From: Prevotella sp. MGM2
GTDB lineage: Bacteria > Bacteroidota > Bacteroidia > Bacteroidales > Bacteroidaceae
DNA: 64,000 nucleotides
Reading direction: 5' to 3'
NCBI RefSeq assembly: GCF_002933955.1
Contig: NZ_BEWW01000225.1
Span: forward strand, 1-64,000
Made by a program: the position numbers and the translations under genes. The notes under the pieces were generated by a model that did not search any database, had not been told where the DNA came from, and saw only the letters and a list, made by a program, of their open reading frames with translations. Positions 1 to 64,000 of the stretch are shown piece after piece. The stretch's first letter is position 1. Each line of letters begins with the position of its first letter.

Positions 1-42
1 AATATACAACATTTTTTGCCGGAAAGCAAGAAATGTTAAAAT
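1..42 (+). repeat. Dispersed intergenic repeat, copy F (truncated by window edge)
   Basis: This is the right-hand end of the same repeat found complete at 15237, 25689, 40718, 48674 and 59806. It starts inside the reverse-strand -7 box (AATATA at 1-6), keeps CAAG (reverse CTTG, the -33 position) at 27-30 with the same 20-base gap, and ends in TGTTAAAAT. It is closest to copy E, which shares ATATACAACATTTTTT and GCCG. The hairpin and the AATACTTGG units would lie outside the window. Confidence 0.75.
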
Positions 43-501
43 GGGAAATGGCGTTGAAACCGGGTTGTGAGGGCATGCCGCTAACTCTGTCCGGCTGTCG
101 GGTCTGCCTCTTCGGGTGAGGGTGGGGCGGCGCTGTTGTCGGAGTCTTTCCGTCTCATGGCGTTCAAACCCTTGTTGCTGCATAAAAACAGGGAGTTATG
201 CGCCCCGTTTCCGATAAAATCCGTATATTTGCAGGCGGATGTCGCGGCTTTCGGTGTGAACTGTTGTTCCGCCGGCCCAGTCTCCGCAGCTAACATTGTT
301 CCACCCTTTAAAACGCTTACTTTAAGAAACAGACAGAGAGAAAAACGCAAATTGGGAAATGTCGTACCGGTCATAAGGCCGTACACTCCCGCAGATTAAT
401 ATTATTAAAAAGTACTATAAACCGAAAAAGTGCGTTCCATCCCTCAAAACTTGAAATCGGACAGATAAAAATATATCAATATTGATATTGAGCTTTTAGC
501 T
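43..501. other. Intergenic stretch without a supported gene
   Basis: Short open frames exist on both strands at about 81-399, but they overlap each other, have no ribosome-binding context and show no recognisable motif, so I treat them as chance frames. The base composition at 60-250 is more GC-rich than at 400-500. No tRNA, terminator or convincing promoter was seen. Confidence 0.5.
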
Positions 502-637
502 CTTGTTCTCTTTCTCTGAATACCGCCAATGTTCATCTCCGAGGACAAGCAGACTGAAGGTTCACGCCCGGAAGGCGTGAACTGTTCTTTGCTTGTTGGA
601 GATAAGGTCACTTGGCGGTAATCTGGAGAAAGGCAAG
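502..637. repeat. Long imperfect palindrome (about 130 nt)
   Basis: Left and right arms pair almost throughout. TACCGCCAA (521-529) pairs with TTGGCGGTA (612-620), ATCTCC with GGAGAT, ACAAGCA with TGCTTGT, and GTTCACGCC with GGCGTGAAC around a CGGA loop. Beyond these, CTTTCTC (510-516) faces GGAGAAAGG (625-633). The element sits immediately upstream of a truncated leucine-rich-repeat frame, as if the 5' part of that gene had been replaced. It could be a small inserted palindromic element, a non-autonomous transposon or a structured RNA; the sequence does not decide. Confidence 0.6.
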
Positions 638-672
638 CGGAAGAATGGTACACGCCTTTTTCATATTCAAGC

Positions 673-984
673 AAACAAATCATTCCAGCATCTATAACTT
701 ATTATAATGAAGAATATTCTTTGACGAGCATTGGGAGTTATGCGTTTGATGATTGTAAATTGTTTCCGCTTTATATTTTAGGTAAACAATTAAAACTTGA
801 TGCTTATACCTTTAAAGGACTTAATTCTCTTTCTGTCATTATTGCCTATAATACAGAATTTGAAGCTATTCGTAGGAGTTGGAAACACAGCTTAAGGAAT
901 ATAGAGGCTCCTTATTTCATTTCTGTAAATGAAGCCAATTTGTGTAATATGTCATTTCGGATTGTTCTGAATGAATACGCATAA
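673..984 (+). pseudogene. BspA-type leucine-rich-repeat fragment, 5' truncated and frameshifted
   Basis: Read in frame from 673 the translation contains IPASITYYNEEYSLTSIG followed by SYAFDDC, which is the typical LRR_5 (BspA/Treponema-type) repeat sequence of Bacteroidota surface proteins. One further degenerate repeat follows (YTFKGLNSL). No start codon precedes it: the frame hits a stop at 619-621, inside the palindrome at 502-637. The frame ends with a stop at 982-984 and overlaps the next reading frame by 14 bases. It very likely was the upstream part of one protein with the Fn3-like frame at 971-2413, separated by a one-base shift near 970-980. The 5' part (signal peptide, further repeats) is missing. 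A programmed frameshift is possible but there is no slippery sequence, and a sequencing error cannot be excluded for the 975 shift. Confidence 0.6.
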
Positions 985-2413
985 TATAACAGCAACTCTT
1001 AGGAGCGTGAAATTTGGTGGTACAGAAATCACTCCCGATGAGAACGGCTTGTACACTGTAACCGGTCTTGAGCCTGACACTTCGTATGAAATAGTTGTGA
1101 CCTATGAAACCGCGGAAGGAGAAGAAAGAAGTCAGACGGAAACTGTGAGAACCAAGGAACTTGTAATAGATGCAAGCAATAGCACAACACAGACCACAGC
1201 GACATTGAAGATAACGGCAAGTGAAGATGAGAGTTGTTCGCCAACGAAAAAAGGAATTATCTTTGATGGTAAAACTTATGAATGTAAGGATGATAAAGTT
1301 GTGCTTACCGATCTTGTTCCCGGTAGGAAATATTATGCTACGCTGTTTGCCGATTATGGTTCGAAACGAGTTACGAAAGACGGCTTTTCGTTTACGACCA
1401 AATCCTTGCAACCTGCCATAGTTCAACAGGATTTGGGACCGACAAGTGTTACGCTCAGAGGAAGCCATACCGCAGGAGACGCCCATGTGTCGGAGGCCGG
1501 CTTTACCGGTTATGACGGCGGCAATACGCTGATATTAACGGGACTAAAGCCGGAAACGGAATATACCGTGACTTGTTATGTCAGAACGAAGGAGGGAAGC
1601 AATGAGAGTGCCAGTCAGACATTTGTCACACCGGCTCTTGAACTGATCACCTTGCAGCCGCGCAGCGTGTCGAACAGTTGTGCCATCGTGGCCGCCACGA
1701 CCAACATCGGCGAGGACGAGACCAGCGTGGGTTTCCAATGGAAAAAATATGATGCACCGGCATCGCTTGCACCAGGCGAAGGTTATGCCGCCATCTACGG
1801 CGGACAACTGGAGGGGTACATCCGTAACCTGCAGTCTACTTCCTATTATAATGTGAGAGCTTTCTACAAGTCGGCCGAGGAAGATTATTACTATGGTGGC
1901 TGGGTGACGTTCGACCCAAGCGACTTCAGCTACTTTGAGCCGACTGTACACACTTATGCCGCTGCCGAAGTGACTCACAGCAGCGCGTGGATGAAAGGCT
2001 ACATCCTGGCCGGCACCGATGCCATAGAGAAGCAAGGCTTCGAATACTGGCCTTTGAACTCCGGTGCCGCCAAAGCTATGAGCGTGAATGACGCCGCTGT
2101 CGCCGGTAATGTGCAGACGGTTCTGGCCACGGGGCAGGTGATGAGGGCTGAGCTGCGTGACTTGTTGCCCGCCACGACCTATTGCTGCCGCGCGTTCGTG
2201 AAGACCGCCACAGGAACCACCTACGGCGAGGAACTGACCTTTACGACGCTGGATGCCCCCACGGGTGTCGGCGTTGTTGAAACTGCTACGCCGGATGCCC
2301 CCACCGTCATAGGCTATTATGACCTGAGCGGCCGCAAGTCTGCCACTCCTCACCGCGGCGTGAACATCGTGCGTTATTCCGACGGCACCGCGCGCAAGAT
2401 GCTCGTCAAGTAA
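971..2413 (+). CDS. Fn3-like repeat surface protein with C-terminal sorting-type tail
   Basis: 480 codons from the first ATG in the frame. At least four successive beta-sandwich modules can be seen by the recurring pattern 'L.P.T.Y...V...T..G' (ENGLYTVTGLEPDTSYEI, LTDLVPGRKYYATLF, LTGLKPETEYTVTCY, LRDLLPATTYCCRAFV), as in fibronectin type III-like domains of Bacteroidota cell-surface proteins. The C-terminus, GYYDLSGRK followed by a short hydrophilic stretch and VRYSDGTARKMLVK, matches the tail common at the end of secreted BspA and adhesin-like proteins in this phylum. There is no signal peptide, because the frame begins in mid-protein: the LRR fragment at 673-984 is probably its former N-terminal part. 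As it stands it is probably the 3' piece of a broken gene rather than a complete product. GC content rises sharply after about 1470. Confidence 0.65.
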   Translation: MNTHNITATLRSVKFGGTEITPDENGLYTVTGLEPDTSYEIVVTYETAEGEERSQTETVRTKELVIDASNSTTQTTATLKITASEDESCSPTKKGIIFDGKTYECKDDKVVLTDLVPGRKYYATLFADYGSKRVTKDGFSFTTKSLQPAIVQQDLGPTSVTLRGSHTAGDAHVSEAGFTGYDGGNTLILTGLKPETEYTVTCYVRTKEGSNESASQTFVTPALELITLQPRSVSNSCAIVAATTNIGEDETSVGFQWKKYDAPASLAPGEGYAAIYGGQLEGYIRNLQSTSYYNVRAFYKSAEEDYYYGGWVTFDPSDFSYFEPTVHTYAAAEVTHSSAWMKGYILAGTDAIEKQGFEYWPLNSGAAKAMSVNDAAVAGNVQTVLATGQVMRAELRDLLPATTYCCRAFVKTATGTTYGEELTFTTLDAPTGVGVVETATPDAPTVIGYYDLSGRKSATPHRGVNIVRYSDGTARKMLVK

Positions 2414-2447
2414 ATCAGGTGCGTTTGTGACACTGATTTTTGTGCTG

Positions 2448-2487
2448 ACGGCCGGTTGTAGATTAGGAATACGACCGGCCGTTATTG
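2448..2487 (+). terminator. Intrinsic terminator after the Fn3-like gene
   Basis: A 13-base stem ACGGCCGGTTGTA / TACGACCGGCCGT with one G-U pair and a nine-base loop, followed by TATTGTAT. The U-tract is poor, so efficiency is uncertain. It lies 34 bases after the stop codon of the Fn3-like frame. Confidence 0.6.
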
Positions 2488-2636
2488 TATGTGTCATTGG
2501 CTGGTTCTATTAAAGGCAAGACGATAAGCCTTTCCTCGAAAATGGAAGATATCAGGCAGATAACGGGCCTGTTCGATTCTTAGATGTTGCAATTTGTGCC
2601 TAAAAGATGCTGTATGTAAGTTTCTTTAAGAATAAT

Positions 2637-2667
2637 TTTGTCTTTCGCCTGTGTTGTGTTATCTTTG
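2637..2667 (+). promoter_or_regulatory. Promoter of tig
   Basis: TTTG at 2637-2640 and TATCTTTG at 2660-2667 with 19 bases between them, the Bacteroidota -33/-7 arrangement. Transcription should start at about 2672, giving a leader of roughly 45 bases before the tig ATG. Confidence 0.75.
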
Positions 2668-2715
2668 CACGCCAAAAGTTCTGTTTTGATTTAAAATAAC
2701 AATACTAGAATAATT

Positions 2716-4068
2716 ATGAATATTTCGTTAGAAAAGAATGGAAACGTTAGTGCTGTCTTGACCGTCAAGATGGAAAAGGCAGACTATGCAGACAACGTAA
2801 AAAAAGCTATCAAGGAAATGAGCCGGAAGGCTCAGATGCCCGGTTTCCGTCCCGGCAAGGTGCCCGTGGGACTCGTGCAGAAAATGTATGGTCCGCAGGC
2901 AAAGGCAGACGCTGTAAACAAATTGCTCAACGACAGTTTGTTCAATTATATAAAGGAAAACAAGGTCAATATGCTCGGTGAGCCGCTTAGCAGTGAAAAA
3001 CAGCAGCCGCAGGATATTGAAAAGCAGGAGGATTTCGAATTTGTTTTTGATATAGCCCTTGCCCCTGAATTTAAGGCGGAGCTGGCAAAGGATGACACTG
3101 TTGATTACTATGACATTGAGGTCAGTGACGAACAGGTGGACGCCCAGGTGAAGCAGCTTGCCCAGCAGGCCGGACATCCGGAAGAGGCAGAAAGCTATGA
3201 AGAACGTGACATCCTGCGTGGTCTGATAGCTGAGCTTGATGCCGATGGTCAGCCTAAAGATGGTGGCTTGCAGGTGGAAAAGGTTTCACTGATGCCGACT
3301 TACTTTAAAAATGACGATCAGAAGAAAATTTTTGAAGGCGCTAAGAAAAATGATGTTATCACTTTCTGTCCCTCCAAGGCTTATGAAGGCAGCGAGACGG
3401 AAGTGGCAGCTCTCCTGAAGGTGGAAAAAGAAAAAGTAGGTGAATATGCCGGTAATTTCTCTTTCCAGGTAGAGGAAATCAGCCGTTTCGTTCCAGCCGA
3501 ACTCAATCAGGATTTCTTTGATCAGGTATTTGGCAAGGATGCGGTTAAAAATGAAGAGGAATTCCGTAATAAGGTAAAAGAAGGTATTGCCATGCAGCGT
3601 ACGGCTGACAGTGACTACAAATTCCTTCTTGACGTGCGTGCTTATATGGAAAATAAGGTTGGTCAGCTGGAGTTCCCCGATGAATTGCTGAAGAAAATCA
3701 TGAAAGCCAACAATCCGGACAAGGATGATAATTTCGTAGAGGAAAACTATGTAAAGAGCATAGAAGAACTTAAGTGGCACCTGATTAAAGAACAGCTTGT
3801 CGCTGCAAATGACATCAAGATCGAAGATAAGGACGTTAAGGCTGCTGCCATTCAGGCTACACGCTTCCAGTTTGCCCAGTATGGCATGAATAATATTCCT
3901 GATGAGTATTTGGAGCAATATGCCTCTGAAATGCTCAAGAAGAAAGAGCAGGTGAACGCTCTTGTGGAGCGTAGCATTGATACTAAACTTACTGCTGTTC
4001 TTAAGACAGTGGTAACGCTCAATCATAAGAGCATCTCTGTAGAAGATTTTGGTAAGATGTTCAACTGA
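2716..4068 (+). CDS. tig: Trigger factor (ribosome-associated chaperone)
   Basis: 450 residues, full length for the family. Trigger factor docks at the ribosomal exit tunnel and holds nascent chains. The ribosome-binding signature GFRPGKVP is at residues 43-50. The middle region corresponding to the FKBP-type prolyl-isomerase domain is weakly conserved by eye, as is usual in Bacteroidota. The motif AELNQDFFDQVFG introduces the C-terminal helical chaperone arms. The gene has its own promoter at 2637-2667 and is followed after 250 bases by clpP and clpX, the classic tig-clpP-clpX order, which places nascent-chain folding next to proteolysis. The 250-base gap holds no gene. Confidence 0.95.
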   Translation: MNISLEKNGNVSAVLTVKMEKADYADNVKKAIKEMSRKAQMPGFRPGKVPVGLVQKMYGPQAKADAVNKLLNDSLFNYIKENKVNMLGEPLSSEKQQPQDIEKQEDFEFVFDIALAPEFKAELAKDDTVDYYDIEVSDEQVDAQVKQLAQQAGHPEEAESYEERDILRGLIAELDADGQPKDGGLQVEKVSLMPTYFKNDDQKKIFEGAKKNDVITFCPSKAYEGSETEVAALLKVEKEKVGEYAGNFSFQVEEISRFVPAELNQDFFDQVFGKDAVKNEEEFRNKVKEGIAMQRTADSDYKFLLDVRAYMENKVGQLEFPDELLKKIMKANNPDKDDNFVEENYVKSIEELKWHLIKEQLVAANDIKIEDKDVKAAAIQATRFQFAQYGMNNIPDEYLEQYASEMLKKKEQVNALVERSIDTKLTAVLKTVVTLNHKSISVEDFGKMFN

Positions 4069-4318
4069 TCCGCTTGCGGAGAGGTGAGTTTTATCCTCTT
4101 GTTGACGAGTTATTAAGTTGGCGTGTAATGAGCAAGTGGCCAAAGTGGAATGGCTGCTCGTGTTGTGCCCGCAGACCTGATAACTCGTCAATTGTCAAGA
4201 GATGGTTTTGGCCCTAAGTAAGGTTGTAAGTTCTTTTTTCAGGTTCAGTCCTTGTTCCTTGAACTGACGGATAATCTTCAGGCCATATATAGAATAAAAT
4301 AAATTAAGAAAGAAAAGT

Positions 4319-4984
4319 ATGACAGACTTTAAAAAATATGCCACCCGTCATCTTGGGCTTAACTCTATGGTGCTTGATGATGTTATTAAGAGTCAGAATC
4401 AATATCTGAATCCTTACATATTAGAGGAACGTCAGCTCAATGTGACTCAAATGGATGTGTTTTCACGCCTGATGATGGACCGTATCATTTTTCTTGGTAC
4501 GCAGATCGATGATTATACTGCCAACACGTTGCAAGCCCAGTTGCTTTATTTGGATTCGTGTGATCCCGGTAAGGATATCTCTATATATATCAACTCACCT
4601 GGTGGCTCAGTTTATGCGGGGTTAGGTATCTATGATACCATGCAGTTTATACAAAGCGATGTGGCTACTATCTGTACCGGAATGGCTGCTTCTATGGCCG
4701 CTGTTTTACTCGTTGCTGGAACGGAAGGCAAACGTTCCTCATTGGTACATAGTCGGGTGATGATACATCAGCCGATGGGTGGGGCACAGGGACAAGCTTC
4801 AGACATTGAAATCACTGCTCGTGAAATTCAAAAGTTGAAGAAAGAACTTTATACCATCATAGCCGAACATTCTCATACGGATTTTGAGAAAGTGTGGTCC
4901 GATTCAGACCGTGATTATTGGATGACGGCCGAGGAAGCTTTGGAATATGGCATGATTGATAGAGTATTGAAGAGAAAACCTTGA
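4319..4984 (+). CDS. clpP: ATP-dependent Clp protease proteolytic subunit
   Basis: 221 residues. ClpP is the serine peptidase that forms the 14-subunit degradation chamber docked by ClpX. The catalytic triad can be placed: Ser125 in GMAASMAA, His150 in VMIHQPMGG and Asp199 in SDRDYWMTAEEA. The glycine-rich stretch INSPGGSVYAGLGIYD (91-106) is the oxyanion and head-domain signature. The N-terminal extension of about 30 residues before YILEERQL would contain the propeptide. A purine-rich AAGAAAGAAAAGT precedes the ATG. clpX follows after 45 bases, so the two are probably co-transcribed. Confidence 0.96.
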   Translation: MTDFKKYATRHLGLNSMVLDDVIKSQNQYLNPYILEERQLNVTQMDVFSRLMMDRIIFLGTQIDDYTANTLQAQLLYLDSCDPGKDISIYINSPGGSVYAGLGIYDTMQFIQSDVATICTGMAASMAAVLLVAGTEGKRSSLVHSRVMIHQPMGGAQGQASDIEITAREIQKLKKELYTIIAEHSHTDFEKVWSDSDRDYWMTAEEALEYGMIDRVLKRKP

Positions 4985-5029
4985 AAGGCGGTTGCGGTTT
5001 GAAAACATAAGCATTAAACAGCTTGACCA

Positions 5030-6262
5030 ATGAAGAAAAAAAGAACATGCTCTTATTGTGGCCGCGATGAGAACCAGGTTGGTTTTCTTATCACCGGTGT
5101 GGAGGCTAATATTTGTGATGACTGTGCGAGGCAGGTTTACGACATTGTGAAAGAAGCCGATAAGTCTTTAGCGGTTCATCGTCATGCTGAAAACAGAATA
5201 GATCTTCAGCAGGTTCCTAAACCAAAGGAAATAAAGGCTTATCTTGATCAATATATTATAGGGCAGGATGCTGCCAAACAATATCTGTCGGTTTCTGTAT
5301 ACAATCACTACAAACGTTTGGCTCAAAAAGAGAAGATGGATGAAAGTGATGTTGAAATCGAAAAATCGAATATCATAATGGTTGGTTCTACTGGAACCGG
5401 AAAGACGCTTTTAGCCCGCACTATAGCCCGCTTGCTTCAAGTACCTTTCACCATTGTGGATGCTACGGTTTTCACAGAAGCCGGTTATGTGGGTGAAGAC
5501 GTGGAAAGTATCTTGTCACGTTTACTTCAAGTGGCGGAGTTTGATGTGGAACGTGCTCAGAGAGGTATTGTTTTTGTTGACGAAATTGATAAGATTGCCC
5601 GCAAGCAAGATAATCCTTCCATCACACGTGATGTGAGCGGTGAAGGTGTTCAGCAAGGTTTGCTTAAACTTCTGGAAGGATCAGTGGTTAATGTCCCTCC
5701 CAAAGGAGGACGTAAGCATCCTGATCAAGATTATATTCATGTAGATACGCGTAATATTCTATTTATTTGCGGTGGTGCTTTTGATGGCATTGAAAAGAAA
5801 ATAGCCCAGCGCTTAAATACGCACACTGTCGGTTACAATTCTGTGCAGAATGCAAAAAAAATAGATGCCGCTAATCTTATGCAGTATATTCAACCGCAAG
5901 ACCTTAAGTCTTTTGGTCTTATACCGGAAATTATCGGTCGTCTTCCGGTTCTCACTTATTTACAGCCGCTTGATCGAAACGCTTTGCGTCAGATATTGAC
6001 CCAGCCCAAGAATGCAATTGTAAAGCAGTATGCGAAACTCTTCGATATGGATGGTATCGAACTGACGTTTGAGGACTCGGCACTCGATTATATTGTTGAT
6101 AAGGCCGTAGAATATAAATTGGGAGCCCGTGGCTTGCGGTCTATTGTGGAAAGTATTATGATGGATGCAATGTATGAATTGCCTTCGGCAGAAGATAAAA
6201 TTTTCGTTGTCACGGAAGAGTATGCCAGGCAGCAGTTTGACAAAGCGAACGCAATATTGTGA
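5030..6262 (+). CDS. clpX: ATP-dependent Clp protease ATP-binding subunit ClpX
   Basis: 410 residues, AAA+ unfoldase that feeds tagged proteins into ClpP. The N-terminal zinc-binding domain uses Cys7, Cys10, Cys29 and Cys32. Walker A is GSTGTGKT (119-126), pore loop GYVGED (153-158) and Walker B VFVDEIDK (181-188). The sensor-2 region contains [12 protein letters not shown]. The loop that normally carries the IGF tripeptide for ClpP docking reads VGY (267-269, in THTVGYNS); this is worth noting but compatible with ClpP binding in this phylum as far as I know. It follows clpP by 45 bases. No promoter is apparent in that gap. Confidence 0.96.
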
Positions 6263-6406
6263 TAAAAGGACTGGTAATTATAATATGGGTTAATATATTA
6301 GACATGAAGCTAATTTGATGACGGTTAGTCTGTGGTTATTTCGGCAGTAGTAAAAAATAATTGATTTTTTTTTGGCTGATTTTTATGTAATATCGAAACT
6401 TGTTTA

Positions 6407-6414
6407 TAACTTTG
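6407..6414 (+). promoter_or_regulatory. Putative -7 box upstream of recQ
   Basis: TAACTTTG matches the -7 consensus and lies 113 bases before the recQ ATG. No TTTG occurs at the normal distance upstream, so the assignment is tentative. The remainder of the 265-base gap (6263-6527) shows no gene. Confidence 0.4.
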
Positions 6415-6527
6415 TTTGGTAATATCAGTTTCCGATAACCGGAATACAACATATTCGTTGATATATAATCACCGGTTGGGAGCTGGTGTTGTATCCCGCA
6501 AGGGGTAGTTCACTAACCTGACGTCTT

Positions 6528-8708
6528 ATGAACGAGAAACTAAAATTACATGAGCCACTGAAGCGTTACTTCGGTTTCGATAGCTTCAAGATGAATCAGG
6601 AGGCCATTATCGAGAGTCTCCTGGAGGGCCATAATGTTTTTGTGCTAATGCCTACAGGAGGAGGAAAATCGCTGTGCTATCAGTTGCCTTCTCTTATTAT
6701 GGATGGTACGGCAATTGTTATTTCGCCACTTATCGCTTTGATGAAGAATCAAGTTGACGCCATTCGACATACCAGTGAGGATGATGGAATAGCTCATTTT
6801 ATCAACTCCTCTTTGGCTAAGTCGGCGATTGATACGGTTAAGGCTGATATCATTTCCGGTCGTACCAAATTACTTTATGTGGCTCCGGAATCGCTGACGA
6901 AAGAAGAGAATGTGGAATTTCTGCGTTCTATAAAAATCTCTTTTTATGCCATAGATGAAGCTCATTGTATCTCTGAATGGGGGCATGATTTCCGGCCGGA
7001 ATATCGCAATATACGTCCGATAATCAATGAAATTGGGAACGCTCCGGTTATAGCATTGACAGCTACGGCTACGGATAAGGTGCGCACGGATATCAAGAAA
7101 AATCTTGGTATTCTTGACGCCATGGAGTATAAGAGTTCCTTTAACCGTCCGAACCTTTATTATGAGATACGTCCTAAAACACAAGAAATAGATAAAGATA
7201 TAATTAAGTACATCAAACAGCATCCGGGAAAGAGTGGCATTATATATTGTTTGAGCAGAAAAAAGGTAGAAGAGTTAGCTGAAGTCTTACGTACAAATGA
7301 TATAAAGGCTGAAGCTTACCATGCTGGAATGGATTCTGCAACCCGTTCGAAAACGCAGGATGATTTTCTGATGGAAAAAATCGATGTCATTGTGGCTACC
7401 ATAGCTTTCGGTATGGGCATTGATAAACCAGATGTCAGATTTGTTATCCATTATGATATACCTAAGAGTCTTGAAGGTTATTACCAAGAGACAGGCCGGG
7501 CTGGTCGTGATGGGGGAGAGGGTAATTGTATTGCCTTTTATTCCTATAAAGATCTCCAAAAACTGGAAAAGTTTATGGAGGGAAAGCCTGTTGCTGAACA
7601 AGATATAGGCCGGCAACTGTTGAAAGAGACAGCTGCTTATGCTGAATCTTCGGTATGTCGTCGTAAATCGCTGCTTCATTATTTCGGGGAAACTTACCCT
7701 CAGGATGCCTGTGGAAATTGTGACAATTGCTTAAATCCTAAAAAACAAGTGGAAGCAAAGAACTATTTGTGTAACGTAATCGAAGTTATCCTTGCAACCA
7801 AGGAAAATTTTCGAGATGATTATATAAAAGACGTCCTTGTAGGACGTGCTACAGATGAAGTGTGTGCCCATAAACATAATGATATAGAAGAATTTGGTTG
7901 TGGGGACGATGTTAATGACAAAATTTGGTTTGCTGTTATCCGGCAGGCACAAATTGCAGGTTATATAGAAAAGGATGTGGATAATTATGGGGTGCTGAAA
8001 GTTACTCCGGCAGGCCACAAATTTCTGAAGAAACCGACGTCATTTCAAATAGTCGAAGACCGCGACTTTGATGAAGAGGAAGAGGCTGTTCTCATGCAAA
8101 GTGGAGCAGCTTGTGCTGTGGATCCAGCACTCTATCAAATGCTCAGCGATTTACGGAAGCGCATGAGTAAGGATTTGGATGTTCCTCCTTATGTTATTTT
8201 CCAGGATGCCTCCTTGGAAGCCATGGCTACTATTTATCCTCAGAATATAGATGAACTTCAAAACATTCCCGGAGTAGGAGCTGGCAAAGCAAAACGCTAT
8301 GGAGCTAAATTCTGTCAACTCATTAAGCAACACTGTGAGGAGAATGAAATAGAACGGCCGGAAGATTTGCGTATCCGTACTGTGGCCAACAAGTCTAAAA
8401 TAAAGGTAAGCATTATTCATAGTATAGACCGTAAGGTGGCGCTTGATGATATTGCTGTGGCCAAAGGGATCGAATTTGACGAATTGCTTGATGAAATTGA
8501 GGCTATCGTTTATTCCGGCACTAAAATAAACATAGATTATTTCATTGAAGACATAATGGATGAGGATCACGTCAGTGATATTTATTTATATTTCAAGGAG
8601 TCTGAAACCGATGACCTTGATGATGCTCTGGAAGAAATGGGAAGCGACTACACCGAGGAGGAAATCCGGTTGGTGCGTATCAAGTTCATTTCGGAAATGG
8701 CCAATTGA
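6528..8708 (+). CDS. recQ: ATP-dependent DNA helicase RecQ
   Basis: 726 residues, a 3'-5' DNA helicase used in recombination and replication-fork repair. Motif I is MPTGGGKS (41-48), motif II DEAH (143-146), with the aromatic-rich loop CISEWGHDFRPEY right after it. The QETGRAGRDG motif VI is present. The RecQ zinc cluster follows (CRR..., CGNCDNC, about residues 378-400), then a winged-helix region. An HRDC domain lies around 530-600 (PPYVIFQDASLE, with IPGVGAGKAKRYG). A C-terminal extension of about 110 acidic residues follows, longer than in E. coli RecQ (about 610 residues) but common in Bacteroidota. glnS starts 15 bases downstream, so the two probably form an operon. Confidence 0.94.
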   Translation: MNEKLKLHEPLKRYFGFDSFKMNQEAIIESLLEGHNVFVLMPTGGGKSLCYQLPSLIMDGTAIVISPLIALMKNQVDAIRHTSEDDGIAHFINSSLAKSAIDTVKADIISGRTKLLYVAPESLTKEENVEFLRSIKISFYAIDEAHCISEWGHDFRPEYRNIRPIINEIGNAPVIALTATATDKVRTDIKKNLGILDAMEYKSSFNRPNLYYEIRPKTQEIDKDIIKYIKQHPGKSGIIYCLSRKKVEELAEVLRTNDIKAEAYHAGMDSATRSKTQDDFLMEKIDVIVATIAFGMGIDKPDVRFVIHYDIPKSLEGYYQETGRAGRDGGEGNCIAFYSYKDLQKLEKFMEGKPVAEQDIGRQLLKETAAYAESSVCRRKSLLHYFGETYPQDACGNCDNCLNPKKQVEAKNYLCNVIEVILATKENFRDDYIKDVLVGRATDEVCAHKHNDIEEFGCGDDVNDKIWFAVIRQAQIAGYIEKDVDNYGVLKVTPAGHKFLKKPTSFQIVEDRDFDEEEEAVLMQSGAACAVDPALYQMLSDLRKRMSKDLDVPPYVIFQDASLEAMATIYPQNIDELQNIPGVGAGKAKRYGAKFCQLIKQHCEENEIERPEDLRIRTVANKSKIKVSIIHSIDRKVALDDIAVAKGIEFDELLDEIEAIVYSGTKINIDYFIEDIMDEDHVSDIYLYFKESETDDLDDALEEMGSDYTEEEIRLVRIKFISEMAN

Positions 8709-8723
8709 TTATAGCATAAAATT

Positions 8724-10424
8724 ATGATAGAGAATAACGAACTCGAAGTAGCAAAAGAAAAAAAGAGTCTGAACTTTATTGAGCAGATTGTAGACAATGA
8801 TCTTAAAGCCGGTAAAAACGGAGGTCGTTTACAAACACGTTTTCCGCCTGAGCCCAACGGTTATCTTCATATAGGACATGCTAAAGCGGTTTGCATGGAT
8901 TTTGGTATAGCCCAAAAGTTTGGTGGTATTTGTAACTTGCGTTTTGATGATACTAATCCTCAAAAAGAAGATACCGAATACGTTGACGCCATTAAGGAGG
9001 ATATTCATTGGTTAGGCTTTGAGTGGGGCAATATCTATCATGCTTCTGATTATTTTCAGCAACTGTGGGATTTTGCCGTGCGTTTGATAAAGGAAGGTAA
9101 AGCTTATATTGATGAACAGACCAGCGAGCAAATAGCACAGCAAAAGGGTACTCCTACTCAGCCTGGAGTCGCCAGTCCTTTCCGTAACCGTCCGATAGAG
9201 GAGAACTTGGCGCTTTTTGAGAAAATGAATAGTGGAGAATTACCGGAAGGTGCAATGGTGTTGCGGGCTAAAATTGATATGGCTAATCCGAACATGCATT
9301 TCCGTGATCCGGTTATTTATCGTATAATAAATAAAGAGCATCATCGCACTGGTACGAAATGGAAAGCTTATCCGATGTATGATTTTGCTCATGGTCAGAG
9401 TGATTATTTTGAAGGAGTGACTCATTCTATTTGTACCTTGGAGTTTGTTCCTCATCGTCCGCTTTATGATTTTTTTGTAGATGAGCTGAAAGAAGGCACA
9501 GATCTGCAAGATAATCGTCCCCGTCAGTATGAGTTCAATCGGCTTAATTTGACTTATACCGTAATGAGCAAACGCAAATTATTGGCTTTAGTTCAAGAGA
9601 AGTTGGTAGAGGGTTGGGACGATCCTCGTATGCCGACTATCTGTGGCTTGCGTCGTCGTGGCTATTCGCCTGAGGCTGTCCGGAAGTTCATTGATATGAT
9701 TGGTTATACCAAGTTCGATGCCCTTAATGATTATGCCATGTTGGAAGCTGCCGCTCGTGAAGATCTTAATGCTCGTTCATTGCGTGTTTCTGCGGTGCTT
9801 AATCCGGTTAAGCTTATCGTAACAAACTATCCGGAAGGGCAGACGGAAGAGATGGAGGCTGTAAACAATCCGGAAAATGCAGAAGACGGTATGCATAGGA
9901 TAACCTTTAGCCGTGAGCTATGGATAGAACGTGAGGATTTTATGGAAGAAGCTCCCAAAAAGTTCTTTCGCATGGTACCGGGCAAAGAGGTGCGTTTGAA
10001 AAATGCTTATATTGTGAAGTGCACAGGTTGTAAGAAAGGGCCTGATGGAACTGTTGAGGAAATTTACTGTGAATATGATCCGACAAGTAAGAGTGGCTTG
10101 GAAGGCGCCAACCGTAAGGTTAAAGGTACACTTCATTGGGTGAGTGCCGCACATTGTCTGAAAGCGGAAGTGCGTCTCTATGATCGCCTGTTCAGTGTGG
10201 AAAACCCTTCGGCTGATGATCGCGATTTCCGGGAACTTCTTAACCCTGATTCTCTCAAAACGCTTTATCCTTGTTATGTTGAGAAGTATGTGGCGGAGCA
10301 GGAAAGTAACCGTTATTTGCAGTTCCAGCGCATAGGTTATTTTACTTATGACAAGCAGTCAACATCTCAACATTTGGTGTTTAACCGAACTGTTGGGTTG
10401 AAGGACAGTTGGGCAAAGCAATAA
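8724..10424 (+). CDS. glnS: Glutaminyl-tRNA synthetase
   Basis: 566 residues, charges tRNA-Gln with glutamine. Class I signature HIGH at residues 49-52 within PPEPNGYLHIGHAKA, and the KMSKS-equivalent VMSKRK at 280-285. Further class hallmarks are RFDDTNPQKEDTEYV in the Rossmann fold and, in the C-terminal beta-barrel anticodon-binding part, FMEEAPKKFFRMVPGKEVRL. The PEPNG signature distinguishes it from bacterial GluRS. It follows recQ by 15 bases and is ended by the terminator at 10457-10505. Presence of GlnRS means that tRNA-Gln can be charged directly. Confidence 0.95.
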   Translation: MIENNELEVAKEKKSLNFIEQIVDNDLKAGKNGGRLQTRFPPEPNGYLHIGHAKAVCMDFGIAQKFGGICNLRFDDTNPQKEDTEYVDAIKEDIHWLGFEWGNIYHASDYFQQLWDFAVRLIKEGKAYIDEQTSEQIAQQKGTPTQPGVASPFRNRPIEENLALFEKMNSGELPEGAMVLRAKIDMANPNMHFRDPVIYRIINKEHHRTGTKWKAYPMYDFAHGQSDYFEGVTHSICTLEFVPHRPLYDFFVDELKEGTDLQDNRPRQYEFNRLNLTYTVMSKRKLLALVQEKLVEGWDDPRMPTICGLRRRGYSPEAVRKFIDMIGYTKFDALNDYAMLEAAAREDLNARSLRVSAVLNPVKLIVTNYPEGQTEEMEAVNNPENAEDGMHRITFSRELWIEREDFMEEAPKKFFRMVPGKEVRLKNAYIVKCTGCKKGPDGTVEEIYCEYDPTSKSGLEGANRKVKGTLHWVSAAHCLKAEVRLYDRLFSVENPSADDRDFRELLNPDSLKTLYPCYVEKYVAEQESNRYLQFQRIGYFTYDKQSTSQHLVFNRTVGLKDSWAKQ

Positions 10425-10456
10425 ACAGACAGCAACGGAAAAAGATTTTATGAATG

Positions 10457-10505
10457 CGAGGTGCAAGACGTGGGTTGACAGCCTGCTTACTTGTGCCTCG
10501 TTTTA
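10457..10505 (+). terminator. Intrinsic terminator of the recQ-glnS unit
   Basis: An 11-base stem CGAGGTGCAAG (10457-10467) / CTTGTGCCTCG (10490-10500) pairs throughout, with two G-U pairs, and is followed by TTTTA. Confidence 0.75.
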
Positions 10506-10605
10506 CTAAATCAGTGTGGAGAAAAGTTATGGAAAGTTTTCTCTTATGGGATATTTGGGCTTAAATCATTATAATTTGCTGGAAGTGTTGTAACCTATTT
10601 TATTT

Positions 10606-11895
10606 ATGATAATGGACGATAATAACAAGAAAGACATAAAAGTCTTGGCCGAAACTTTTGAGCAGGCTTTTAATGAAATACTCCCCCCATCGCTGTCTGT
10701 TTCAGACTATTTGGACCTCATGGATTATTATTCAGGATTTGGTATGGTTTTTGAAGCGGAATTGTGCCGCCATTTTGCCGAAAAAACAGATCCGGAAAAT
10801 CCTGAAGTCAGATTGACGCAAGCACATTGGTATGCCGATGAAGGCAATTGGTCTGAAGCATCAAACTGTTTGGCGCTTTCCGGGTTTAGCGGTTATGATA
10901 GCTTACTTTTCAAAGTTGAGCAACAAGTACGTTGTGCTCAGCCTCATGTGGCGGCCAGACTGGCTTATTCTGCTTTGCCGTCAAGCCTTGAAGTAACGGA
11001 CTATGATTTCCTTTATGATTGTTCGGAATTGTTTTTTGATTACGGTTATGCGCTTTATGCTCTTTTCCTTCTTTCTAAAATTTCGAATGATTACGTTGAT
11101 TATGCTCAGGTACAGGCTCTGATGGTTGAATGTTATGCTGCTGTGTGCCATTATCCTCGTGTCAAAGCGATGCTTAATGACATGATAGACAAATGCCCCT
11201 TTGATGAAACGCTTTGGATTCGTTTGGCTACATGCCAATATCGTATGGGACGTTACGATGAATGTGATGACTCTTGCGAATATGCTTTAGCGATAACGGA
11301 CACTGATGGTGAGGCCCAGAAATTAAAGAATTATGCCAAATTTGATGCTGATGCTGTAGACGTTTTCTCGAATGAGGGAGTCACTCAAGCTTATTTGCAG
11401 CAGGATTTCACGGCTTGTATGGTCTATGCCGGTAAATGCTATGAAGCCGGTCGTTATGACGCTGCGGCTGAATTGTATCGTAGGGCCGGGTACTTTTGTC
11501 CGCGTGGACATCGCGAACGTGAACGCATTGTTCATCGTTTAGCCTTGTGTCTGATACATTTGGGTCAGTATAGTTCGGCTAATCACCAACTTCTTTCTCT
11601 TTTTGTATTGACAGGGAGTGCATGGAATGCTTTCTATGATGCGGCTCAAATTCTTTTTGAACGAGGAGATTTTGGATATGGTGTCACCTTGCTTAAATTT
11701 CCTGTCCGCTATGGTGAAGTGGTGGGTAACCGCCTTGAGCAACTTACGCTTTTGCTTCATCACTATGAATGCTATTCTGTTGCTGAATCTCTTTGGGGAC
11801 ATATTTTTAAGCATGCGGATAAAATCAGCTCTTCGTATCAGAGATACCTTGATATAGCCGCAGGAAAGGTAGAGCCTAAAGATGCTCATATTTGA
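10606..11895 (+). CDS. Tetratricopeptide-repeat-like protein of unknown function
   Basis: 429 residues without a signal peptide or membrane segment, so probably cytoplasmic. The sequence is almost wholly helical and shows degenerate TPR units, for example ALMVECYAAVCHYPRVKAML, RLATCQYRMGRYDECDDSCEYAL, MVYAGKCYEAGRYDAAAELYRRA and RLALCLIHLGQYSSANHQLL, each about 34 residues. Such proteins are scaffolds for protein contacts. Two start codons are six bases apart (ATGATAATGG at 10606 and 10612); the second may be the true one. The next gene begins 35 bases downstream on the same strand, but composition and character change there. I do not recognise a specific orthologue. Confidence 0.75.
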   Translation: MIMDDNNKKDIKVLAETFEQAFNEILPPSLSVSDYLDLMDYYSGFGMVFEAELCRHFAEKTDPENPEVRLTQAHWYADEGNWSEASNCLALSGFSGYDSLLFKVEQQVRCAQPHVAARLAYSALPSSLEVTDYDFLYDCSELFFDYGYALYALFLLSKISNDYVDYAQVQALMVECYAAVCHYPRVKAMLNDMIDKCPFDETLWIRLATCQYRMGRYDECDDSCEYALAITDTDGEAQKLKNYAKFDADAVDVFSNEGVTQAYLQQDFTACMVYAGKCYEAGRYDAAAELYRRAGYFCPRGHRERERIVHRLALCLIHLGQYSSANHQLLSLFVLTGSAWNAFYDAAQILFERGDFGYGVTLLKFPVRYGEVVGNRLEQLTLLLHHYECYSVAESLWGHIFKHADKISSSYQRYLDIAAGKVEPKDAHI

Positions 11896-11930
11896 TTTCT
11901 GCTCATATTTGTAACTAAAAAACAAAGAAT

Positions 11931-12590
11931 ATGAGAAAAATATTATTAGGAGCTTTGCTCGTTACATTGTTTGCATCATGCAGCAAATCGCTGGAAGATA
12001 AGGCGAACACATTGATAGAAGAGGATATAAAGAAAACATTGTATCATCCTGAAACGTACGACCCGGCGGAAACTCAGGTTGATAGCGCATTTACTCCTTT
12101 TGATGATCCTGTATTTTATGAAAAAACAATACAATTATGCAAAATAGGGATGTCTATTGATGAATATGACAGAAAGATGAAGAGTGCAAAATCTTCAATG
12201 TCTATTTGGAGCGGACCATACCAATCTGCTTATAGCAAGAATGAATATCAAGAAGCAAAAGATGAATATGACGAGAACGCACAGAATAAAAAAAATGCGG
12301 AGAAAAAAGCAAAGAAACTTGCAGACGAACTGAAAACCATGCTGGATAAAGAACAGTTGTTTATAGGTTTTAAAGCTCGACATCGTTTTCGTGCCAACAA
12401 CAATGCTGGGCAAATCGTTTTCGGGGAAATGAAGTATCTGTTTGACAAGGACATGAACAAGATTGTAGCATCATACGACATGGATGATGACGAATATAAG
12501 ACCGTGCAAATTGTTTATAAGCAGATGCTTGGCGAAGATGTTCAGATTGAGGGCGAAAATTTCGATGATGACGAAGTATTGGAAGAATAA
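11931..12590 (+). CDS. Predicted lipoprotein of unknown function
   Basis: 219 residues. The N-terminus MRKILLGALLVTLFASCSKS is a lipoprotein signal peptide with the lipobox ending at Cys17, so the protein should be anchored to a membrane facing the periplasm or surface. The remainder is highly charged. A Lys/Glu/Asn-rich helical segment around residues 100-145 looks like a coiled coil, followed by a short beta-rich part (FRANNNAGQIVFGEMKYLFD) and an acidic tail (DDDEVLEE). No family recognised. It begins the AT-rich accessory module up to 14761. Confidence 0.75.
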   Translation: MRKILLGALLVTLFASCSKSLEDKANTLIEEDIKKTLYHPETYDPAETQVDSAFTPFDDPVFYEKTIQLCKIGMSIDEYDRKMKSAKSSMSIWSGPYQSAYSKNEYQEAKDEYDENAQNKKNAEKKAKKLADELKTMLDKEQLFIGFKARHRFRANNNAGQIVFGEMKYLFDKDMNKIVASYDMDDDEYKTVQIVYKQMLGEDVQIEGENFDDDEVLEE

Positions 12591-12644
12591 AAGTTGTACA
12601 ATAAGATGATACACACGTTTTACGATGTTTTGTCGGATGTCATA

Positions 12645-12652
12645 TAACTTTG
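12645..12652 (+). promoter_or_regulatory. -7 box of the XRE-HNH operon
   Basis: TAACTTTGC is a canonical -7 element. It overlaps an upstream TTG codon that could open the next reading frame at 12650, which argues that translation begins at the ATG at 12677 instead. No -33 TTTG is found at the standard distance. Confidence 0.6.
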
Positions 12653-12676
12653 CATTGTAAAATCAAAACTGTTAAT

Positions 12677-13303
12677 ATGACAAACAAAAGAACTATAGGA
12701 GAACTCATAGAAAATGAAGTTCGCAAACAACAAATTCCGATTACTGAATTTGCTAAGATGATTTGCTGCCAAAGAAATAATGTTTATGACATTTTTAAAC
12801 GTAGCAAAATGGATATTGCTCAGTTGAAGCAAATTTCAAAAGTACTGAACCGCAATTTCTTTAAGGAACTTGCCGAGGATGTGGAACTGATAAACGACAG
12901 CAAAGAATCTGAAGAAGAGGTAATGAAGCAAAAAGCTGTATCGCAGTTCTTAAATGTCGTACCAGATATACTGCGCAAATTAGGAAAGTCTTCAGCTATA
13001 GTTTTCAGTAAATTCGATGAACCTGGATATGAGGATTGCCCTACACCTGATTTTGGATTGTCTGACTATTTTATTACTTTCACTATAGGTGAAACCCTAA
13101 AAGAGCGTATAGGTAATTGCGCTGCACTTCCGATAGCTCCTGCCTTTAGCGATGATGGCTGTATGGTAGAAGTATGCACTAATGTTGTTTATAGGTCAGT
13201 ATGTGTAAATGTAAAATTGGATTATAAAACAGCCGATGAATGGTACAAATTTTTAGCTTTTGCATTTGAAACTTATACAAGATTGGGAGGAAATAAACAA
13301 TGA
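12677..13303 (+). CDS. XRE-like helix-turn-helix protein
   Basis: About 208 residues from the ATG at 12677, chosen because the -7 box at 12645-12652 places the transcript start near 12657. The first 60 residues form a helix-turn-helix of the XRE/Cro type (IGELIENEVRKQQIPITEF, then CCQRNNVYDIFKRSKMDI and LKQISKVLNRNF), a pattern common in small Bacteroidota regulators. The C-terminal 140 residues are a separate domain that I do not recognise. The stop codon overlaps the start of the HNH gene by four bases (ATGA), so the two are translationally coupled. A likely role is control of its own operon. Confidence 0.75.
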   Translation: MTNKRTIGELIENEVRKQQIPITEFAKMICCQRNNVYDIFKRSKMDIAQLKQISKVLNRNFFKELAEDVELINDSKESEEEVMKQKAVSQFLNVVPDILRKLGKSSAIVFSKFDEPGYEDCPTPDFGLSDYFITFTIGETLKERIGNCAALPIAPAFSDDGCMVEVCTNVVYRSVCVNVKLDYKTADEWYKFLAFAFETYTRLGGNKQ

Positions 13304-14355
13304 ATATACATTCTATTCTGAATGATTATACGGAAATAAAAGAATGTTCTTATAAAGGAGAACATTATTCCGTTCGTGATAACGGAGCTGTATTACGCCA
13401 TGCACGAGAAGGAAAGCGTATAAGGAAAGATGATAATACGTGGACTTTCGGAAAGCCAAATGAGAATACTGGATATATGGGAATTGGGACAGAACGGGTA
13501 CATCGAATTGTGGCTTTCGCTTTTCTTGGCGAACCTCCCACACCTCAGCACATCGTTGATCACATTGATACCAACCGCAGGAACAACAGACCTCAAAACC
13601 TCAGATGGCTGACAAAGTTAGAAAATGCGTTGAACAATCCGATAACAAGAAAGAAAATAGAAGATCTTTGTGGGAGCATTGAGGCTTTTGTGAATGACCC
13701 TTCAATAATACAGAAGTTTGTCGATGACAATCCAAATTATGAATGGATGAGAACCGTAACACCGGAAGAAGCAAAAGCCTCTTACGAAAGATTGTGCGCC
13801 TGGGCAGAAACAAAAAATAATGAGAAATCTTTAGGCGGAGCTATTGGAGAATGGATTTATACTCCTTATGGAAGGGAAGAGAAGAAATCTCCTTTTGAGA
13901 GAGAACAACATAATATAAATGTAACTTTGGAACAAATTGGCAATATGATTAGTATTGATTCGCACACAGATAGCCTGACCGAATCATTAACACCTAATGC
14001 CATGCAAAGATATTGGCGTACACCAACAGAATTCCCACTCTGTCCTTCTGAAGTTGGAGATAGGCCACTGACCACTTATCTGAACAATTTGAAAAAAGGT
14101 GCTGTCATAACTAAAAATCAATATGCCACACATTTTATAGATGATTTTGCATCATGTAATGATAATCGCCTTGTGATAATCACACATGCAGATGATGAAA
14201 TAAAGAAGTTCTCAATGATTACTATAACATTTGAGGACGGGAAATACGTGCATGAAGGAACAACGTTCTTTGAGGAACAAGGTGCGCAAAAGGCTCTTAC
14301 TTTGGCTCAGGGACTTAAATGGGAAGGTGAAGACGGAATAGATGATTATTGTTAA
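13300..14355 (+). CDS. HNH endonuclease-like protein
   Basis: 351 residues. An HNH core lies at residues 60-113: the stretch VHRIVAFAFLG (67-77), then HIVDHIDTNRRNNRPQNLRW (84-103) with His84, His88 and the NN..NL pattern typical of HNH_3-type homing-like nucleases of phages and mobile introns. The N-terminal part (YSVRDNGAVLRH) resembles the NUMOD-like DNA-reading segment placed before such nucleases. The last 200 residues are unlike homing endonucleases and unrecognised. The gene is coupled to the XRE-like gene by a 4-base overlap, which suggests a regulated nuclease, perhaps in a defence or selfish module rather than a free-standing homing enzyme. Activity is inferred only. Confidence 0.7.
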   Translation: MNIHSILNDYTEIKECSYKGEHYSVRDNGAVLRHAREGKRIRKDDNTWTFGKPNENTGYMGIGTERVHRIVAFAFLGEPPTPQHIVDHIDTNRRNNRPQNLRWLTKLENALNNPITRKKIEDLCGSIEAFVNDPSIIQKFVDDNPNYEWMRTVTPEEAKASYERLCAWAETKNNEKSLGGAIGEWIYTPYGREEKKSPFEREQHNINVTLEQIGNMISIDSHTDSLTESLTPNAMQRYWRTPTEFPLCPSEVGDRPLTTYLNNLKKGAVITKNQYATHFIDDFASCNDNRLVIITHADDEIKKFSMITITFEDGKYVHEGTTFFEEQGAQKALTLAQGLKWEGEDGIDDYC

Positions 14356-14365
14356 TAGACATGAT

Positions 14366-14761
14366 ATGAAAAGACTATTTATCATAAGTGCTTTCTTGAT
14401 GATGTTTTACACATTATACGCACAAACTGTTACAGACTCTGCAACAGTTGTTAGAAGTGTTGATGAAGTTGCAAGATATAAACTATATCCGACAGCTAAT
14501 ATGTGGACATTTCTGAAACTTGATACAAGGAATGGTCGTATTTGGCAAGTGCAATGGTCGTTTGAAGATGACAAACGTTTTGAAACAGCACTATCTTTAT
14601 ATTCAGTTGTATGGAAAGACGAAGAAGTCAATGGACGCTTTATTTTATATCCAACAACCAATAATTATAATTTCATCATGCTTGACCAAATTAATGGAAA
14701 AACATACCAAGTGCAATGGTCTCAAGAACCTGATAAAAGAATCATCGTGCCAATTGAATGA
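14366..14761 (+). CDS. Small secreted protein with two copies of a YPTxN...QVQWS repeat
   Basis: 131 residues from the ATG at 14366, chosen because it begins a clean signal peptide (MKRLFIISAFLMMFYTLYAQ). The mature part contains two copies of a unit of about 40 residues: RYKLYPTANMWTFLKLD, then NGRIWQVQWSFEDDKR; and RFILYPTTNNYNFIMLD, then NGKTYQVQWSQEPDKR. The regular aromatic pattern suggests a small beta-sheet fold. It starts 10 bases after the HNH stop codon, so it probably belongs to the same transcript. Exported, of unknown function. Confidence 0.75.
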   Translation: MKRLFIISAFLMMFYTLYAQTVTDSATVVRSVDEVARYKLYPTANMWTFLKLDTRNGRIWQVQWSFEDDKRFETALSLYSVVWKDEEVNGRFILYPTTNNYNFIMLDQINGKTYQVQWSQEPDKRIIVPIE

Positions 14762-15236
14762 TATATCCAATTATAAAACAACAGTTAATTATTGGATAAC
14801 AAAATCCATCCAGCAAATAGTGAGAAACAAATAATAGGGAATTCGAAACAGTTAAATACAGTCAAAGTTTAGCTGACTGAAAGAATTTTTTGATTACATT
14901 TTGTATTTTTGCATCATAAATTCCAAAGTTTTTGAAGGAAGTTTGAGAGATTTGTATTGATTTATAACTCGGATATTGGGAGTAGATTAAATCAACAGAT
15001 TTATATTTTTGTTGGTCAATGAAGTCATGGCATTGCCATATTGCAAGAAGTATGCTTTGGCCGGGCAGTTCCGATTAAAAGAACAGCCTCTCTTGGATTA
15101 TATGGCCATGGATTCTGAGGATGTTTCCGGTCATTGGAGAAATAAGGATGTTGTGCGTTGGGCGAGAGGGCAAATGCATATACCGTGCCAAAGTGGAGAA
15201 ACTTGGTCAGACAAGGTTCTGAAGGATGATTTTAGA
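14762..15236. other. Intergenic region with one doubtful ORF
   Basis: A -7-like TATTTTTG occurs at about 14906. An open frame from 15027 (ATG) to 15257 would give 76 residues without any recognised motif; its last residues (LTFLTF) are encoded by the start of repeat copy A, so either the gene was cut by the repeat or the frame is accidental. I list it here and not as a gene. Confidence 0.4.
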
Positions 15237-15500
15237 TTAACATTTTTAACGTTTTGATACATTCCTAATTGTTAAAATATAGGTTCCCGTTATTGCCAAG
15301 TAAAAAGTCTGTATTGGAATTTCAATTCGAATACTTGGATTTTAAATTGTAATACGGGGAATTGATGGCATAAATACGGGGAAAATCTGTTGGGAAAAGC
15401 CTTGAATATACAGAAAAAGCGGGACTTTACGATGGAAGGTTCCGCTTGGCTATTGCAAAAATACGATATTTTCTGTAAGAAAGCAAATTGTGTTAAAATG
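15237..15500 (+). repeat. Dispersed intergenic repeat, copy A
   Basis: Begins TTAACATTTTTAAC and ends TGTTAAAATG. AATACTTGG is at 15330-15338, flanked by related units (TATTGGAATTT before, AATACGGGG twice after). A hairpin AGCGGGAC...GTTCCGCT lies at 15419-15445; its U-tract on the minus strand is TTTTT. The minus-strand promoter has CAAAAATA (reverse TATTTTTG) at 15456-15463 and CAAA (reverse TTTG) at 15484-15487, 20 bases apart. This copy has the weakest hairpin (one mismatch). It lies between the accessory module and the end of the polysaccharide operon. Confidence 0.75.
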
Positions 15501-15537
15501 AAATGCACCCTTTTTTATGGTGCATTTCATTTTTCAT
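15496..15537. terminator. Bidirectional terminator at the end of the polysaccharide operon
   Basis: A perfect 14-base stem AAATGAAATGCACC (15496-15509) / GGTGCATTTCATTT (15519-15532) with T-runs on both outer sides. It overlaps the last bases of repeat copy A and lies 46 bases past the stop codon of the last minus-strand glycosyltransferase gene. Confidence 0.75.
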
Positions 15538-15582
15538 TCATTGTTTTTTTAATTCAGCTGATCATGGATGAATGATCATGTG

Positions 15583-16413
15583 TTATGCTTCTATTTGTTT
15601 CAATACATGCTGGTTGATTTGTCTTCTTTGACTGTCGAAAAACCATCCCCATTTGAAAAAATATTTGAGGCATGATGAAATGAAAATGAAAAATAAACGG
15701 CAGTGTTTGCTGGCACCGTGTCCGTAAGTATGTTTGACATGGACTAACGGATAGTAAACTGTACGGCAAATGGCGTGTAGACGGCGAGTGAGGTCAGTGT
15801 CTTCAAAATACATGAAAAACCGTTCGTCATAACCGCCTGTCCTTTCCAGCAGTTCTGTGCGTATAGCAGAGAAGCAGCCGGTGACACAGGCTACATCGTA
15901 AGGACGGTTATCGAGCATGGAACGCATTTCGAAGCGATTCATATAATTTTCATGTATTCGGAGCGGATGTTTCATCTTACGCCAGAATAACATGTAGGGG
16001 GATGGTAACAGTTTGGGCAAGTATTGTTTCTTTCCGTCAGGATAGAGTATGCGGGGCATCATTTGCCCGATATCTTCATGCTCCTCTAAAAAAGCCAGCA
16101 TTGGACTAACAACATCTTTGTCATAAGAAATGTCGGGATTGACAACGAAATGGTATTTACTGCCGTATTCTCTGGCCATTCGAAAGGCTTTGTTATGGGC
16201 TGCACCAAAACCGACGTTTTCAGACATGTGGCGGTAAGTAATGCAATCATTGATATCTGTGACAAAAGAGAAAGTGTCGTTAGGCGAATTATCTATGACA
16301 TAGATGGTTTTTTCTCCTTCATAAAGTAACAAGGAGTGGAGCACATGTTGGATTTCTTCTGTATCTTGTTGATACAGGACTATGGAGAATGAAACTTTAT
16401 AGGAGGTATTCAT
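15583..16413 (-). CDS. Family 2 glycosyltransferase (rhamnosyltransferase-like)
   Basis: 276 residues. Transfers a sugar from a nucleotide donor to a growing lipid-linked repeat unit at the inner face of the cytoplasmic membrane. The GT-A start VSFSIVLYQQD, the IDNSPND motif and VVNPDISYDKD (the DXD-like metal site) are in order, followed by FEDTDLTRRLH near the acceptor site, the usual (E/D)DxxL pattern. The acceptor and donor cannot be read from sequence; WbbL-type rhamnosyltransferases look similar. It is the last gene of the eight-gene operon, 50 bases after the WecA-like gene, with a terminator right behind. Confidence 0.85.
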   Translation of the reverse strand: MNTSYKVSFSIVLYQQDTEEIQHVLHSLLLYEGEKTIYVIDNSPNDTFSFVTDINDCITYRHMSENVGFGAAHNKAFRMAREYGSKYHFVVNPDISYDKDVVSPMLAFLEEHEDIGQMMPRILYPDGKKQYLPKLLPSPYMLFWRKMKHPLRIHENYMNRFEMRSMLDNRPYDVACVTGCFSAIRTELLERTGGYDERFFMYFEDTDLTRRLHAICRTVYYPLVHVKHTYGHGASKHCRLFFIFISSCLKYFFKWGWFFDSQRRQINQHVLKQIEA

Positions 16414-16463
16414 CTGTGGAAGGTCTATGTTTTTAACTTTAAAAGATGGTATATGGAAGTATT

Positions 16464-17558
16464 CTATATAGAGACGTGTGCATTCTCCTTTAAAGATAGT
16501 AGGCGGAACAATAGAAGGAAAATGATTATGTCTAATCCTACAATGATACCTTGATTGACTGACAATTTACAAAGTAACATGTTTATAATAATATAAGCAG
16601 TTTGAAGAAAGAGTATTATAACAAGTGTTTGTCTCATTGTGAAACCTGCTGCAAGAAAACAGTGATGAATGTGGCTCTTGTCGGCATGAAAAATGGACGT
16701 GCCGCGTAGAAGTCGCCCCAAAGCTACTCTTATGAGATCAAAACAAGGAATGATGAGCAAAGTGTAGGCCATAAGGATGGCATCGGCTCTGTATGGAAGT
16801 GCGCGAGTATCATTCATCGCATATTTTATGGCCAGATAGGCCAGAGCGTATCCTAGCATCAGGCTACCGGCATCTCCCATGAATGTTTTGGTGAAACGTT
16901 CTGCATTTCCGGCCATGTTATAGTAAAAGAAAACGATGACACTACCCATTAAAGCAGAAGCGAATACGACATAATCAGTAAGATGCATTTGTCCGAATAG
17001 AAAAATGAATACTCCTAAAGCCAGTAAGCACACGCCGGAAGCTAAACCGTCAATACCGTCAATGAGATTAATGGCGTTTACTACCAGAAGTACAATAAAA
17101 ATAGTGAAAGGATAACTCACAATAACAGGAAGCTCATATATACCGCAAAATCCGTATAAGTTGTTGATGTACAAACCACAAAGAGGTAAAAATAAAGCCG
17201 CTATGAATTGTATGCCGAATTTAAGACTTGCAGGAAGTCCGAATAAGTCATCAAGAATCCCAATAAGGTAAATGAGAAAGATACCGGATACAATCAAAAA
17301 ACCTGAAGCATCGAATACTGGCAAGTGACTGTTTGTCAGCATAAGTAAGATGATGACGCTCATAACGCCGATGAGCGTAGCTGGAACAAAAAGAACACCA
17401 CCTAAACGAGGGATTTTGTTTTGGTGCAGTTTACGGTCGTTGGGCATGTCATAGAGCCCTCTGTGTTTGCAGAAACGTAATAGTCGCGGCATGCAGATGA
17501 TTGTGATAAAGACGCTGACAATAAACGCTATGATAGGATATACTATTTCGTTAATCAT
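16464..17558 (-). CDS. WecA/TagO-like undecaprenyl-phosphate sugar-1-phosphate transferase
   Basis: 364 residues with about 10-11 hydrophobic segments, a polytopic membrane enzyme of the MraY/WecA superfamily. It places a HexNAc-1-phosphate on undecaprenyl phosphate, the first step of repeat-unit assembly. Visible motifs are KIPRLGGVLF near the N-terminus, NAINLIDGIDGLASG (the Asp-rich loop), FMGDAGSLMLGY and the HADKSHIHHCFL loop, which corresponds to the histidine motif. This is the initiating transferase expected for the neighbouring polysaccharide operon, so no PglC/WbaP-type enzyme is needed. The 154-base gap before the gene (17559-17712) shows no clear promoter. Confidence 0.88.
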   Translation of the reverse strand: MINEIVYPIIAFIVSVFITIICMPRLLRFCKHRGLYDMPNDRKLHQNKIPRLGGVLFVPATLIGVMSVIILLMLTNSHLPVFDASGFLIVSGIFLIYLIGILDDLFGLPASLKFGIQFIAALFLPLCGLYINNLYGFCGIYELPVIVSYPFTIFIVLLVVNAINLIDGIDGLASGVCLLALGVFIFLFGQMHLTDYVVFASALMGSVIVFFYYNMAGNAERFTKTFMGDAGSLMLGYALAYLAIKYAMNDTRALPYRADAILMAYTLLIIPCFDLIRVALGRLLRGTSIFHADKSHIHHCFLAAGFTMRQTLVIILFLQTAYIIINMLLCKLSVNQGIIVGLDIIIFLLLFRLLSLKENAHVSI

Positions 17559-17712
17559 AGTAAATAAACCTTTTCCTTTATTTTACCAAGAACTCTTTTA
17601 AATGAATGAGTCTGTAGCAATATTGTCCTTTCTGTCATTATGAAGGACGATGATGTATATTATATGGAGGGACGATTTTTCTCGATGGATAGAGATTGAA
17701 CTTTTAATTTTT

Positions 17713-18435
17713 TCATGGCTTGGGGGAAGGATGAGAAAACGCCAGACGTAATAATGCTCTTATTGTGATAAAACGATAACTGAGCCTTGTACTCAATGGA
17801 TTGATGCTTTTTTGAGAACTTGTGGAGGTGTTATGTCCATGGCGGCGGAAATAGCTCAGAGATTCGCTAATGAATGCCATCCGGTAAAAAAATGCTGCGA
17901 CATTTCCGATCCAAAGGTCGTGCATTGGGGTGTGACGGGGAAATGGAAGTGCCCGATTTAATATGCAGCGTCTGAAAGCCATGCTTCCGCCGATATAACC
18001 GTTTTTGAAAAGCAAGTTGTAATACTTACCGTTTTTGGTGTTATTACATTTGAAGAAAGAGGGATGAGTGACATTGAAATTACTGTCGGTAATGGAGCAG
18101 TCGCTTAATACACAGTCTGCCTTTTCTAAAGCTTTCATCATTATTTGTACCTTTTGCGGCTTCCATTTATCATCTTGGTCGGAAAGGAATATATAATCTC
18201 CTTTGGCTGCTTTCAACGCATTTTCAAAATTGGGGATAGGCGAACCGGCAGCCGGCCCCTGGATAATTCTAATCAGAGGACACTTTAATGTTTGTATAAC
18301 CTCTATTGTATTGTCTGAGGATCTGTCATCAGATATGATGATCTCATCTTCAGGAGATAATTGGGGGATAATGGAGGTAAGTTGGGCACTGATGGTTGCC
18401 GCTCCGTTATATGTGGCAATACAGACGGATATCAT
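17713..18435 (-). CDS. Family 2 glycosyltransferase
   Basis: 240 residues, short for a GT2 enzyme but complete at the N-terminus: MISVCIATYNGAATISAQL, then IIISDDRSSDNTIEVI and the metal site YIFLSDQDDKW. The pattern is that of GT2 enzymes acting on cell-surface polysaccharides (alpha-rhamnosyl or galactosyl transfer are common). The C-terminal region PMHDLWIGNVAAFF includes the conserved HDxW acceptor motif. It sits 9 bases after the preceding glycosyltransferase in the operon. Confidence 0.85.
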   Translation of the reverse strand: MISVCIATYNGAATISAQLTSIIPQLSPEDEIIISDDRSSDNTIEVIQTLKCPLIRIIQGPAAGSPIPNFENALKAAKGDYIFLSDQDDKWKPQKVQIMMKALEKADCVLSDCSITDSNFNVTHPSFFKCNNTKNGKYYNLLFKNGYIGGSMAFRRCILNRALPFPRHTPMHDLWIGNVAAFFYRMAFISESLSYFRRHGHNTSTSSQKSINPLSTRLSYRFITIRALLRLAFSHPSPKP

Positions 18436-18444
18436 TTTATCTAT

Positions 18445-19245
18445 TTATGATAAATACAATTTTATGAAAGCGTAAGAACGAAAACGCCAAGTTAAAGATA
18501 ATGTATGCAAAAATACGGAATATTTGTGTTGCAGACGTTCTTTTGTACCATTAATTTTACACTTTCTGGCATCCTTAATATAGATGCTGTAGCGGTGGAT
18601 GGTATTCTTTATGTCGGTTTTTTCATTGGAGAAATCTTGGTATGCAAGGGTTGGAAGAAGAAGAAATTCTTCATTGCGTTGCCGTAATTTACGCAGGAAT
18701 TGAAAGTCAGAAAAATCGAGATGTATGTTTTCGTCATAACCTCCAACTTCCATGTATGCTTTTAAAGATATACACATACCGCTATTGATAGGGAAATAAT
18801 GATAAAGAGAATGCTTGCCGACTGGAAGTTTTACAGCTTTTATTCTCATTTTTCTTATATCGGCAGGAGATAACGGTCGTTTCCCTTGTTTTGTAATAAT
18901 GGTCGGGGCCCATAGAGTTGTTTTTCTGTCGGCATTAAAGTAAGCATCTAAGGCATTTTCTGGGAATGTGGTGTCTTGATCCAAAACAAGTAAGCGGTCA
19001 TATTTGTGTTCATAAGCATATTGTGCCGCTGTATTATAGGCGTAGGATATTCCTCTGTTGGAGTAATCACGGATGTATATGACATTATCTGGCATCATTT
19101 CCTGTTGATAGTTTTGAGGGGAATTGTCATATACCATAATGGCTTTGATTCCTTTATTTTTTAATAAGGAATTATAGGTTTTGGATTCGCTCAACTTGCA
19201 GCAGTATAAAACTATGATTGGGAATATATCTGATTTCTTGTCCAT
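18445..19245 (-). CDS. Family 2 glycosyltransferase (rhamnosyltransferase-type)
   Basis: 266 residues. Motifs in order are IMVYDNSPQN, YIRDYSNRGISYAYNTAAQYA (typical of RfbN/WbbL-type enzymes), the DXD-like VLDQDTTFPENAL, then INSGMCISLKAYMEVGGYDE and LDFSDFQFLRKLRQ in the acceptor half. The start codon overlaps the stop codon of the polymerase gene by one base, which indicates translational coupling within the operon. Sugar specificity is unknown. Confidence 0.85.
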   Translation of the reverse strand: MDKKSDIFPIIVLYCCKLSESKTYNSLLKNKGIKAIMVYDNSPQNYQQEMMPDNVIYIRDYSNRGISYAYNTAAQYAYEHKYDRLLVLDQDTTFPENALDAYFNADRKTTLWAPTIITKQGKRPLSPADIRKMRIKAVKLPVGKHSLYHYFPINSGMCISLKAYMEVGGYDENIHLDFSDFQFLRKLRQRNEEFLLLPTLAYQDFSNEKTDIKNTIHRYSIYIKDARKCKINGTKERLQHKYSVFLHTLSLTWRFRSYAFIKLYLS

Positions 19246-20441
19246 TAATTTATGTTTTTCTCATTAAAGACGAACTTTGTATGACATAGCAGGATAAGTA
19301 TTACAATTTGTATGAAATTGGATAGTCCTACGAGGAAAAGTTCATCAAAGAATTGAAGGATTAAGAGGGTGAGTATGTACGTGTAGATTAGGCGCATGAT
19401 GTTATTTCCAGTTTCAGAATTCTTATATACATAGCCCATAAAGATGCCTTCGGCAATGCTCAGAACAGCTAAACCGGAATATCCAAAGTCTTTAAAATAG
19501 GGGGACATCATTGTAAAAACATTTGTTGGGATAGGTACAGATACCCATTCCTGAAATTTTGGGGGAATAAAATTTACAAATCCTAAAGCATTCATCAAAC
19601 TATAATATCCTCTGAATGTATTTTCTCCCCATAAGTCGGAAGAGCATGGAGTTTCATAGCAGAAAGAAACGACAGGTGAAACGACATACATACCCACTAA
19701 ATCCATGAAGTCAAATCCGGATTCTCCACTCGAATCTGTAACACGCAAGTTGGTGAAGAGAAGTCCGAATACGAAAAATATGATACCGCAAATCAGGAAT
19801 GGTTTGATTGTTATCTTACGATAGACATAAAGTAGATATAAGATGCTGACTATAATCATAAACAAAGTCAACTTACTCATAGTTACGATGAAAAAGGTGA
19901 AACAGAGAATAAAGGCTAGCCAAAATTGTTTGCGATTTATCTTTTCCTCATCAATCGTAACAAGCAGGAGAACATAGGCCACGTGTACTAAATAGATCAG
20001 TGGCCCTAAGCTAAAACCAGAATCTTCCAGAACTGTTTGTTGGCGTAAGTTGAAAATCAAATCGGCTACACTTCCGTTTGTCAATGCAAAAGATATGGAC
20101 TTATAGAGCATATAAGGAACTAGAAGGAGGCATATCCACTTGATAATCTTAATAGTCTGATAGTTTTTAGCCCAACTTTCTTTTTGATAAGCCGGAGTTA
20201 TCCTAAATGAAAGGTAAGAAGATACACAAAATCCTGTATTCCAAATAAGAATGGCTTTTATAAATTGATTGTCAGCTTTGTATAATCCGTGATCTAAAAA
20301 TGAGTACATGGATATAATGAATATCCAAATGAGTAAAGTCACACTCCAAGGTGAGAATATATCAGAGTATTTAAAAAATAAATACCCCCACAGTAAGGCA
20401 AATATGACAATTAATGCGATGAACATATTTATTTGATCCAA
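19245..20441 (-). CDS. Wzy-type O-antigen / repeat-unit polymerase
   Basis: 398 residues, almost wholly hydrophobic with about 10-12 predicted membrane segments and one larger periplasmic loop (around WVSVPIPTNVFTMMSPYFKDFG, residues 285-320). This is the topology of oligosaccharide-repeat-unit polymerases, which join lipid-linked repeats on the periplasmic side. Primary sequence of Wzy is poorly conserved, so the call rests on topology and on its place directly after the Wzx flippase and before the glycosyltransferases. It overlaps the flippase gene by 13 bases. Confidence 0.75.
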   Translation of the reverse strand: MDQINMFIALIVIFALLWGYLFFKYSDIFSPWSVTLLIWIFIISMYSFLDHGLYKADNQFIKAILIWNTGFCVSSYLSFRITPAYQKESWAKNYQTIKIIKWICLLLVPYMLYKSISFALTNGSVADLIFNLRQQTVLEDSGFSLGPLIYLVHVAYVLLLVTIDEEKINRKQFWLAFILCFTFFIVTMSKLTLFMIIVSILYLLYVYRKITIKPFLICGIIFFVFGLLFTNLRVTDSSGESGFDFMDLVGMYVVSPVVSFCYETPCSSDLWGENTFRGYYSLMNALGFVNFIPPKFQEWVSVPIPTNVFTMMSPYFKDFGYSGLAVLSIAEGIFMGYVYKNSETGNNIMRLIYTYILTLLILQFFDELFLVGLSNFIQIVILILLCHTKFVFNEKNIN

Positions 20442-21772
20442 ATGCCGGAGGCTGTGCCGGTAATTATTTTTTTGTATTGAATGGTGTTCGTAACAGCACA
20501 GAAAATGTTGACAAAGGATAAGGCTGCGACTATTCCCGGTGTTCCGCCTACTTTTGCACCGATTATGGCTAATGGAAAAAATACTACAGCTTCTGCTAAA
20601 GTGACGTACATTTGAAGGCGAATGTGACCGATTCCAAACAAAATATGCGCAAAATAAAGGCTATATATCAGTATTATAGTATAGACAGACATCATAAACG
20701 TGAGGGCAGGATTGATGAATACATTTTCACCTACCCATATTCTGTAGATGTAAGGCGCGACCTGTGACATTATGATAATTAATATCACAAACAATAGAAA
20801 ACAATATTTCATTCGTTTAGTTACATTACGTATCCAGACAAAATCCTGTTTAGTATAAGCATCTGTTGCTGCCGTCCAAAGTGGAGTTACCAAAATACCG
20901 AACAGCATAGTGGCAAAACTGAAATAGCGATAGACAATTTGATAAGGTGTAACTTCTGCCGGTGAAAGCAGCGATGATATCAGGACATTTGAAGATAAGA
21001 ACAATATTATTCCTGCTACTTGAAGTACAAAAAACTGCATGCCTTTCGTGAAAAGCTCATTGACCATTTTTTTTTCAAATAAGTGCCATGATGGGCGTAA
21101 TGATTTGTAAAAATGGAATGTGATTGGATATGCGCATGTATATACCATAACCGGTGCTATGGTAGATATAAGCGCAACTTGCAGGAGTGTCAGTGTTCCA
21201 AAGTAGAGATGAAATATGTAAAGTCCCAATGCTGCCAGACTTTGTCCTAGAACTACTAATAGATTGTTGATGGCAGGTAGCTGTAGACCAAGATAGATGT
21301 TTCCCACAATTTTTAGAATGAAAGTGAATCCAATGACAATAATTGTGGCTGTAATCGTTGTATGTAAATCCGAAACTATTGTTCGGTCTACGTTCAGTAT
21401 GTTGTAAATATCTATATTGAAAAGTATGCCTAGTGCGATGATTATGAGAGGAATGACAAGTATTGCTATGATAATGAATGTTGTAGATACAGCTTGGCGG
21501 GCACTGTGCCAATCATTTTTTGCAACACATTCAGCCAATTTGTTTCTTAGTCCGTTGCCAAGTCCTAAATCGAATGATTCTACCCAAACGAGAAGAGATG
21601 AAACCGTTAGCCAAATACCTGCTATATATTCCCCCAAGCATAAAAGGATTAATGGAACTAGTATTATTTGAATAATGCCGGCCCATCCTTTTATTAGAAA
21701 AGAGGCTGCGATATTTAATATTGTGCGTGAACTTCGTTTCTCGATGGACAAGAGGCGACTTTTATTTAGCAT
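20429..21772 (-). CDS. Wzx-type polysaccharide flippase
   Basis: 447 residues with about 12 hydrophobic segments, MATE/MOP-superfamily fold. It moves the undecaprenyl-linked repeat unit across the cytoplasmic membrane. N-terminal basic stretch (KSRLLSIEKRSSRTILN) followed by AASFLIKGWAGIIQIILVPLIL and FDLGLGNGLRNKLAECVAKND, a signature of the Wzx family (the GLxNGLRN segment). Located between the chain-length regulator and the polymerase, as in Wzx/Wzy-dependent loci. The start is 15 bases after the Wzz stop codon. Confidence 0.85.
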   Translation of the reverse strand: MLNKSRLLSIEKRSSRTILNIAASFLIKGWAGIIQIILVPLILLCLGEYIAGIWLTVSSLLVWVESFDLGLGNGLRNKLAECVAKNDWHSARQAVSTTFIIIAILVIPLIIIALGILFNIDIYNILNVDRTIVSDLHTTITATIIVIGFTFILKIVGNIYLGLQLPAINNLLVVLGQSLAALGLYIFHLYFGTLTLLQVALISTIAPVMVYTCAYPITFHFYKSLRPSWHLFEKKMVNELFTKGMQFFVLQVAGIILFLSSNVLISSLLSPAEVTPYQIVYRYFSFATMLFGILVTPLWTAATDAYTKQDFVWIRNVTKRMKYCFLLFVILIIIMSQVAPYIYRIWVGENVFINPALTFMMSVYTIILIYSLYFAHILFGIGHIRLQMYVTLAEAVVFFPLAIIGAKVGGTPGIVAALSFVNIFCAVTNTIQYKKIITGTASGIWIK

Positions 21773-21787
21773 AGTGGCAGGTTTATT

Positions 21788-22840
21788 TTATACCTGTTCC
21801 TTTAGAACGATGTTTACTGGTGTTTTCTTTTGAGCCAATAGAAAAGATATTACAAAACCTAAGAATAGCCACATGAGCAGAATGATACTCCGGCGTGGTG
21901 CAATGTGTTTCACCGGAACCATCGGAGTTTGTACTATTGTATAAACCGGGGTCTGTTCCGATACTTTAGCCTTGGCTAATTCTAATTTCGTGGCATATTC
22001 GGATTTGATGTTGTAGGCTAATTGCATTTCATTTTCAAGATTGTCATTCTCAACCTTATAGCTTTCAAGGCTCAAATCCTGATGTGCGTCCGAATAAGTC
22101 GCATATCGTGCTGCCGCATTCTTATATTCCTTGTTGGCTTCTTCATATCGTTTGGTGAAATATTCAACGTCATTGCGAGCTTTCTGAGTGCGATAACCGG
22201 TTATGAAGTTTTGTAAGCGGCTACGTACAGAATCGACCATCAGAGCAGCTACTTTAGGATCTTGGTCTATTACACTTATGGTTATGACGCCTGTTTTCTT
22301 ATCTGTAGTGCAAGTTATGGCATCATCTATGTTTTTAAGAAGCAGATAGTCGTTTAATGACAATTGAATAATATGATTGTCTTTCAATTCCTGCTTTTTT
22401 ATCGTGCTGTCCTTGTCTTTAGGACTGATTTTACTTATCAGAGAGTTCCACCAAGTTGTCTTTGTGTGTTTTGCCAGATAAGTCTTGTAGTCTGTGGCAA
22501 CCTTATTGTCTAGGGTTTGTATTTGTACTTTTGATAGTCCCAACAAAAAATCAGGAGAAGATTTGACATCGGGGTATAGTTCTGGGGAAATGGCATCTTC
22601 GTCCATCATATTACCGACTTTCATTCCCATCATTGAACTTAATGCCGATATACTTCCGCTTAGGCCTCCTCCTGAAGTTTCCGGAGCTAATTTTACCGTG
22701 GCCTGGTAGGTTCTTGGAATGCTGAATCCAATGACCAGTGCTATTGTGGCGGCGCATATTTCCGTTATAATGAATAACTTCTTGTGTGTTTTAATTAGAA
22801 ACCAGCAACGCCCTAAATCTATTTTTCGTAGTACTTGCAT
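21788..22840 (-). CDS. Wzz-type chain-length determinant protein
   Basis: 350 residues. Two membrane segments frame a large periplasmic part: one near residues 20-40 (KLFIITEICAATIALVIGFSI) and one near 318-338 (IILLMWLFLGFVISFLLA), with a coiled-coil region from about 210 to 300 (YFTKRYEEANKEYKNAAAR). The proline-rich VQTPMVPVKHIAPRR before the last segment is the Wzz signature. There is no C-terminal tyrosine kinase domain. It sets polymer chain length together with the SLBB exporter encoded just upstream (11-base gap). Confidence 0.88.
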   Translation of the reverse strand: MQVLRKIDLGRCWFLIKTHKKLFIITEICAATIALVIGFSIPRTYQATVKLAPETSGGGLSGSISALSSMMGMKVGNMMDEDAISPELYPDVKSSPDFLLGLSKVQIQTLDNKVATDYKTYLAKHTKTTWWNSLISKISPKDKDSTIKKQELKDNHIIQLSLNDYLLLKNIDDAITCTTDKKTGVITISVIDQDPKVAALMVDSVRSRLQNFITGYRTQKARNDVEYFTKRYEEANKEYKNAAARYATYSDAHQDLSLESYKVENDNLENEMQLAYNIKSEYATKLELAKAKVSEQTPVYTIVQTPMVPVKHIAPRRSIILLMWLFLGFVISFLLAQKKTPVNIVLKEQV

Positions 22841-22851
22841 TTTGCCTTGTT

Positions 22852-25380
22852 TTATTTTACTAATGTCGCAATGATAGCGCCCAATGTTCCCATCAGACTA
22901 CCCATACTGATAATTTCAGTGAATGAGAGTTTCCTTTTCTCAGCTTTGACCGGAACAACAATTTCACTGCCGGGCTGGATGGATTTAGAGGAATTGGAGC
23001 GTGAAATAGTACCGTTCATGTTGACGATAAACACTTTGCTCTTTTTGGCCTTATCTGTGTATCCACCGGCCTGGTTGATGTAATAACTTAGTTTTGCGCC
23101 TTCTTTATAAGCCACAGTATTGGGAAGCATCACCTCGCCATTGATGGAAATCGTATTGCTGATTTCAGGTACGACAATTTTATCGCCGGCTTGCAGGACG
23201 ATATCCCATTGTTCATTACCGGGATTGGCTATCGCTTTGTCTAAGTTGATACCTACAGGCCGTGTTTTTATGACATCCAGCAGTGAGTTATCAATAGTGT
23301 CATTGCCTGTTATGGCTTTGAGCATAGACTCTCGCTTAGCTTTGTCATCTTCAGTGAACAAACGTTCCAGTCGTGCTCCGGCTGCATAGGCCGATTTGTT
23401 CAGTCCGCCGGCTGCTTTAATCAAGTCGCTCAGGCGGTAGTTGCGCTTTGTCAGAACGTATTTACCCGTGAAAGTCACTTCACCGGTAATGGTTACGTGT
23501 TCTTGTTCCATGTAGCCGGGAGAACGGCGTACGAAAACTTCGTCATAAGGTTGCAAGGTAAATCCCGGCTGTCCGTTAACGACAAATCCTTCCTTCAGTT
23601 CAAAGGAGAAAGTTTGGGCTATGGTTTCAGGGGCAGTGGAGCCTTTAGCGTTGTTGATGCGTCGCGAAACATCCACTTTAACCAGCGAAGTGGCTTCTGT
23701 GGGGCCGCCAGCTTGCAGAATAAGGTCTTCCACGGTGGTGTTTTCTGCATATTCATAGTCTCCCGGATAGAGAACTTCTCCTGTAATGGTGAGTTTTTGA
23801 TTTTCTTTCAGTTCTTTGTTGCTTGGAATAAAGAGCACATCCTCGTTACGCAGGCTGATATCAGGCGCAGTGTGGTTGTGGATGCCTTCCAGATCGAGCG
23901 CTACGACTTCCAGTGAACGGTCGGCTTTCCGGCGATGCAGGATGCCACGTGTGCGGATGGCGTCTTCAGTAAAACCACCGGCGTTTTCTATGAGTTGGCG
24001 GATAGTGGCGATGTTGCCATCGACCTGATACATTCCGGGGCGGAATACGGCTCCTTTTATTTCTACCATATTGCTATAGCGTTGCAGGGTGGAATCAACG
24101 AATACCGAGTCGCCGTCAGACAGTTGGAAACCATTGCGCTCAAATTCGTCTATAGAAAAGACGGAATACTGATTGCCGTTTTTGCGTACAAGTCTTACGT
24201 TTTTTTGATAAGCATCTCCGGTAAAACCGCCGGCATAACCAATCAGAGTTCCCAGGCTTTCGTTCTTTTTCATTTCGTAGAACATCGGACGCTTCACTTT
24301 TCCCGTGATGTTGACGAGGCATTCATAGGGATTGACGATAATGACATCTCCGGAAGCCAGTCGGACATTGCCCTTGAGATTCCCGTTAAGGATATAATCA
24401 TACACATCAACGGTTGTTATTTGCTTGCCGTTGCGGAATACACTGATATTGCGGAGAGAGCCTATTTCATCTGTGCCTCCGGCCATGTAGAGTGCGTGAA
24501 ACACTGTGGCAAAGGCTGATAATGTGTAAGTTCCGGGAGTTTTGACTGCTCCCATAACGTTGATGGATATGGTTTTCGTCTGTCCCACAGTAAGACGTAC
24601 ATTAGAGCCGGCATACCGGCTGCCTAGCGTGGAGCGTAAATGATTGTTGGCTTGCGCCACAGTCATGCCACTCACTTGAACCGGACCAAATCCCTCAATG
24701 TCAATATTACCGTCGGGAGACACCGTTCCGGTGTAGTTTTTCTGTGAGGCTCCCCATACGTCAACATATACGGCATCGCCCGGTCCCAGACGGTAGTCTG
24801 AAGGCGTGGCTATGTTCATGTCGGGTTCAAACGTCAGTTTTTCTTTGTTGAATATGTCACGTCCGAATACTTTTATTTTAGGATTTTTTTCTGTTTTTTC
24901 TTTCCAGCGGAGCCATTCTTCATATTCCTCATCATTGTCGAAATAATCCTCATCATATTCGTTTATCTCCAAAATCTGATTCACTTCGTCATCATAATCC
25001 CATGAGTAGTCAGCGCGTTTGGGGCGTTGCTTCTCATTCCTTTTCATGGATGTGCTTTTACCTGTTTTTTCCTGACGCTTATCTCCGTTGTTTTTGCGGC
25101 TACGTTCGTCTCCCTTGTTGTCCAGTTCATTCAAACCGTTCTTTTCTTGTTGCTTCTTGAGTTCTTTCTCATAGTTTTTGCGTACCCGACGGATTTGACT
25201 GATGTCTACTCCCTTCTCAATCAAGTTCTTTACTATTGCAGATTGCGGTGTTCCTTTAGAGTTTTCTTTGATGACATATTCCATTATTTGTTTGTCTGTC
25301 ATCTTGCCGGATTGGGCGTTGCCGGTTAAAGGGAGTATGGCGAAAATGGTTATCGCTATGAGGAACTTTTTGAAATTCAT
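22852..25380 (-). CDS. SLBB-domain polysaccharide export outer-membrane protein (Wza-like)
   Basis: 842 residues, first gene of the operon. Signal peptide MNFKKFLIAITIFAILPLTGNAQ; no lipobox. A charged region rich in Lys, Glu and Asn follows (about 30-170). Then a Poly_export domain (about 188-265, DYRLGPGDAVYVDVWGAS, VSPDGNIDIEGFG, VSGMTVAQAN) and about six SLBB repeats that recur as 'I.G.V..PG.Y' (MGAVKTPGTYTLSAF, IKGAVFRPGMYQVDGN, ITGEVLYPGDYEYAEN, ITGEVTFTGKYVL, INGEVMLPNTVAYKEG). A hydrophobic C-terminal segment (FTEIISMGSLMGTLGAIIATL) may anchor it. It forms the outer export channel for the polymer. A -7 box at 25430-25437 gives a leader of about 45 bases. Confidence 0.92.
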   Translation of the reverse strand: MNFKKFLIAITIFAILPLTGNAQSGKMTDKQIMEYVIKENSKGTPQSAIVKNLIEKGVDISQIRRVRKNYEKELKKQQEKNGLNELDNKGDERSRKNNGDKRQEKTGKSTSMKRNEKQRPKRADYSWDYDDEVNQILEINEYDEDYFDNDEEYEEWLRWKEKTEKNPKIKVFGRDIFNKEKLTFEPDMNIATPSDYRLGPGDAVYVDVWGASQKNYTGTVSPDGNIDIEGFGPVQVSGMTVAQANNHLRSTLGSRYAGSNVRLTVGQTKTISINVMGAVKTPGTYTLSAFATVFHALYMAGGTDEIGSLRNISVFRNGKQITTVDVYDYILNGNLKGNVRLASGDVIIVNPYECLVNITGKVKRPMFYEMKKNESLGTLIGYAGGFTGDAYQKNVRLVRKNGNQYSVFSIDEFERNGFQLSDGDSVFVDSTLQRYSNMVEIKGAVFRPGMYQVDGNIATIRQLIENAGGFTEDAIRTRGILHRRKADRSLEVVALDLEGIHNHTAPDISLRNEDVLFIPSNKELKENQKLTITGEVLYPGDYEYAENTTVEDLILQAGGPTEATSLVKVDVSRRINNAKGSTAPETIAQTFSFELKEGFVVNGQPGFTLQPYDEVFVRRSPGYMEQEHVTITGEVTFTGKYVLTKRNYRLSDLIKAAGGLNKSAYAAGARLERLFTEDDKAKRESMLKAITGNDTIDNSLLDVIKTRPVGINLDKAIANPGNEQWDIVLQAGDKIVVPEISNTISINGEVMLPNTVAYKEGAKLSYYINQAGGYTDKAKKSKVFIVNMNGTISRSNSSKSIQPGSEIVVPVKAEKRKLSFTEIISMGSLMGTLGAIIATLVK

Positions 25381-25429
25381 ATTTTATTGTACTTATTTAT
25401 TACTTAAACGCGATAATAGTAAATTATTG

Positions 25430-25437
25430 CAAAGATA
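25430..25437 (-). promoter_or_regulatory. -7 box of the polysaccharide operon
   Basis: CAAAGATA, reverse TATCTTTG, is a perfect -7 element 50 bases upstream of the SLBB gene. No clear TTTG is found 19-21 bases further upstream. The repeat-borne promoter of copy B (25892-25923) points in the same direction. Confidence 0.6.
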
Positions 25438-25688
25438 CAATTAAAAAATAACAGGAGAGTTGTTGGGCGCTTTAAAATGTGCCTGTAAAAATGTGTGCGG
25501 GAACATCAGGAATGAAATAATTGTGCCTGTGTGAGATAAATGGATTTTTTTAATGTTTCTATCACAATGAAAGCTTTAATTTTTAGTTGTTCTAGCTTAA
25601 GATGGTTTTGTGATTGTTTATGGTGAATTTGAATATGTGTTTTTCTATAAAATATGTGAAGGGAACGTTGGATTGTCCGAATTGAGAA
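25438..25688. other. Intergenic AT-rich stretch
   Basis: No gene, RNA or hairpin recognised in this 250-base stretch between the operon promoter and repeat copy B. Confidence 0.5.
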
Positions 25689-25935
25689 TTAACATATTTA
25701 ACTTTTCTAAAGGTTTGTAAATCATCAATAGGCTTCTTGGAGCACTTTATTTTCATAGAAATAGAACTTTGGGAAACTGTAATACTTGGAATTTGAAATC
25801 CAATACTTGGAATTTTTACGCGAATAAGGCTTTTTGAAAACTAAAAAGACAAAATAAGCCGTTCGAATCCGAACGGCTTATCATTCTCCTACAAAGATAA
25901 TATGTTGAAGAGGCAAAAGCAAGAAACGTTAAAAT
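25689..25935 (+). repeat. Dispersed intergenic repeat, copy B
   Basis: Begins TTAACATATTTAAC, then variable DNA, then two exact AATACTTGGAATTT units about 24 bases apart. The hairpin is ATAAGCCGTTCG (25854-25865) / CGAACGGCTTAT (25870-25881), 12 perfect pairs with an AATC loop; on the minus strand it is followed by TTTTGTCTTTTT. The minus-strand promoter consists of CAAAGATA (25892-25899, reverse TATCTTTG) and CAAG (25920-25923, reverse CTTG), 20 bases apart. Ends GTTAAAAT. The predicted transcript runs towards the polysaccharide operon. Confidence 0.8.
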
Positions 25936-26068
25936 CAATGCTCGTGCCAAAAGTGTTTAAAATTCTTAATTAGAAAGGATCTTAAACTGTATCCATTTAA
26001 TTTCATGCTGATGATATTGTTCCTTTTTTTCATGAATGACCGGACTCTTCATGTGGAAGAATAATAGG

Positions 26069-27340
26069 TTATGTTGGGTTTTCGTTGTGAAAGAATTGAA
26101 GACGCCGTGTGGCGGTCCGTTCATGATCATTGTCTGCCGGTATCCAAAAACGGTGATTTTTTATTTCGTCAGGAAGATATTGCTGGTCGACAAAATGGTT
26201 GGGATAGTCATGTGGGTAGAGGTATCCATCACTATAGCCCAATTGCGCCATGAGTTGGGTGGGAGCGTTGCGTAAGTGGAGTGGTACAGGGACATTAGGA
26301 TTTTGTTTTACCTCTTCGATGGCTGCATTGATGGCCAGATAGGCTGAATTGCTTTTAGGGCTTGTAGCTAGATAAATAGTGGCTTCGGCCAGCGGAATGC
26401 GCGCTTCCGGCCAGCCTATGCGGCTGACGGCATCAAATGCGGCATTGGCCAGCAGCAGTGCGTTGGGGTTGGCCAAACCTATGTCTTCTGCTGCCGAAAT
26501 GACGAGCCTGCGGGCTATGAATTGCGGATCTTCACCGCCTTCTACCATTCTGGCCAGCCAGTATGTTGCGGCATCGGGATCGCTGCCGCGTATGCTTTTA
26601 ATGAAAGCGGAAATGACATCGTAATGACTTTCTCCTTTTTTGTCGTAAGTGGCGGGATTTTCGCGCAAAAGTTTTACGACGATTTCATTTGTCACCAGCA
26701 ATGGGGCATTCTCCGGAGTGGCCGCAGCGATAAGGTCAAGAATATTGAGAAGTTTTCGGGCGTCACCGCCACTGTAGCGTAACAGTGCTTCGCTTTCTTT
26801 AATTTCAGGATGTCTTTGGACAAGGTAGGTGTCGTGATTAATAGCCCGGTTGGCCAGTAACTGCAAGTCATCGGCGCTGAGACTGTGAAGCAGATAGACT
26901 TGGCAGCGGGAGAGCAATGGGCGGATGACTTCAAACGACGGATTTTCAGTTGTGGCACCGATGAGGGTGACCTCGCCGGTTTCCACAGCAGCCAGAAGTG
27001 CGTCTTGTTGCGATTTGGAAAAGCGGTGAATCTCGTCGATGAAGAGGATAGGGCTTTGACTGCCAAAGTAATGGTTTCGGCGGGCTTTGTCAATGGCCTC
27101 ACGAACGTCTTTGACTCCGCTGTTGACGGCAGATAATATATAAAATGGAACATCCAGGCGTTTGGCTATGATTTTCGCCAAAGTCGTCTTACCGACTCCC
27201 GGCGGTCCCCATAAGATAAATGAGGTAATGTGTCCGGAGTCTACCATATTGCGCAAAACTGCGCCAGGGCCGACCAGATGCTGTTGACCGATGTATTCGT
27301 CTAGATTTTGCGGACGCAGACGTTCTGCCAGTGGTGTCAT
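26069..27340 (-). CDS. rarA: Replication-associated recombination protein A (RarA/MgsA)
   Basis: 423 residues, AAA+ ATPase of the clamp-loader clade that acts at stalled replication forks. Walker A is GPPGVGKT (45-52), Walker B IDEIHRF (101-107) and sensor 1 LIGATTENPSFEV. The C-terminal tetramerisation region contains YWLARMVEGGEDPQFIARRLVI and SAAEDIGLANP, both hallmarks of this family. The start MTPLAERLRPQ matches the usual N-terminus. It lies 54 bases downstream of the ABC-F gene on the same strand and may be read with it. Confidence 0.94.
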   Translation of the reverse strand: MTPLAERLRPQNLDEYIGQQHLVGPGAVLRNMVDSGHITSFILWGPPGVGKTTLAKIIAKRLDVPFYILSAVNSGVKDVREAIDKARRNHYFGSQSPILFIDEIHRFSKSQQDALLAAVETGEVTLIGATTENPSFEVIRPLLSRCQVYLLHSLSADDLQLLANRAINHDTYLVQRHPEIKESEALLRYSGGDARKLLNILDLIAAATPENAPLLVTNEIVVKLLRENPATYDKKGESHYDVISAFIKSIRGSDPDAATYWLARMVEGGEDPQFIARRLVISAAEDIGLANPNALLLANAAFDAVSRIGWPEARIPLAEATIYLATSPKSNSAYLAINAAIEEVKQNPNVPVPLHLRNAPTQLMAQLGYSDGYLYPHDYPNHFVDQQYLPDEIKNHRFWIPADNDHERTATRRLQFFHNENPT

Positions 27341-27394
27341 TAAAGAGTTGCTTTAATCGTTGAGTAATGTTGTATCGGGCGTTTCTTGCAGTTG

Positions 27395-29275
27395 TTATTC
27401 CAATTCGCTTAGTTCAAGCCAGCGCATGGTTTTGTCCTCCAGTTCTTCCAATAGAAGAGGAAAACGCTTGCTCTTTTCTGTAAGTTGGTCAACGGGAAGT
27501 AAACCGGAGCATAAAGCTTCTTCCGTCTGTTTTTTTTCTGCTTCTAAAACTGCGATGTCTTTTTCCAGCTGAGTCATTTCCTGACGTTCCTTGAAAGTCA
27601 GTTTGCGGGGACGCTCGCGTGTGTTCCGGTTAGAAACGACTTGTTTCTTTTCTGTGATGACTGACATTTCCTCTTTTTCTTTGAGTGAAAGCCATTGGCG
27701 GTATTGGGTATAGTTGCCGGGAAAATCATCTACGTTGCCATTACCGTTGAAGACCAGCAGATGGTCTACGACCTTGTCCATGAAGTAACGGTCGTGACTG
27801 ACAATGATGACACATCCTTTGAAATCCATGAGATATTCCTCAAGTATCTGCAGGGTGGGAATGTCGAGATCGTTCGTCGGCTCATCAAGAATCAGAAAGT
27901 TGGGATTGGTCATGAGCGTTATGCAGAGTTGCAGCCGTCTGCGTTCCCCTCCTGATAGTTTGTATATGTAGTCCTGCTGCCGTTTGGGAGGAAAGAGAAA
28001 GTGGGTGAGGAACTGGGTTGCCGTTAGATGTCTGCCTCCGCCAAGATCTATGGTTTCGGCTATTTCTCTTACGGCGTCAATTACTTTCTTTTGTTTGTCA
28101 AAGGGGATGTCTTCCTGTGAAAAGTAACCGAACCGCACAGTTTGTCCGATGACAAAGCGCCCGCTGTCGGGTTGTATTTTTCCTAAAAGCATTTTTATGA
28201 ACGTGCTTTTGCCTGTGCCGTTGGCTCCTACTATTCCCATTTTTTCATAGCGGGAAAAGTTATAATAAAAATCCTTCAGAATAATTTTAGGTTCACCGCT
28301 TTCTGTTGGAAATTTTTTAGAGACATATTCCGCTTCGAATATTTTACTGCCGATGTATCCGCTTTTTACTTCCAGTCGGGCTGTGCGTTCTTCCATGTGG
28401 CGTTTGGCCTGTTTTTCCAACTCTGAGAAAGCCTCTTTACGATAGCGTGCTTTTGTGCCGCGTGCCGAAGGCATCCGGCGCATCCAGTCGAGTTCTTTGC
28501 GATAGAGGTTTTGTGCACGGGCTATGTTGGCATTGGTGGCGGTGAGGCGTTCTTCGCGTTTTTCCAAATAGTATTCGTAATTGCCCCGATAGGTATAGAG
28601 TGTGTTTTCGTCAAGTTCGAGTGTGATACTGCACACACGGTCTAAAAAGTAACGATCGTGCGTAACCATGAGTAATGCTTTTGACGAACGTTGCAAGTAA
28701 GTTTCCAACCACTCAATCATGCCGATATCCAAATGGTTGGTCGGTTCGTCGAGAATGAGTAAATCGGGATTGGTCAGTAGCGCATTGGCTAATGCTACGC
28801 GTTTGAGTTGCCCGCCTGATAGTTGAGCTATGGGCTTATTGTATTCTCTGATGTCAAGTTTTGTCAGAATTTGTTTGGCGCGTTGCTCGAAATCCCATGC
28901 CTGACAACGTTCCATTTCTTCAATAAGCTGCTCAAGTCCAGGATTGCCCGGAGTGGCGAGACATTGTTCGTAGCTGCTGATGAGTGTGGATAGTTCTCCG
29001 GCTTTGCTGAAACAGGCGTCAATGACAGACATGCCGGCTTCATAACGGGGGGACTGTTCCAAATAGCCAACGGTAATGTCGCGGCGAAAAATAATATTGC
29101 CGCTATCATAATCTTCATCACCGTGCAAGATGTTGAGCAATGTTGATTTTCCGGTACCGTTACGTGCGATAAGTCCGACATGCTGTCCTTCGGAAACGGA
29201 GAACGATATGTTGTTGAACAATTCCAGACTGCCAATAGTTTTGGTCAGGTTTTGTATGTCAAGAATCGGCGTCAA
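27395..29275 (-). CDS. ABC-F family ATPase (Uup-like)
   Basis: 626 residues with two ATP-binding cassettes and no membrane segments. First P-loop ARNGTGKS (38-45), signature QLSGGQLKRVALA and Walker B LLILDEPTNHLD; second P-loop GANGTGKST, signature KLSGGERRRLQL and Walker B FLILDEPTNDLD. Between the cassettes is a charged linker (RREERLTATNANIARAQNLYRKELDWMRRMPSARGTKA) typical of ABC-F proteins. The C-terminal 90 residues form a coiled coil (MTQLEKDIAVLEAEKKQTEEAL), as in Uup, which binds DNA or ribosomes. Members act on the ribosome E-site region. Uup is the closest named relative; antibiotic-resistance ABC-F proteins generally differ in the linker. Confidence 0.9.
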   Translation of the reverse strand: MTPILDIQNLTKTIGSLELFNNISFSVSEGQHVGLIARNGTGKSTLLNILHGDEDYDSGNIIFRRDITVGYLEQSPRYEAGMSVIDACFSKAGELSTLISSYEQCLATPGNPGLEQLIEEMERCQAWDFEQRAKQILTKLDIREYNKPIAQLSGGQLKRVALANALLTNPDLLILDEPTNHLDIGMIEWLETYLQRSSKALLMVTHDRYFLDRVCSITLELDENTLYTYRGNYEYYLEKREERLTATNANIARAQNLYRKELDWMRRMPSARGTKARYRKEAFSELEKQAKRHMEERTARLEVKSGYIGSKIFEAEYVSKKFPTESGEPKIILKDFYYNFSRYEKMGIVGANGTGKSTFIKMLLGKIQPDSGRFVIGQTVRFGYFSQEDIPFDKQKKVIDAVREIAETIDLGGGRHLTATQFLTHFLFPPKRQQDYIYKLSGGERRRLQLCITLMTNPNFLILDEPTNDLDIPTLQILEEYLMDFKGCVIIVSHDRYFMDKVVDHLLVFNGNGNVDDFPGNYTQYRQWLSLKEKEEMSVITEKKQVVSNRNTRERPRKLTFKERQEMTQLEKDIAVLEAEKKQTEEALCSGLLPVDQLTEKSKRFPLLLEELEDKTMRWLELSELE

Positions 29276-29323
29276 AATTCAAATGTTTTGAGTTTTTTGA
29301 TATTGATGTAATATAGTTCTAAT

Positions 29324-31804
29324 TTATTGTCCCATTCCGCTGCTTTGGCTGTTGTTCGTGTTCTGCTGTTGTATGACATCGTTGTTCTCGATGCTTCTGG
29401 TTGCTTTTTTAACAACGGCTTTTAATGATCCTAGCCGATAGCGTATTCCCATGCCGAAGCGCATGAAATTGGTCGTGTGAATGCTTTCTGACCGGAAGGA
29501 TTCGGTTATGGTACTGTTACGGAAGCTACGCTTGGGATGAATGAAATTACCGGCCATCAGGCTGAGTGTAAGCCGATCGTCAGTAAGGAAAGATCGGCTC
29601 AGGTTGAGCGCATAGAAATAGAATCCGGCTTGATGTCCCTGCAGATTGGGAGAACGCAGACTTCCACCTCCATGGAGGTTCAGTTTGAGGTTAAGAGGCA
29701 AATCTTGTCGGAGACCACCAAACAGGCTGCCGCTGAATCCTGAATTATGTGCGTTATTGCCGTTGTGATAGCGATAAGCTTTGTAATCGGCATAATCACC
29801 TGATAAATTGAAATTTAAAACAGTGCCATTGAATATAGTCCAGTTGATGTAGGCATTAAGGGATAGTGTCTTCTGGTGCATCAGATTCCCATAGGTCGTG
29901 GTGAGGATATTATTATCGGACAGGAATGTATATGGTGTGAGTCCGTTCGTTTGCAACTGATAAGCCAGTGTGGTGCTGATGCTGAGTTTTTGGCTGAAAG
30001 AGTTGTACCCCAATTCAAAATTATGTGCTTTTTCACTGTCTAGATTAGGGTTGCCATAAGTTTGTGTTTCGGCCGTTGGGTGTTGTACATAGGGAGATAG
30101 ATAGGAAATGTCAGGTCGGCCGATCCGCAGGTTATATCCCATTTTCAACATCATGGTTTGGGATAGGTTATAACCCACACTGACAGAGGGTATAAAGTCG
30201 CTGAAGTTATTGGTAAAGGGCATTTGTTTACCATCCGGATAACTTACATCTACATGTGAGTATTCATAACGTATACCGGCACGTGTTGTGGCTTTTTTTA
30301 TTTTGAGGGTATATTCACCGTAGGCTGCCATAATGTCGTTACGGTGGCGGTAATTCAGACTACGTTCTTCATCGCGGATAAACTCTTCATCAGTACCGGT
30401 CGGCCGTGTGCCTTCCAGGTTATTGCTGCGGTTAATACGATTGATGTATTTAATGCCAGCAGACAGAGTATGGTATTTCCCAAAAGGAGTGGTAAAGTCG
30501 GCTTGAGCTGTGTGTTCTATGGCTTTATTGTCTGGATCAGCATAGAGGTCGGTCAGCTGGTAAGGGACATTTATTATATTTGTGTATAGTGATGTTGTGC
30601 GTGAATTTGAAGGAGACGTATTAAAGCGATAAGAGAATGTTAGAGTTTGTCCTTCTTTCTTAAATGTGTGTTGATAGTCTGCGCTGGCGTTGTAACCGTC
30701 ATATTTCATTTTTGTATATTGAATCAGGTCGTAGCTGTAAACAGGTTTCCCCTCGGAATCAGTCATAGAATAATGAGTGGATAGCGGCGACTTGCCATGA
30801 TATGTGTTAAGACCAGCTGAAACGCTTAGCAGATTGCGTGGATTGAACTCGTAACTGGCGTCAATTCCGGCAAACTGAAATGTGCCTTTATTTTGAGATG
30901 TACCTTCGGAACGCAATAAATGATTGACAGGGTCAGAAAAAGTTTCGCGCTCGGATTTGTTTGTCCCTTCAGGTTGTTTCATGTGGCCTGCACCATAGTT
31001 TCCTGATATCGTGAGCTTTCCAATTTGTGCCATACCGAAAAGGCTGCCGAACAGACCTCGGTTGGATGGATTGATGTGTGGTGTTATAGTGTAGCCTGTG
31101 GTTTTTGTTTCAGCAGCTGTTACTATATTGAGAATACCGGATGTCCCTTCTGCGTCGTATTTCGCCCCGGGATCAGTTATAACTTCTACTTTCTTAATGG
31201 CAGAAGCCGGATAATTTTTGAGAATGAGTGAAGGATTCGAACTCATCATTTGATTGGGTTTGCCATTAACATAAACCTTGAAACCACTGCTGCCGTTAAC
31301 CTTGATGTTGTCTTCTCCATCTACTGTAACCATCGGTACTTTGCGCAACATATCAAGCATGGAGTTTGTTTGTGAGTCCGGGTCATCGGCGATGGAGTAG
31401 GCGATACGGTCAGGTTCAGCTTTAATGAGTGGACGTATGGCTGTAACCGTGGCTGTTCCCAGCGTTGAGGTATATTCTTGTATGAGTAAAGTTCCCATGT
31501 CTTTTACTTTTTGAGAACTTAGTGTGACCGAACGGGCTATTGGAGCCTTTCCTAAACTTATTATTTGAAGTGTGTAATTACCGGAACTTTTTACAGGGAG
31601 ATTGAATTCCCCTTTCTCGTTGGCTGTTGTCATTGCTGTGGGGCGATAGGTTCCTTGTGGGGTAAGGGTAATAGTGGCAAATGCTTCTGCTTCTTCTGTT
31701 ATGGAATCTTTTACAGTGCCACGTATTTGATAGGCTGCGTTTTGAGCTTTTAAATTGCATGCGATGAGCAATGTCATCACGAAAAAAACAAATGAACGTT
31801 TCAT
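29324..31804 (-). CDS. Outer-membrane beta-barrel protein, TonB-receptor-like
   Basis: 826 residues. Signal peptide MKRSFVFFVMTLLIACNLKAQ; a carboxypeptidase-regulatory-like beta-sandwich (about 24-100, YQIRGTVKDSITEEAEAFATITL); a plug domain (about 120-210, MLRKVPMVTVDGEDNIKVNGSSGFKVYVNGKPN); then a beta-barrel of the 'outer membrane protein beta-barrel family' type with alternating aromatic strands (YEYSHVDVSYPDG, MMLKMGYNLRIGRPDISYLSP). The barrel ends GMGIRYRLGSLKAVVKKA with an extra short polar tail that includes a Gln/Asn-rich end. No SusD partner is adjacent, so it is not a typical SusCD pair. A -7 box is at 31912-31919. Substrate unknown. Confidence 0.85.
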   Translation of the reverse strand: MKRSFVFFVMTLLIACNLKAQNAAYQIRGTVKDSITEEAEAFATITLTPQGTYRPTAMTTANEKGEFNLPVKSSGNYTLQIISLGKAPIARSVTLSSQKVKDMGTLLIQEYTSTLGTATVTAIRPLIKAEPDRIAYSIADDPDSQTNSMLDMLRKVPMVTVDGEDNIKVNGSSGFKVYVNGKPNQMMSSNPSLILKNYPASAIKKVEVITDPGAKYDAEGTSGILNIVTAAETKTTGYTITPHINPSNRGLFGSLFGMAQIGKLTISGNYGAGHMKQPEGTNKSERETFSDPVNHLLRSEGTSQNKGTFQFAGIDASYEFNPRNLLSVSAGLNTYHGKSPLSTHYSMTDSEGKPVYSYDLIQYTKMKYDGYNASADYQHTFKKEGQTLTFSYRFNTSPSNSRTTSLYTNIINVPYQLTDLYADPDNKAIEHTAQADFTTPFGKYHTLSAGIKYINRINRSNNLEGTRPTGTDEEFIRDEERSLNYRHRNDIMAAYGEYTLKIKKATTRAGIRYEYSHVDVSYPDGKQMPFTNNFSDFIPSVSVGYNLSQTMMLKMGYNLRIGRPDISYLSPYVQHPTAETQTYGNPNLDSEKAHNFELGYNSFSQKLSISTTLAYQLQTNGLTPYTFLSDNNILTTTYGNLMHQKTLSLNAYINWTIFNGTVLNFNLSGDYADYKAYRYHNGNNAHNSGFSGSLFGGLRQDLPLNLKLNLHGGGSLRSPNLQGHQAGFYFYALNLSRSFLTDDRLTLSLMAGNFIHPKRSFRNSTITESFRSESIHTTNFMRFGMGIRYRLGSLKAVVKKATRSIENNDVIQQQNTNNSQSSGMGQ

Positions 31805-31911
31805 CGTATTTATTATTCGTTGGTGGTTTATTCTAGTGTGATATCAATTACCTATGAGAAAGATTGGGAAATTAAGTGTGGGGCTTTAATAGTCTTCCTT
31901 AAAATTTGCAG

Positions 31912-31919
31912 CAAAAGTA
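31912..31919 (-). promoter_or_regulatory. -7 box of the outer-membrane barrel gene
   Basis: CAAAAGTA, reverse TACTTTTG, fits TAnnTTTG and gives a leader of about 100 bases. A -33 element is not clear. Confidence 0.5.
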
Positions 31920-32319
31920 CTAAAAAATAAGTGTATATGTTTTCTTTATATGAATAAACTTAGCTTTATTCTTTAAGAAGGAATAAACTAACATCGATTG
32001 GTTTTTTGTTTTTTTGCGTTTTTGACTAATTAAACCTTAATAATTGTTGTCCTGTGATATTTTTCTCTTCTATATTATGGGGGATTTGAGGTGGCAGACA
32101 CTCTTGAATCCAGTTGTGAAAGGAGTGTTTATTTGTTACGCTATAATAATGTTTTGATGTTTTATGAAGAATCAGTCTCTTGTTTTCTGTTGTTGATTTG
32201 GTTTGCTGAAGATCATTTACTTAAAAAACTTTTTTCAAGGACAGTTTTTGTTTTCTTATCTTTTTGAAATGTAATAGTCCCTTCTTAAAATGAATGTACT
32301 TTGTTAATCTTCCCGATAG
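31920..32319. other. Intergenic AT-rich stretch
   Basis: 400 bases with no supported gene. ACACTC (32099-32104) and GAGTGT (32125-32130) could pair, but there is no T-tract on the minus side, so I do not call a terminator. Confidence 0.45.
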
Positions 32320-32844
32320 TTAATCCTCTTCTTTCCATTCATCAGACATCCCGAAATCCTTGTCTGCAAATAGCTCTGCTAGTCCGGATATCTGTTTTAG
32401 TCGCAGCAACTCATCCTTGTCCATGCCAATATTGCGCATAATCCAACTATCTGACATGCCGGAACGTGTGAGTTCTGCGACAATGTTGCTCATCAGTTCA
32501 ATGTTGTGCATTCCACGGGCACGGTTGTGGCGTATTGTAGAGGTCATTCTGTTCGACAGGTCCTTGTCTATGACTGCTACAGGTAAGAGTCCTTGTTCGC
32601 GTTCATATATGCGTTTGGAAGTTTTCATAACCATATAACGGTGGAACCCGTCAATGAGCTCATAGCGGTCAATGTCCTTCAAGTGGTAGCATACACATGG
32701 CATTGTGTAGCCGTCTTCCCATATTGAAAGTTCCAATAGCTTCATTTCTGGGGGAGCTACGACATTGGGATTGTAATTGTTTGCGACAATCTTTTCAATA
32801 GGTACGGCTATTACATTATATACAGGACTCTTATATTTTTTCAT
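32320..32844 (-). CDS. ParB-like N-terminal domain protein, IbrB-like
   Basis: 174 residues. The ParB/Srx-type fold is shown by VIAVPIEKIVANNYNPNVVA, then LIDGFHRYMV with DGFHR at 65-69, the nucleotide-binding or catalytic motif of ParB-like domains. The C-terminal part (ELTRSGMSDSWIMRNIGMDKDELLRLKQISGL) is a helix-turn-helix. It overlaps the IbrA-like gene upstream by 14 bases. The pair of a PAPS-reductase-family protein with DUF3440 and a small ParB protein is known as IbrA/IbrB in E. coli, where it was described as activating immunoglobulin-binding genes; its molecular role is not settled. This protein is not a chromosome-partition ParB: it is far too short and has no ParA neighbour. Confidence 0.78.
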   Translation of the reverse strand: MKKYKSPVYNVIAVPIEKIVANNYNPNVVAPPEMKLLELSIWEDGYTMPCVCYHLKDIDRYELIDGFHRYMVMKTSKRIYEREQGLLPVAVIDKDLSNRMTSTIRHNRARGMHNIELMSNIVAELTRSGMSDSWIMRNIGMDKDELLRLKQISGLAELFADKDFGMSDEWKEED

Positions 32845-34129
32845 GGCTTAATGATCTATATTTTTTCATCACTTGCTCTCTTAATGACTGCTCTTTTTTA
32901 GTAAGGGCAAATCCCATGTATTTGCAGATATGGTCGTTCTTCAGTATGCAGATGCACATACGTTTGTAAGTTGGTATCTCTTTGAATTCCGGGATGTCGA
33001 TGTCATCAAGGTATTCCATCTTGACTGGAAATTTATTGGTACGGTATGCTGATGTTTTTCCGACAGAAATTGGAATATCTCTATCTTGAAGCTTACGGAT
33101 CGTGTTTTCTGAAAGACAACCTCCGCGTTCTCTCCAGAAACGGATGCTGACACGGAGTTTTTCTCGGTAGTTCGCCGCAGTTTTATTCGGAAGAGTACTA
33201 AGTAAAAAATCCATATATTGCCTCCATGAAAATCCATCTGGGCATTTGATTGATTTCCATCCCATAGCGAGCGTGTTCCCATATATGCCCGCAAAGTTGA
33301 CACCATTGACACGGCTGACCATCTTTCCCCATGTGCTGGGATCAATGACCTTGTATACTGCTAAGGTTGATAGAGCTTGTGAAATGAACGGACTCGCCAC
33401 GCGCTGACGCCCCATTGGTATTCCTGCTTGATAAAACAGATCGTACAGATGATTGTAATCCCAGGCGAATTTACCGTTTGCTGTCCAAATGTCCGTTGTT
33501 TTCCAATCATATATGGGATAAGCATTATATACATGACTGTCCATCATGTGTATCCATTTTGTAGAACCGAAATGCCTGTAGTTTCTGTCACTGTGGATCG
33601 TGCGCCAGCGGTTGAAACTTTCTTGGGTGCGTATGCCTACAAGGCAGCATATATAACGACATTGTTTCTTATGGCGAAGCCATTGAGCAAACAGTTTTTG
33701 AAAGTCATAATCCCATAGGCTATCTTCAAAGAAACAGAAATCATCAGTTTTATAACAATTTTTAGGCATTTCTCTGACCCATATACCCTTTTTTGACACT
33801 TCCCAAGGACGCCAGTAGGATTGAAGCATGGATGTGCATGTGGCTACCTTGAAAGGCACACAACAATGATATATATCAAGAATATCACTGTCTTCCGATA
33901 GTCTTTTGCTGACATATTCTGTGGTTTGAGAATATTGTGCCTCGTAATCGAGATGCAGAACACCCAGTCTGTGCCCAGGCAGATTTTTGCGTATATATTC
34001 CACACATAGATTGAGAAGGACTCCGCTGTCTTTTCCTCCAGAGAAGGAAACATAGATATAATCAAAATTTTCAAAAAGCAATTTCAGGCGTTCCTGTACT
34101 GCCTCATATACATTAAGCCGACGAATCAT
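32831..34129 (-). CDS. PAPS reductase family protein with DUF3440, IbrA-like
   Basis: 432 residues. The N-terminal PP-loop ATPase core has the pyrophosphate loop SFSGGKDSG (28-36), as in adenylyl-sulfate reductases and DndC. The remaining residues include KWIHMMDSHVYNAYPIYDWKTTDIW and FSWRQYMDFLLSTLP, the conserved regions of the DUF3440/IbrA family. Numerous Cys residues (CCVPFKVATCTSM, CRYICCLVGIRTQES) could bind metal or sulfur. It shares 4 bases (ATGA) with the GNAT gene upstream and 14 with the ParB-like gene downstream, so the three proteins are likely made together. A sulfate-assimilation role is unlikely, since no cys genes are nearby; PP-loop enzymes with a ParB partner more often act on nucleic acids or in regulation. 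Confidence 0.78.
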   Translation of the reverse strand: MIRRLNVYEAVQERLKLLFENFDYIYVSFSGGKDSGVLLNLCVEYIRKNLPGHRLGVLHLDYEAQYSQTTEYVSKRLSEDSDILDIYHCCVPFKVATCTSMLQSYWRPWEVSKKGIWVREMPKNCYKTDDFCFFEDSLWDYDFQKLFAQWLRHKKQCRYICCLVGIRTQESFNRWRTIHSDRNYRHFGSTKWIHMMDSHVYNAYPIYDWKTTDIWTANGKFAWDYNHLYDLFYQAGIPMGRQRVASPFISQALSTLAVYKVIDPSTWGKMVSRVNGVNFAGIYGNTLAMGWKSIKCPDGFSWRQYMDFLLSTLPNKTAANYREKLRVSIRFWRERGGCLSENTIRKLQDRDIPISVGKTSAYRTNKFPVKMEYLDDIDIPEFKEIPTYKRMCICILKNDHICKYMGFALTKKEQSLREQVMKKYRSLSHEKI

Positions 34130-34533
34130 TGGTCGTATCCTCCTTTCGCAATGGTTCGTTGCATTTTGTTGTATTGAGCGAATACAGTGCTTATTATGAA
34201 TCCATAATGGCGGAAAATCTCTGTATGTCTTTTGTGGCTTAAAACTGTTATTGGTTTGTCTGTAACAGAGAGGACATGGGCTATCAAGACCTCTAAAATA
34301 TCATGGTTATCATCTCTGATGTAGTAGTTATCCAAGTATAGTCCGCGGGTCGTTTCCTTTATTGGCATGAAGCCTGCTGTGGCTCCGTTTATCATGCAGA
34401 TGTACCATGTATGTAGAGGAGTGGTTTTGAATGGATAGTTGTTATTGTAGCATAAGACTTCCGGACTCATGACTAAAGGTGCCACAAGTTCATATAAATG
34501 ATCATCCGTCCCATGCAGGCTTATGACTTTCAT
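34126..34533 (-). CDS. GNAT-fold acetyltransferase-like protein
   Basis: 135 residues. The order of secondary structure and the C-terminal sequence (TVLSHKRHTEIFRHYGF, then FAQYNKMQR) match the last helix and strand of GNAT enzymes, where the 'xxYGF...Y.KM' pattern is common. A clear acetyl-CoA P-loop (RGxGxG/A) is not evident; the position is occupied by DNYYIRDDNHDILEVLIAHVL. It is the first gene of the trio with the IbrA-like and IbrB-like genes and overlaps the next by 4 bases. It could modify a small molecule, a protein or, by analogy with the GNAT-like Mom proteins, a nucleic acid; sequence alone does not tell. Confidence 0.6.
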   Translation of the reverse strand: MKVISLHGTDDHLYELVAPLVMSPEVLCYNNNYPFKTTPLHTWYICMINGATAGFMPIKETTRGLYLDNYYIRDDNHDILEVLIAHVLSVTDKPITVLSHKRHTEIFRHYGFIISTVFAQYNKMQRTIAKGGYDQ

Positions 34534-34635
34534 ATCTCACTTTTTCTTCCTGACTTTAAAAAGCGGAAATATATAACATTTTCGGACAAAGCGGATGGTT
34601 TTAAATAGTTACTTCTTACTCTTTATAAATATGTA

Positions 34636-35514
34636 TCAAATACGATCCAGAACAGTTTTGATAAGGTTATCTATGGAATTTTTATAGTTGGGATTTGCTT
34701 TGCCAGCCACGCGGTTAGCTATAACCATACAGCAGGTAAGGGCTTTATGTCCCATGAGTTTGGCCAGACCGGCCAAAGCGCTGCTTTCCATTTCAAAGTT
34801 TGTAATACGTAGCCCGTGATACTCAAACTTCATGATTTTTTCATTTTGTGAAGGATCTGCTAAAGGAATGCGCAGTTCGCGACCTTGCGGGCCGAAAAAA
34901 CCGCCGCAGGCTATTGTCACCCCCCTCACCATATCAGTACCAGCTATGCGTTCCGTTAATTCCGGATGAGCATCTGCAACGTATGGATATGCAATACATT
35001 GATTACCTTTCCATCCCATAGCTGTTACAAAAGTTTTCTCAAAATCAGTATCGCAGACGTTGTCACGTCCGGCATAGAAATTAAGAAGTCCGTCAAAGCC
35101 TATGCTTTTTGTACTTGCAATGAATGTTCCTTCAGGTGTATAAGGTTGTAGTCCGCCGCATGTGCCTATGCGTACAATTTCCAAAGAGCGAAGCGACGGC
35201 TTTATTTCGCGGGTTGCAAAGTCTATATTGGCCAAAGCATCGAGTTCGTTGAGTACAATGTCTATGTTGTCACAACCGATACCAGTTGAAAGAACTGTGA
35301 TACGTTTCCCTTTGAAACTTCCTGTTATTGAGTGAAATTCCCGGCTTACAACTTCACATTCCTTTTCTTCAAAATGCGCGGCTACCAGCGACACTCTGCC
35401 TGGATCACCTACGAGTATTACTTTGTCGGCGAGTTGTTTGGGGAGCAAATGTAGGTGGAATATTGTCCCGTCTGAGTTGATGATAAGTTCGGAATCTTCG
35501 AAATGTTTTTTCAT
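34636..35514 (-). CDS. Nucleoside phosphorylase (uridine phosphorylase-like)
   Basis: 292 residues from the ATG at 35514 (MKKHFEDSELIINSDGTIFHLHL), chosen over an ATG nine codons upstream because this N-terminus is the usual one of the Bacteroidota enzyme. Phosphorolysis of a nucleoside to base and ribose-1-phosphate in salvage. PNP/UDP family motifs: VGDPGRVSLVAAHF near the N-terminus (phosphate binding), VLSTGIGCDNIDIVLNEL, RIGTCGGLQPYTPEGTFI and NFEMESSALAGLAKLMGH (the ribose-binding Met-Glu). The family includes uridine phosphorylases; base specificity is inferred. Confidence 0.88.
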   Translation of the reverse strand: MKKHFEDSELIINSDGTIFHLHLLPKQLADKVILVGDPGRVSLVAAHFEEKECEVVSREFHSITGSFKGKRITVLSTGIGCDNIDIVLNELDALANIDFATREIKPSLRSLEIVRIGTCGGLQPYTPEGTFIASTKSIGFDGLLNFYAGRDNVCDTDFEKTFVTAMGWKGNQCIAYPYVADAHPELTERIAGTDMVRGVTIACGGFFGPQGRELRIPLADPSQNEKIMKFEYHGLRITNFEMESSALAGLAKLMGHKALTCCMVIANRVAGKANPNYKNSIDNLIKTVLDRI

Positions 35515-35563
35515 GGCGTGGTTTTTATAATTTATTGACACTTATGCTCATCTGGATAGGTTG

Positions 35564-36844
35564 TTATTGTTTGCCTTCAGTTTCAGCTTGTCGCATGTGG
35601 TTCTCTTCTTTTTCGATGTCTTGGCGTAAAGTCGCAATTTCTTTTTCAAGTTTCAATATGTCATTCTTTAATTGCTCTGTTGGCCGTTTGGAAAAGGTGG
35701 AACGCATAACCTCCAGTGAGTTATTCTTACTGTTCTGTTGCCCATACCATATTATCAGTTTTATTGCATGTTCTTTGGCTTTCGGATTTGTAAACTGGGA
35801 GAGGTTGGTGTATACCTTTTGATCATTAATGATGAAATGATGTTCCTCCTGTGGGTGATTATCGGGAATGTTCTTTATTTGGGATATCCGTTCAAGAGCA
35901 TTTTTTACAGCTTGAGAATTGGTCTGGGTTTCTGAAATACTGAAAAGTTGTGCCATATGGCGTATTTTTTCTTCATTTTCTGGGGAAAAATCATAGACCT
36001 CTCGGGTTTCATTGGGGATGAAACGGTAAATACAGACGTTATCAGCTGTTTGGTTGCGGTCAGTTACGAACCAGCCGATGTTACAAGTCTCGTCAATGGC
36101 CATCAGATAGTCGTTGGCTGGAGAGTTGAATGGCATGCCGACATTCTCGGCCCTTACAAATTCTCCTGTGGATTTGTTATAGCGGGTAACAAAGATGTCA
36201 TATCCTCCCAGGCTTTCTTCGCCTTTGGCTGCAAAATAGAGAGTCATTCCATCGGCCATCATGAATGGATAATCCTGAATGTCTGTAGGAATGCCTATAC
36301 CTTCAAGGCGTACGGGAGAACTCCAATCTTCTCCTAACCGGTCGGCAGACATTAATTTAAGAGCTCCGGTAGAGTCAGGAAGTGAATATATACAACGGTC
36401 TCCCAATTCATTCATATAAGCCGTAGCGCCGGTTTGTTTTCCGGCAAGACTTTGAATGATAGCGCTTGGCGGGATTATTTTCCCACATTCACGGCTGATG
36501 TTGAAATATTTCAGAAAATCGCTGCGTTTCACCACAGTACTATCTATAATTATGACTTTTTCAGTGTTACACAGCATCTCTGCGCCTAAACGGGCCTGAT
36601 GTAATTCTTTAATCAGGTTGATGTTGCTTTTGTCGGTATTTTCCTGTTTATCCAGTTCTTCTGTAATCAGGTCTTCGGCTTCCTCAAACCGATATGCCTT
36701 TATTAAATTCTGAATTTCTGTAATATCGATGGTTCTGACGGTTTTGGCGGTTTTCTTTTTGGAGACTTTTTTTTGTGCGGATAAGGGAATAGAGAGAATT
36801 AGCGATAAGAAAATAGAGATAATGTATTTGTACTTGCTTGTCAT
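35564..36844 (-). CDS. Exported PD40 (WD40-like propeller) protein
   Basis: 426 residues from the ATG at 36844. Upstream ATG codons are less likely because a -7 box (CAAAAATA, reverse TATTTTTG, 36866-36873) overlaps the codon at 36868. Signal peptide MTSKYKYIISIFLSLILSIPLSAQ. A charged helical region follows (about 35-95). The propeller-type repeats are seen in IQDYPFMMADGMTLYFAAKGEESLGGYDIFVTR and NSPANDYLMAIDETCNIGWFVTD, as in the PD40 domains that accompany OmpA-type outer-membrane proteins. The last 60 residues form a coiled coil (EQLKNDILKLEKEIATLRQDIEKEE). There is no OmpA domain. Divergent from the LysM gene across 214 bases. Confidence 0.78.
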   Translation of the reverse strand: MTSKYKYIISIFLSLILSIPLSAQKKVSKKKTAKTVRTIDITEIQNLIKAYRFEEAEDLITEELDKQENTDKSNINLIKELHQARLGAEMLCNTEKVIIIDSTVVKRSDFLKYFNISRECGKIIPPSAIIQSLAGKQTGATAYMNELGDRCIYSLPDSTGALKLMSADRLGEDWSSPVRLEGIGIPTDIQDYPFMMADGMTLYFAAKGEESLGGYDIFVTRYNKSTGEFVRAENVGMPFNSPANDYLMAIDETCNIGWFVTDRNQTADNVCIYRFIPNETREVYDFSPENEEKIRHMAQLFSISETQTNSQAVKNALERISQIKNIPDNHPQEEHHFIINDQKVYTNLSQFTNPKAKEHAIKLIIWYGQQNSKNNSLEVMRSTFSKRPTEQLKNDILKLEKEIATLRQDIEKEENHMRQAETEGKQ

Positions 36845-36865
36845 GTTTAAACGGTTTATTTGGCT

Positions 36866-36924
36866 CAAAAATACGTATTTCTTTTTAATAGCTTGCTATA
36901 GTCACCAGTTTTTGTGTATTTTTG
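36866..36924. promoter_or_regulatory. Divergent promoters between the PD40 and LysM genes
   Basis: On the minus strand TATTTTTG (36873-36866) serves the PD40 gene. On the plus strand TATTTTTG at 36917-36924 with CTTG at 36892-36895 (21-base gap) serves the LysM gene, with a leader of about 130 bases. The two could be controlled together. Confidence 0.55.
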
Positions 36925-37058
36925 CCTCAATTTAACCTGCTGTTAAAAGAAGAGTGGGGACTTTTTCCTATGGAATATGGTGTTTTGCCAGTTACCGGGA
37001 TAATCGTTTTATGTTGAAAATATAATTTAAATATTAATTAAGGAATCAACAGATGCAG

Positions 37059-38576
37059 ATGGAAATCAAGCGGATATTGTTAGGGACATTCATAGCCTTT
37101 TTAGTCGGTACATTGTCTGTTGCAGCGCAGCAAAATCCCGGCAGACATACGGTTCAGCAAGGAGAGACCCTTTACTCTCTATCGCAGAGATATGGCGTTT
37201 CCGTAGATGGTATTATTGCGGCAAATCCTTCGTTGAAGACAGAATCACTTAAAATAGGGACCGTGATTATGATACCACGACAGGCGAGAGGTACCGGAAT
37301 TGCAGGGTCGGATTGTCGTGAAATGCATAAAGTTGCGAAAAAGGAAACAGTCTGGAGTATTTCGCAACGTTATGGCATTACCGTAGACGAACTTATTGCT
37401 GCAAATCCGGAGATGAAAGCTGAAGGCTATAAATTAAAAAAAGGAAATTTCTTGTGTATTCCTTATGCCAAACCTCAACAGGCGGAAGTGCAGAAACCTG
37501 TTGTTGACAAGAGCAATGCGCTCTCCGCGGTGAATGTTGCTGTGGTTTTGCCGTTGACTTCCGGAGGAGTGGAAGTGGAACGTAGCGTTGAGTTTTATCG
37601 CGGCTTTCTTATGGCAGTCGGTAATTTGAAGCGTGATGGCAAGAATATTAATGTATATGCTTTTAATGAACCGAAAAGTAGTGGTGATATGGGCGGTTTG
37701 ATTTCTCAACTGAACTTGAAAGATATTGATCTTGTAGTGGGACCTCTTTATCCTCAGAATATGGCAGCGATGTCAGCTTTTACAAGTCAGAAGCAGAAGA
37801 CAAAGTGGATACAACCGTTTTCATCGAAAGTGCCGCAAATAACGACTAATCCCAACCTGTTTTTAGTGAATGCTCCGGAGAAATATCTCAATGAGTCTGT
37901 AGCCCGCTTGTTTTCGCAAGTATTCAAGGATGTAAAAGTTGTGTTTCTGCATAGTGAGAATGGTAATGAAAAGAATTTTTCGATTGATTTAATCAAAGCG
38001 TTGAAAACCAAGCAATATGATTGTACGGAACTGGCTCCCGGCTACACCTCCGGACAGATGAAAGCGGCGATGGGCCAAAACCGCATGACCGTTTTCGTTC
38101 CGGATGCCTCTACGAAAGAATGTGCCAGACAAGTTCTTGAAAAAATAAAATGGATGAAGAGTTTGTCGCCTCAGGGACAGTTTGCCGTTTTGGGTTTTCT
38201 TGACTGGATGGAATATGCCGAGGAACTTCAGGAAGATATGTTTGCGGCCAATACTTACGTTTTTGCCAATTATTTTTACAATAAGTATGACAAGGCCACG
38301 ATTGATTTTGAAAAGGAATATACCCGTTGGTTCAAGACCACACCGCTTTCAGTTTATCCCCGCATGGGCTTGTTGGGCCACGATGTAGGTATTTATGCCG
38401 TTGGCGGTTTGCTGAAATATGGCGATGATTTTTTCAGCCGTAAAGCAGAAGGCAGATTATTACAGAATGAACTTCATTTCATACGTCCGGTTGTAGGCAT
38501 GGGCCTGGTGAATGACTGCATGCAATTTATTCATTTTCGTCCGGACCGTGTGATAGATAAGATGAAGCTTAAATAA
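37059..38576 (+). CDS. LysM domain protein with periplasmic binding-protein-like region
   Basis: 505 residues from the ATG at 37059; an ATG two codons upstream is also possible. Signal peptide MEIKRILLGTFIAFLVGTLSVAAQ. Two LysM domains that bind peptidoglycan: RHTVQQGETLYSLSQRYGVS (about 28-75) and HKVAKKETVWSISQRYGIT (about 90-140). From about 160 to the end is a domain that resembles type I periplasmic binding proteins (VNVAVVLPLTSGGVEVERSVEFYRGFLMAV, DLVVGPLYPQNMAAMSAFTSQ, VYPRMGLLGHDVGIYAVGGLL). A LysM plus binding-protein-like arrangement is common in Bacteroidota but functionally undefined; it may link peptidoglycan with an outer-membrane partner, such as the barrel gene that follows. 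Confidence 0.82.
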   Translation: MEIKRILLGTFIAFLVGTLSVAAQQNPGRHTVQQGETLYSLSQRYGVSVDGIIAANPSLKTESLKIGTVIMIPRQARGTGIAGSDCREMHKVAKKETVWSISQRYGITVDELIAANPEMKAEGYKLKKGNFLCIPYAKPQQAEVQKPVVDKSNALSAVNVAVVLPLTSGGVEVERSVEFYRGFLMAVGNLKRDGKNINVYAFNEPKSSGDMGGLISQLNLKDIDLVVGPLYPQNMAAMSAFTSQKQKTKWIQPFSSKVPQITTNPNLFLVNAPEKYLNESVARLFSQVFKDVKVVFLHSENGNEKNFSIDLIKALKTKQYDCTELAPGYTSGQMKAAMGQNRMTVFVPDASTKECARQVLEKIKWMKSLSPQGQFAVLGFLDWMEYAEELQEDMFAANTYVFANYFYNKYDKATIDFEKEYTRWFKTTPLSVYPRMGLLGHDVGIYAVGGLLKYGDDFFSRKAEGRLLQNELHFIRPVVGMGLVNDCMQFIHFRPDRVIDKMKLK

Positions 38577-38656
38577 TTAATTGAGGAATATGGATCTACC
38601 CTGTTCCCTTTTTTAAAATAGGGTAATATCTTTATTATTTACAGATCAGAGAAGGA

Positions 38657-39379
38657 ATGCAAATAAGGAAAAACATATTATCATTGTTCATTGCTTTTTG
38701 TGCGTGTGGTTCAATTATGGCACAGATAGGTGAGGCGCGCAGTTCACTCGCTGTTGGCTTTAACGGTGGGGTGGCTCTTAACTCTGTGGGGTTTGATCCC
38801 TCCATCAAGCAGAAGTGGCATGTGGGGCCGGCTTTTGGGGTGACGTTGCGTATGACCAGTGAAAAATATTTTAACACGCTTTGTGCTTTGCAGGTAGAAT
38901 TGAATTTCGCACGTTTAGGGTGGAAAGAAGATATTTATAATGGGAAAGACGAGCCTTTGCCCGATACGTATCAACGTGACATCGATTACGTTCAGTTACC
39001 TTTCCTTGCGCGTCTTGGCTGGGGACGTGAGCACCGTGGTGTGATGGGGTATTTTCTGGCCGGTCCTCAGGTGGGGTATGGCTTTTCGGAAAAGACGAAG
39101 CGAAGCGAAGTGTGGACTACCAATGCCGATGGAAATCCCGACAGACCTAACGGCATGTATGCACAATATGAAATGCCGCTCAAACATAAGTTCGATTATG
39201 GAATTACGGCAGGTGCCGGTATTGAATTGAATACGCGTGTGGGACATTTTATGTTGGATGGACGTTACTATTATGGATTGAGCGATTTATATGGCAATAG
39301 TAAAAAAGAGGTGTTCTCTCGTTCAAACAATGGGACTATCGTGGTGAAATTTACCTATTTGTTTGATTTGAAAAAATAG
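38657..39379 (+). CDS. PorT-like outer-membrane beta-barrel protein
   Basis: 240 residues. Signal peptide MQIRKNILSLFIAFCACGSIMAQ. An eight-stranded barrel of the PorT/OmpW-like group is indicated by regularly spaced amphipathic strands that begin SSLAVGFNGGVALNSVGF and end with TIVVKFTYLFDL. The pattern of a large first strand pair, IDYVQLPFLARLGWG and FDYGITAGAGIELNTRVG, is the usual 'porin family / PorT' signature. It follows the LysM gene by 80 bases and could be part of the same envelope function. A G-U-rich stem with a T-run (39413-39452) ends the transcript. Confidence 0.8.
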   Translation: MQIRKNILSLFIAFCACGSIMAQIGEARSSLAVGFNGGVALNSVGFDPSIKQKWHVGPAFGVTLRMTSEKYFNTLCALQVELNFARLGWKEDIYNGKDEPLPDTYQRDIDYVQLPFLARLGWGREHRGVMGYFLAGPQVGYGFSEKTKRSEVWTTNADGNPDRPNGMYAQYEMPLKHKFDYGITAGAGIELNTRVGHFMLDGRYYYGLSDLYGNSKKEVFSRSNNGTIVVKFTYLFDLKK

Positions 39380-39412
39380 CAGGCTGCGTAAAGCGTGCTT
39401 ATATGTGTAGAC

Positions 39413-39452
39413 ATCCTGGCTCGGATTTTTTTCGGGTCGGGATTGTTTTTTT
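39413..39452 (+). terminator. Intrinsic terminator of the LysM / barrel unit
   Basis: ATCCTGGCTCGG (39413-39424) pairs with TCGGGTCGGGAT (39432-39443), with several G-U pairs, and is followed by TGTTTTTTTG. Confidence 0.55.
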
Positions 39453-39626
39453 GTCAGGTGATGTGTTAAACTGTCAAGTAAAATTGGTCAGGTGGGAATT
39501 TTTTCGATGTTAAAGAACAGGTATCCTGGTAATTCCGAGTACTCCGGGAACTGTTTTGGCAAAGGATTTTGTTGAAAAGAATGTTGCAGATAACTTTATT
39601 GATTAACTTTTAAATATACAATCATT

Positions 39627-40565
39627 ATGGATTATTTGTCATCATCTTCCCAACCTTGTTTGCTCGTTGTTTTTCGTTTGGCCATTGAGGAGAAGAAAGC
39701 AGAAAAAAAGTTTGGGACTGCCCGAAATTTTCAGCGTACGCTTAACAGTCTGACAAACTTTCTTGGAGATAAGGCAGAACTTCCGCTATCGCTTGTGAAT
39801 GAGGATTTTGTTGGAACCTATAATGCCTGGTTGTTACAACGGGGAGTGGCACGCAACAGCATTTCCTTTTACATGAGAGTGCTCCGTTCTATTTGTAACA
39901 AATTGTCTCGGCTATATGATTTTCAATGTACTCATTTGTTCCGTGACGTTTATACTGGAGTGGCTTCAACCCGTAAGCGTGCGGTGAATGAGAACATATT
40001 GCTGAAGCTGCAAGCATTGGAACTGCGCCCGAAGTCACATCTGGCTTTGTCGCGCGATGTTTTTATTTTCAGTTATTGTGCCCGTGGCATGGCTTTCGTT
40101 GATATTGCCTTCTTGCAGAAAAGTGACATTTCAGACGGTGTGCTTTGTTATGTCCGCCGTAAGACAGGACAGTACCTGACTGTACGCATAGAGCCTTGTA
40201 TGGCGCGCATCATTAAGAAATATGCAGCAGAAACGGCAGGAAGCCCCTATGTGTTCCCGTTTCTCAGAAGTCTCCATCCATCTGTGGCCTATAAACAATA
40301 TCAAACAGCTTTAGGGTATTATAACCGTGTTCTTAAGAAACTGACAGCCTGTTTAGGCCTCTTGCATCCTTTGAGTTCATACACCGCCCGCCATACTTGG
40401 GCCACTACTGCCCGTAATCACAATGTGCCGATTTCTGTTATCAGTGCGGGAATGGGGCATTCTTCCGAACGTACTACGCAGATTTATTTGGCATCGCTGG
40501 ATAATTCCGTGATAGATAAGGCTAACAGTATGTTACTTAAGTCATTGAACAGCTATGAAGGATAA
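39627..40565 (+). CDS. Tyrosine-type site-specific recombinase
   Basis: 312 residues. An N-terminal SAM-like core-binding domain (about 30-115, ARNFQRTLNSLTNFLGD) and a C-terminal catalytic domain. Candidate active-site residues: Arg in YCARGMAFVDIAFL, Lys in YVRRKTGQYL, Arg in SYTARHTWATTAR (the usual HxxR histidine is replaced by Ser), His in GMGHSSERTTQIYLASL and the Tyr nucleophile in the same segment. This is the Bacteroidota family that includes phase-variation invertases and element integrases. No other mobile-element genes are beside it. Repeat copy C begins 153 bases downstream. It could invert or integrate DNA elsewhere; no inverted-repeat pair that would mark an invertible segment was found nearby. 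Confidence 0.85.
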   Translation: MDYLSSSSQPCLLVVFRLAIEEKKAEKKFGTARNFQRTLNSLTNFLGDKAELPLSLVNEDFVGTYNAWLLQRGVARNSISFYMRVLRSICNKLSRLYDFQCTHLFRDVYTGVASTRKRAVNENILLKLQALELRPKSHLALSRDVFIFSYCARGMAFVDIAFLQKSDISDGVLCYVRRKTGQYLTVRIEPCMARIIKKYAAETAGSPYVFPFLRSLHPSVAYKQYQTALGYYNRVLKKLTACLGLLHPLSSYTARHTWATTARNHNVPISVISAGMGHSSERTTQIYLASLDNSVIDKANSMLLKSLNSYEG

Positions 40566-40717
40566 CCGGCAGACCTGTTGTCTGTTATTATTGACAACTG
40601 CTTCTGATAGCTGGATATGGTATGAGCCTATCGACCGGCTTTTCGCAGGAGAGGTAATTCTTTGTAGATGAGGTCGGCCATGAAGAAACGGGGATGTTTT
40701 TGGGATAGGCATTTGCC
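40566..40717. other. Intergenic stretch between recombinase and repeat copy C
   Basis: No gene seen in 152 bases; the end of the recombinase transcript is not marked by a clear hairpin. Confidence 0.4.
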
Positions 40718-40978
40718 ATTTTAACACAATTTGCTTTTGGCTGTAAAATGTCGTATATTTGTAATAGCGGAGCGGGGATTTCTTATTGAAATCCCCGTTT
40801 TTATGTGTTTTTTAGGGCTATTTTTGTATGTTTTCGCTTTGTTTTTCTTGAAAATTTCCCGTATTGGAGTTTAAACTCGAAGTATTCCTGTTAAAATTTC
40901 AATAAGGTTTTTATAAATCCAATACTTCAAGTTAGGAAAACAGGTTGCAGAAACGTTTATGAAGGTTAAAAATGTTAA
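40718..40978 (-). repeat. Dispersed intergenic repeat, copy C (inverted relative to the others)
   Basis: The promoter reads on the plus strand: TTTG 40730-40733 and TATATTTG 40754-40761 with 20 bases between. Right after it is the hairpin CGGGGATTTC (40773-40782) / GAAATCCCCG (40788-40797), 10 perfect pairs with a TTATT loop, followed by TTTTTATG. The AATACTTCAAG and CCGTATTGG units follow at 40859-40932 and the copy ends GGTTAAAAATGTTAA (40964-40978). Transcription would run towards the flavoprotein gene at 41280. Confidence 0.8.
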
Positions 40979-41106
40979 AGTTGGAAGGCTTGGAAAATTA
41001 CATAGACCGGTTTGTCGGGTGATATTGGGTTGAGTAGGTATGCTTTTTTACAGACTGTTTCTGAGGACTAATGTGAATGTGTTTTTTTTGATATTTCAGT
41101 ATCGCG

Positions 41107-41140
41107 TTTGGGATGCCTAAAAGAAAATTCATTATATTTG
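41107..41140 (+). promoter_or_regulatory. Promoter of the fused flavoprotein gene
   Basis: TTTG (41107-41110) and TATATTTG (41133-41140) with 22 bases between, slightly long. The leader would be about 130 bases. Confidence 0.5.
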
Positions 41141-41279
41141 CCAAATATTTAGAAAATAAAAGGCTTTTTCCGGTAATTCACTTCATACGAAGCATAATGC
41201 CTTTTGAGGCTGGAGTGTTTGGATAAGTGAGGTATTGGGCAGGGGCTTCAGATGTTTGAATATAAAATATTAATGTGCA

Positions 41280-43652
41280 ATGAATAAAATAGTCAGCAAG
41301 AAACAATTCTCGGAGAAAGTATTTCAGATAGAGGTTGAGGCCTCTTTGATATCTCGTTCGCGCAAGGCCGGTCATTTCGTAATTGTGCGTGTAGACGAGC
41401 ACGGTGAGCGCATACCGCTTACTATTTCTCAGGCAGATGTGGAAAAAGGCACCATTTTCTTAGTTGTACAGGAAGTTGGGGTCTCTTCCGAAAAGCTCTG
41501 CCGTTTGGGAGTTGGTGATTGTTTGGCTGATGTCGTAGGCCCGCTGGGTAAAGCCACCCATGTGGAACGTTTCGGTACTGTTGTGTGTGCGGGGGGCGGC
41601 GTTGGAGTAGCTCCTATGTTGCCCATTGTTCAGGCGATGAAGGCGGCCGGCAACCGTGTCGTGACAGTTTTGGCCGGACGAACGAGGGAGTTGATTATTC
41701 TTGAAGAGGAAATGCGTGCCTCGTCCGATGAACTTATTATTATGACTGATGACGGCTCTTACGGACAGAAAGGCTTGGTAACAGAGGGCGTAGAGGGAGT
41801 CATACAGCGTGAGCGGGTAGATAAATGCTTTGCCATCGGTCCCGCTGTCATGATGAAATTTGTTTGTTTGCTGACAAAAAAATATAATATACCTACAGAT
41901 GTTTCGCTCAATACCATCATGGTGGATGGTACGGGCATGTGCGGTGCCTGCCGTATTACAGTCGGAGGGGTTACGAAGTTTGTCTGTGTTGATGGGCCTG
42001 AGTTTGATGGACATGTCGTTGACTTTGACGAAATGCTCAAGCGTATGGGGGCTTTCCGAAGTGCGGAAAAAGTGGCCTTGGAACAGTTTGAGTCTCAACT
42101 TGGTAAAGGAGATGGCTGTGAGAAAAAGGTTGATATTCAGAATGTTAAGGTTGCGGAATGCAAGGGTGTGGCCGCCGAAGAGCACATGCCTTGTTTGGAT
42201 GAGGATATTTCGCGCAACGCTTTGTGGCGCACTGATTTGCGCAAAGCCATGAAGCCCAAGGAACGAATGGCTATATCTCGTTGTCACATGCCTGAGTTAG
42301 AAGCGCAGTATCGTGCACGGCGACTAAAGGAGGAAGTCAATCGCGGACTTTCGGCCGAGGTCGCGCAACAGGAAGCCAAGCGCTGTTTGGATTGTAATAA
42401 TCCCGGCTGCGTACAGGGCTGTCCTGTCGGTATTGATATACCACGTTTCGTGAAGCACATTGAGCAGGGTGATTTTCTGGCCGCTGCTGCAACCTTGAAG
42501 GAAACCAGTGCACTGCCCGCTGTATGTGGTCGGGTTTGCCCGCAGGAAAAACAGTGTGAAAGTCGCTGTATTCATCTGAAAACAGGAGGAGAGGCCGTGG
42601 CTATTGGTTACTTGGAGCGCTTTGCTGCCGATTATGAGCGTGAGCATGCGGTTGTTGTTGCGCCGGTTAAGGCTGCAAGGAATGGGAAGAAAGTGGCGGT
42701 GGTCGGTTCCGGTCCCGCAGGCTTGTCATTTGCCGGCGATATGGTAAAGCACGGATACGATGTGACTGTTTTTGAAGCCTTGCATGAAATCGGTGGTGTC
42801 CTGAAGTATGGAATTCCGGAGTTTCGTCTGCCCAATGCCATTGTAGACCATGAAATTGAAAATCTGAAGCAATTGGGAGTACATTTTATAAAAGATTGTA
42901 TTGTCGGTAAGACACTCGACGTGAAACAGTTGGAAGCAGATGGCTTCTGTGGTGTTTTTGTGGCTTCCGGAGCCGGTTTACCCAATTTTATGGGTATTCC
43001 AGGTGAAAATGCTACCGGGGTGATGTCATCGAATGAATATCTGACCCGTGTCAATCTGATGGATGCTTCCAATCCGGCCAGCGATACCCCGGTCATTATG
43101 GGCAAACGGGTGGCTGTGGTAGGAGGTGGCAATACGGCCATGGATTCAGTGCGTACGGCATTGCGTCTTGGAGCAGAGTCTGCTACAATCATCTACCGTC
43201 GTTCTGAAGAAGAAATGCCTGCTCGATTGGAGGAAGTGAAACATGCCAAAGAAGAAGGTGTGCGCTTTCTGACACTTCACAATCCTTTGGAATATGTCAC
43301 GGATGAAGATGGACATGTTAAGCAAGTTGTATTGCAGAAAATGGAACTTGGAGAACCTGACGCCAGTGGCCGCCGCCGCCCCGTTCCGGTTGAAGGGGCT
43401 GTTGTCACGATGGATGTCGATCTTGTTATTGTAAGTATCGGTGTTTCTCCGAATCCTATAGTACCCAATTCAATTGATGGGTTGAATGTCGGTCGGAAAG
43501 GTACTATTGAAGTGGACGACAATTTGCAAACTTCAGTACCGGCTATTTATGCCGGTGGTGATATCGTGCGGGGTGGAGCAACCGTCATTTTGGCTATGGG
43601 GGACGGCCGCCGGGCTGCTATGGCTATGCACGAGGCCATTTCGGAGCAATGA
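41280..43652 (+). CDS. Fused NfnA/NfnB-like flavoprotein (ferredoxin:NADP+ oxidoreductase / GltD-like)
   Basis: 790 residues. Residues 1-275 resemble the electron-transfer subunit of dihydroorotate dehydrogenase B and NfnA: FAD/NAD fold (VVCAGGGVGVAPMLPIV) and a 2Fe-2S cluster motif DGTGMCGACRITVGG (216-230) with a later Cys near 236. From about 330 the sequence resembles the glutamate synthase small subunit / NfnB: Fe-S motifs CLDCNNPGCVQGCP and CGRVCPQEKQCESRC, FAD motif VGSGPAGLSFAG, NADP motif VGGGNTAMDSVR and YAGGDIVRGGATVILAMGDGRRAA near the end. In NfnAB the two parts are separate subunits that bifurcate electrons between NADH, NADPH and ferredoxin. Annotation as glutamate synthase is common but no large GltB subunit is adjacent. 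Confidence 0.88.
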   Translation: MNKIVSKKQFSEKVFQIEVEASLISRSRKAGHFVIVRVDEHGERIPLTISQADVEKGTIFLVVQEVGVSSEKLCRLGVGDCLADVVGPLGKATHVERFGTVVCAGGGVGVAPMLPIVQAMKAAGNRVVTVLAGRTRELIILEEEMRASSDELIIMTDDGSYGQKGLVTEGVEGVIQRERVDKCFAIGPAVMMKFVCLLTKKYNIPTDVSLNTIMVDGTGMCGACRITVGGVTKFVCVDGPEFDGHVVDFDEMLKRMGAFRSAEKVALEQFESQLGKGDGCEKKVDIQNVKVAECKGVAAEEHMPCLDEDISRNALWRTDLRKAMKPKERMAISRCHMPELEAQYRARRLKEEVNRGLSAEVAQQEAKRCLDCNNPGCVQGCPVGIDIPRFVKHIEQGDFLAAAATLKETSALPAVCGRVCPQEKQCESRCIHLKTGGEAVAIGYLERFAADYEREHAVVVAPVKAARNGKKVAVVGSGPAGLSFAGDMVKHGYDVTVFEALHEIGGVLKYGIPEFRLPNAIVDHEIENLKQLGVHFIKDCIVGKTLDVKQLEADGFCGVFVASGAGLPNFMGIPGENATGVMSSNEYLTRVNLMDASNPASDTPVIMGKRVAVVGGGNTAMDSVRTALRLGAESATIIYRRSEEEMPARLEEVKHAKEEGVRFLTLHNPLEYVTDEDGHVKQVVLQKMELGEPDASGRRRPVPVEGAVVTMDVDLVIVSIGVSPNPIVPNSIDGLNVGRKGTIEVDDNLQTSVPAIYAGGDIVRGGATVILAMGDGRRAAMAMHEAISEQ

Positions 43653-43721
43653 AGAAAAAAACAGGATATTTGAGGCCTGAAAGAGTAATATGGAATAATT
43701 ATTGGATTTTCAGCAAATAAT

Positions 43722-44021
43722 ATGATCAGACATATCGTGATATTTAAGCTAAAGCCGGCTATGTCCGCTCAGGAAAAAAAGTCTGTTATGACAGCCTTTA
43801 AATCGGATATAGAGGCATTGCCGGCAGTGATAAATTGTATCAGAAATATCCGCGTAGGCCTTAATGTTAATGCCGACGAAGTGTGTGACATTTGTCTGGA
43901 GAGTGTTTTTGATACATTAGACGATGTTAGAGCTTATTCCGTACATCCGGCTCATCGCGCAGTTGCGGGCCGGTTAGCCCCTTATATCGAAGTGCGCAGT
44001 TGTGTGGACTATGAGATATGA
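43722..44021 (+). CDS. Dabb-domain (stress-responsive alpha/beta barrel) protein
   Basis: 99 residues, the usual length of a single Dabb domain, a dimeric ferredoxin-like barrel. Family pattern: MIRHIVIFKLKPAMSAQEK, a middle segment with VINCIRNIRVGLNVN, and SVFDTLDDVRAYSVHPAHRAVAG. No catalytic residues are certain; members include enzymes and stress-induced proteins. The stop codon overlaps the lytic transglycosylase start region by 11 bases, so they share a transcript. Confidence 0.85.
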   Translation: MIRHIVIFKLKPAMSAQEKKSVMTAFKSDIEALPAVINCIRNIRVGLNVNADEVCDICLESVFDTLDDVRAYSVHPAHRAVAGRLAPYIEVRSCVDYEI

Positions 44022-45246
44022 CGTTTTTCCATTTCTTCTTTTAATATTGTTGGGGGCATGTCGGAAGTCTCCACAGTCTGTAGGAGATAATGGTGCTTTT
44101 CTATCGTCAGGGAAGCAAAAAACGTCTCAGGGATATGATCTTGTAGACATTCAGAATGGAGGAGAATTGATTGTAGCCACGTTAAATGGCCCAGATACCT
44201 ATTTTGACTATCAGGGGCAATCGATGGGATTGCAATATGCTTTTGCGGCAGATTTTGCAACCCATGAAGGTTTGCGTTTGCGCATGGAGATTGCGAATGA
44301 CACACTTTCGCTTTTAAAAATGTTGAAAAATGGAGAGGCTGACATCATAGCTTTAGCATTGCCACTCGAAGTCATACGGAAGAATGGTTTGGCGGCTGTT
44401 GGAGTAACCAGTGATGATGGTAAATACTCTTGGGCGGTTCGTCAACAGGCTGTGGCATTGGGGGAGGCATTGCAAATGTGGTATGCCACGTCTCCATCGC
44501 CGGAAGTAAAGCGTAAAGAAAAGCATCGCTTTGATGAGCGCCGTCAGGTCCGTCGTAAAGTGCGTGCATCGTATCTTTCTCGCGAACGTGGAGTTATCTC
44601 CGTTTATGATGAATACTTTCACGCTGCGGCTGAAACTACAGGATGGGATTGGCGGCTTATAGCCGCACAATGTTATCAGGAATCCGGTTTTGACCCCTCG
44701 GCACTGTCTTGGGCCGGAGCTTGCGGCTTGATGCAGATTATGCCGTCAACGGCCCGAGGGCTCGGACTTTCGGCTGATCGCATTTATAATCCTAAGGATA
44801 ATGTGGCAGCAGCAGCCCGTTATATTAAGCAACTGACTGATAAATTTAAGGATATTACCGATAAGGAAGAGCGTGTGAAGTTTGTCTTGGCTGCTTATAA
44901 TGGCGGATTCGGTCATGTGCGTGATGCCATGGCGTTGGCTAGAAAATATGGAAGGAATGCCCATTTGTGGGAGAGCGTCAGTTTTTATGTTCTTCGGCTT
45001 TCCGAACCGAAATATTATAGGGATCCGGTCGTAAAGTACGGATATATGATAGGATCTGAAACAGCTGGTTATGTAACGAGTGTTCTTGAGCGTTACAGGA
45101 GCTATGGAGGAAATATCGGTATGACTGTTTCCAGTCATCATTCATCGGTTCATGCCTCCGGTGCGCGTTCGCATAAGCGTAACCGTTATTCCCGTGAGCG
45201 CCGCATTTATTCTGCGGAAGAATTGAGGCAGCAACTTCAGCAATAA
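44011..45246 (+). CDS. MltF-like membrane-bound lytic transglycosylase
   Basis: 411 residues from the ATG at 44011. The signal MRYDVFPFLLLILLGACRKS has a lipobox with Cys at about residue 17, so the protein is a lipoprotein. The N-terminal half resembles a type II solute-binding domain (GGELIVATLNGPDTYFDYQG, LKNGEADIIALALPL), but shorter than in E. coli MltF. The C-terminal SLT domain (about 195-350) has AAQCYQESGFDPSALSWAGACGLMQIMPSTA with the catalytic Glu in QESGFDP. It cleaves peptidoglycan glycan strands with 1,6-anhydro-muramic ends. A basic tail (SHKRNRYSRERR) closes the protein. It overlaps the Dabb gene. Confidence 0.88.
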   Translation: MRYDVFPFLLLILLGACRKSPQSVGDNGAFLSSGKQKTSQGYDLVDIQNGGELIVATLNGPDTYFDYQGQSMGLQYAFAADFATHEGLRLRMEIANDTLSLLKMLKNGEADIIALALPLEVIRKNGLAAVGVTSDDGKYSWAVRQQAVALGEALQMWYATSPSPEVKRKEKHRFDERRQVRRKVRASYLSRERGVISVYDEYFHAAAETTGWDWRLIAAQCYQESGFDPSALSWAGACGLMQIMPSTARGLGLSADRIYNPKDNVAAAARYIKQLTDKFKDITDKEERVKFVLAAYNGGFGHVRDAMALARKYGRNAHLWESVSFYVLRLSEPKYYRDPVVKYGYMIGSETAGYVTSVLERYRSYGGNIGMTVSSHHSSVHASGARSHKRNRYSRERRIYSAEELRQQLQQ

Positions 45247-45254
45247 GGTTTCAG

Positions 45255-48200
45255 GTGATTACGGCAGAAGAGATTTTTCAAGAAATAGAGTTGCATTTAG
45301 ATAAACGGCAGAAATTGCGGGTACGCTATTCTTGCCTTTACAGTCTGTTAAGACGGATTTGCACAGAACGGTCAGAGGGTTTTCATACAGACTTTTCCGG
45401 TCTTTTTTCCCAGTTATATGCAGTGTGCCAGGCAGCCGGTATAGATTATCATGCCGCAGACAGTTTTCGCCGTCGTGCCCGTATGGTTTTGCTGGAAAAG
45501 GAGATTGCAACAGAAACCACTTTTCTTACAGATGTTTCGCTACTTTGCCGGTTTTTGTGTGAACTTTATGCCGTGGATATGCCTGGTACTCTAATGGGAA
45601 AGCTACAGAATACGGCGCAAACAGCTACTATTAAGAAAACTTTTATCATACGAAAACAGCGTATTAGGGCCATCGTTACAGAAGTTCGGAGCAATGCTTT
45701 CAGCTGTACCTGTGAATTAGGTGACAGTACTGTGCTTGTACCTCATCTTAAGCGTACACTGCAAGTATTGAGAAAAGGGATGGCCGTTAATCTGATTGAT
45801 GCGGAAGTCATCGGTGATGATATGATAAAAGCCGGAATGATTATCATCGAGCCGGATTATTTGATTGATGTGAGTGCATTGGCTGCTTGCGTCAAACCTT
45901 ATGGTGACAGTCCTTTAAATTATTTCGTCAACATGTTTTCTCCTAGACAGATAACGTTGCCCATTCTACTGGGTGACGCTGCCAACCGTTTTATGGACGA
46001 TAAGGTCAATGCCTCGGGCCAGAAGAGCGGTGATCAGCTTTTTGTCTCTTCTTTGCAACAACATTTTCAGGAGAATATGTTGGCTTATGCTTGTTTGTCG
46101 GAAGCTCCGGATAGGGTTTATGCCGCAAATCTTAAGGCTACGTATAATCATGTCAGTAAAGCTGTTTCCGAGCAGTTTCTTTCTCCGGAAGTCGACATAG
46201 ATGTAGATGAAGTGTTACTAGAGCCGTCTTTTATTTGTGAATGTCTGGGATTGCGCGGACGTTTTGACGTGATGACAGCCGACTACCTACGTCTGGTTGA
46301 GTTGAAGAGTGGTAAGGCGCAAGAACATTTTGGACATGCCGTGCGTCCTAAGGAAGAGCATGTCTTGCAGATGTCGCTCTATAAAGAGATACTTCATTAT
46401 AATTTTAATATACCGCGCGATGCTGTCCGCTCTTTTCTTCTGTACAGCCGTTATCCGATTTTTTACAACGAACGTTCCAGTTCACAGGCTGTCAGGAATA
46501 TATTGGAATTACGTAATGAGATAGTCGCATTGGAGCAATGCATACGCGAAGGGCAATGGCAGGAGGTGGTGCCTCTTATGGCTTCTGAAAAATTGAATCT
46601 CCGTCAGCTTTCCACTCCCTTGTGGAAAAAATATTTTCAGCCTTCGATAGAGGCGGTTATGCAGCCGTTACGGCAAATGACACCACTCCTGTCTGCCTAT
46701 TTCAATCATTTCCTGACTTTCTTGGAGCGTGAAAAATTTTTGAGCAAAACCACCGATAATCGCCCTGATTCCAACCGCGGCTTTGCTTCGGTATGGACGG
46801 CGGATTTGACAACCAAACTGATGGCCGGCGACATTCTTATCAATTTGCGGATTATTGAAGAGAGTGGTTTGGGAGGAGTGGAAGCTCTGACATTGGGCCT
46901 TCCAGACTATGGAGATAAGTTTATTGCCAATTTCAGTGTTGGCGAAATGGTACAGTTGTATGAGCGCCGTGAGAAAAATGATAGTGTTACCACCCGTCAG
47001 CTCATTAGAGGCTATATTGAAGAATTGACGCGCGAATATGTTAAGTTGCGTCTGACCTATCGCCAGCGCAACCGTTCTTTCTTTTCGCGTGAAACATTTT
47101 ATGCCATAGAGCATGATTCCACTGATAGCCTTTTCAATCGTTCGGTGAGCGGACTGTTCAGTCTTCTTACTGCCACAGAGAAACGCCGTGACCTCCTTTT
47201 AGGGCAACGTCTTCCTGAAGTGCATGACGGAGCAGTTCCTTTGGTCGGAATTTATCATGAAGCCGTTTCACCGATAGTGCAGGCTGCCAAAAGAGCCAAA
47301 GATTACTTTCTGCTCGTAGGGCCGCCTGGAACAGGAAAAACAAGTGTGGCCTTGAAAGCCATGGTTGAGGAGCATTTGCATGATGAGAGCCAATCTGTAA
47401 GTAGAGGCTGTGAGATTGGGGAAAGTTCCGGATTGCTCCTCATGGCCTATACCAATCGGGCTGTCGATGAAATTTGTGCCATGTTAGCGGGAGTAGACGC
47501 TCCTTATGTCCGCATCGGTTTGCCTCAAACCTGTGAGTCGGCATTCCGCAGGCATCTTCTTCCGGCTTTCATGGAGGGGGTCTCGAAGCGTGAGGATGTA
47601 CGTCGTCGATTGCTGGAGGTTCCCATTGTCGTCGGAACAGTGGCGACGATGTCCGCACATACGGAGATATTCAACCTGAGGCATTTCGTGGCCATTATCG
47701 ACGAGGCTTCTCAAGTGCTAGAACCGCAATTGCTCGGCCTTTTATGCGCACGCCACCCCGATGGAAGCAGCGGTATTGTCAAGTTCATTATGATAGGCGA
47801 TCACAAACAGTTGCCGGCCGTTGTGCTGTTGCCGGAAGGGGAAACGCGTGTGACCGATCCCTGTTTGCTGGATATAGGGTTGACGGATTTACGGAATTCT
47901 CTCTTTGAACGCTTGCACGGTCAGGCCTTGAGCAACGGAATGGACGCTGTGGTGGGCATGCTCGACAGGCAGGGCCGCATGCACCCTGAAATTTGTGATT
48001 TTGTCAATAAACAGTTTTATGACAACCGCCTGAAGACTGTAGGACTTTCACATCAGTTGTCTGCGCTCAGTCTGGAGCACGCCGAAACATTGATGGAGGC
48101 CTTCGTGGCTTCTACACGTTTAGGTTTTGTTGATGTGGCTTCTGCTGTGACGTCAGACAATAATAAGATTAATAAGGAAGAGGCCGAAGCGGTGGCGGCA

Positions 48201-48614
48201 ATAATCGGTGCCTTGTTGGCGTTGCTTAAGAAAAACAATATCCCAGTTGTGCCGGCCCGTCAGATCGGTATTATCGTGCCGTTCCGTAATCAGATTGCCA
48301 CTATCCGGAGTGCGCTGTTGCGGCATGGGCTTTTGGAATGTGAAGCTGTAACCATAGACACCGTGGAATGTTTTCAGGGGAGTCAGCGCGATTATGTCAT
48401 CTTTTCCACAACCATCCGTCAGCCTTATCAATTAAACATACTTTCTTCGGTGCAACAGGTGGGCGGAACGGATGTTGACCGTAAGCTCAATGTGGCTCTT
48501 ACGCGGGCTAGAAAACAATTTTTTATGGTAGGGTGCAAGGAACTGCTTTGCCGGAGCAGTATTTATAGGAGTTTCATTACGACTGTCCGTAATTTCACAT
48601 CGGAGCAGGCATGA
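45255..48614 (+). CDS. DNA2-like superfamily I helicase with PD-(D/E)XK nuclease-type region
   Basis: 1119 residues from a GTG codon, 8 bases after the transglycosylase stop. A nuclease-type core (about 328-355) reads CECLGLRGRFDVMTADYLRLVELKSGKAQ, with the ExK motif (VELKSGK) of Cas4/RecB-like enzymes. The helicase begins near 688: Walker A GPPGTGKTSV, Walker B with IDEASQVLEPQLL (DEAS), then IGDHKQLPAVVL, MLDRQGRMHPEIC, IDTVECFQGSQRDYVIFS and NVALTRARKQFFMVG. The order nuclease before SF1 helicase is that of the Dna2 and 'AAA_11/AAA_12' proteins. A full set of nuclease residues cannot be confirmed by eye. It could act in DNA repair or in defence against foreign DNA. No defence neighbours are evident. 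Confidence 0.82.
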   Translation: MITAEEIFQEIELHLDKRQKLRVRYSCLYSLLRRICTERSEGFHTDFSGLFSQLYAVCQAAGIDYHAADSFRRRARMVLLEKEIATETTFLTDVSLLCRFLCELYAVDMPGTLMGKLQNTAQTATIKKTFIIRKQRIRAIVTEVRSNAFSCTCELGDSTVLVPHLKRTLQVLRKGMAVNLIDAEVIGDDMIKAGMIIIEPDYLIDVSALAACVKPYGDSPLNYFVNMFSPRQITLPILLGDAANRFMDDKVNASGQKSGDQLFVSSLQQHFQENMLAYACLSEAPDRVYAANLKATYNHVSKAVSEQFLSPEVDIDVDEVLLEPSFICECLGLRGRFDVMTADYLRLVELKSGKAQEHFGHAVRPKEEHVLQMSLYKEILHYNFNIPRDAVRSFLLYSRYPIFYNERSSSQAVRNILELRNEIVALEQCIREGQWQEVVPLMASEKLNLRQLSTPLWKKYFQPSIEAVMQPLRQMTPLLSAYFNHFLTFLEREKFLSKTTDNRPDSNRGFASVWTADLTTKLMAGDILINLRIIEESGLGGVEALTLGLPDYGDKFIANFSVGEMVQLYERREKNDSVTTRQLIRGYIEELTREYVKLRLTYRQRNRSFFSRETFYAIEHDSTDSLFNRSVSGLFSLLTATEKRRDLLLGQRLPEVHDGAVPLVGIYHEAVSPIVQAAKRAKDYFLLVGPPGTGKTSVALKAMVEEHLHDESQSVSRGCEIGESSGLLLMAYTNRAVDEICAMLAGVDAPYVRIGLPQTCESAFRRHLLPAFMEGVSKREDVRRRLLEVPIVVGTVATMSAHTEIFNLRHFVAIIDEASQVLEPQLLGLLCARHPDGSSGIVKFIMIGDHKQLPAVVLLPEGETRVTDPCLLDIGLTDLRNSLFERLHGQALSNGMDAVVGMLDRQGRMHPEICDFVNKQFYDNRLKTVGLSHQLSALSLEHAETLMEAFVASTRLGFVDVASAVTSDNNKINKEEAEAVAAIIGALLALLKKNNIPVVPARQIGIIVPFRNQIATIRSALLRHGLLECEAVTIDTVECFQGSQRDYVIFSTTIRQPYQLNILSSVQQVGGTDVDRKLNVALTRARKQFFMVGCKELLCRSSIYRSFITTVRNFTSEQA

Positions 48615-48673
48615 ACTATGCATAGGCAGAATAAAATTTTGTTCAATAATCGCATAAACATACTCTTTTAAAA

Positions 48674-48955
48674 TTAACATTTTTAACCTTTCGTTACATT
48701 TCGGAGGAGCTTTTTTGCCATATTTATATAGCTTTTCGAAACCGAAGCAAGAGTTGTTGGAAAAAGATTACTTGAAACTTTAATTCGAATACTTGGATTT
48801 AAAATTGCAATACGGGCTTTTTGCCAATATTCAGGTCAGTTTTTCATGAGTTTCTTCCTGATTTTGTCTAAAAAAGAGGACCGTCTTTTGAGACGGTCCT
48901 CTGCGCTGTTACAAATATACCACTTTTTGAGGTCGAAAGCAAATTGTGTTAAAAT
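48674..48955 (+). repeat. Dispersed intergenic repeat, copy D
   Basis: Begins TTAACATTTTTAACC. AATACTTGG follows at about 48791, then AATACGGGC. The hairpin AGAGGACCGTCT (48875-48886) / AGACGGTCCTCT (48891-48902) has 12 perfect pairs with a four-base loop and TTTTTT on the minus-strand side. The promoter is CAAATATA (48912-48919, reverse TATATTTG) and CAAA (48940-48943, reverse TTTG), 20 bases apart. Ends GTGTTAAAAT. The minus-strand transcript would run antisense into the 3' end of the helicase gene. Confidence 0.85.
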
Positions 48956-49289
48956 CTCAGGACAAGCAAAATCAGAGAAAAAGTGATGCCTGAAATGGCA
49001 GGACGAGAAATAACGCGGTAAAATATCTGGAGAGTCTTTTGATATAATTTATTCCGCCGTCTCTCTTATGAAAAGGGTTGAGAAGAAGAATCATTTAAGA
49101 AATACGGGATACGTGATGGACAAGTGGCGGGTGGTCTTCTTGCAGCCTAGAAGGAAGTTCCGTCTTTTTATGGACGCAGGAGTGTCGTTGCTTCTTTATA
49201 TAGGAAAATATGTTTAACTTTGCGCGTTGTAAGAAAAAGCATCATAGCCTTCTGCGAAATAAAAAATCATTAAAATCAAAGAAATAAAT
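48956..49289. other. Leader region of the MaoC-like gene
   Basis: A -7 box TAACTTTG is at 49215-49222, about 70 bases before the MaoC-like start; no TTTG lies at the normal distance. Otherwise no feature seen. Confidence 0.5.
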
Positions 49290-49751
49290 ATGAGTAAGTT
49301 AGTTATCAGCTCTTATGAGGAATTTGCCCAGCATGTGGGTGAGGTCATTGGTACTTCAGATTGGCTGGAAGTGCCTCAGGATCGAATAAATCTTTTTGCC
49401 GATGCCACCTTGGATCACCAGTGGATACATGTAGACCAAGAGCGTTCAAAGGATGGTCCTTTCGGACAGACCATAGTTCATGGTTATCTGACTCTTTCTC
49501 TTTTGCCCTATATGTGGGAACAGATTATAGAGGTAAACAATCTGAAAATGATGGTGAACTATGGTATGGACAAGATGAAATTCGGCCAGGCCGTATTAAG
49601 CGGTCAGAGTGTCCGTTTGGTGGCTACTCTTCAGAGCATCGCCAATTTGCGTGGTATCTGCAAGGTCGAAATAAAATTTGCGATTGAAATAAAGGATGAG
49701 CGTAAACCGGCCTTGACGGGTGTGGCAACATTCCTCTATCATTTTGAATGA
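49290..49751 (+). CDS. MaoC-like (R)-enoyl-CoA hydratase family protein
   Basis: 153 residues, hot-dog fold. The hydratase motif is visible: RINLFADATLDHQWIHVDQER, then GPFGQTIVHGYLTLSLLPY, giving the Asp/His catalytic pair (Asp in ADATLDHQ, His in DHQWIHVD) and the following GxxVHG segment. It would add water to a 2-enoyl-CoA or act on a related thioester; the substrate is not inferable. The nucleosidase gene starts about 13 bases after its stop codon on the same strand. Confidence 0.88.
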   Translation: MSKLVISSYEEFAQHVGEVIGTSDWLEVPQDRINLFADATLDHQWIHVDQERSKDGPFGQTIVHGYLTLSLLPYMWEQIIEVNNLKMMVNYGMDKMKFGQAVLSGQSVRLVATLQSIANLRGICKVEIKFAIEIKDERKPALTGVATFLYHFE

Positions 49752-49764
49752 AAAACAGTCCTTT

Positions 49765-50397
49765 ATGACTTTCAACGAACCGGCAGGTTATGAAAAGGAA
49801 AAAGGCCGCAAGCCGTTGGTGCTTGTGGCCTTTGCTCTTGAAGAGGAGAGTATAAGTGTGGAGTTGCCCAGATGCAATGTCATACGGACAATCATAGGAG
49901 TGGGAAAGGCTAATGCTGCCATGAACCTCACGGCTGCCGTGTTGGAACTTCATCCCGACCTGATTATTAATGTAGGAACAGCCGGAACTATAAATCATGC
50001 AGTTGGCGACATATTGGTGTGCCGGAGATTTGTAGACCGTAATCTTTACAATTTAAGGATACATGGGCTGATAGCGGATATTGATGCACTTCCTTGTCCG
50101 TTATTTGAATCGGGCAGTGTTGTTGGCGGACGGAGGACAATAGGAGAATATACTGTTAATACCGGCGATAATTTTGCAACAGACAAAGACGGATTGTTTG
50201 GTGATGCCATTGACATGGAAGCGTTTGCCTGTGCTGCCGTTTGTTTGAAATTCGGATTGCCTTTTGTGTCTGTGAAGTATGTAACGGATATTGTCGGACA
50301 AAATTCCGTGAAACAGTGGTCGGACAAATTATCAGACGCCCGTATGGCCTTGCATCAGTTTTTTGTTGACTATAATGAGAAAAAAGATCAGAGATAA
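49765..50397 (+). CDS. MTA/SAH nucleosidase-like phosphorylase-superfamily protein
   Basis: 210 residues from the ATG at 49765 (MTFNEPAGYEKEK); an upstream ATG at 49720 lies inside the MaoC-like gene. PNP/UDP superfamily motifs: VLVAFALEEE, VGVGKANAAMNLTAAVL, IINVGTAGTINHAVGDILV and the ribose-binding DAIDMEAFACAAVCLKFG, ending YVTDIVGQNSVKQWSDKL, where the Asp acts as proton donor in MTAN. Splits methylthioadenosine or S-adenosylhomocysteine in the methionine-salvage branch; other nucleosides are possible because the sequence is divergent and short. Confidence 0.78.
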   Translation: MTFNEPAGYEKEKGRKPLVLVAFALEEESISVELPRCNVIRTIIGVGKANAAMNLTAAVLELHPDLIINVGTAGTINHAVGDILVCRRFVDRNLYNLRIHGLIADIDALPCPLFESGSVVGGRRTIGEYTVNTGDNFATDKDGLFGDAIDMEAFACAAVCLKFGLPFVSVKYVTDIVGQNSVKQWSDKLSDARMALHQFFVDYNEKKDQR

Positions 50398-50469
50398 GCA
50401 AAGTGTTTGTAGAAAGTGCAGGAATAGGTCTGAGAGAAAGAAATAAAAGCAGAAAAACAGCAAAATAAC

Positions 50470-50500
50470 TTTGTCGTTTACTTGCCTTGAATTAACTTTG
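50470..50500 (+). promoter_or_regulatory. Promoter of dapA
   Basis: TTTG (50470-50473) and TAACTTTG (50493-50500) with 19 bases between. Start of transcription at about 50505, so the leader is short. Confidence 0.75.
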
Positions 50501-50519
50501 TGCCCAAATTAGAGTATTT

Positions 50520-51410
50520 ATGGAAAAGAAGAACCTTTTTAAAGGGCTTGGTGTGGCGCTTGTCACACCTTTTCGCAGTGATTTTAGTATAGATTTTGAG
50601 GCTTTGGGCAATTTGATACAATCACAAATTTCGGCTGGAGTGGATTTTCTTTGTATTTTGGGGACTACGGCTGAAACGCCTTGTCTTACTTTGGCCGAGA
50701 AACAAGCGATTGTACGTTTTGCTGTAGAGAAAGTGGAAGGTCGTGTGCCTTTGCTGCTTGGCGCCGGAGGCAATTCAACTGCGGCGGTGGTTGATTATTT
50801 GAATACGGCTGATTTGAATGGTATAGATGGGTTGCTCATCGTGACTCCTTATTATAATAAGCCTTCTCAAGAAGGTCTTTATCAGCACTTCTGTACAGTG
50901 GCTGGCGCTACGGAATTACCTGTTGTTCTTTATAATGTTCCAGGGCGTACGGGAGTGAATCTTTCTGCTGAAACAACTCTCCGCATTGCTCATGAATGTA
51001 AGAATGTGGTAGCGATAAAAGAAGCTTCCGGCAATATTTCTCAAATAGAAGATATTATAAAAGGGGCGCCTGACGGCTTTCAGGTGTTGAGTGGTGATGA
51101 TGCCATTACTTTTGAACTGATTACCATTGGAGCTGCGGGAGTGATATCGGTGGTTGGTAACGCTTTTACCGCAGAATTTGGTAAAATGGTACATAGTGCA
51201 CTCATCGGTAACTATAACGAAGCCTTGTGCATACACCGGCGATTTAGTGATTTGTATAAATTGATGACTGTCGATGGCAACCCATCGGGTGTGAAGGCTT
51301 TATTGTCGGAACAAGGCAGAATAGAGAATAATTTGCGTTTGCCGTTAGTTCCTGCTACCCAGGCCACTCAGGCTAGGCTAAAGACCGTAATTGACACTTT
51401 TTCCATTTGA
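50520..51410 (+). CDS. dapA: 4-hydroxy-tetrahydrodipicolinate synthase
   Basis: 296 residues, standard length. Condenses aspartate semialdehyde with pyruvate, first committed step of lysine and meso-diaminopimelate synthesis. TIM-barrel aldolase motifs: GTTAET (48-53) near the N-terminus, Tyr138 in LYNVPGRTGVN and the Schiff-base Lys167 in VAIKEASGNI. It stands alone with its own promoter and a terminator shared with convergent cdd. Confidence 0.94.
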   Translation: MEKKNLFKGLGVALVTPFRSDFSIDFEALGNLIQSQISAGVDFLCILGTTAETPCLTLAEKQAIVRFAVEKVEGRVPLLLGAGGNSTAAVVDYLNTADLNGIDGLLIVTPYYNKPSQEGLYQHFCTVAGATELPVVLYNVPGRTGVNLSAETTLRIAHECKNVVAIKEASGNISQIEDIIKGAPDGFQVLSGDDAITFELITIGAAGVISVVGNAFTAEFGKMVHSALIGNYNEALCIHRRFSDLYKLMTVDGNPSGVKALLSEQGRIENNLRLPLVPATQATQARLKTVIDTFSI

Positions 51411-51433
51411 AGAGAACAAAAAATAAATCAATA

Positions 51434-51488
51434 AAGCGGATAGATAAGTTCAGCATAAAGATGAACAGTCTGTCCGCTTATTATTTAT
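51434..51488. terminator. Bidirectional terminator between dapA and cdd
   Basis: AAGCGGATAGA (51435-51445) pairs with TCTGTCCGCTT (51469-51479) with one G-U pair. The loop itself contains GTTC/GAAC. AT-rich runs are on both sides. Confidence 0.65.
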
Positions 51489-51502
51489 ATTATATGGAGT
51501 GA

Positions 51503-51982
51503 TTATAGTGCTGACGAGTCGAATTGGAACGGGAGCAGTGAACGAACCGACTTCAGAATATAGATGCTTTTTACGCCGTAAAGGATAATACGTAACGGCT
51601 GTTTATAACGTATTTCGCTTTCCAGCAGAACTTGTCGGCATGCCCCGCAGGGAGTGATAGGAAATGAAGAAAAATCCCCAGCGGTGTTACAGGCTGCTAT
51701 AGCTATGGTAATAGGAGTTGCTTGAGGATGTTGTGCATTGGCATAGAACATGGCACATCGCTCGGCACAGGTTCCGGAAGGATAAGCGGCGTTTTCTTGA
51801 TTGCTGCCGCATATTATTTCACCATTGTTTAAAGCAATTGCGGCTCCCACACAAAAGTGGGAGTAGGGGGCATAAGCTGTTTTACAGGCATCTTGAGCTT
51901 TCTCTACCAGAATTCGGTCTTCGGAAGAAAGTTCCTCAAAAGTACAATGTGTATATGGTATGGTGAGTTGGATATCGGGCAT
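51503..51982 (-). CDS. cdd: Cytidine deaminase
   Basis: 159 residues from the ATG at 51982 (MPDIQLTIPYTH). A start at 52039 would lie upstream of the promoter at 52009-52040, so it is rejected. The enzyme deaminates cytidine and deoxycytidine. Zinc site: GTCAERCAMFYANAQH with Glu as proton shuttle, and ITPCGACRQVLLE with the two Cys ligands. YAPYSHFCVGAAI is the N-terminal substrate-binding signature. A perfect promoter and a convergent terminator frame the gene, so it is monocistronic. Confidence 0.92.
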   Translation of the reverse strand: MPDIQLTIPYTHCTFEELSSEDRILVEKAQDACKTAYAPYSHFCVGAAIALNNGEIICGSNQENAAYPSGTCAERCAMFYANAQHPQATPITIAIAACNTAGDFSSFPITPCGACRQVLLESEIRYKQPLRIILYGVKSIYILKSVRSLLPFQFDSSAL

Positions 51983-52008
51983 AAGCTGTTTGTTGATTTC
52001 TTCAAAAG

Positions 52009-52040
52009 CAAAGATAACTATATCTGATTGAAAGTGCAAA
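52009..52040 (-). promoter_or_regulatory. Promoter of cdd
   Basis: CAAAGATA (52009-52016, reverse TATCTTTG) and CAAA (52037-52040, reverse TTTG) with 20 bases between. Confidence 0.8.
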
Positions 52041-52222
52041 TAAAACAGGACTATTTAAGACATTCTGTGTTTTTTGTAAGTGCCATTGTGAATGGTAAAA
52101 GTAATGCGTACCTGTCAGAATGCAGGTTTAGCTTCTAAAATTCGGTTAACATTTCCGTGAATTGAGGTGTTTAGTGAGGAATACACGTGATTTTTTTGTA
52201 CCTTTGCAATGATTTAATAAAG

Positions 52223-52408
52223 ATGTTCAACATTGCGGTTCGAAACGCGAACTGCCACAAAGCTCAGAAAATTATGAAAAGTGAGAAGAACCAAACGATT
52301 ATGATGCTTCAATATCAGCTTAGCCGATATCAGGCAATGGGAAATGGAATCATGTGCCAAAACTTAAGTCGTGAAATTCAAAGGTTAAAGAATATGCGTA
52401 CTTTGTAA
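52223..52408 (+). CDS. Small protein of unknown function
   Basis: 61 residues from the ATG at 52223. The -7 box TACCTTTG at 52199-52206 puts the transcript start near 52211 and rules out the in-frame start at 52187. An internal ATG at 52274 (MKSEKNQTIMMLQYQLSRYQ) would give 44 residues and may be the true one. The peptide is basic and helical (YQLSRYQAMGNGIMCQNLSREIQRLKNMRTL), with no signal peptide or motif. It is followed by a strong terminator at 52433, so the locus is a self-contained micro-gene and may equally be a small RNA with a coding-like frame. Confidence 0.5.
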   Translation: MFNIAVRNANCHKAQKIMKSEKNQTIMMLQYQLSRYQAMGNGIMCQNLSREIQRLKNMRTL

Positions 52409-52432
52409 TGGATATTCTATTTAAAAATATGA

Positions 52433-52472
52433 ACGGCAGTTTTCCCTAACAGGAAAAACTGCCGTTTTTTTA
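52433..52472 (+). terminator. Strong intrinsic terminator
   Basis: ACGGCAGTTTTCC / GGAAAAACTGCCGT with a short loop and one bulged base, followed by TTTTTTT. It ends the micro-gene and lies 27 bases past the lpd stop codon on the other strand, so it may serve both. Confidence 0.8.
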
Positions 52473-52498
52473 TAATGGTATTCTTTTAAGTGTGAGAA

Positions 52499-53851
52499 CT
52501 ACGCTTCTGCTGCAGAAAGTATTGTTTCACTGAGAGTTGGATGTGCGTGGATAATATCTTTTAATTGATCCAAAGTTCCCCCATAGTTCATGATTACAGC
52601 AACCTCGTGTATAAGGTCACTGGCATGTTGTCCTAAAATCGCCGCACCTAAAATTAGCCCATTGGGTGAAGTTATGATTTTCACTAGCCCTTCACTTGCT
52701 CCTATTGTCAATGCCTTTCCGTTGGCACGATAAAAAGATTTATGAATGGTACATGGAATTTCTTTTTTATCGCATTCATCTTCTGTAAGCCCGATACTTG
52801 CAAGTTCCGGAACCGTGAACACTGCAGCTGGAATAATATTAAATTTAATGTTATCTGTTTGGCCAGTGATATGGTTTAAGGCGCGGTAGCTTTGGAAAGT
52901 AGCGGCATGGGCCAGTGGGGATAGGCCGTTTACATCGCCGACTGCGTAGACTCCTCTGATGTTCGTTTGCATGTTTTCGTCGACTGTAATACCTCGTTGA
53001 GTTGTTGCGACTCCTATTGCTTCTAGGTTAAGTCCATGTATATTAGGCATACGGCCAACGGCCATTAGAACAATATCTGCTTCAATGGCGGATGTTTTCC
53101 CCTTTTCCTCATAACTTACAAGATAAGGGGCATTTTCATTTTCACCAGTAGTTATAGCAGTTACTGCAGTTCCGTTTTTGAATGTTATACCTTGTTTTTT
53201 GAGTTCAAGGCGTAGCCGTTTGGCTATGTCTTTATCGAAGTTGGGGAGAATTTCTTTGCAAAATTCTATAACGGTAACCTCACTGCCGAAGGTCGCAAAA
53301 ATAGATGCAAATTCCAAACCGATAACTCCTCCACCTATGATGCTTAACCGTTGTGGTATCTTTGTCAGGGAGAGCATTTCTGCTGAATCTACCACACGAG
53401 GCAAATCTCCTCCAGGAATAGACAGGCACTTGGATTGAGAGCCTGTCGCAATGATTATATGAGGAGCTTCATATATGTCAGCCCCAACAGAAATAGTATG
53501 AGAAGTTATGAAACTTGCTCTTCCTTCTACATAATTAATTCCCGGAATTTTCATCAATTGCTTTATGCCTTCTTTTAAAGAAGATACAATTTGGTTTTTA
53601 CGTGCCATTGCGCCCGTAAAGTCAAGCGCGGATGCTTGCATGATTATTCCATAATCACCTGCATCATTTAATTCTCTTAGAATTGCGGCGGTGTGGCAAA
53701 GGCTTTTAGTTGGAATACAACCTTCGTTCAGGCAAGTCCCTCCTGGAGCTTTGGCTTCAATGATGGTAACTTTTAGTCCTTGACGGGCAGCTTTTACGGC
53801 GCATTCATATCCTCCCGGTCCGGCTCCTATAATGATTAAGTCTGTTTCCAT
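52499..53851 (-). CDS. lpd: Dihydrolipoyl dehydrogenase (E3 / L-protein)
   Basis: 450 residues from the ATG at 53851 (METDLIIIGAGPGG); ATG codons further upstream are less likely. Flavoprotein disulfide reductase that reoxidises the dihydrolipoyl group of GcvH with NAD+. FAD motif IIGAGPGGYECAV, redox disulfide GGTCLNEGCIPTK, NAD motif IIGGGVIGLEFASIFA, second FAD site YAVGDVNG and the C-terminal HAHPTLSET with the His-Glu pair that acts in catalysis. It is the last gene of the glycine-cleavage operon, about 110 bases after gcvPB, so it may be the dedicated L-protein for this system. Confidence 0.92.
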   Translation of the reverse strand: METDLIIIGAGPGGYECAVKAARQGLKVTIIEAKAPGGTCLNEGCIPTKSLCHTAAILRELNDAGDYGIIMQASALDFTGAMARKNQIVSSLKEGIKQLMKIPGINYVEGRASFITSHTISVGADIYEAPHIIIATGSQSKCLSIPGGDLPRVVDSAEMLSLTKIPQRLSIIGGGVIGLEFASIFATFGSEVTVIEFCKEILPNFDKDIAKRLRLELKKQGITFKNGTAVTAITTGENENAPYLVSYEEKGKTSAIEADIVLMAVGRMPNIHGLNLEAIGVATTQRGITVDENMQTNIRGVYAVGDVNGLSPLAHAATFQSYRALNHITGQTDNIKFNIIPAAVFTVPELASIGLTEDECDKKEIPCTIHKSFYRANGKALTIGASEGLVKIITSPNGLILGAAILGQHASDLIHEVAVIMNYGGTLDQLKDIIHAHPTLSETILSAAEA

Positions 53852-53960
53852 GGGAAATAAATTAAGTGGTTGGTTAATAATCATAAAGGCAAGCAAACCA
53901 AGACCTTTTTGAAGTGGGCTTCTCCCTTTTCCTGTCTGTTTGCTTGCCTGTTTTCCTGTT

Positions 53961-55430
53961 TCAATAAGTGAATTTGGCAGCTTTTACAGCCAAAACATCA
54001 TCGGGGCGTCCTATTGGGGTATTATGTGGGGCTGTTTTGAGAATATCAGGAGTATCTTTGGCTTCTTCTGCTATCTTTTTCATAACTTCAATAAAGTTGT
54101 CCAAAGTCTCTTTGCTCTCACTTTCTGTAGGTTCTATCATCATGGCTTCATGGAAAAGCAGAGGGAAATAGATGGTTGGTGCATGAAAACCGTAATCAAG
54201 CAGACGCTTGGCGATGTCGAGGGTTGTTATATGGTTGGGAGTGTGATGGTTTCCTCCATATTCAGGTCGTAGACCATCGAACACAAACTCGTGTTTGCAG
54301 AGTCCTGCAATGGGGAGCAAATAATGGCTTTTCAGATTTTCTTTAACATAATTGGCATTGAGGACAGATAATTTTCCAGCCATGTGAATATATTCTTTTC
54401 CCATCGACAGCAGATAGCAATAGGCGCGGATGATGATGTTAAAGTTGCCAAGGAAAGAAGATACGGCTCCTAGAGCTTCGGGAGCAGTTTTTAATGTGAT
54501 GTGTCCCTTTTCATCTTTTAATACTTGTGGATTGGGTAGGAATTCTTCAAGTCCTTTTCTTACTCCTACAGGTCCACTGCCAGGTCCTCCGCCGCCATGA
54601 GGTGTTGAGAACGTTTTGTGAAGATTGATATGCATGATATCAAAGCCCATATCGCCGGGGCGGCATACTCCCAACATCGGATTTAAATTGGCACCATCGT
54701 AATACATTAATCCGCCGCATTCATGGATAAGTTTGGCAATTTCAGGAATACGCCGTTCAAAAATGCCTAAAGTGTTAGGATTCGTCATCATCATGCCGGC
54801 AATATCATCGCCTAATAACGGTTTGAGATCTTCAACGTCTACAGTTCCGTCTGCGGTACTTTTCACCTCTATGATGTCGAGACCGCAAACTGCGGCTGAA
54901 GCCGGGTTGGTGCCATGAGCGGAATCTGGTATGATAATTTTCCGGCGTTTAGCGTCGCCGCGTTTCTGGTGATAGGCACGTATTATCATCAGCCCGGTAA
55001 GTTCACCGTGAGCTCCGGCATAAGGATTAAGGGTAAACTTCGAAAGGCCTGCTATTTCCGACAGTATTTGCTGTACATTATAATAAATTTCCAATGCTCC
55101 TTGTGCATGGTCCCATTGAGCCGGATGAAGGCTGGTGAAAGCCGGCATGCCGGCAATTTCTTCGTTGATTTTGGGATTATATTTCATCGTACAGCTACCA
55201 AGCGGATAGAAGCCGGTGTCAACTCCAAAGTTGTTATTAGACATATTAGTGTAGTGACGCACTACTGTCAACTCGTCTGTTTCAGGGAGTTTTGCGGACT
55301 TTTCGCGTATCAGGTGATGGGGCAGACTGTGTATATCATGTTCTTTCCATGCATTATGGGGGAGGGAATAACCAGTGCGGCCTGATTTTGAATGCTCAAA
55401 AATGAGTTGACCATAATAAGTGTTATTCAT
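53961..55430 (-). CDS. gcvPB: Glycine dehydrogenase (decarboxylating) subunit 2
   Basis: 489 residues. Together with subunit 1 it forms the P-protein, which decarboxylates glycine and passes the aminomethyl group to lipoyl-GcvH. The PLP lysine is in HINLHKTFSTPHGGGGPG, the usual glycine-rich active-site stretch. Further conserved segments are FYPLGSCTMKYNPK near the N-terminus and ARAYCYLLSMG-like RAYCYLLSMGKEYI. The two-gene P-protein is typical of Bacteroidota and Firmicutes. It follows gcvPA within 48 bases. Confidence 0.93.
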   Translation of the reverse strand: MNNTYYGQLIFEHSKSGRTGYSLPHNAWKEHDIHSLPHHLIREKSAKLPETDELTVVRHYTNMSNNNFGVDTGFYPLGSCTMKYNPKINEEIAGMPAFTSLHPAQWDHAQGALEIYYNVQQILSEIAGLSKFTLNPYAGAHGELTGLMIIRAYHQKRGDAKRRKIIIPDSAHGTNPASAAVCGLDIIEVKSTADGTVDVEDLKPLLGDDIAGMMMTNPNTLGIFERRIPEIAKLIHECGGLMYYDGANLNPMLGVCRPGDMGFDIMHINLHKTFSTPHGGGGPGSGPVGVRKGLEEFLPNPQVLKDEKGHITLKTAPEALGAVSSFLGNFNIIIRAYCYLLSMGKEYIHMAGKLSVLNANYVKENLKSHYLLPIAGLCKHEFVFDGLRPEYGGNHHTPNHITTLDIAKRLLDYGFHAPTIYFPLLFHEAMMIEPTESESKETLDNFIEVMKKIAEEAKDTPDILKTAPHNTPIGRPDDVLAVKAAKFTY

Positions 55431-55478
55431 GGTTTGGCTATGTTTAAAAGTTTTTTTGACAGATAGGGTATATTGGAT

Positions 55479-56825
55479 TTATGCTTTGTATTTTCGGGCA
55501 GTTTCTATCAGAATGCTCATTTCTTCAGAAGTGCGTTGTTCTGTTACAGCAAAGATGATGATATTATCACATCCTTCTGCGATGATTCCGGCTAAAATGC
55601 CATGTTTCTCAGCTAAATCCCGGCGGAATTCTTCTAGTTGTTCCTTACTGCCGGTAAACCGGAGCGAGAATTCATTGAGGAAAGGCTGTTTAGAATGTAC
55701 TTCCTCAAACGCCCCAGTCTCTAATAGCTTTTCCTGCAGATAGTGAGCTCCGGAGTAAGATATTTCATTGACTTCCCGTAAACCTTTTTCTCCCATTAAG
55801 GCAAGATAACAGGCAACACAAAGGCACATGAAACCTTGTGCTGTACAGATGTTGGACGTGGCCTTCTCTCTTCTGATATGCTGTTCGCGAGCTTGCATGG
55901 TAAGTACGAAACAACGATTTCCTTTTGTATCTTCTGTTTGTCCGACAATGCGTCCGGGCATTTTACGGATGAGAGATGATTTTGTGCATAGATAACCGAT
56001 GAACGGACCGCCAAAATTCATCGGTACACCTAGGCTTTGTGCTTCTCCACAGGCGATATCGGCTCCCCATTCACCGGGAGATTTCAATATGCCAAGGGCT
56101 GAGGCCATAGTATTGACAACTAGTAAGGACTTGGCCGCATGACAGGCTTCGGCCAGTCCACTGAAGTCTTCTATCACTCCGAAATAGTTGGGTTGAGGCA
56201 CAATTACACCTGCCACGTCACCTTCTTCCAAAGCCTTGAATATGGCTGTCTTATCGGTGGTCTTGTCAGTTTGCGCAGGTATGACAATAAGGTCTACACC
56301 ATGATATTTAGCGTAGGTTTTTACCACGCGTAATGTTGACGGATTAAAAGTTTCGGAAATCAATACCTTATTACGCTTTTTAGCGGAGGCTACACACATG
56401 AGCATGGCTTCTGCGGTTGCTGTGGAGCCATCGTACATCGATGCGTTCGACAGGTCCATGCCGGTCAGGTGTGTCATCATTGTTTGATATTCGAAGATAT
56501 ATTGTAATGTCCCCTGTGATATTTCAGCCTGATAAGGCGTGTAGGAAGTGGAAAATTCAGAACGTGAGGTGATGTAGGGGATGACGCTTGGAGTGTAATG
56601 ATCGTAGACACCTGCACCGGCAAAGGATTTTAGTTGAAGATTCTTGTCGGCCAGTGTTTTTATGTGTTTTCTTATTTCTATTTCCGACATAGCAGAAGGT
56701 ATGTCGAGATCTTTCTTAAGTTTTAATTCCTCTGGAACTTCAGAATAAAGTTCATCCAGAGACTTGACGCCGATAACCTCCAGCATAGCTTGCAGGTCCT
56801 CGGCAGTGTGGGGCAGATATTTCAT
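55479..56825 (-). CDS. gcvPA: Glycine dehydrogenase (decarboxylating) subunit 1
   Basis: 448 residues from the ATG at 56825 (MKYLPHTAEDLQAML), the standard N-terminus of this subunit; the ATG at 56855 is an alternative. It contains ITSRSEFSTSYTPYQAEISQGTLQYIFEYQTMM, VPMNFGGPFIGYLCTK and MPGRIVGQTEDTKGNRCFVLTMQAREQHIRREKATSNICTAQ in pieces recognisable as conserved GcvPA blocks. It pairs with gcvPB downstream to form the heterotetrameric P-protein. About 160 bases separate it from gcvH upstream. Confidence 0.93.
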   Translation of the reverse strand: MKYLPHTAEDLQAMLEVIGVKSLDELYSEVPEELKLKKDLDIPSAMSEIEIRKHIKTLADKNLQLKSFAGAGVYDHYTPSVIPYITSRSEFSTSYTPYQAEISQGTLQYIFEYQTMMTHLTGMDLSNASMYDGSTATAEAMLMCVASAKKRNKVLISETFNPSTLRVVKTYAKYHGVDLIVIPAQTDKTTDKTAIFKALEEGDVAGVIVPQPNYFGVIEDFSGLAEACHAAKSLLVVNTMASALGILKSPGEWGADIACGEAQSLGVPMNFGGPFIGYLCTKSSLIRKMPGRIVGQTEDTKGNRCFVLTMQAREQHIRREKATSNICTAQGFMCLCVACYLALMGEKGLREVNEISYSGAHYLQEKLLETGAFEEVHSKQPFLNEFSLRFTGSKEQLEEFRRDLAEKHGILAGIIAEGCDNIIIFAVTEQRTSEEMSILIETARKYKA

Positions 56826-56987
56826 GGTTTGTCCGGTTAACTGTGAGTCTTTCATTGGAAAAAATAAGCAACGGGCAAGATATGTTTGCACATTAACAGG
56901 GTGAGAACATATCATGCCCGTTATGAGTTTTCTTATGCAAGAAATTCAATTGATTTCGGATGCTGTAAATGGAGTGTTATAGTTGGT

Positions 56988-57365
56988 TCAACCGCATATT
57001 TTTTCATAATCAGCAGCATTCATGAGCGTCTCCAACTCACTTTTATCCGTGAGCTTTACTTTGATAATCCAATTGGCAAAGGCATCTTCATTGATGAGCT
57101 CGGGTGCATCTTCAAGATTTCCATTAACTTCAACAACAAGACCGCTAACGGGAGAAAGCAAATCGCTGGCGGCTTTTACACTTTCTACAGCTCCAAATTC
57201 TTCGCCAGCAGCCACCTCATCGTCAACTTCCGGCATGTCTACGTAAACCACATTGCCCAACTGTTCCTGAGCATAATCGCTTATGCCGATATAACCGAAA
57301 TCGCCTTCAACCCTTACGAATTCGTGACTCTCACTGTAATATAATCCTTCAATAACTTTTGCCAT
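56988..57365 (-). CDS. gcvH: Glycine cleavage system H protein
   Basis: 125 residues, the lipoyl carrier that shuttles the aminomethyl group among P, T and L proteins. The lipoylation site is Lys64 in GAVESVKAASDLL, followed by the second half of the barrel (LLSPVSGLVVEVNGNL). Lipoate for this site could be attached by the ligase encoded two genes upstream. The gene lies 55 bases after gcvT. Confidence 0.95.
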   Translation of the reverse strand: MAKVIEGLYYSESHEFVRVEGDFGYIGISDYAQEQLGNVVYVDMPEVDDEVAAGEEFGAVESVKAASDLLSPVSGLVVEVNGNLEDAPELINEDAFANWIIKVKLTDKSELETLMNAADYEKICG

Positions 57366-57420
57366 GATGATAGTGTTTTAATTAAGTTTGTAATTGCTTG
57401 TTAAATATACTTTTTTCCTT

Positions 57421-58512
57421 TTATTTCTTGTAGTTCTTTTCGTAGAAACGTTTCTTGGTAATTATGCCGGGATGCAGTTTCCGGTGTATGCGTACTTCTA
57501 CGGCATTTCCCAGTTTGGCATTTGCGGCATCAATGAGTGCCATGCAGACACTTTTGCCCGTAGAGATAGAGCAATAACCGGTCGTTACAATCCCTATGAC
57601 CTTTCCGTCGGCTTCCACCTCATAGCCATGGCGTGGAATGGCCCGGCCGGAAAGCTCGATACCGACAATCTTCTGTCTGATGCCTTCTGCTTTTTGTTGC
57701 AATATGGCCTCTTTGCCAATGAATTCCGTTTTGTCTGTTTTTACGAATATGCCAAGGCCTGCCATGATCGGTGAAATCTCATCGGTGAGTTCATCTCCAT
57801 AAAGTGGAAGGCCAACTTCAAAGCGCAGAGTGTCGCGACAACCCAATCCACAGGGCTTGACTTTTCCGCTATCCATTAGTTTGTCCCAACAACGGTTAAC
57901 ATAATTGTGGGAGGCGTATATTTCGAATCCGTCTTCACCGGTATATCCTGTACGGCTCACTATAATGTTCTCGTTCTCCGACAGCATGGTCTTGAAGTTG
58001 TAAAATTCTATTTCTTCACACGGAAGTTCCAGAACCTTCCGCATGATTTCTTCCGATTGAGGCCCTTGGATTGCCAGTTGTCCGTAATGTTCGCTCTGAT
58101 TGTTCGTTGCAACGTCAAAACCTTCAGTATGGCTTTTTATCCAGGCATCGTCTTTGTCGATATTGGCCGCGTTGACTACCAGAAGGAATTCTTTCTCTGC
58201 CATTTTATATACCAGCAGGTCATCTACAGTCCCGCCGTTTTCATGAAGCATCATGCCATAGAAAATCTTGCCTGCCGGCGCATTGCTGATGTCGTTGGTG
58301 AAGATGTGCTGGACAAAGCGTTCAGCGTCTTCGCCGGTGATGAGAATTTCTCCCATGTGGCTGACATCAAATACGCCGCAGCCATGGCGGACGGCATTAT
58401 GTTCTTCTGTGATATCTGAGTATTGGATGGGCATTTCAAAGCCTCCGAATGGTACCATTTTGGCGCCGAGCGCCACATGTTTGTCGTAGAGACAGGTCCT
58501 TTTGTCTGACAT
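57421..58512 (-). CDS. gcvT: Aminomethyltransferase (glycine cleavage T protein)
   Basis: 363 residues. Transfers the one-carbon unit to tetrahydrofolate and releases ammonia. Conserved blocks: FGGFEMPIQYSDITEEHNAVR near the N-terminus, VFDVSHMGEI, VVNAANIDKDDAWI, SRTGYTGEDGFEI and LRFEVGLPLYGDEL. The start codon is 18 bases after the stop of lplA, which supports a single transcript. Confidence 0.94.
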   Translation of the reverse strand: MSDKRTCLYDKHVALGAKMVPFGGFEMPIQYSDITEEHNAVRHGCGVFDVSHMGEILITGEDAERFVQHIFTNDISNAPAGKIFYGMMLHENGGTVDDLLVYKMAEKEFLLVVNAANIDKDDAWIKSHTEGFDVATNNQSEHYGQLAIQGPQSEEIMRKVLELPCEEIEFYNFKTMLSENENIIVSRTGYTGEDGFEIYASHNYVNRCWDKLMDSGKVKPCGLGCRDTLRFEVGLPLYGDELTDEISPIMAGLGIFVKTDKTEFIGKEAILQQKAEGIRQKIVGIELSGRAIPRHGYEVEADGKVIGIVTTGYCSISTGKSVCMALIDAANAKLGNAVEVRIHRKLHPGIITKKRFYEKNYKK

Positions 58513-58530
58513 AAGTAATGGTATTTAAGA

Positions 58531-59577
58531 TTAGTTTGTATAAGGTTGATAATTAGTTGATTCCAGTTTGTCCGGTGTCAGTAGGGCTATCAGGCTTTCT
58601 TGAGACAGCCCCCGGATGCTTTTTTCAGGGCAGTTGTTTCGGATGGCTTCCTTGATCGATGCCGGAGAGAATTCAATACCTGAAAACGTTTCTTGGAAAA
58701 CTGTCAGGCTGTCGTTCCATTCAAAAAAGTCACCGGAGAGTTCTACGGCATTAATCATATTACCTGATAAGTCAAAACGGATTTCTATTTTTCCGCAACC
58801 TTCAATCCTGTCTGAGCATATCAGGAGGCTGCTGTTATGACGGCCATAAAGAAACTCTTTTTTATAATATTCAGATTCGATGGTTTCTATTTTTTTGACG
58901 TCCTTCTCAGTCAGCGTTATTGACCGGTTTGTTAGAGAATGGATCAGATGAGTCCGTAAATCTTCAATGTGGCACGAAAGAGTGTCTTTAAGTAGTCCGA
59001 TGCGTTTTCTCACACTTTTGACTCCGGCTGATTTCAGTTTTTCCAAATCAGGTCTCAGGGCGCCTTTCATAAGGCGGGTATTGGTGTCGTAGAGCATTGT
59101 GCCATGAACGATGTTGCGGTTGGCGGAGTGGTAGAAAGCATTACCACAAATTTTTCCATGACCGTTGAGCATTATGTCGTTGCGTCCACTCACATAAACA
59201 TCAGCTCCCAAACATTGGAGGGAATGGGCTACGTTTTGTGCGTAAGCGGCAAATATGGGCTCTACAGCACCGGCTCCGGTAATGAGGCTAAACATAATAT
59301 TGCCATTATCTGCAAAGATACAGCCTCCACCGCTGCGCCGCCTGATGACATCAATCTTTTCCGTCTGGCAAAAATCAAGATTGACCTCCTGATTTATTCT
59401 TTGGTTGCGGCCTAATACGACCGTGGGATTTAATATCCATGAAAAGAAATAATTGTCCTGCGGCAGGCTGGAAGCAACATATTCTTCTGCGGCTAGGAAA
59501 AATGCAGCTCTTCTGTTGCTTGTTGAGGGCATTATTATATGACAGGCTGGAAATATCAGGATTTTTTTGTTTTCCAT
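58531..59577 (-). CDS. lplA: Lipoate-protein ligase
   Basis: 348 residues. Attaches lipoate, through lipoyl-AMP, to the lysine of carrier proteins, here most likely GcvH. The catalytic core is the BPL/LplA fold with RRRSGGGCIFADNGNIMF; E. coli LplA has GGGAVFHD here, and in this protein Ala stands where the His is expected. Other markers are NPTVVLGRNQRINQEVNLD and GKICGNAFYHSANRNIVHGTMLYD, the conserved KxxGxA-type segment around the substrate lysine. First gene of the glycine-cleavage operon, with a strong promoter at 59662-59692. The neighbouring gcv genes support GcvH as target. Confidence 0.88.
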   Translation of the reverse strand: MENKKILIFPACHIIMPSTSNRRAAFFLAAEEYVASSLPQDNYFFSWILNPTVVLGRNQRINQEVNLDFCQTEKIDVIRRRSGGGCIFADNGNIMFSLITGAGAVEPIFAAYAQNVAHSLQCLGADVYVSGRNDIMLNGHGKICGNAFYHSANRNIVHGTMLYDTNTRLMKGALRPDLEKLKSAGVKSVRKRIGLLKDTLSCHIEDLRTHLIHSLTNRSITLTEKDVKKIETIESEYYKKEFLYGRHNSSLLICSDRIEGCGKIEIRFDLSGNMINAVELSGDFFEWNDSLTVFQETFSGIEFSPASIKEAIRNNCPEKSIRGLSQESLIALLTPDKLESTNYQPYTN

Positions 59578-59661
59578 AGATGGCAGATCGGTAATCAGAC
59601 TTCTCTTTGTTGATAGGCCTCCACATGAGTGGGAAAGACTTGAGGTTATTCAGAATGGCTT

Positions 59662-59692
59662 CAAAAATACTGAAAAAGATTGGTCTTGCAAA
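59662..59692 (-). promoter_or_regulatory. Promoter of the glycine-cleavage operon
   Basis: CAAAAATA (59662-59669, reverse TATTTTTG) and CAAA (59689-59692, reverse TTTG), 19 bases apart. Transcription would begin at about 59657, with a leader of about 80 bases that is too short for a glycine riboswitch and shows none of its features. Confidence 0.75.
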
Positions 59693-59805
59693 GGGATAAA
59701 ACTTTTTTAACGGTATAAAATTGAAAGGCTTTTTCCAGAGTACTATAATTGTTCTTTTTGCTCTATGAGGAAGTCTTCATGAATAGCTTTTTGAGCATCG
59801 GATAA

Positions 59806-60086
59806 TTAACATATTTAACTTTCTGTTACAGTTGGTGTGTCATTATGAGTCGTAAAAAGTGATATTTTTAATAGATATAGGGTGGGGGAGGAAAAAAATA
59901 CTTGGAATTTCAAATGCAATACTTGGAATTTTTACGGCAATACGGACTTTTTATTCTATTTATATATATTGTATAGAGGCGATAAGCCTGTTATATAAAA
60001 GCGAAGCGTGCGATTCATTAATAATCGCACGCTTCGCTACTGCAAATATACAACATTTTTTAGCCGAATGCAAATAGTGTTAAAAT
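59806..60086 (+). repeat. Dispersed intergenic repeat, copy E
   Basis: Begins TTAACATATTTAAC. Two AATACTTGGAATTT units at about 59909 and 59930 are followed by AATACGGAC. The hairpin GCGAAGCGTGCGATT (60001-60015) / AATCGCACGCTTCGC (60023-60037) has 15 perfect pairs (16 with the flanking A-T) and is the longest stem in the family; on the minus strand it is followed by TTTTAT. The promoter is CAAATATA (60043-60050, reverse TATATTTG) and CAAA (60071-60074, reverse TTTG), 20 bases apart. Ends GTGTTAAAAT. Transcription would run towards the glycine-cleavage operon. Confidence 0.85.
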
Positions 60087-60163
60087 GTTAGGCTTTGGAA
60101 TAATATCATTTTAATGAGAACTTGTAATGTCATGTTCGACATCTCAATCTCAGCGGAAAATAG

Positions 60164-60171
60164 TAATTTTG
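60164..60171 (+). promoter_or_regulatory. -7 box of the acyltransferase pseudogene
   Basis: TAATTTTG at 60164-60171 lies 25 bases before the ATG at 60196, which supports that ATG as the original start. No -33 box was assigned. Confidence 0.5.
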
Positions 60172-60195
60172 CACCGATTTTCTAACTATTAAAGA

Positions 60196-61266
60196 ATGAA
60201 AGAGAATATTTGTAATAAAAAGTTAATAGGGGGATAAAACGATACCTTCCTTTGTTAGAGATGAGCGTATCGATTCAATAAAGTTCTGCTTAATTGTTCT
60301 AGTCATAGCGGGCATGTGTTTTCTAATACTGTATTTACTGAGTCTTCGGTGTGTAGAGTTGTTTGGCAATGGATATATATGTTCTATATGCCATTATTTG
60401 TATTCATTTCAGGTTTTCTATCCCATAAGAATAGTACAAAGAAATTTTGGGCGGGGTGTCTTAAACTTTTAGAACCACTTGTCATTTTACAGGTTCTCAC
60501 AATAGGCTATGATTATTTTACCGGCGAAGAAATAACTGTCAGCAGGCTATTAACGCCATGGTGGTTTATATGGTATTTGCTAAGTTTAGTCTGTTGGAGA
60601 ACGATGCTCCATATTTTGCCTCCTCGCATTCTGAATCATTCAAAGTGGGTGATTTTATCTGCTTTTGTTATTGGCATAATTGCTGATTTCTTACCGTTTG
60701 ACAGACTTTTGTCAATTCAGAGAACACTTGCATTATTGCCGTTTTTCTTTTGGGGATATTATATGCAAACCCGAAATATATGTCTTTCATCAAGGTATAA
60801 ACCATTTTGTTTCATGTTTTTATGTTTTGCATTTGTCTTGCCTGTGTTTCTCCCTGAATATTTAGGTGACCTCAGATTTGCTGATCGATATCCTGACATT
60901 TCATTTATGTATAGTAGGATACTTGTGTTTTGTGTGAGTATTGCCATGTCTGTTTCGTTTTTGTGTGTATGTCCTGATACGAGGTTTTTATCAAAGCAAG
61001 GGAGATATACGTTGCAATATTATATTTATCATACAGTGATAGTTTATTTTTTGATGATAATAGTTCGCAAGTTGAACTTGCCTGACTCCGCACTTGCTGC
61101 GTTGGTCTATACCATTTTTGTGACTTTTGTCATTTGGATATTCTCTCATTTTTCATTTTTTGTGAAACTGACCAATCCTTCGGTATATTTAAGAAATAAA
61201 AAATGGCACCTACATACAACTTTACACCAAGTGCTACGCAACGTCTTAGGACGTTATTTCAGATAG
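60196..61266 (+). pseudogene. Acyltransferase family 3 gene with two compensating frameshifts
   Basis: The original protein of about 355 residues is broken. Reading from the ATG at 60196 gives KENICNKKLIG before a stop at 60235. The next 80 bases code, in the +1 frame, for DKTIPSFVRDERIDSIKFC and then LIVLVIAG, the expected first membrane helix of the family. From about 60314 the first frame resumes as HVFSNTVFTESS. An extra G in the GGGGG run (60229-60233) and a missing C in GCGGG(C)CATGTG restore the frame. The intact remainder (from a GTG at 60316) has the hydrophobic segments of membrane acyltransferases that modify surface sugars, with MPLFVFISGFLSHKN and YYIYHTVIVYF conserved. Confidence 0.7.
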
Positions 61267-61267
61267 A

Positions 61268-61303
61268 AAAAGCTCGAAGAAATTAATCTTCGAGCTTTTT
61301 TAT
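61268..61303 (+). terminator. Intrinsic terminator after the acyltransferase
   Basis: AAAAGCTCGAAG (61268-61279) / CTTCGAGCTTTT (61288-61299) with an 8-base loop, followed by TTTTATT. 12 perfect pairs. Confidence 0.8.
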
Positions 61304-61461
61304 TACCAAATCTTTTCATACCTTTGTATAACTAAAATCAGTGTAATGACACCATGAATAATAAGACTTATTAGCTGTAAGTCCCTCAATAATACTCTAA
61401 AATAATTGTCAGATTTCTGACTCCAATAATCATTGATTAATTCATTAAATAAAGCTCAAAG
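61304..61461. other. AT-rich intergenic stretch
   Basis: No feature seen in about 160 bases. Composition changes here to a lower GC content that continues to the window end. Confidence 0.4.
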
Positions 61462-61671
61462 TATGAATAAATTACGTACTATTGGAGGAAAGAAGTATAT
61501 TATCTTGTCTTCTAACAAAATCATGCAAGCATACATTATTATCAATAGTGCTTCAGGTAAGAATTTGTCTAAAAGAACTGGTATCGGTACATTTTAGACG
61601 TTCTAATTTGGCTTGTGATTTCTCTAAATCACATAATTATATACAATTAGGTGGTATAAAGAAAAAGTAAC
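61462..61671 (+). pseudogene. Small ORF, probably frameshifted, unknown function
   Basis: Starting at ATG 61462 there are 44 codons (MNKLRTIGGKKYIILSSNKI, ending KRTGIGTF) and a stop at 61594-61596. If one T is removed from the TTTT at 61591-61594, the frame continues as RRSNLACDFSKSHNYIQLGGIKKK to a stop at 61669-61671, giving a basic 68-residue protein. The amino-acid composition on both sides of the shift is similar, which supports one original frame. No family recognised. The frame ends inside the hairpin at 61650-61682. It may also be non-coding. Confidence 0.35.
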
Positions 61672-61682
61672 TTTATACCACC
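61650..61682. terminator. Bidirectional terminator
   Basis: GGTGGTATAAAG (61650-61661) / CTTTATACCACC (61671-61682), 12 perfect pairs with a nine-base loop. It lies 16 bases past the lipoprotein stop codon on the minus strand. T-tracts are short on both sides. Confidence 0.65.
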
Positions 61683-61697
61683 CGATTATTTTGTAAA

Positions 61698-62483
61698 TTA
61701 CAATCCTAAGTCTTTCAAATCAACACCATTTACTGATTTTATATCTTCTGTATTTATCGTAGCTACCTTAGCTGCAATGTTTGTTAGTTTAGTAGCGATT
61801 TTACTTAATCTCTGAATTTGTTTACTATTCATATCTGATTTACCTGCATCCAATTTTTCTTGCATTGCTTGTGCTTTTGATAACGCGTTCATAGCACTCT
61901 GAGAATCCACATTACCAGATTTCATTTCAGTAAGGAACTTATTATATTCGTTTACAAGAGCTTCATAATCATCAAGTAACTTATCCCATTTATTATCAGA
62001 AGATGAAGAAGAACTGTTGTTTATGGTAGATTCATCGTCAATATTTGATTCAAGTATTAATCTGAATGTTTTAGCACCTGCATATTTATCAGGCCAATCT
62101 TTCAATCTCACATATATCGAACCAACCTCACCAGATTTCATTTCCATAACACTAAATGGTATCGGTGGCCATGAAGAAATATCTTCAAGAGATGGATTCA
62201 ACTCAGATACCAATACTTTTCCGTTTTCGTCATAAACTTCATAACCAACACCTACTTTGCTGTAACTGTAACCCTCAAGTTCATTACGTTTTACTTTGAT
62301 TTCAAATTGATTGGAAACTGTAGGAAACTTGTAATCTTCATCAACAAGCTCATACAACATACCAAGTGAACCATCAATTTCTGTAGTTTCCGGACGAAGT
62401 GATTCTGGTTGTTTTTTACCGCAACTAACCAAACATAGTGTAAGTAAGGCACTTACAGATAAAATAACACCTAACTTTTTCAT
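61698..62483 (-). CDS. Predicted lipoprotein of unknown function
   Basis: 261 residues. The signal MKKLGVILSVSALLTLCLVSCGKK has a lipobox with Cys at residue 21. Residues 40-150 form a beta-rich domain (FEIKVKRNELEGYSYSKVGVGYEVYDENGKVLV, SVMEMKSGEVGSIYVRLKDW); a Ser/Asn-rich linker (INNSSSSSSDNKW) follows at about 160, and then a helical C-terminal domain with a repeated Ala/Lys pattern (SAMNALSKAQAMQEKLDAGKSDM). The C-terminus resembles helical bundles seen in some small phage or stress-related lipoproteins. Codon use is AT-rich. The mRNA would carry a structured leader of about 270 bases (62484-62755). Confidence 0.75.
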   Translation of the reverse strand: MKKLGVILSVSALLTLCLVSCGKKQPESLRPETTEIDGSLGMLYELVDEDYKFPTVSNQFEIKVKRNELEGYSYSKVGVGYEVYDENGKVLVSELNPSLEDISSWPPIPFSVMEMKSGEVGSIYVRLKDWPDKYAGAKTFRLILESNIDDESTINNSSSSSSDNKWDKLLDDYEALVNEYNKFLTEMKSGNVDSQSAMNALSKAQAMQEKLDAGKSDMNSKQIQRLSKIATKLTNIAAKVATINTEDIKSVNGVDLKDLGL

Positions 62484-62755
62484 TTTGATTTTGAATTTTG
62501 TTTCTTCACCAGCCCCCGAAAGAAGATATTATCATTATTAAATGATGAAAGCGTGAGGGCTGCTAACTTATTTCAACCGATAGGCGTCTGGAATGCCGTG
62601 AACTAAAATAAGCAACAGTCCCTCACGCCATATTGCATGACGCGAGAGATGCTAACTCATTTTCGTTCACCTTTTAGTTTTCCAGACTTTATCGGTGAGA
62701 ATCAGTTAAACACTTTCGTGTATTCTTTATTCCGCAATGTCTGCCATATTTCTAT
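62484..62755 (-). promoter_or_regulatory. Structured 5' leader of the lipoprotein gene
   Basis: A minus-strand promoter at 62763-62792 (AATCTTTG and CTTG, 18 bases apart) starts an mRNA with a leader of about 270 bases. Two arms pair: 62576-62594 (ACCGATA and GTCTGGA) with 62681-62696 (TCCAGAC and TATCGGT). Inside, GCGTGAGGG (62551-62559) can pair with CCCTCACGC (62620-62628). A direct repeat (GCGTGAGGGCTGCTAACT at 62551 and GCGAGAGATGCTAACT at 62642) also occurs. The alternative pairings would suit a switching RNA, or a small repeated element of its own. No known riboswitch consensus was recognised. Confidence 0.5.
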
Positions 62756-62762
62756 GACATTG

Positions 62763-62792
62763 CAAAGATTCTTATTTATACCGATTTTCAAG
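62763..62792 (-). promoter_or_regulatory. Putative promoter of the lipoprotein gene
   Basis: CAAAGATT (62763-62770, reverse AATCTTTG) and CAAG (62789-62792, reverse CTTG), 18 bases apart, each one base off the consensus. Confidence 0.45.
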
Positions 62793-62913
62793 ATATAAAA
62801 GCTTCAAAAATCACATGTTAGCGAACATTAGTAGGTGTTCAACAAACCTCTGCAATTTATATTTCCAATGATTTGAAAATATATCTATCTTCACCATATA
62901 ACAAGAAACGAGT

Positions 62914-63840
62914 ATGATAGATTTTAAATTCAAAACATTAACGGAATTGATAAAGACATTTTCTGACGAACAGAAATGTATTGATTTTCTGGAACAAATA
63001 ATCTGGAATGGAAATCCTGTCTCTCCGTTTGATTCGACATCGAAAGTCTATAAATGTAAGAACAACCGTTATCGTTGCAAGAATACAGGTAAGTATTTCA
63101 ATATTAAGACAGGAACTATATTTGAGAATACGAAAGTATCACTTCAAAATTGGTTCATAGCAATTTGGATGTATACTTCTCATAAAGGTGGTCTTTCATC
63201 TATGGAACTACAAAGAGAACTTGGTATAACACAGAAAACAGCATGGTTCATGTTACAACGTATAAGAAAATGTTGTGAGTTTGAAAACCAATCAATATTA
63301 GATAATGAAGTAGAAATGGATGAAACTTACGTAGGCGGTAAGAATAAAAATCGTCATGCAAACAAAAGAATCAAAGAATGTCAAGGTAGAAGCTGTAAAG
63401 GTAAAACTCCTGTGTTTGGTATGATTGAACGTAACGGTAAAGTTGTAGCTCGTGTAGTTCAATTCACCACTGCGAAAGATTTAATACCGAGAGTTAATAA
63501 ATTCGTCAATTCTTTCGCAACAGTATATACTGACGAATGGGGAGCTTATAATGGTCTGAAACAAACTTATGACCACCATATTGTAAGACATAATATATAC
63601 GTAAACGGTAAGGTTCACACGAATAATATAGAGAACTTCTGGGGTAATTTCAAACGTGCGATAATAGGCGTATATCGTGTTGTTTCACCTGAACATCTCC
63701 AATTTTATGTGAATGAGTTCGTTTTCAGAAGAAATACTTGTAAATTTGTGCCCGGTGATAGATTCTTATATCTTATGGAGAATATACAAGGTTATCGCTT
63801 AACTTATAAAGAATTGATTGAATATGCTCGTTGTAGTTGA
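62914..63840 (+). CDS. IS1595-family (ISXO2-like) transposase
   Basis: 308 residues. An N-terminal zinc-ribbon-like part (YKCKNNRYRCKNTGKYFNIKTGT with two Cys near 48 and 54) introduces NWFIAIWMYTSHKGGLSSMELQRELGITQKTAWFMLQRI, a helix-turn-helix hallmark of this family. The DDE-type core follows: Asp in EMDETYVGGKNKN, Asp in VYTDEWGAYNGL, then HTNNIENFWGNFKR with the final Glu/Asn position. All motifs are intact, so the enzyme could be active. Terminal inverted repeats of an insertion sequence are not evident at 62800-62913 and the right end is not reached. Codon use is much more AT-rich than in the rest of the window, which fits recent arrival. Confidence 0.85.
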   Translation: MIDFKFKTLTELIKTFSDEQKCIDFLEQIIWNGNPVSPFDSTSKVYKCKNNRYRCKNTGKYFNIKTGTIFENTKVSLQNWFIAIWMYTSHKGGLSSMELQRELGITQKTAWFMLQRIRKCCEFENQSILDNEVEMDETYVGGKNKNRHANKRIKECQGRSCKGKTPVFGMIERNGKVVARVVQFTTAKDLIPRVNKFVNSFATVYTDEWGAYNGLKQTYDHHIVRHNIYVNGKVHTNNIENFWGNFKRAIIGVYRVVSPEHLQFYVNEFVFRRNTCKFVPGDRFLYLMENIQGYRLTYKELIEYARCS

Positions 63841-64000
63841 ATATATATCGGAAATAAGAATTGAAGATACAGTAGTACCCGTTTACGTTACTGATGATAG
63901 CCGTATGTATGTCGGTATGGAGATTATGCCTTATTTGAAAACTCCACGTCAAGTTAAACAGACTATCATCACTGATAAAGATGCAACGCAATACGATGTA
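63824..64000 (+). CDS. Partial ORF, unknown function, runs off the window
   Basis: An open frame of 59 codons begins at the ATG at 63824, overlaps the end of the transposase by 17 bases and stays open to 64000. The sequence (MLVVVEYISEIRIEDTVVPV, later YVGMEIMPYLKTPRQVKQ) shows no motif I recognise. Coupling with the transposase suggests a passenger gene or a phage-type gene rather than a standard IS. Confidence 0.45.
   Translation, partial: MLVVVEYISEIRIEDTVVPVYVTDDSRMYVGMEIMPYLKTPRQVKQTIITDKDATQYDV

Follow-up and report, generated by a model that had tools for sequence, protein, structure and literature searches.

The promoter-into-hairpin arrangement that an earlier note had described in a 64,000-nucleotide stretch of Prevotella sp. 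MGM2 DNA (the window, part of contig C225) is real, and it is larger than first noted: the five units in the window each form the left end of an element of about 262 bp that is discrete, non-coding and dispersed through the genome, a larger whole that the note had overlooked. With moderate confidence, we interpret the element as private, high-copy and MITE-like, with a micro-transcription unit that works in cis, likeliest for the element itself.

In all five complete window copies, the -33 and -7 boxes were separated by exactly 20 bases, as the earlier note had said, and its layout of copy D, with both boxes, the 20-base gap, the stem-loop and the T-run on the minus strand, was recovered in full (Table 1). 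The pair TTTG/TAnnTTTG is described as the Bacteroides promoter consensus (PMC7366714). Starts were predicted by placing the -7 box at -12 to -5, the position described for the sigma-A box in a flavobacterium (PMC9723704), and the resulting positions (15451, 25887, 40766, 48907 and 60038) differ by 1-2 nt from those proposed before. Each unit would give rise to a hairpin RNA of about 40 nt; in the window the predicted RNAs measure 37-42 nt, with the stem setting in 0-5 nt past the predicted start in all five copies. The hairpin of copy D folds at -21.6 kcal/mol (z -5.8) and is second in the list of 32 terminator-like sites within its 20 kb. Four of the five window hairpins lie between -19.6 and -27.7 kcal/mol; that of copy A (start 15451) is weak (-7.4 kcal/mol, z -1.4). 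What had been proposed as minute RNAs has held up at the level of DNA, promoter and terminator both being kept in most copies examined and the terminator being preserved by compensatory base changes, while the RNA itself is a prediction.

Table 1. Copies of the element in the window and the parts of copy D
Feature	Position	Strand	Remark
Copy D, whole element	48674..48954	-	281 bp; long form, extended by one unit of about 20 bp; from the 67-copy alignment
Copy D, ends	left TTTTAACA at 48954; right GTTAAAAATGTTAA at 48674-48687	-	
-33 TTTG box, copy D	48940..48943	-	sequence; 20-nt spacer in 86/86 copies
-7 TATATTTG box, copy D	48912..48919	-	sequence; consensus of 67 copies
Predicted 38-nt RNA, copy D	48870..48907	-	start from the -7 box rule, end at the T-run
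Terminator stem-loop, copy D	48875..48902	-	12-bp stem, 4-nt loop; covariation, 84 copies
T-run, copy D	48874-48870	-	directly after the stem-loop
21-bp-phased site array, copy D	48767..48821	-	GTAT cores at 48813 and 48792; degenerate third near 48771
Right-end motif GTTAAANATGTTAA, copy D	48674..48687	-	144 exact copies genome-wide, control 2
Copy A, whole element	15237..15498	-	262 bp; predicted RNA 15451-15414, weak hairpin
25.9-kb copy, short form	25689..25934	-	246 bp; predicted RNA 25887-25851; CTTG at -33
40.7-kb copy, whole element	40719..40978	+	260 bp; predicted RNA 40766-40802
Copy E, long form	59806..60085	-	280 bp; predicted RNA 60038-59997
Sixth copy, left end only	1..41	-	contig end cuts inside the -7 box

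A tyrosine recombinase gene (Phage_int_SAM_5, Phage_integrase; window 39627-40565) stops some 150 bp short of the copy at 40719. At gathering thresholds, no Rfam family matched the window.

Across the draft genome of this gut-type member of the Bacteroidales (2.88 Mb in 329 contigs, 94% complete), the left-end pattern yielded 151 matches at up to three mismatches, 66 and 85 by strand, compared with none for the reversed control; 146 of them need at most two mismatches and 69 are exact. The right-end motif was similarly frequent, with 144 exact matches and 2 for its control. From TTTTAACA to GTTAAANATGTTAA, 67 full copies align with sharp ends, and their flanks are 26-29% identical, as expected by chance. 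Reading from the left, the element consists of TTTTAACA, TTTGC, a 20-bp spacer, TATnTTTG, a predicted start at AGC and the terminator hairpin, followed by a variable stretch, a 21-bp-phased GTAT/ATAC array, a second variable stretch and the right end, so that about 160 bp of partly conserved DNA lie downstream of the micro-unit. The array sites (CC..GTATT/AATAC..GG) are flanked by AATTTAAATT-like tracts, and the commonest distances between them in 72 copies are 21, 41, 20 and 62. The promoter spacer measured 20 nt in every one of the 86 copies found in a scan of the loaded DNA that allowed 11-25 nt.

Length is almost as uniform. Among 70 two-ended copies, 61 measured 258-264 bp, seven 280-283 bp and two 246-247 bp; 68 are thus about 262 bp long or one array unit of about 20 bp longer. 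Beyond these 70, two copies (C85-21137 and C170-2685) lack the right end. The element holds no conserved ORF: among 40 copies of length 262, a frame open over 120 nt was shared by 27 at most, and entropy by position modulo 3 over positions 85-250 (0.80, 0.99 and 0.86 bits) differed mildly. Gene contexts were drawn from 62 copies, the alignment from 67 and the spacing from 159 known places, in each case a sample of the matches listed, with exact left-end matches taken first and copies at many contig ends cut. Breaks in the draft assembly often fall within the element, for example at both ends of C261 and C94 and at base 1 of C225, and as a result near-identical copies are probably under-counted. 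In the second variable stretch, at consensus positions of about 208-229, about half of the aligned copies carry a block with another TTTTAACA; the block differs in the remaining copies, like a swapped module. Just outside both ends, base composition by eye alternates between GC-rich and AT-rich with a step of about 10 bp, as if a bend were preferred for insertion or function.

Sequence divergence among the copies is substantial and unevenly distributed. They are 64% identical on average, with 66 sites in each differing from the consensus and few indels besides whole units; 61 of 263 sites are conserved at 95% or more and 109 fall under 70%. Full copies are about 75% identical on average to their nearest neighbour, indicating that many copies are old. 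Between nearest neighbours, promoter and end sites are 96% identical and the sites elsewhere 73%, a comparison in which picking copies by left-end similarity could inflate promoter conservation. Two results speak against such a bias. Of the 151 left-end matches, 146 lie within two mismatches; and among 20 right-end matches with about 300 bases upstream, mostly chosen for having no listed left end, 16 keep the promoter, one has a degenerate promoter and three consist of the right end only. Decayed copies exist but are a minority; one of them, C85-21137, has lost the T-run along with the right end.

The 13 pairs of the terminator hairpin were standard in 94.2% of cells over 84 copies, and compensatory changes had altered 11 of the 13 on both sides, a result reached in 0 of 500 shuffles. 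Double-changed cells numbered 83 as compared with 18 after shuffling, and slid controls were far lower. As the hairpin is the only stacked Watson-Crick run among the top 60 covarying column pairs, the rest of the element looks like DNA sites. Within those 60 pairs, CCGTATT...ATACGG and other inverted repeats yielded no stacked pairs that would point to RNA structure beyond the terminator, and a few isolated column pairs outside the hairpin look paired.

The element was compared with known classes of mobile DNA. Like a MITE, it is short (about 262 bp), non-coding, with no conserved ORF, and dispersed (151 left ends). Its putative inverted ends are short (TTTTAACA... and ...TGTTAAAg): by eye on the consensus only TTTAACA/TGTTAAA is exact, and TTTTAACA could instead be an upstream part of the promoter. 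Target-site duplications were no commoner than in shuffled flanks, tested with 62 and with 65 copies at narrow and wide offsets, though old copies could have lost them; because this test failed, we do not file the element as a MITE. No autonomous relative was seen by eye among the left ends examined with 450 bases behind them, of which only C170 and C85-21137 lack a right end, neither running into a transposase. The Y1 transposase (PF01797) is absent from this 94%-complete genome; 5 of 14 control genomes were positive. Copies at contig ends include pairs that are 100% identical over 190 bp and 99% identical over 107 bp, and mosaic copies occur, such as C289/C309 with 97 identical bases; together, the near-identical pairs and the mosaics indicate that copying or conversion happened recently. 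Insertion into upstream terminators was considered and rejected, since the folding of left flanks barely beats that of shuffled ones (-6.2 versus -4.7 and -5.9 versus -5.0 kcal/mol). The element also differs from a mobile promoter, as its predicted promoter reads inward to the terminator and appears to ignore gene orientation.

Gene contexts and gene starts were taken from a rough home-made gene caller. Among 62 copies with usable flanks, 59 were clear of predicted ORFs and three touched one. Relative to the element, both neighbours run in the same direction in 20 cases and both in the opposite direction in 15; 13 copies lie between divergent and nine between convergent genes, and for five the upstream neighbour is unknown. 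The orientation of flanking genes looks random.

Neighbouring copies, in turn, are more evenly spaced than chance. With three right-end-only relics removed by hand, as in the first spacing count, the 59 gaps had a minimum of 3.92 kb, a median of 8.25 kb, a mean of 10.0 kb and a standard deviation of 5.3 kb; with the relics kept, 61 gaps had a median of 8.2 kb and two fell below 3.9 kb (2.3 and 3.3 kb). On contigs of at least 25 kb, none of 32 gaps was shorter than 3.9 kb when a decayed right-end relic was dropped (8.0 expected, P about 1e-4), and one of 33 when it was kept (8.6 expected, P 2.5e-4). In the simulation behind these values, elements were assigned to one site per kb along 14 contigs, and copies beyond the matches listed can hide some short gaps. 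Mutual orientation was even, with 30 neighbouring copies in the same and 29 in the opposite direction, and strand bias was weak (mean GC skew +0.021, positive in 58 of 93 cases).

Searches in other genomes recovered no further copy. The left end at up to two mismatches was found in none of 60 relatives (36 congeners and 24 order-mates), and full-length blast against 398 other genomes of the family returned matches of at most 41 bp in 19 of them and none in the rest. Exact patterns gave no hit in GTDB contigs or in IMG/VR viral contigs, and blastn gave none in phages or plasmids; the pattern used for GTDB recovers 66 of 93 of the genome's own copies, and all of these collections may omit close neighbours of this genome. 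This genome has 147 matches to a generic promoter pattern, versus 3-60 in each of 119 relatives. Visual inspection of the region downstream of a helicase gene at eight loci in congeners, one of them stopping about 0.2 kb beyond that gene, revealed no orthologous element. The best named matches of one housekeeping protein, in uncultured Prevotella and Prevotellaceae MAGs, reached 72-73% identity, indicating that no close relative is named. A search of the literature found no such element, which does not prove its absence from print.

A loose promoter pattern matched 30 viral contigs, none of them with the right end; in two (L303 and L318) a fold below -9 kcal/mol forms within 45 nt, but the T-run is missing and they were rejected as relatives, and one viral iteron match looks like chance. 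In a congener, G030, a different promoter repeat, about 75 bp long (TTGC...CTCGCCTTTCACTATCTTTGCA type; loci L245-L251), is dispersed upstream of genes. It lacks such a terminator behind it and resembles a mobile-promoter family. In G276, from another genus, GTTAAATATGTTAA occurs twice (L145, L163, L164), with a promoter-like box about 55 bp downstream of it in L145.

In the interpretation that we favour, with the moderate confidence given above, RNA polymerase would load at the left end, transcribe about 40 nt and be released at the terminator, making each copy a polymerase-binding and DNA-melting site that emits a tiny hairpin RNA; a protein may bind the phased array and the element ends. 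The unit would serve the element's own mobilisation or upkeep, the terminator would keep the element silent towards its neighbours, and the even spacing would be a transposition-immunity effect. As avoidance of harm explains only the terminator, we infer that the promoter must be useful in place. Against this interpretation stand the lack of target-site duplications, the lack of an autonomous relative among the left ends examined, the absence of a Y1 transposase, the lack of a close relative that could show an empty site, and the existence of decayed copies. Moreover, a purely selfish element would not keep old copies working, so that the old copies favour a function for the host. Such a function, which we rank below a role for the element itself yet regard as possible, would be domesticated chromosome punctuation: an ancient burst would have left copies that the host now keeps as local insulators or domain marks, about one per 10 kb within contigs. 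Constraint on old resident copies, a length locked save for whole units of about 20 bp, and over-even spacing with no clear link to gene orientation all fit this idea; the lack of an orientation pattern between neighbouring copies, the weak strand bias and the near-identical recent pairs do not, and absence from 36 congeners means that the element is not generally needed. Rather doubtful, in our view, is the fuller proposal of a punctuation mark in which a start-stop unit of about 40 bp stands beside the 21-bp-phased array, rarely less than 4 kb from the next and about 10 kb on average within contigs, and in which pinned RNA polymerase and an array-binding protein would divide the chromosome regularly in one lineage only.

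The remaining explanations place the function in the RNA or in the adjacent gene, or deny a unit altogether. A large paralogous family of small RNAs acting in trans, like FopS, is improbable: judged from sequence, many mostly intergenic copies with their own promoter and terminator and a kept structure would suit it, but the stem of the window copies, which sets in 0-5 nt behind the predicted 5' end, leaves no room for a single-stranded seed, and stem sequence varies between copies. Rfam, in which FopS is reportedly deposited (PMC11697453), also gave no match for the window. A role in trans would leave the downstream 160 bp, the fixed length and the spacing unexplained, and dosage would presumably select weakly on any one of 150 copies. 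The suggestion in the earlier note that the hairpin gates read-through into a downstream gene found no support, and we regard such an attenuator as very unlikely. A promoter followed by an early terminator is indeed attenuator anatomy, and 36 of 62 copies are followed by a gene in the same orientation; however, 36 against 26 in the opposite direction is close to even, nine copies lie between convergent genes, 15, copy D included, are antisense to both neighbours, and there is no conserved ORF inside the element. Coincidence of ordinary promoters with ordinary gene terminators, to which some left flanks with a hairpin of their own, possibly the terminator of the upstream gene (for example at 15498), had lent some plausibility, deserves practically no weight: it is refuted by the genome-wide copies, with 151 matches against none in the control, sharp common ends, covariation and the excess of the generic promoter pattern over relatives. 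Taken together, the unit does not serve genes in general as a leader, and as a seed-type sRNA it is implausible.

Promoter-carrying interspersed repeats are known in bacteria, and those compared here act on their neighbours. With REPIN/RAYT systems the element shares its nature as a private, high-copy population of intergenic sequences, but REPINs consist of shorter palindrome pairs that a Y1 transposase moves, and Y1_Tnp was not found in this genome. The BrickBuilt MITE of Porphyromonas gingivalis, as described in PMC4596501, likewise belongs to the Bacteroidales, is known from one species, and gains or loses whole internal repeat units of about two helical turns; it is always intergenic and has short inverted ends, as the element here may have. 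Promoter activity and transcripts are described for BrickBuilt (PMC4596501), where the element here has a predicted promoter. In contrast to the roughly 150 copies with 21-bp units found here, BrickBuilt has 19 copies in one strain with 23-nt head-to-tail repeats, and its promoters are reported as bidirectional, in leader and tail (PMC4596501), whereas here one promoter faces inward over a fixed spacer with a covarying terminator ahead. Correia repeat enclosed elements of Neisseria are small repeated elements too; they have inverted repeats and promoters, and are described as carrying a site for a protein, IHF, as well as a hairpin-type RNA that RNase III targets (PMC2649163). Promoters of the Neisseria elements originate at the ends, from where they act on neighbours (PMC2649163); the promoter here points inward, with a terminator within about 40 nt. 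FopS of B. thetaiotaomicron resembles the element in its paralogous short units, canonical sigma promoter, intrinsic terminator and restriction to a clade, in its case the Bacteroidaceae, and differs in having 14 copies of about 65-70 nt with a conserved single-stranded 5' seed (PMC11697453). Of these FopS-type features, the element has, by sequence, its own promoter and intrinsic terminator and, counted from the predicted start, no 5' seed: the window copies have an unpaired 5' stretch of 0-5 nt, stems vary and 160 bp follow.

Overall, selection seems to maintain, in place, a complete start-and-stop unit of about 40 bp in around 150 copies in this genome. If the units are transcribed, roughly 100 or more consensus promoters would each produce a very short independent primary transcript, and the promoters of the element may act as a sink for RNA polymerase. 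Finally, with their even spacing and fixed length the copies make either transposition immunity or a domain role directly testable.
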